Shown in pieces: positions 1 through 6,005 of a stretch of DNA of 6,005 nucleotides. The notes under the pieces are model-generated. The model did no database searches and was not told the origin of the DNA. It saw only the letters and a program-made list of their open reading frames with translations. Position 1 is the first letter of the stretch; each line of letters begins with the position of its first letter. This stretch comes from a bacterium (GTDB taxonomy: Bacteria > BMS3Abin14). The position numbers and the translations under genes were made by a program. Location of the stretch: assembly GCA_022865845.1 (NCBI GenBank), contig JALHUC010000012.1, positions 1 to 6,005 on the forward strand. Reading direction: 5' to 3'.

Positions 1-549
1 ACCACTGTGTTCGAGGGAACCTCCGAGATCCACTCCATGTATCCGGCTCTGCACCTCGTGAGGGACCTGGGAAAGCGTCTTAAGGGTATGGGGCGTGCAT
101 CCCAGTTCCTGTATCTGGTTAAACACGCATACAGCAGTCCCGTGATCGACCTGAGCAATGCTGACCCAGTCATGAGCAAAGCCGGGGACATGGCCTCTGA
201 TCTGACCCGCCAGGTGAGAAAACTGGTGCACATGGGTGTTCTGAAATACGGCAAGGGAATCGTCTCCAGGGAGTTTCTCCTGCGCCGGATCACCAACCTG
301 AGCATGGCCGGCTACAGCCTTCTGGCAACAGCAGCTGCTCTTGATACCGCGCAAAAGGCAGGGCAGGACGTATCCGACAGGCTCAACCTCCTGGAGTACC
401 TGATTGAAGAGGCTCGCGAAACCCTGAGATCCCAGGGCCGGATCGAGGAAAATGGTTTGGAAAAGGCCCCCAGGAAGGTTTTCGCGGACATCATTGATAA
501 CTTCACACAAAGTCATCAATCCGCCCCAGGCGGGGCGCCAAATCAATGA
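1..549 (+). CDS. Acyl-CoA dehydrogenase, VLCAD/ACAD9-like, C-terminal part (5' end outside window)
   Basis: This is the last 182 residues of an FAD-dependent acyl-CoA dehydrogenase, which oxidises acyl-CoA to trans-2-enoyl-CoA and passes electrons to ETF. The frame is open from base 1, so the gene starts upstream; the GTG at 7 is an internal Val. Residues 4-10 read FEGTSEI, the family signature, and the Glu at bases 13-15 matches the catalytic base of VLCAD (human Glu462 in FEGTND). After it comes a helical region of about 160 residues with the stretch KGIVSREFLLRRI, close to the KGIVNEQFLLQRL of human VLCAD as I recall it. Short-chain and medium-chain dehydrogenases lack this extra domain, so long-chain substrates are likely (inference). 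The final residues, roughly SAPGGAPNQ, are encoded by the start of the downstream hairpin repeat and may not be the ancestral C-terminus. The genes that follow belong to the same pathway. Confidence 0.93.
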   Translation, partial: TTVFEGTSEIHSMYPALHLVRDLGKRLKGMGRASQFLYLVKHAYSSPVIDLSNADPVMSKAGDMASDLTRQVRKLVHMGVLKYGKGIVSREFLLRRITNLSMAGYSLLATAAALDTAQKAGQDVSDRLNLLEYLIEEARETLRSQGRIEENGLEKAPRKVFADIIDNFTQSHQSAPGGAPNQ

Positions 550-647
550 CCAGCGATGCAAGTCATTGATTTGTGAGGAAAGCGAAAATGACACTTTTCG
601 CTTTCCGTGGAGCAAAAAGCCACGAATGGACTTTTTGCGACCCTATA
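521..647. repeat. Structured tandem repeat, unit 1 (four hairpins)
   Basis: This is the first of two near-identical units. It contains four inverted repeats in a row. Hairpin A has CGCCCC (522-527) against GGGGCG (532-537) with a 4-base loop. Hairpin B has a perfect 12-bp stem (539-550 with 562-573) and an 11-base loop. Hairpin C has a perfect 12-bp stem (577-588 with 595-606) and the loop TGACAC. Hairpin D has GCAAAAAG (612-619) against CTTTTTGC (631-638), continued by a 3-bp inner stem (620-622 with 627-629), a bulged A at 630 and the tetraloop CGAA. The unit ends in GACCCTATA (639-647). It overlaps the last codons and the stop of the dehydrogenase gene. No hairpin is followed by a free U-run, so none is a textbook Rho-independent terminator. 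I do not recognise the family. It could act as an RNA processing or stability element, an attenuator, or a dispersed palindromic element of the REP/ERIC kind. The left edge is uncertain by several bases. Confidence 0.88.
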
Positions 648-648
648 A

Positions 649-779
649 CCGCGCCCCCGTCTGGGGCGCCCGAATCAATGACGGAGGATGTAAGTCATTG
701 ATTCGTGAGGAAAGCGGAAATGACACTTTTCGCTTTCCGTGGAGCAAAAAGCCGATAACGGACTTTTTGCGACCCTATA
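649..779. repeat. Structured tandem repeat, unit 2 (four hairpins)
   Basis: This is the second copy, 132 bases downstream of the first (131 in the GC-rich first hairpin, because of one indel). It matches unit 1 at 96 of 108 bases between 672 and 779. Hairpin A is GCGCCCC (651-657) with GGGGCGC (663-669). Hairpin B is a perfect 12-bp stem (671-682 with 694-705). Hairpin C is a 12-bp stem (709-720 with 727-738) with one G-T wobble (717/730). Hairpin D is GCAAAAAG (744-751) with CTTTTTGC (763-770), an inner stem CCG/CGG (752-754 with 759-761), the loop ATAA and a bulged A at 762. Relative to unit 1, the pair A540-T572 has become G672-C704 and A622-T627 has become G754-C759, so pairing is kept by double changes. 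The unit ends 39 bases before the thiolase start, where it could influence expression of the downstream genes. Confidence 0.88.
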
Positions 780-805
780 GAGATACCATTGTCGATCCGG
801 ATGAG

Positions 806-813
806 GGAGGTGA
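806..813 (+). promoter_or_regulatory. Strong ribosome binding site of the thiolase gene
   Basis: GGAGGTGA is complementary over eight bases to the usual 3' end of 16S rRNA (TCACCTCC). The GGAGG core ends 8 bases before the ATG at 819, which is an ideal distance. This selects 819 over the in-frame upstream candidates TTG 789 and ATG 801; the ATG at 801 lies only a few bases ahead of the SD itself. I see no convincing -35/-10 promoter in the 39 bases between the repeat and this gene. Confidence 0.85.
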
Positions 814-818
814 AAAAG

Positions 819-2105
819 ATGAGTGACCGCATCGTCATCGCCGGGGGCGTCCGAACCCCCTACGTCAAAGCCGGGTCCGTTTTCAAAGATCTTACTGCGG
901 TAGACCTGGGCCGCCTTGTCGTATCTGAACTGGTCGCCCGCACAGGCATCGATCCGGGGACTGTGGATTCAGTCATTATGGGCAACGTGGCCCAGCCTCC
1001 CGAAGCGGTCAATGTGGCAAGGGTCATCAGCCTTTACGCAGGGATACCGGATAGCGTCCCAGGGTACACAGTCCATAGAAACTGCGCCTCGGGGATCCAG
1101 TCTGTAATCTGCGCAGCCCAGGCCATTGAAACCGGAGAAGCCGAGGTGGTTGTTGCCGGCGGGATCGAATCCATGACAAACATCCCCTTCTTTCTCCTCA
1201 AGGAAACCACCGAGATCCTGACAAGGTACCAGAGGGCAAGAACTTTCAAGGATAAACTCGCGGTCCTTTCAACGGTCCGTCCCCGCCATTTCACTCCCCG
1301 TATAGGGCTGATGCTGGGACTCACAGACCCCACATGCAGACTCAACATGGGTGAGACTGCTGAAGTGCTGGCACGGGAATTGGGTATCTCCCGGGAGGTC
1401 CAGGACCAGCTGGCCCTGCTGAGCCACCAAAGGGCGGCAGCGGCCCACGAGGAGGGACGGTTCGTTGATGAGATCATGGCCGTCTACCCGCCCCCCGGAT
1501 ACACCGAGGCTGTCACCTTCGACAACGGTATCCGGCCTCATCAGACCATGGAGCAGCTTGCCAAGCTCAAAACCGTTTTTCAAAAAAGGCACGGGTCGGT
1601 GACAGCGGGCAACTCGTCCCAGATCACCGACGGTGGCGCTGTAGTGCTGGTGACTACGGAGAAAAGGGCTCTGAAACTCGGGCTGGAACCCCTTGGATTC
1701 ATTGAGGGTCACACCTTTGCCGGTCTGGCACCCAAGCGCATGGGGCTGGGCCCTTCCTACTCTACTTCCCTGCTCCTGGAAAAGACGGGGGTCAGCATGT
1801 CCGACATCGGCCTCATCGAGATGAACGAGGCGTTCGCCGCCCAGATCATTGCCAACGAGATGATCTTCGCGGATGACGGACTATCCGAACATTTCCTGGG
1901 CCGCAAGGCCATGGGGGCCATCGACCGCGGCATCATGAACGTGAACGGAGGTGCCATCGCCATGGGCCATCCGGTGGGTTCATCAGGAACACGCCTGATC
2001 CACACCCTGCTCCTTGAGATGAAGAGGAGGTCGGTTGATATCGGCCTCGCAACGCTGTGCGTGGGCGGCGGCCAGGGCGCTGCCGTTCTCCTGAGGAGGG
2101 CATGA
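819..2105 (+). CDS. fadI: Acetyl-CoA acyltransferase (3-ketoacyl-CoA thiolase), FadI/HADHB-like
   Basis: A 428-residue thiolase that cleaves 3-ketoacyl-CoA with CoA to give acetyl-CoA and an acyl-CoA two carbons shorter, the last step of beta-oxidation. All catalytic motifs are visible. The nucleophilic Cys89 is in NCASGIQS, NEAF is at 336-339, His384 is in GGAIAMGHPVGSSG, and the second Cys414 is in CVGGGQG. The length and the region between about 130 and 185, including LTDPTCRLNMGETAE, fit the FadI/HADHB branch (E. coli FadI has 436 residues) better than the shorter FadA or PhaA enzymes of about 390. So does GLGPSYSTSLLLEKTG at about 309-324. One difference is NEAF where FadI and HADHB have HEAF. 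It is followed at once by a FadJ-like gene, its usual partner in a cytoplasmic alpha/beta trifunctional complex. The family is certain; the subfamily and symbol are less so. Confidence 0.95.
   Translation: MSDRIVIAGGVRTPYVKAGSVFKDLTAVDLGRLVVSELVARTGIDPGTVDSVIMGNVAQPPEAVNVARVISLYAGIPDSVPGYTVHRNCASGIQSVICAAQAIETGEAEVVVAGGIESMTNIPFFLLKETTEILTRYQRARTFKDKLAVLSTVRPRHFTPRIGLMLGLTDPTCRLNMGETAEVLARELGISREVQDQLALLSHQRAAAAHEEGRFVDEIMAVYPPPGYTEAVTFDNGIRPHQTMEQLAKLKTVFQKRHGSVTAGNSSQITDGGAVVLVTTEKRALKLGLEPLGFIEGHTFAGLAPKRMGLGPSYSTSLLLEKTGVSMSDIGLIEMNEAFAAQIIANEMIFADDGLSEHFLGRKAMGAIDRGIMNVNGGAIAMGHPVGSSGTRLIHTLLLEMKRRSVDIGLATLCVGGGQGAAVLLRRA
2094..2099 (+). promoter_or_regulatory. Ribosome binding site of the fadJ-like gene, inside the thiolase 3' end
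   Basis: AGGAGG lies in the last codons of the thiolase gene. It precedes three consecutive in-frame ATG codons at 2102, 2105 and 2108, with spacings of 2, 5 and 8 bases. A spacing of 2 is too short. The 8-base distance equals that of the thiolase gene upstream, so 2108 is preferred and 2105 is possible. Confidence 0.75.
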
Positions 2106-2107
2106 TG

Positions 2108-4225
2108 ATGAGTGCTTTCTCCATGAACATATTTAATTCGGTTGCCGTTGTCACCTTTGACACTCCGGACCAGAAGGTCAACATCTTTAACCTTGTTACC
2201 ATAGAAGAGTTCGGTGAGATCCTTGACCAGCTAGAGGAGATGGGGACCGACCTTAAGGGTGCCGTGATCATCTCCGCCAAGGAGCGGAACTTCATAGCGG
2301 GCGCGGACCTGTCGCTAATCGAAGGGATCTCCGATCCCGATGAGGGTGCCGCCATGGCTCGGACAGGCCAGGAGCTTTTTGATCGTATCGCGGCCCTGCC
2401 CTTTACAACTGTCGCAGCAATTCATGGATCATGCCTGGGAGGCGGATTGGAGCTGGCCTTGGCGTGTGATCACCGGGTGGCATCAGACGCTGCTGAAACC
2501 TTCCTGGGGCTTCCGGAAACACAGCTTGGGATCATACCCGGATTCGGGGGAACCCAGCGCCTTCCCCGCCTGGTCGGCCTGCTCGAATCGGTGAGAATGA
2601 TCACAACAGGTTCTCCCGTCTACCCAATGAAGGCACTGAGAACAGCCCTGGTGGACGAGGTTGTCAAAAGAGAACATCTCATGGACGCAGCCATGGCCGC
2701 CGTGGTCGGGAACCTTCCCAAACCATCCAAATCCAGAAAAAACTTCGCCACGAAGGTGGAAAAGCTGCTGGAAAAAAACAATCCGGGCAGGAAGTTCCTT
2801 CTGGGTAAAGCCCGAAAGGCCGTCCTTGCAAACACCCGTGGTCAATACCCGGCCCCTATGGCAGCCATCGACGCCATCGAATACGGACTGAATCACGGGA
2901 TGGCAAAAGGCCTCGCCCGGGAGAACCAGATCTTCGGGCAGATGGCGGTCACCGAAATCTCCAAGAACCTCATCCGCGTGTTTCGTCTGAGGGAATTCTT
3001 CGCCAAGGGCGATCCTTCCCTGGCTGCAGATATCAACAATATAGCGGTCATCGGCGGCGGCGCCATGGGCGGCGGAATTGCGGCTCTTGCCGCTGAACGC
3101 GGCATGCACGTGCGCCTCATCGACATGTCCGAAAAGGCTCTGGGGGCGGCCATTAAATTCCTCAACGACGACGTTGGAAAGAAACGCCAGAAGCACCGCT
3201 ACACCGGGGTCGTGGCCGACTGGATCCCCACCCGCCTCACCGTTGACACACAGATGAGGGGGATGGGTGCATCCGATGTGGTCATCGAGGCGGTGGCCGA
3301 GCGCATGGATGTCAAGAAATCGGTTTTCTCTTCGGTAGCAGGCAAGGTTTCCAACACAACAGCCATCCTCACCAACACCTCTTCCCTCTCAGTGACCGAG
3401 ATGGCCGCTGATGTTCCCCACCCCGATCGCGTTGCCGGCTTTCACTTTTTCAACCCGGTGGACCGGATGCCCCTGGTGGAAGTCATCCGGGGCGAGCAGA
3501 CCTCCGTGGAAACGGCAGACCGCATGGCCGCCTTTGCCAGGAAGCTTGGAAAAGTGCCGATCATCGTAAAGGACAGTCCGGGATTCCTGGTAAACCGCCT
3601 CTTGCTGCCCTACCTCAACGAGGCGTGCCTTCTGCTGGCCGATGGCGCGAACATCGGGCAGATCGACAGGGCGCTCCTCGATTTCGGGATGCCCATGGGG
3701 GTCTTCATCCTCCTGGACCAGGTAGGCATCGACATCGTCGTCCACGCCGGAAGGAGTATGGTAGACCGGTTCGGTGACCGGATGAAGCAGTCCCCAATCC
3801 CCGAGGCCATGGTAGAAGCCGGCAGGCTGGGGAAAAAGAGCGGGAAGGGGTTCTATTCCTGGGACAGCGCCGGGAAGCGACAGACGGACCCGGAAACAGG
3901 CAAACTTCTGGCTCCCCACCTGAGCGGGAAGGAAACCTTCACCAACGACCAGATCGTCCAGAGGCTCATCTACTCCATGATCAACGAAGCAACCCTGTGT
4001 CTGGAGGAAGGGGTCGTTGAGACGGTCCAGGCTGTTGACGCCGCCATGATCTTCGGAGCAGGTTTCCCACCCTTTACCGGCGGGCTGCTGCGTTATGCCG
4101 ACGAAGTTGGAGCCAGGGGCATTGTTGATACCCTGAGCGGTTTAGCCGATGAAGTGGACAGCCGTTTTGAACCTTCAGCCACACTCAAGAATATGGCTGA
4201 AGGCGGGGAGGTATTTTATCCATGA
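2108..4225 (+). CDS. fadJ: Bifunctional enoyl-CoA hydratase / 3-hydroxyacyl-CoA dehydrogenase, FadJ/HADHA-like
   Basis: A 705-residue multifunctional enzyme that hydrates trans-2-enoyl-CoA and then oxidises the 3-hydroxyacyl-CoA with NAD+. The N-terminal crotonase domain (about 1-190) has NFIAGADLSLI, which supplies the oxyanion-hole region, and both catalytic glutamates: Glu115 in CLGGGLELALAC and Glu137 in GLPETQLG. Their 22-residue spacing matches FadJ, not FadB (20). A Rossmann domain begins at about 312, with GGGAMGGG holding the NAD-binding G-x-G-x-x-G at 316-321. The dehydrogenase residues are His446 (GFHFFNPV), Glu458 (MPLVEV) and Asn496 (FLVNR), each four lower than FadB His450/Glu462/Asn500. 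Two C-terminal HAD domains follow (about 492-585 and 611-700), with FGAGFPPFTGG in the last. The length is near E. coli FadJ (714). The thiolase stop lies 2 bases before this start, and the next gene overlaps the end by 4 bases. ATGs at 2102 and 2105 are alternative starts. Confidence 0.95.
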   Translation: MSAFSMNIFNSVAVVTFDTPDQKVNIFNLVTIEEFGEILDQLEEMGTDLKGAVIISAKERNFIAGADLSLIEGISDPDEGAAMARTGQELFDRIAALPFTTVAAIHGSCLGGGLELALACDHRVASDAAETFLGLPETQLGIIPGFGGTQRLPRLVGLLESVRMITTGSPVYPMKALRTALVDEVVKREHLMDAAMAAVVGNLPKPSKSRKNFATKVEKLLEKNNPGRKFLLGKARKAVLANTRGQYPAPMAAIDAIEYGLNHGMAKGLARENQIFGQMAVTEISKNLIRVFRLREFFAKGDPSLAADINNIAVIGGGAMGGGIAALAAERGMHVRLIDMSEKALGAAIKFLNDDVGKKRQKHRYTGVVADWIPTRLTVDTQMRGMGASDVVIEAVAERMDVKKSVFSSVAGKVSNTTAILTNTSSLSVTEMAADVPHPDRVAGFHFFNPVDRMPLVEVIRGEQTSVETADRMAAFARKLGKVPIIVKDSPGFLVNRLLLPYLNEACLLLADGANIGQIDRALLDFGMPMGVFILLDQVGIDIVVHAGRSMVDRFGDRMKQSPIPEAMVEAGRLGKKSGKGFYSWDSAGKRQTDPETGKLLAPHLSGKETFTNDQIVQRLIYSMINEATLCLEEGVVETVQAVDAAMIFGAGFPPFTGGLLRYADEVGARGIVDTLSGLADEVDSRFEPSATLKNMAEGGEVFYP
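4207..4212 (+). promoter_or_regulatory. Ribosome binding site of the acyl-CoA synthetase gene
   Basis: GGAGGT lies within the last codons of the fadJ-like gene, 9 bases before ATG 4222. The ATG shares four bases (ATGA) with the fadJ stop, an arrangement typical of translational coupling. Confidence 0.8.
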
Positions 4226-6005
4226 AACCCATCGACGCGGTAGCCAATTACAGAACCATTCACCGTATGTTTTTTGCCCGTGCGGAAGATTTTGGGGATG
4301 CCCCCATGGTCATGGAGGGGAAAAGCGGGGAGTACAAATCGGTCTCGTGGACTTCCATGGCTGAAGAGGCAAGGGAGATCGCCTCGGGACTCCTTTCCCT
4401 TGGTGTCTCCAAGGGAGACAGAGTAGCCATCATGGCCTACAACCGTCCCCAGTGGCTTGTTGCCGACATGGCCATCATGGCAGTGGGGGCCATCACTATT
4501 CCCATCTACCACACGAGCAGCGAGGCCACCGCCACGCGTATCCTGGAAAAATCCGGGGCCCGCATCGCCTTCATTGCCCGTTCAGACAAGGCGGAGATGC
4601 TCGTCTCGTGCAGCGCCTTACTCAAGACCATCATTTCCTTAGATCCCATCGGTGTGGACGAGGCCGGAGCGTGCTCCATGGATTACAACACCCTCAAACT
4701 TCACGGCATCGAACACCTTCAAAAATGCGGGCGCAACGATCTGGAAGAACGCATGGGTTCCACCGGGCCGGGGGATGTGGCCACCATCATCTACACATCA
4801 GGGACGACCGGGGACCCCAAGGGGGTCATGCTCACCCACGCCAACATCCTGTCCGACGCCGAGGCCGGCCTTATGGCCCAGCCGGTGGGCCCTGAGGACA
4901 TCCACCTTTCCTTCCTGCCCCTCAGCCACGTCCTGGAGCGCACCATCGGCCAGTTCCTCATGATCATGGCCGGAACCACCATCGCCTACGCCACTTCCAT
5001 CTTGAGAGTGGCCGACAACATCCCCGATGTACGGCCCACCGTGATGATAGCGGTGCCCCGCTTTTTTGAAAAGCTGCACACCAAGGTTTTAGATGCTCTC
5101 AATGAAACCCCGGCCATCCGCCAGAAGATCTTCCACTGGGGCATGGGGATCGGCCGGAAGCGCAACGGGATGATGATGAAGGGGCTAAAACCCGGACCCG
5201 TACTTGAGGCACAGTACAAGGCGGCCGACCATCTCGTCTTTTCAAAGCTCAAAGAGAAGCTTGGCGGACGCTTGCGGTTCTTCATCTCCGGTGGGGCACC
5301 CCTGGCTCCCGAGATCATCGAGTTTTTCATGGCAGCAGGGATCCAGATCTTGGAGGGTTACGGCCTGACGGAGGCTTCCCCCGTGGTGTCGGTGAACCCC
5401 CTGGGGGCGCTCCGGCCCGGAACGGTAGGCAAGCCCCTTTTCGGGGTGGAGGTAAAGGTTGCCCAGGATGGGGAGCTCCTGGTCAAGGGCCCCACTGTCA
5501 TGAAGGGGTATTACCAGGACGAGAAAGCCACAGCCGAAACGATCAAAGACGGCTGGCTCAGCACAGGCGACCTGGTTGAGATCGAGGACGGGTACATCCG
5601 CATCACCGGGCGCAAGAAGGACATACTGGTCACCTCGGGAGGCAAGAAAATCTCCCCCGCCGTCGTCGAAAACCTCATTATCGAGGACGACCTCATCGCC
5701 CAGGTCATGGTGTACGGAGACAACAAAAAGCACCTCACTGCTTTAGTTGTGCCCAACTACGAAAGGGCTGCGGCCATGGCCAGCAAGATAGGGCTGGGGA
5801 AACTACCGGAGGATGAACTGACCCCTGAAAAGCTCGCCGCGAACAAACAACTGTACGACATCCTCATGGATCGCATCAAAAAGCACACGGCGGAGCTGTC
5901 GAACTTCGAACAGGTGAAGAGGATCTACCTGCTTGACCGGGAGCTGACCGAGGCCGATGGGGAGCTGACACCGACGATGAAGGTGAAAAGGAATGTCGTT
6001 TCGAA
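4222..6005 (+). CDS. Long-chain acyl-CoA synthetase (AMP-forming), 3' end outside window
   Basis: A ligase that activates a fatty acid with ATP and CoA through an acyl-adenylate, feeding the beta-oxidation enzymes encoded upstream. The frame is open from ATG 4222 to the window edge, giving 594 residues. The ATP-binding P-loop YTSGTTGDPKGVML starts at residue 191. The adenylate motif GYGLTE is at 379-384. Asp450 in WLSTGD is the ribose-binding aspartate. GRKKD (463-467) lies in the hinge between the large and small domains. LTPTMKVKR near the end contains Lys587, the expected adenylation lysine. FLPLSHVLER in the middle is typical of the eukaryotic ACSL/FAA and mycobacterial FadD15-like branch, whose members have about 600 residues, so probably only a few to about 15 residues are missing. 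No signal peptide or membrane span is visible. Chain length preference is inferred from family and operon context. It is not clearly the orthologue of E. coli fadD, so no symbol is given. Confidence 0.94.
   Translation, partial: MKPIDAVANYRTIHRMFFARAEDFGDAPMVMEGKSGEYKSVSWTSMAEEAREIASGLLSLGVSKGDRVAIMAYNRPQWLVADMAIMAVGAITIPIYHTSSEATATRILEKSGARIAFIARSDKAEMLVSCSALLKTIISLDPIGVDEAGACSMDYNTLKLHGIEHLQKCGRNDLEERMGSTGPGDVATIIYTSGTTGDPKGVMLTHANILSDAEAGLMAQPVGPEDIHLSFLPLSHVLERTIGQFLMIMAGTTIAYATSILRVADNIPDVRPTVMIAVPRFFEKLHTKVLDALNETPAIRQKIFHWGMGIGRKRNGMMMKGLKPGPVLEAQYKAADHLVFSKLKEKLGGRLRFFISGGAPLAPEIIEFFMAAGIQILEGYGLTEASPVVSVNPLGALRPGTVGKPLFGVEVKVAQDGELLVKGPTVMKGYYQDEKATAETIKDGWLSTGDLVEIEDGYIRITGRKKDILVTSGGKKISPAVVENLIIEDDLIAQVMVYGDNKKHLTALVVPNYERAAAMASKIGLGKLPEDELTPEKLAANKQLYDILMDRIKKHTAELSNFEQVKRIYLLDRELTEADGELTPTMKVKRNVVS

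What the first reader, a model, noticed from the sequence alone, without database searches (positions are those of the whole stretch)
521..779. Tandem four-hairpin element whose two copies differ only in structure-preserving ways
Two units of about 130 bases (period 132) each hold four consecutive hairpins. Between 540-647 and 672-779 there are 12 differences. Five are in the 11-base loop of hairpin B (551-554, 559) and two in the tetraloop of hairpin D (623, 624). Two make the compensatory change A540-T572 to G672-C704, and two make A622-T627 to G754-C759. One turns A-T into a G-T wobble (585/717). No difference disrupts a stem. Chance alone would have been expected to put several changes in the stems. 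This points to a structured RNA, or a DNA hairpin element kept by selection, that I cannot assign to a known family.
Basis: seen in the sequence. Interest (0 to 1): 0.75.

Follow-up and report, generated by a model that had tools for sequence, protein, structure and literature searches.

The report
Five-hairpin mobile repeat splitting an operon
This stretch is one copy of a repeat of about 157 bases, scattered many times through the genomes of one little-known bacterial family, that keeps its row of hairpins by paired mutations, is often flanked by a duplicated 6-base target, was likely spread by the enzyme of a larger element with similar ends, and here lies between two fat-burning genes that overlap in four relatives.

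Summary
The 12 differences fall as stated and break no tested stem pair (random placement: 0.16%). A fifth, decayed hairpin at 494-519 is the left end; complete copies (about 157 nt) read Z-A-B-C-D, and the window holds Z plus two tandem A-D units.

It is a dispersed mobile repeat: 11 of 12 genomes of the host family, 0 of 49 others. Ends are imperfect 19-bp inverted repeats; 50 of 161 copies have a perfect 6-bp flanking duplication (4.2 expected), and one filled/empty pair was found. Stems covary (134 double-changed cells, 33.9 shuffled), and G·U exceeds A·C, pointing to one strand. In four relatives the flanking genes overlap by 4 nt; here they lie 269 nt apart.

Best reading: a new MITE-like family, likely mobilised by an IS1182-related transposase. 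No Rfam family reaches threshold. Transcription and host function are not shown; the sense-orientation bias rests mainly on one genome.

The parts
494..519 (+). [not shown]
   Evidence: aligned as L001:494-647; letters printed
522..537 (+). Hairpin A, unit 1 (CGCCCC-AGGC-GGGGCG)
   Evidence: family hairpin A is helix 2
539..573 (+). Hairpin B, unit 1 (12-bp stem, 11-nt loop)
   Evidence: helix 3
577..606 (+). Hairpin C, unit 1 (12-bp stem, 6-nt loop)
   Evidence: helix 4
612..638 (+). Hairpin D, unit 1; its 3' arm is part of the right terminal inverted repeat
   Evidence: helix 5
639..646 (+). Tail GACCCTAT, rest of the right terminal inverted repeat, unit 1
651..669 (+). Hairpin A, unit 2
671..705 (+). 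Hairpin B, unit 2; compensatory A540-T572 to G672-C704
709..738 (+). Hairpin C, unit 2; A-T to G-T wobble at 717
744..770 (+). Hairpin D, unit 2; compensatory A622-T627 to G754-C759
771..778 (+). Tail GACCCTAT, right end of the element
1..549 (+). 3' part of a probable acyl-CoA dehydrogenase gene whose last 17 codons (496-546) and stop (547-549) are element sequence
   Evidence: ORF; ACAD9/ACADV C-terminal domain, 26.8 bits, just under its cut-off of 27.8; the name rests on that and on my reading of the sequence
819..2105 (+). Thiolase gene, start codon 269 nt after the dehydrogenase stop
   Evidence: Thiolase_N, Thiolase_C; 4-nt overlap of the two genes in 4 of 4 relatives read

Best explanation
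The array is a copy of a miniature inverted-repeat element that likely spreads when the transposase of a larger, IS1182-related element acts on its similar ends and inserts it at AANNTT with a 6-bp duplication, and that here, lying between two genes that overlap in relatives, would be transcribed as a structured spacer RNA. Shown: copies dispersed through the genomes of the host family; imperfect terminal inverted repeats; the 6-bp duplication, with one filled/empty pair; a 520-aa transposase gene between ends like the repeat's own in G006, with pieces of the same element in G009 and G010; compensatory evolution of the hairpins; G·U in excess of A·C in the stems, which indicates constraint on the sense strand rather than on a symmetric DNA cruciform; in the window, 269 nt that include the element where four relatives have a 4-nt gene overlap. 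Inferred: that this transposase moves the repeat; transcription across the element; loss of translational coupling; tandem A-D duplication by recombination at the repeated ATCAA. The wobble excess is strong on internal branches and does not differ clearly between insertion contexts, so the structure is likelier needed for the element's own propagation, or for being tolerated inside transcripts, than for regulating each neighbouring gene.
For: 38 blastn rows in the window's own genome. Full-element search: 11 of 12 family genomes, 0 of 49 others. Z-hairpin pattern: 9 of 12 family genomes, 0 of 374 others. Exact right end in the named species collection: 45 stretches, all in 4 MAGs. Perfect 6-bp flank duplication in 50 of 161 copies against 4.2 by permutation, consensus AANNTT; filled site L205 against empty site L129 with one AACTTT. 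Partner: L126 holds a 520-aa frame (1261-2820, minus strand) with DUF772 and DDE_Tnp_1 domains, nearest NCBIfam model IS1182 at 116 bits, under its cut-off of 270. Its two ends match the repeat's left end at 15 and 13 of 19 bases (13 or more in 0.023% of random 19-mers), each beside an AANNTT hexamer; the G009 copy starts AAGGTT-GATGGCTTCGCAAAAAGT. The transposase is found in 4 of 12 family genomes, all bearers of the repeat: whole in G006, pieces in G005, G009, G010. Covariation: 134 double-changed cells, shuffles 33.9, slid 5-37; RNAalifold finds helices A-D unaided. Stem changes on a tree: Watson-Crick to G·T 214, to A·C 120; A>G 108 against T>C 44 in stems, while the normalised ratio in unpaired columns is 0.84 (Fisher p 5e-8). 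Dehydrogenase stop and thiolase start overlap by 4 nt in 4 of 4 relatives read.
Against: The partner is a single complete copy, found in one genome; its two flanking hexamers differ (AATATT and AAGGTT, 4 of 6), so its own insertion is not proved, and no match to it was found in 8 of 12 genomes, 7 of which bear the repeat. 56 of 161 copies (35%) have 3 of 6 or fewer matching flank bases, and the window's own duplication is not recognisable. C>T against G>A in stems does not differ from unpaired columns (p 0.59). Hairpin Z covaries little and is not predicted by RNAalifold. Orientation bias in tight codirectional gaps (48 sense, 19 antisense) comes mostly from G005 (24:4); without it 24:15, p 0.20. 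No expression data.
Confidence: 0.8

Rival explanations
1. A non-mobile structured RNA gene or cis-regulatory RNA of the host, copied by ordinary duplication and kept for a host function.
For: Strong covariation, sense-strand wobble excess, sense bias within tight gene gaps in G005 (24:4).
Against: Inverted-repeat ends, 6-bp target duplication and an empty site; a transposase gene between like ends; G003, a single-contig genome of the same family, has none; terminal stem changes do not differ clearly between sense and antisense insertions.
Confidence: 0.08
2. A mobile DNA element whose hairpin arms are kept matched by DNA-level repair of imperfect palindromes (or for a cruciform bound by protein) rather than by selection on RNA.
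For: Template-switch repair in quasi-palindromes can mimic compensatory change (recalled, not from a call); terminal-branch changes show only a mild wobble excess (130 to G·T, 80 to A·C); C>T/G>A not skewed.
Against: A cruciform is symmetric between strands, yet A>G exceeds T>C 108 to 44 in stems and not in unpaired columns; G·U pairs persist in many copies (24 and 18 of 101 at two pairs of hairpin C).
Confidence: 0.2
3. A REP/BIME-like palindrome family moved by a Y1 (RAYT) transposase through single-stranded DNA hairpins of one strand.
For: Y1 transposase matches in 8 of 12 family genomes; strand-specific hairpins would fit a single-strand mechanism.
Against: G003, without elements, has two Y1 matches, and four genomes with elements have none; in the 10 of 14 Y1 loci fetched, none is bracketed by the ends; a 6-bp target duplication is not expected of Y1 transposition (recalled).
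Confidence: 0.03

Closest known systems
IS1182-related insertion sequences (NCBIfam NF033551)
   Same: The candidate partner's transposase has its best NCBIfam match here (residues 53-449).
   Different: 116 bits against a cut-off of 270: a relative, not a member by that test. The repeat itself codes for nothing of its own.
BOX elements of Streptococcus pneumoniae (PMC3049150, 12 passages seen)
   Same: High-copy, modular (boxA-boxB-boxC with boxB repeated), stem-loop RNA predicted, shown transcribed with operons, proposed to be moved in trans by an IS.
   Different: No sequence comparison made; here a 6-bp AANNTT duplication, and the repeated unit is A-D rather than one middle box.
ERIC / IRU elements (PMC2229807, passages seen)
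   Same: Small intergenic mobile repeat, transcribed, orientation matters for the mRNA.
   Different: ERIC has TA at its ends and is counted among repeats that fold end to end; here five separate hairpins and an AANNTT target.
Correia/NEMIS elements (PMC2229807, passages seen)
   Same: MITE with inverted-repeat ends that folds in mRNA, proposed RNase III target.
   Different: Here column 144 of the right end covaries with hairpin D's own arm (column 120), not with the left end, so end-to-end pairing is not what is conserved.
Caulobacter CIR elements (PMC2229807, passages seen)
   Same: Separate hairpin arms instead of a single end-to-end stem.
   Different: Two arms and no inverted-repeat ends listed; here five hairpins, inverted-repeat ends and target duplication.
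Rfam RF02351 psRNA14
   Same: Weak match to 537-613.
   Different: 27 bits against a gathering score of 60, E 0.24: treated as chance.

Membership tests
MITE (miniature inverted-repeat transposable element) | Short, non-coding, many dispersed copies | tested here: met
   121 of 172 full copies are 154-158 nt; 301 distinct copies of at least 60 columns in the loci held; end pattern 233 hits in G006, 135 in G005, reversed control 0
MITE (miniature inverted-repeat transposable element) | Terminal inverted repeats | tested here: met
   Left GATGACTTCGCAAAAAGTC against right GACTTTTTGCGACCCTATC: 19 bp with 4 mismatches; nearly perfect in L069
MITE (miniature inverted-repeat transposable element) | Target-site duplication on insertion | tested here: met
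   50 of 161 perfect 6/6, permuted 4.2; one empty site
MITE (miniature inverted-repeat transposable element) | A coding element with related ends in the same hosts that could move it | tested here: met
   520-aa transposase between like ends in G006 (15 and 13 of 19 bases to the left end); 5' ends in G009 and G010 alike. That it moves the repeat was not testable
IS1182 family (for the candidate partner) | NCBIfam NF033551 at or above its cut-off | tested here: not met
   116.3 bits, cut-off 270
REP/BIME with RAYT | Y1 transposase gene flanked by the repeat | tested here: not met
   10 of 14 Y1 loci fetched and scanned, none bracketed
Rfam structured RNA families | Match at or above the gathering score | tested here: not met
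BOX / ERIC / NEMIS | Sequence homology to the family | not tested
   Their sequences were not compared directly; the comparison rests on structure and published descriptions

The most novel reading that the evidence does not exclude
A transposable element with ordinary inverted-repeat ends and a 6-bp target duplication whose success depends on the fold of one strand: its propagating lineages keep their hairpins on the sense strand, so an RNA or single-stranded form of the element itself takes part in its mobility, or the sense RNA is a built-in device that lets it sit inside operons without killing expression.
Probability: 0.25. Interest if true: 0.75.

Novelty: new variant of a known kind. 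Interest (0 to 1): 0.48.

Why it matters
Bacterial MITEs are usually described by their ends; here some 300 copies from one family show compensatory evolution of an internal hairpin array with a strand-asymmetric wobble signature, and a candidate transposase with matching ends is in hand. That makes two questions directly testable: whether a miniature transposon is selected for its RNA fold, and whether this enzyme moves it. It also shows a concrete cost: a gene pair that overlaps by 4 nt in relatives is split by 269 nt, and the upstream gene ends in element-coded residues.

Tried and rejected
L126 showed a third end, 1,671 bases beyond a complete repeat copy, in both outputs and I passed over it; searches show the gene between. 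Because of this the confidence of the best explanation went from 0.75 to 0.8, the non-mobile rival from 0.12 to 0.08 and the Y1 rival from 0.07 to 0.03.

Rfam psRNA14: sub-threshold match, rejected. RAYT/REP: see the rival. Other transposases: all 16 PF01609, 10 PF00665 and 4 PF00872 loci and 10 of 14 PF01797 loci were scanned for ends with up to 2 mismatches; apart from L126 none is bracketed, though several have a repeat copy nearby; PF14104 has no match in 12 genomes. Other IS families were not searched. Nine opposite-facing end pairs (up to 1 mismatch) lie 250-5000 bp apart in about 2.1 Mb of loci, overlaps included; the largest ORFs of seven of them (9 ORFs) are ordinary genes, not every ORF was scanned, and two pairs are too short for a gene. 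That scan missed the L126 element because its ends differ more. Phages, plasmids, viral contigs: no match (the window's array against plasmids, one full copy against phages, the exact right-end pattern against viral contigs). A 2-bp duplication was my first reading (49 of 93), replaced by 6 bp after copies with other right ends matched their left flank. End-only minis of 45-46 bp (21 of 28 rows, 3 of the 21 with perfect 6-bp duplications) looked like proof that the ends suffice for movement; not proof, because a deletion between the GCAAAAAG repeats of Z and D would give the same length in place. A locus-specific RNA role would predict stem constraint that depends on context; none was clear. 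Literature: searches for psRNA14, for MITE with deltaproteobacteria, for SZUA-178 and for the Z sequence string gave nothing on this family; other papers were seen as listings or passages only; the Geobacter element Chunjie is known here only through passages of PMC10969869.

Rows dropped: for, 120 distinct copies of 154-158 nt were reduced to 110 by removing near-identical ones, and I gave 101 of the 110, leaving out nine by hand (L013, L016:126, L069, L157:4140, two of L168, L210:15314, L212:4354, the plus-strand duplicate of L200), mostly divergent or of uncertain orientation; this may raise the paired percentage slightly. One search used all 291 copies. Orientation counts leave out 95 of 259 clusters (no neighbour 55, far 31, in ORF 9).

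Full report
WHAT IS IN THE WINDOW. Of 33 B, C and D pairs tested none is broken in unit 2; 12 random substitutions spare all 33 in 0.16% of trials. Both units fold far better than shuffles (z -7.8 and -6.9). The unit is not complete at 521: 494-519 is a decayed fifth hairpin, Z, the left end of the family's full element.

IT IS A DISPERSED FAMILY. blastn with 515-785 gives 38 rows in the window's own genome, a 2.86-Mb assembly in 662 contigs. With one full copy as query, 11 of 12 genomes of the host family match and 0 of 49 outside it; only G003, a single contig estimated 100% complete, has none. The exact Z-hairpin pattern is found in 9 of 12 family genomes and 0 of 374 others. Exact right ends in the named species collection occur in 45 stretches of four MAGs (SZUA-178, SZUA-204, CSMAG_1715, ZodW_Metabat.265), labelled Proteobacteria or Pseudomonadota; records near the window may be left out there. 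I did not establish a formal name for the family. An end pattern that matches right ends and some left ends has 233 hits in G006, 135 in G005, 31 in G010 and 14 in G009, with 0 for the reversed control, so copy numbers lie between about half of these counts and the counts.

ANATOMY. The full element is Z-A-B-C-D; 121 of 172 full copies are 154-158 nt. Its left end GATGACTTCGCAAAAAGTC and right end GACTTTTTGCGACCCTATC are imperfect inverted repeats; L069 has them nearly perfect. Variants: tandem A-D units after a single Z (window, C571 twice, C291, C586, three units in C604), junction at a repeated ATCAA; a short-B form (CAAATCGAAGATTTG) in G005; end-only minis of 45-46 bp and a sibling family of about 98 bp with the same kind of left end.

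MOBILITY. Among 161 copies with both ends placed, 50 have six of six matching flank bases, against 4.2 by permutation; 56 have three or fewer. The duplicated sequence reads AANNTT in most. The next base outward agrees in 14 of 50 on the left and 26 of 50 on the right, the latter where the target itself favours G (27 of 50). Copies whose right end is not AA (L043, L099, L110, L035, L039) match their own left flank, which placed the boundary. One region is seen with and without an element: AACTTT twice when filled, once when empty (L205, L129, both in G006). The other ten rows are self-matches of tandem copies or poor alignments. Elements also abut one another with two bases between the TCAA and TTGA ends, which fits a target resembling the element's ends.

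A CANDIDATE PARTNER. In G006 contig C1 (L126) a 520-aa frame at 1261-2820 on the minus strand has DUF772 and DDE_Tnp_1 domains; NCBIfam's best is IS1182 at 116 bits, under the cut-off of 270. Read along the gene, the element starts AATATT-GACGGCATCGCAAAAAGTATC and ends GACTAATTGCGGGTCCATC-AAGGTT, about 1.66 kb. The two ends match the repeat's left end at 15 and 13 of 19 bases, and each other at 12; 0.023% of random 19-mers reach 13. Its far end abuts a complete copy of the repeat. The 5' end in G010 is AATAAT-GACGGACTCGCAAAAAGTATC and in G009 AAGGTT-GATGGCTTCGCAAAAAGTATC, which is the repeat's end almost letter for letter; the G009 3' end is more diverged. By protein it is found in 4 of 12 genomes: whole in G006, pieces in G009, G010 and G005, no match in G003. 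Its own flanking hexamers agree at 4 of 6 only. So the link is by ends, target and hosts; movement of the repeat by this enzyme is inferred.

STRUCTURE IS KEPT. On 101 copies, 96.0% of 5225 cells pair, 18 of 52 pairs change on both sides (shuffled 10.7, slid 4-11), and 134 cells are double-changed (shuffled 33.9, slid 5-37); no shuffle of 500 reached any observed value. The tool warns that relatedness inflates such scores; the slid control keeps relatedness. RNAalifold predicts helices A to D by itself, not Z, and Z's pairing on 120 copies is near what independent columns give (84 unpaired cells, 94 expected). End-to-end pairing is not what is conserved: column 144 follows column 120 of hairpin D (CG 84, TA 32) and not column 12 of the left end (79 paired, 71.7 expected).

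ONE STRAND IS CONSTRAINED. On a FastTree tree of 291 copies, Watson-Crick pairs change to G·T 214 times and to A·C 120 times; by hairpin 64:19 in B, 46:30 in C, 33:17 in A, 40:29 in Z, 21:16 in D's lower and 10:9 in its upper stem. A>G exceeds T>C 108 to 44 in stems, while the per-base ratio in unpaired columns is 0.84 (Fisher p 5e-8); C>T against G>A is not different (p 0.59). A double-stranded cruciform would treat both alike. The excess is 84:40 on internal branches and 130:80 on terminal ones; the terminal G·T share is the same (0.57) for sense and antisense insertions in codirectional gaps. Parsimony events on a shallow tree are not fully independent, so the p-values are guides.

CONTEXT. 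With a codon-usage ORF caller of my own, codirectional gaps hold 78 sense and 43 antisense elements; with at most 40 bp of residual gap 34 and 8, above 100 bp 30 and 24. After merging shared insertions (164 to 155) the tight class is 33 and 5. But this is carried by G005 (24:4 at 100 bp or less); the rest give 24:15, p 0.20; stricter gene calls give 32:14 and 12:3 in all, 15:10 and 3:1 without G005. Suggestive only.

THE WINDOW'S INSERTION. In L135-L138 (G003, G007, G011, G010) the dehydrogenase stop and the thiolase start overlap by 4 nt, 4 of 4. In the window they are 269 nt apart and the upstream frame ends inside the element after 17 element-coded residues. Downstream lie a 3-hydroxyacyl-CoA dehydrogenase/enoyl-CoA hydratase gene and an AMP-binding enzyme gene, so by gene content this is a beta-oxidation cluster; co-transcription is inferred. 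The duplication flanking this copy is no longer recognisable.

VERDICT. A new MITE-like family, seen in one bacterial family only, unusual for its covarying hairpin array, tandem A-D units, AANNTT target and strand-asymmetric stems, with a likely partner transposon. Host function is not shown. Likeness to BOX, ERIC, NEMIS and CIR is by way of working, not by shown descent.

Noticed in passing
L126:1243-2905: An element of about 1.66 kb coding a 520-aa IS1182-related transposase, ends like the repeat's, abutting a complete copy of the repeat.
   Followed up: yes
L230:11782-11880 and L231:18970-19067: A sibling repeat of about 97-98 bp with the same kind of left end but a different interior and right end (GACTTTTTACGAGGTT type).
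   Followed up: no
L071:6816-6958, L073:5389-5529, L076:2307-2445 and others in G005: A subfamily of about 136 nt in which hairpin B is shortened to CAAATC-GAA-GATTTG while its stem is kept.
   Followed up: partly
L234:4591-4636, L166:5474-5520, L044:1313-1359: 45-46-bp elements made of the two ends only, with perfect 6-bp flank duplications.
   Followed up: partly
L090:18056-18239: A copy with about 26 extra bases in the loop of hairpin D that look self-complementary.
   Followed up: no
G003 (single-contig genome, same family): The only family genome of 12 without the repeat; it has two Y1 transposase matches but none to the candidate partner.
   Followed up: partly
window 496-549 and about 790-826: The upstream gene ends in 17 residues coded by the element; what may be a remnant of its original C-terminal coding sequence lies after the element.
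   Followed up: partly
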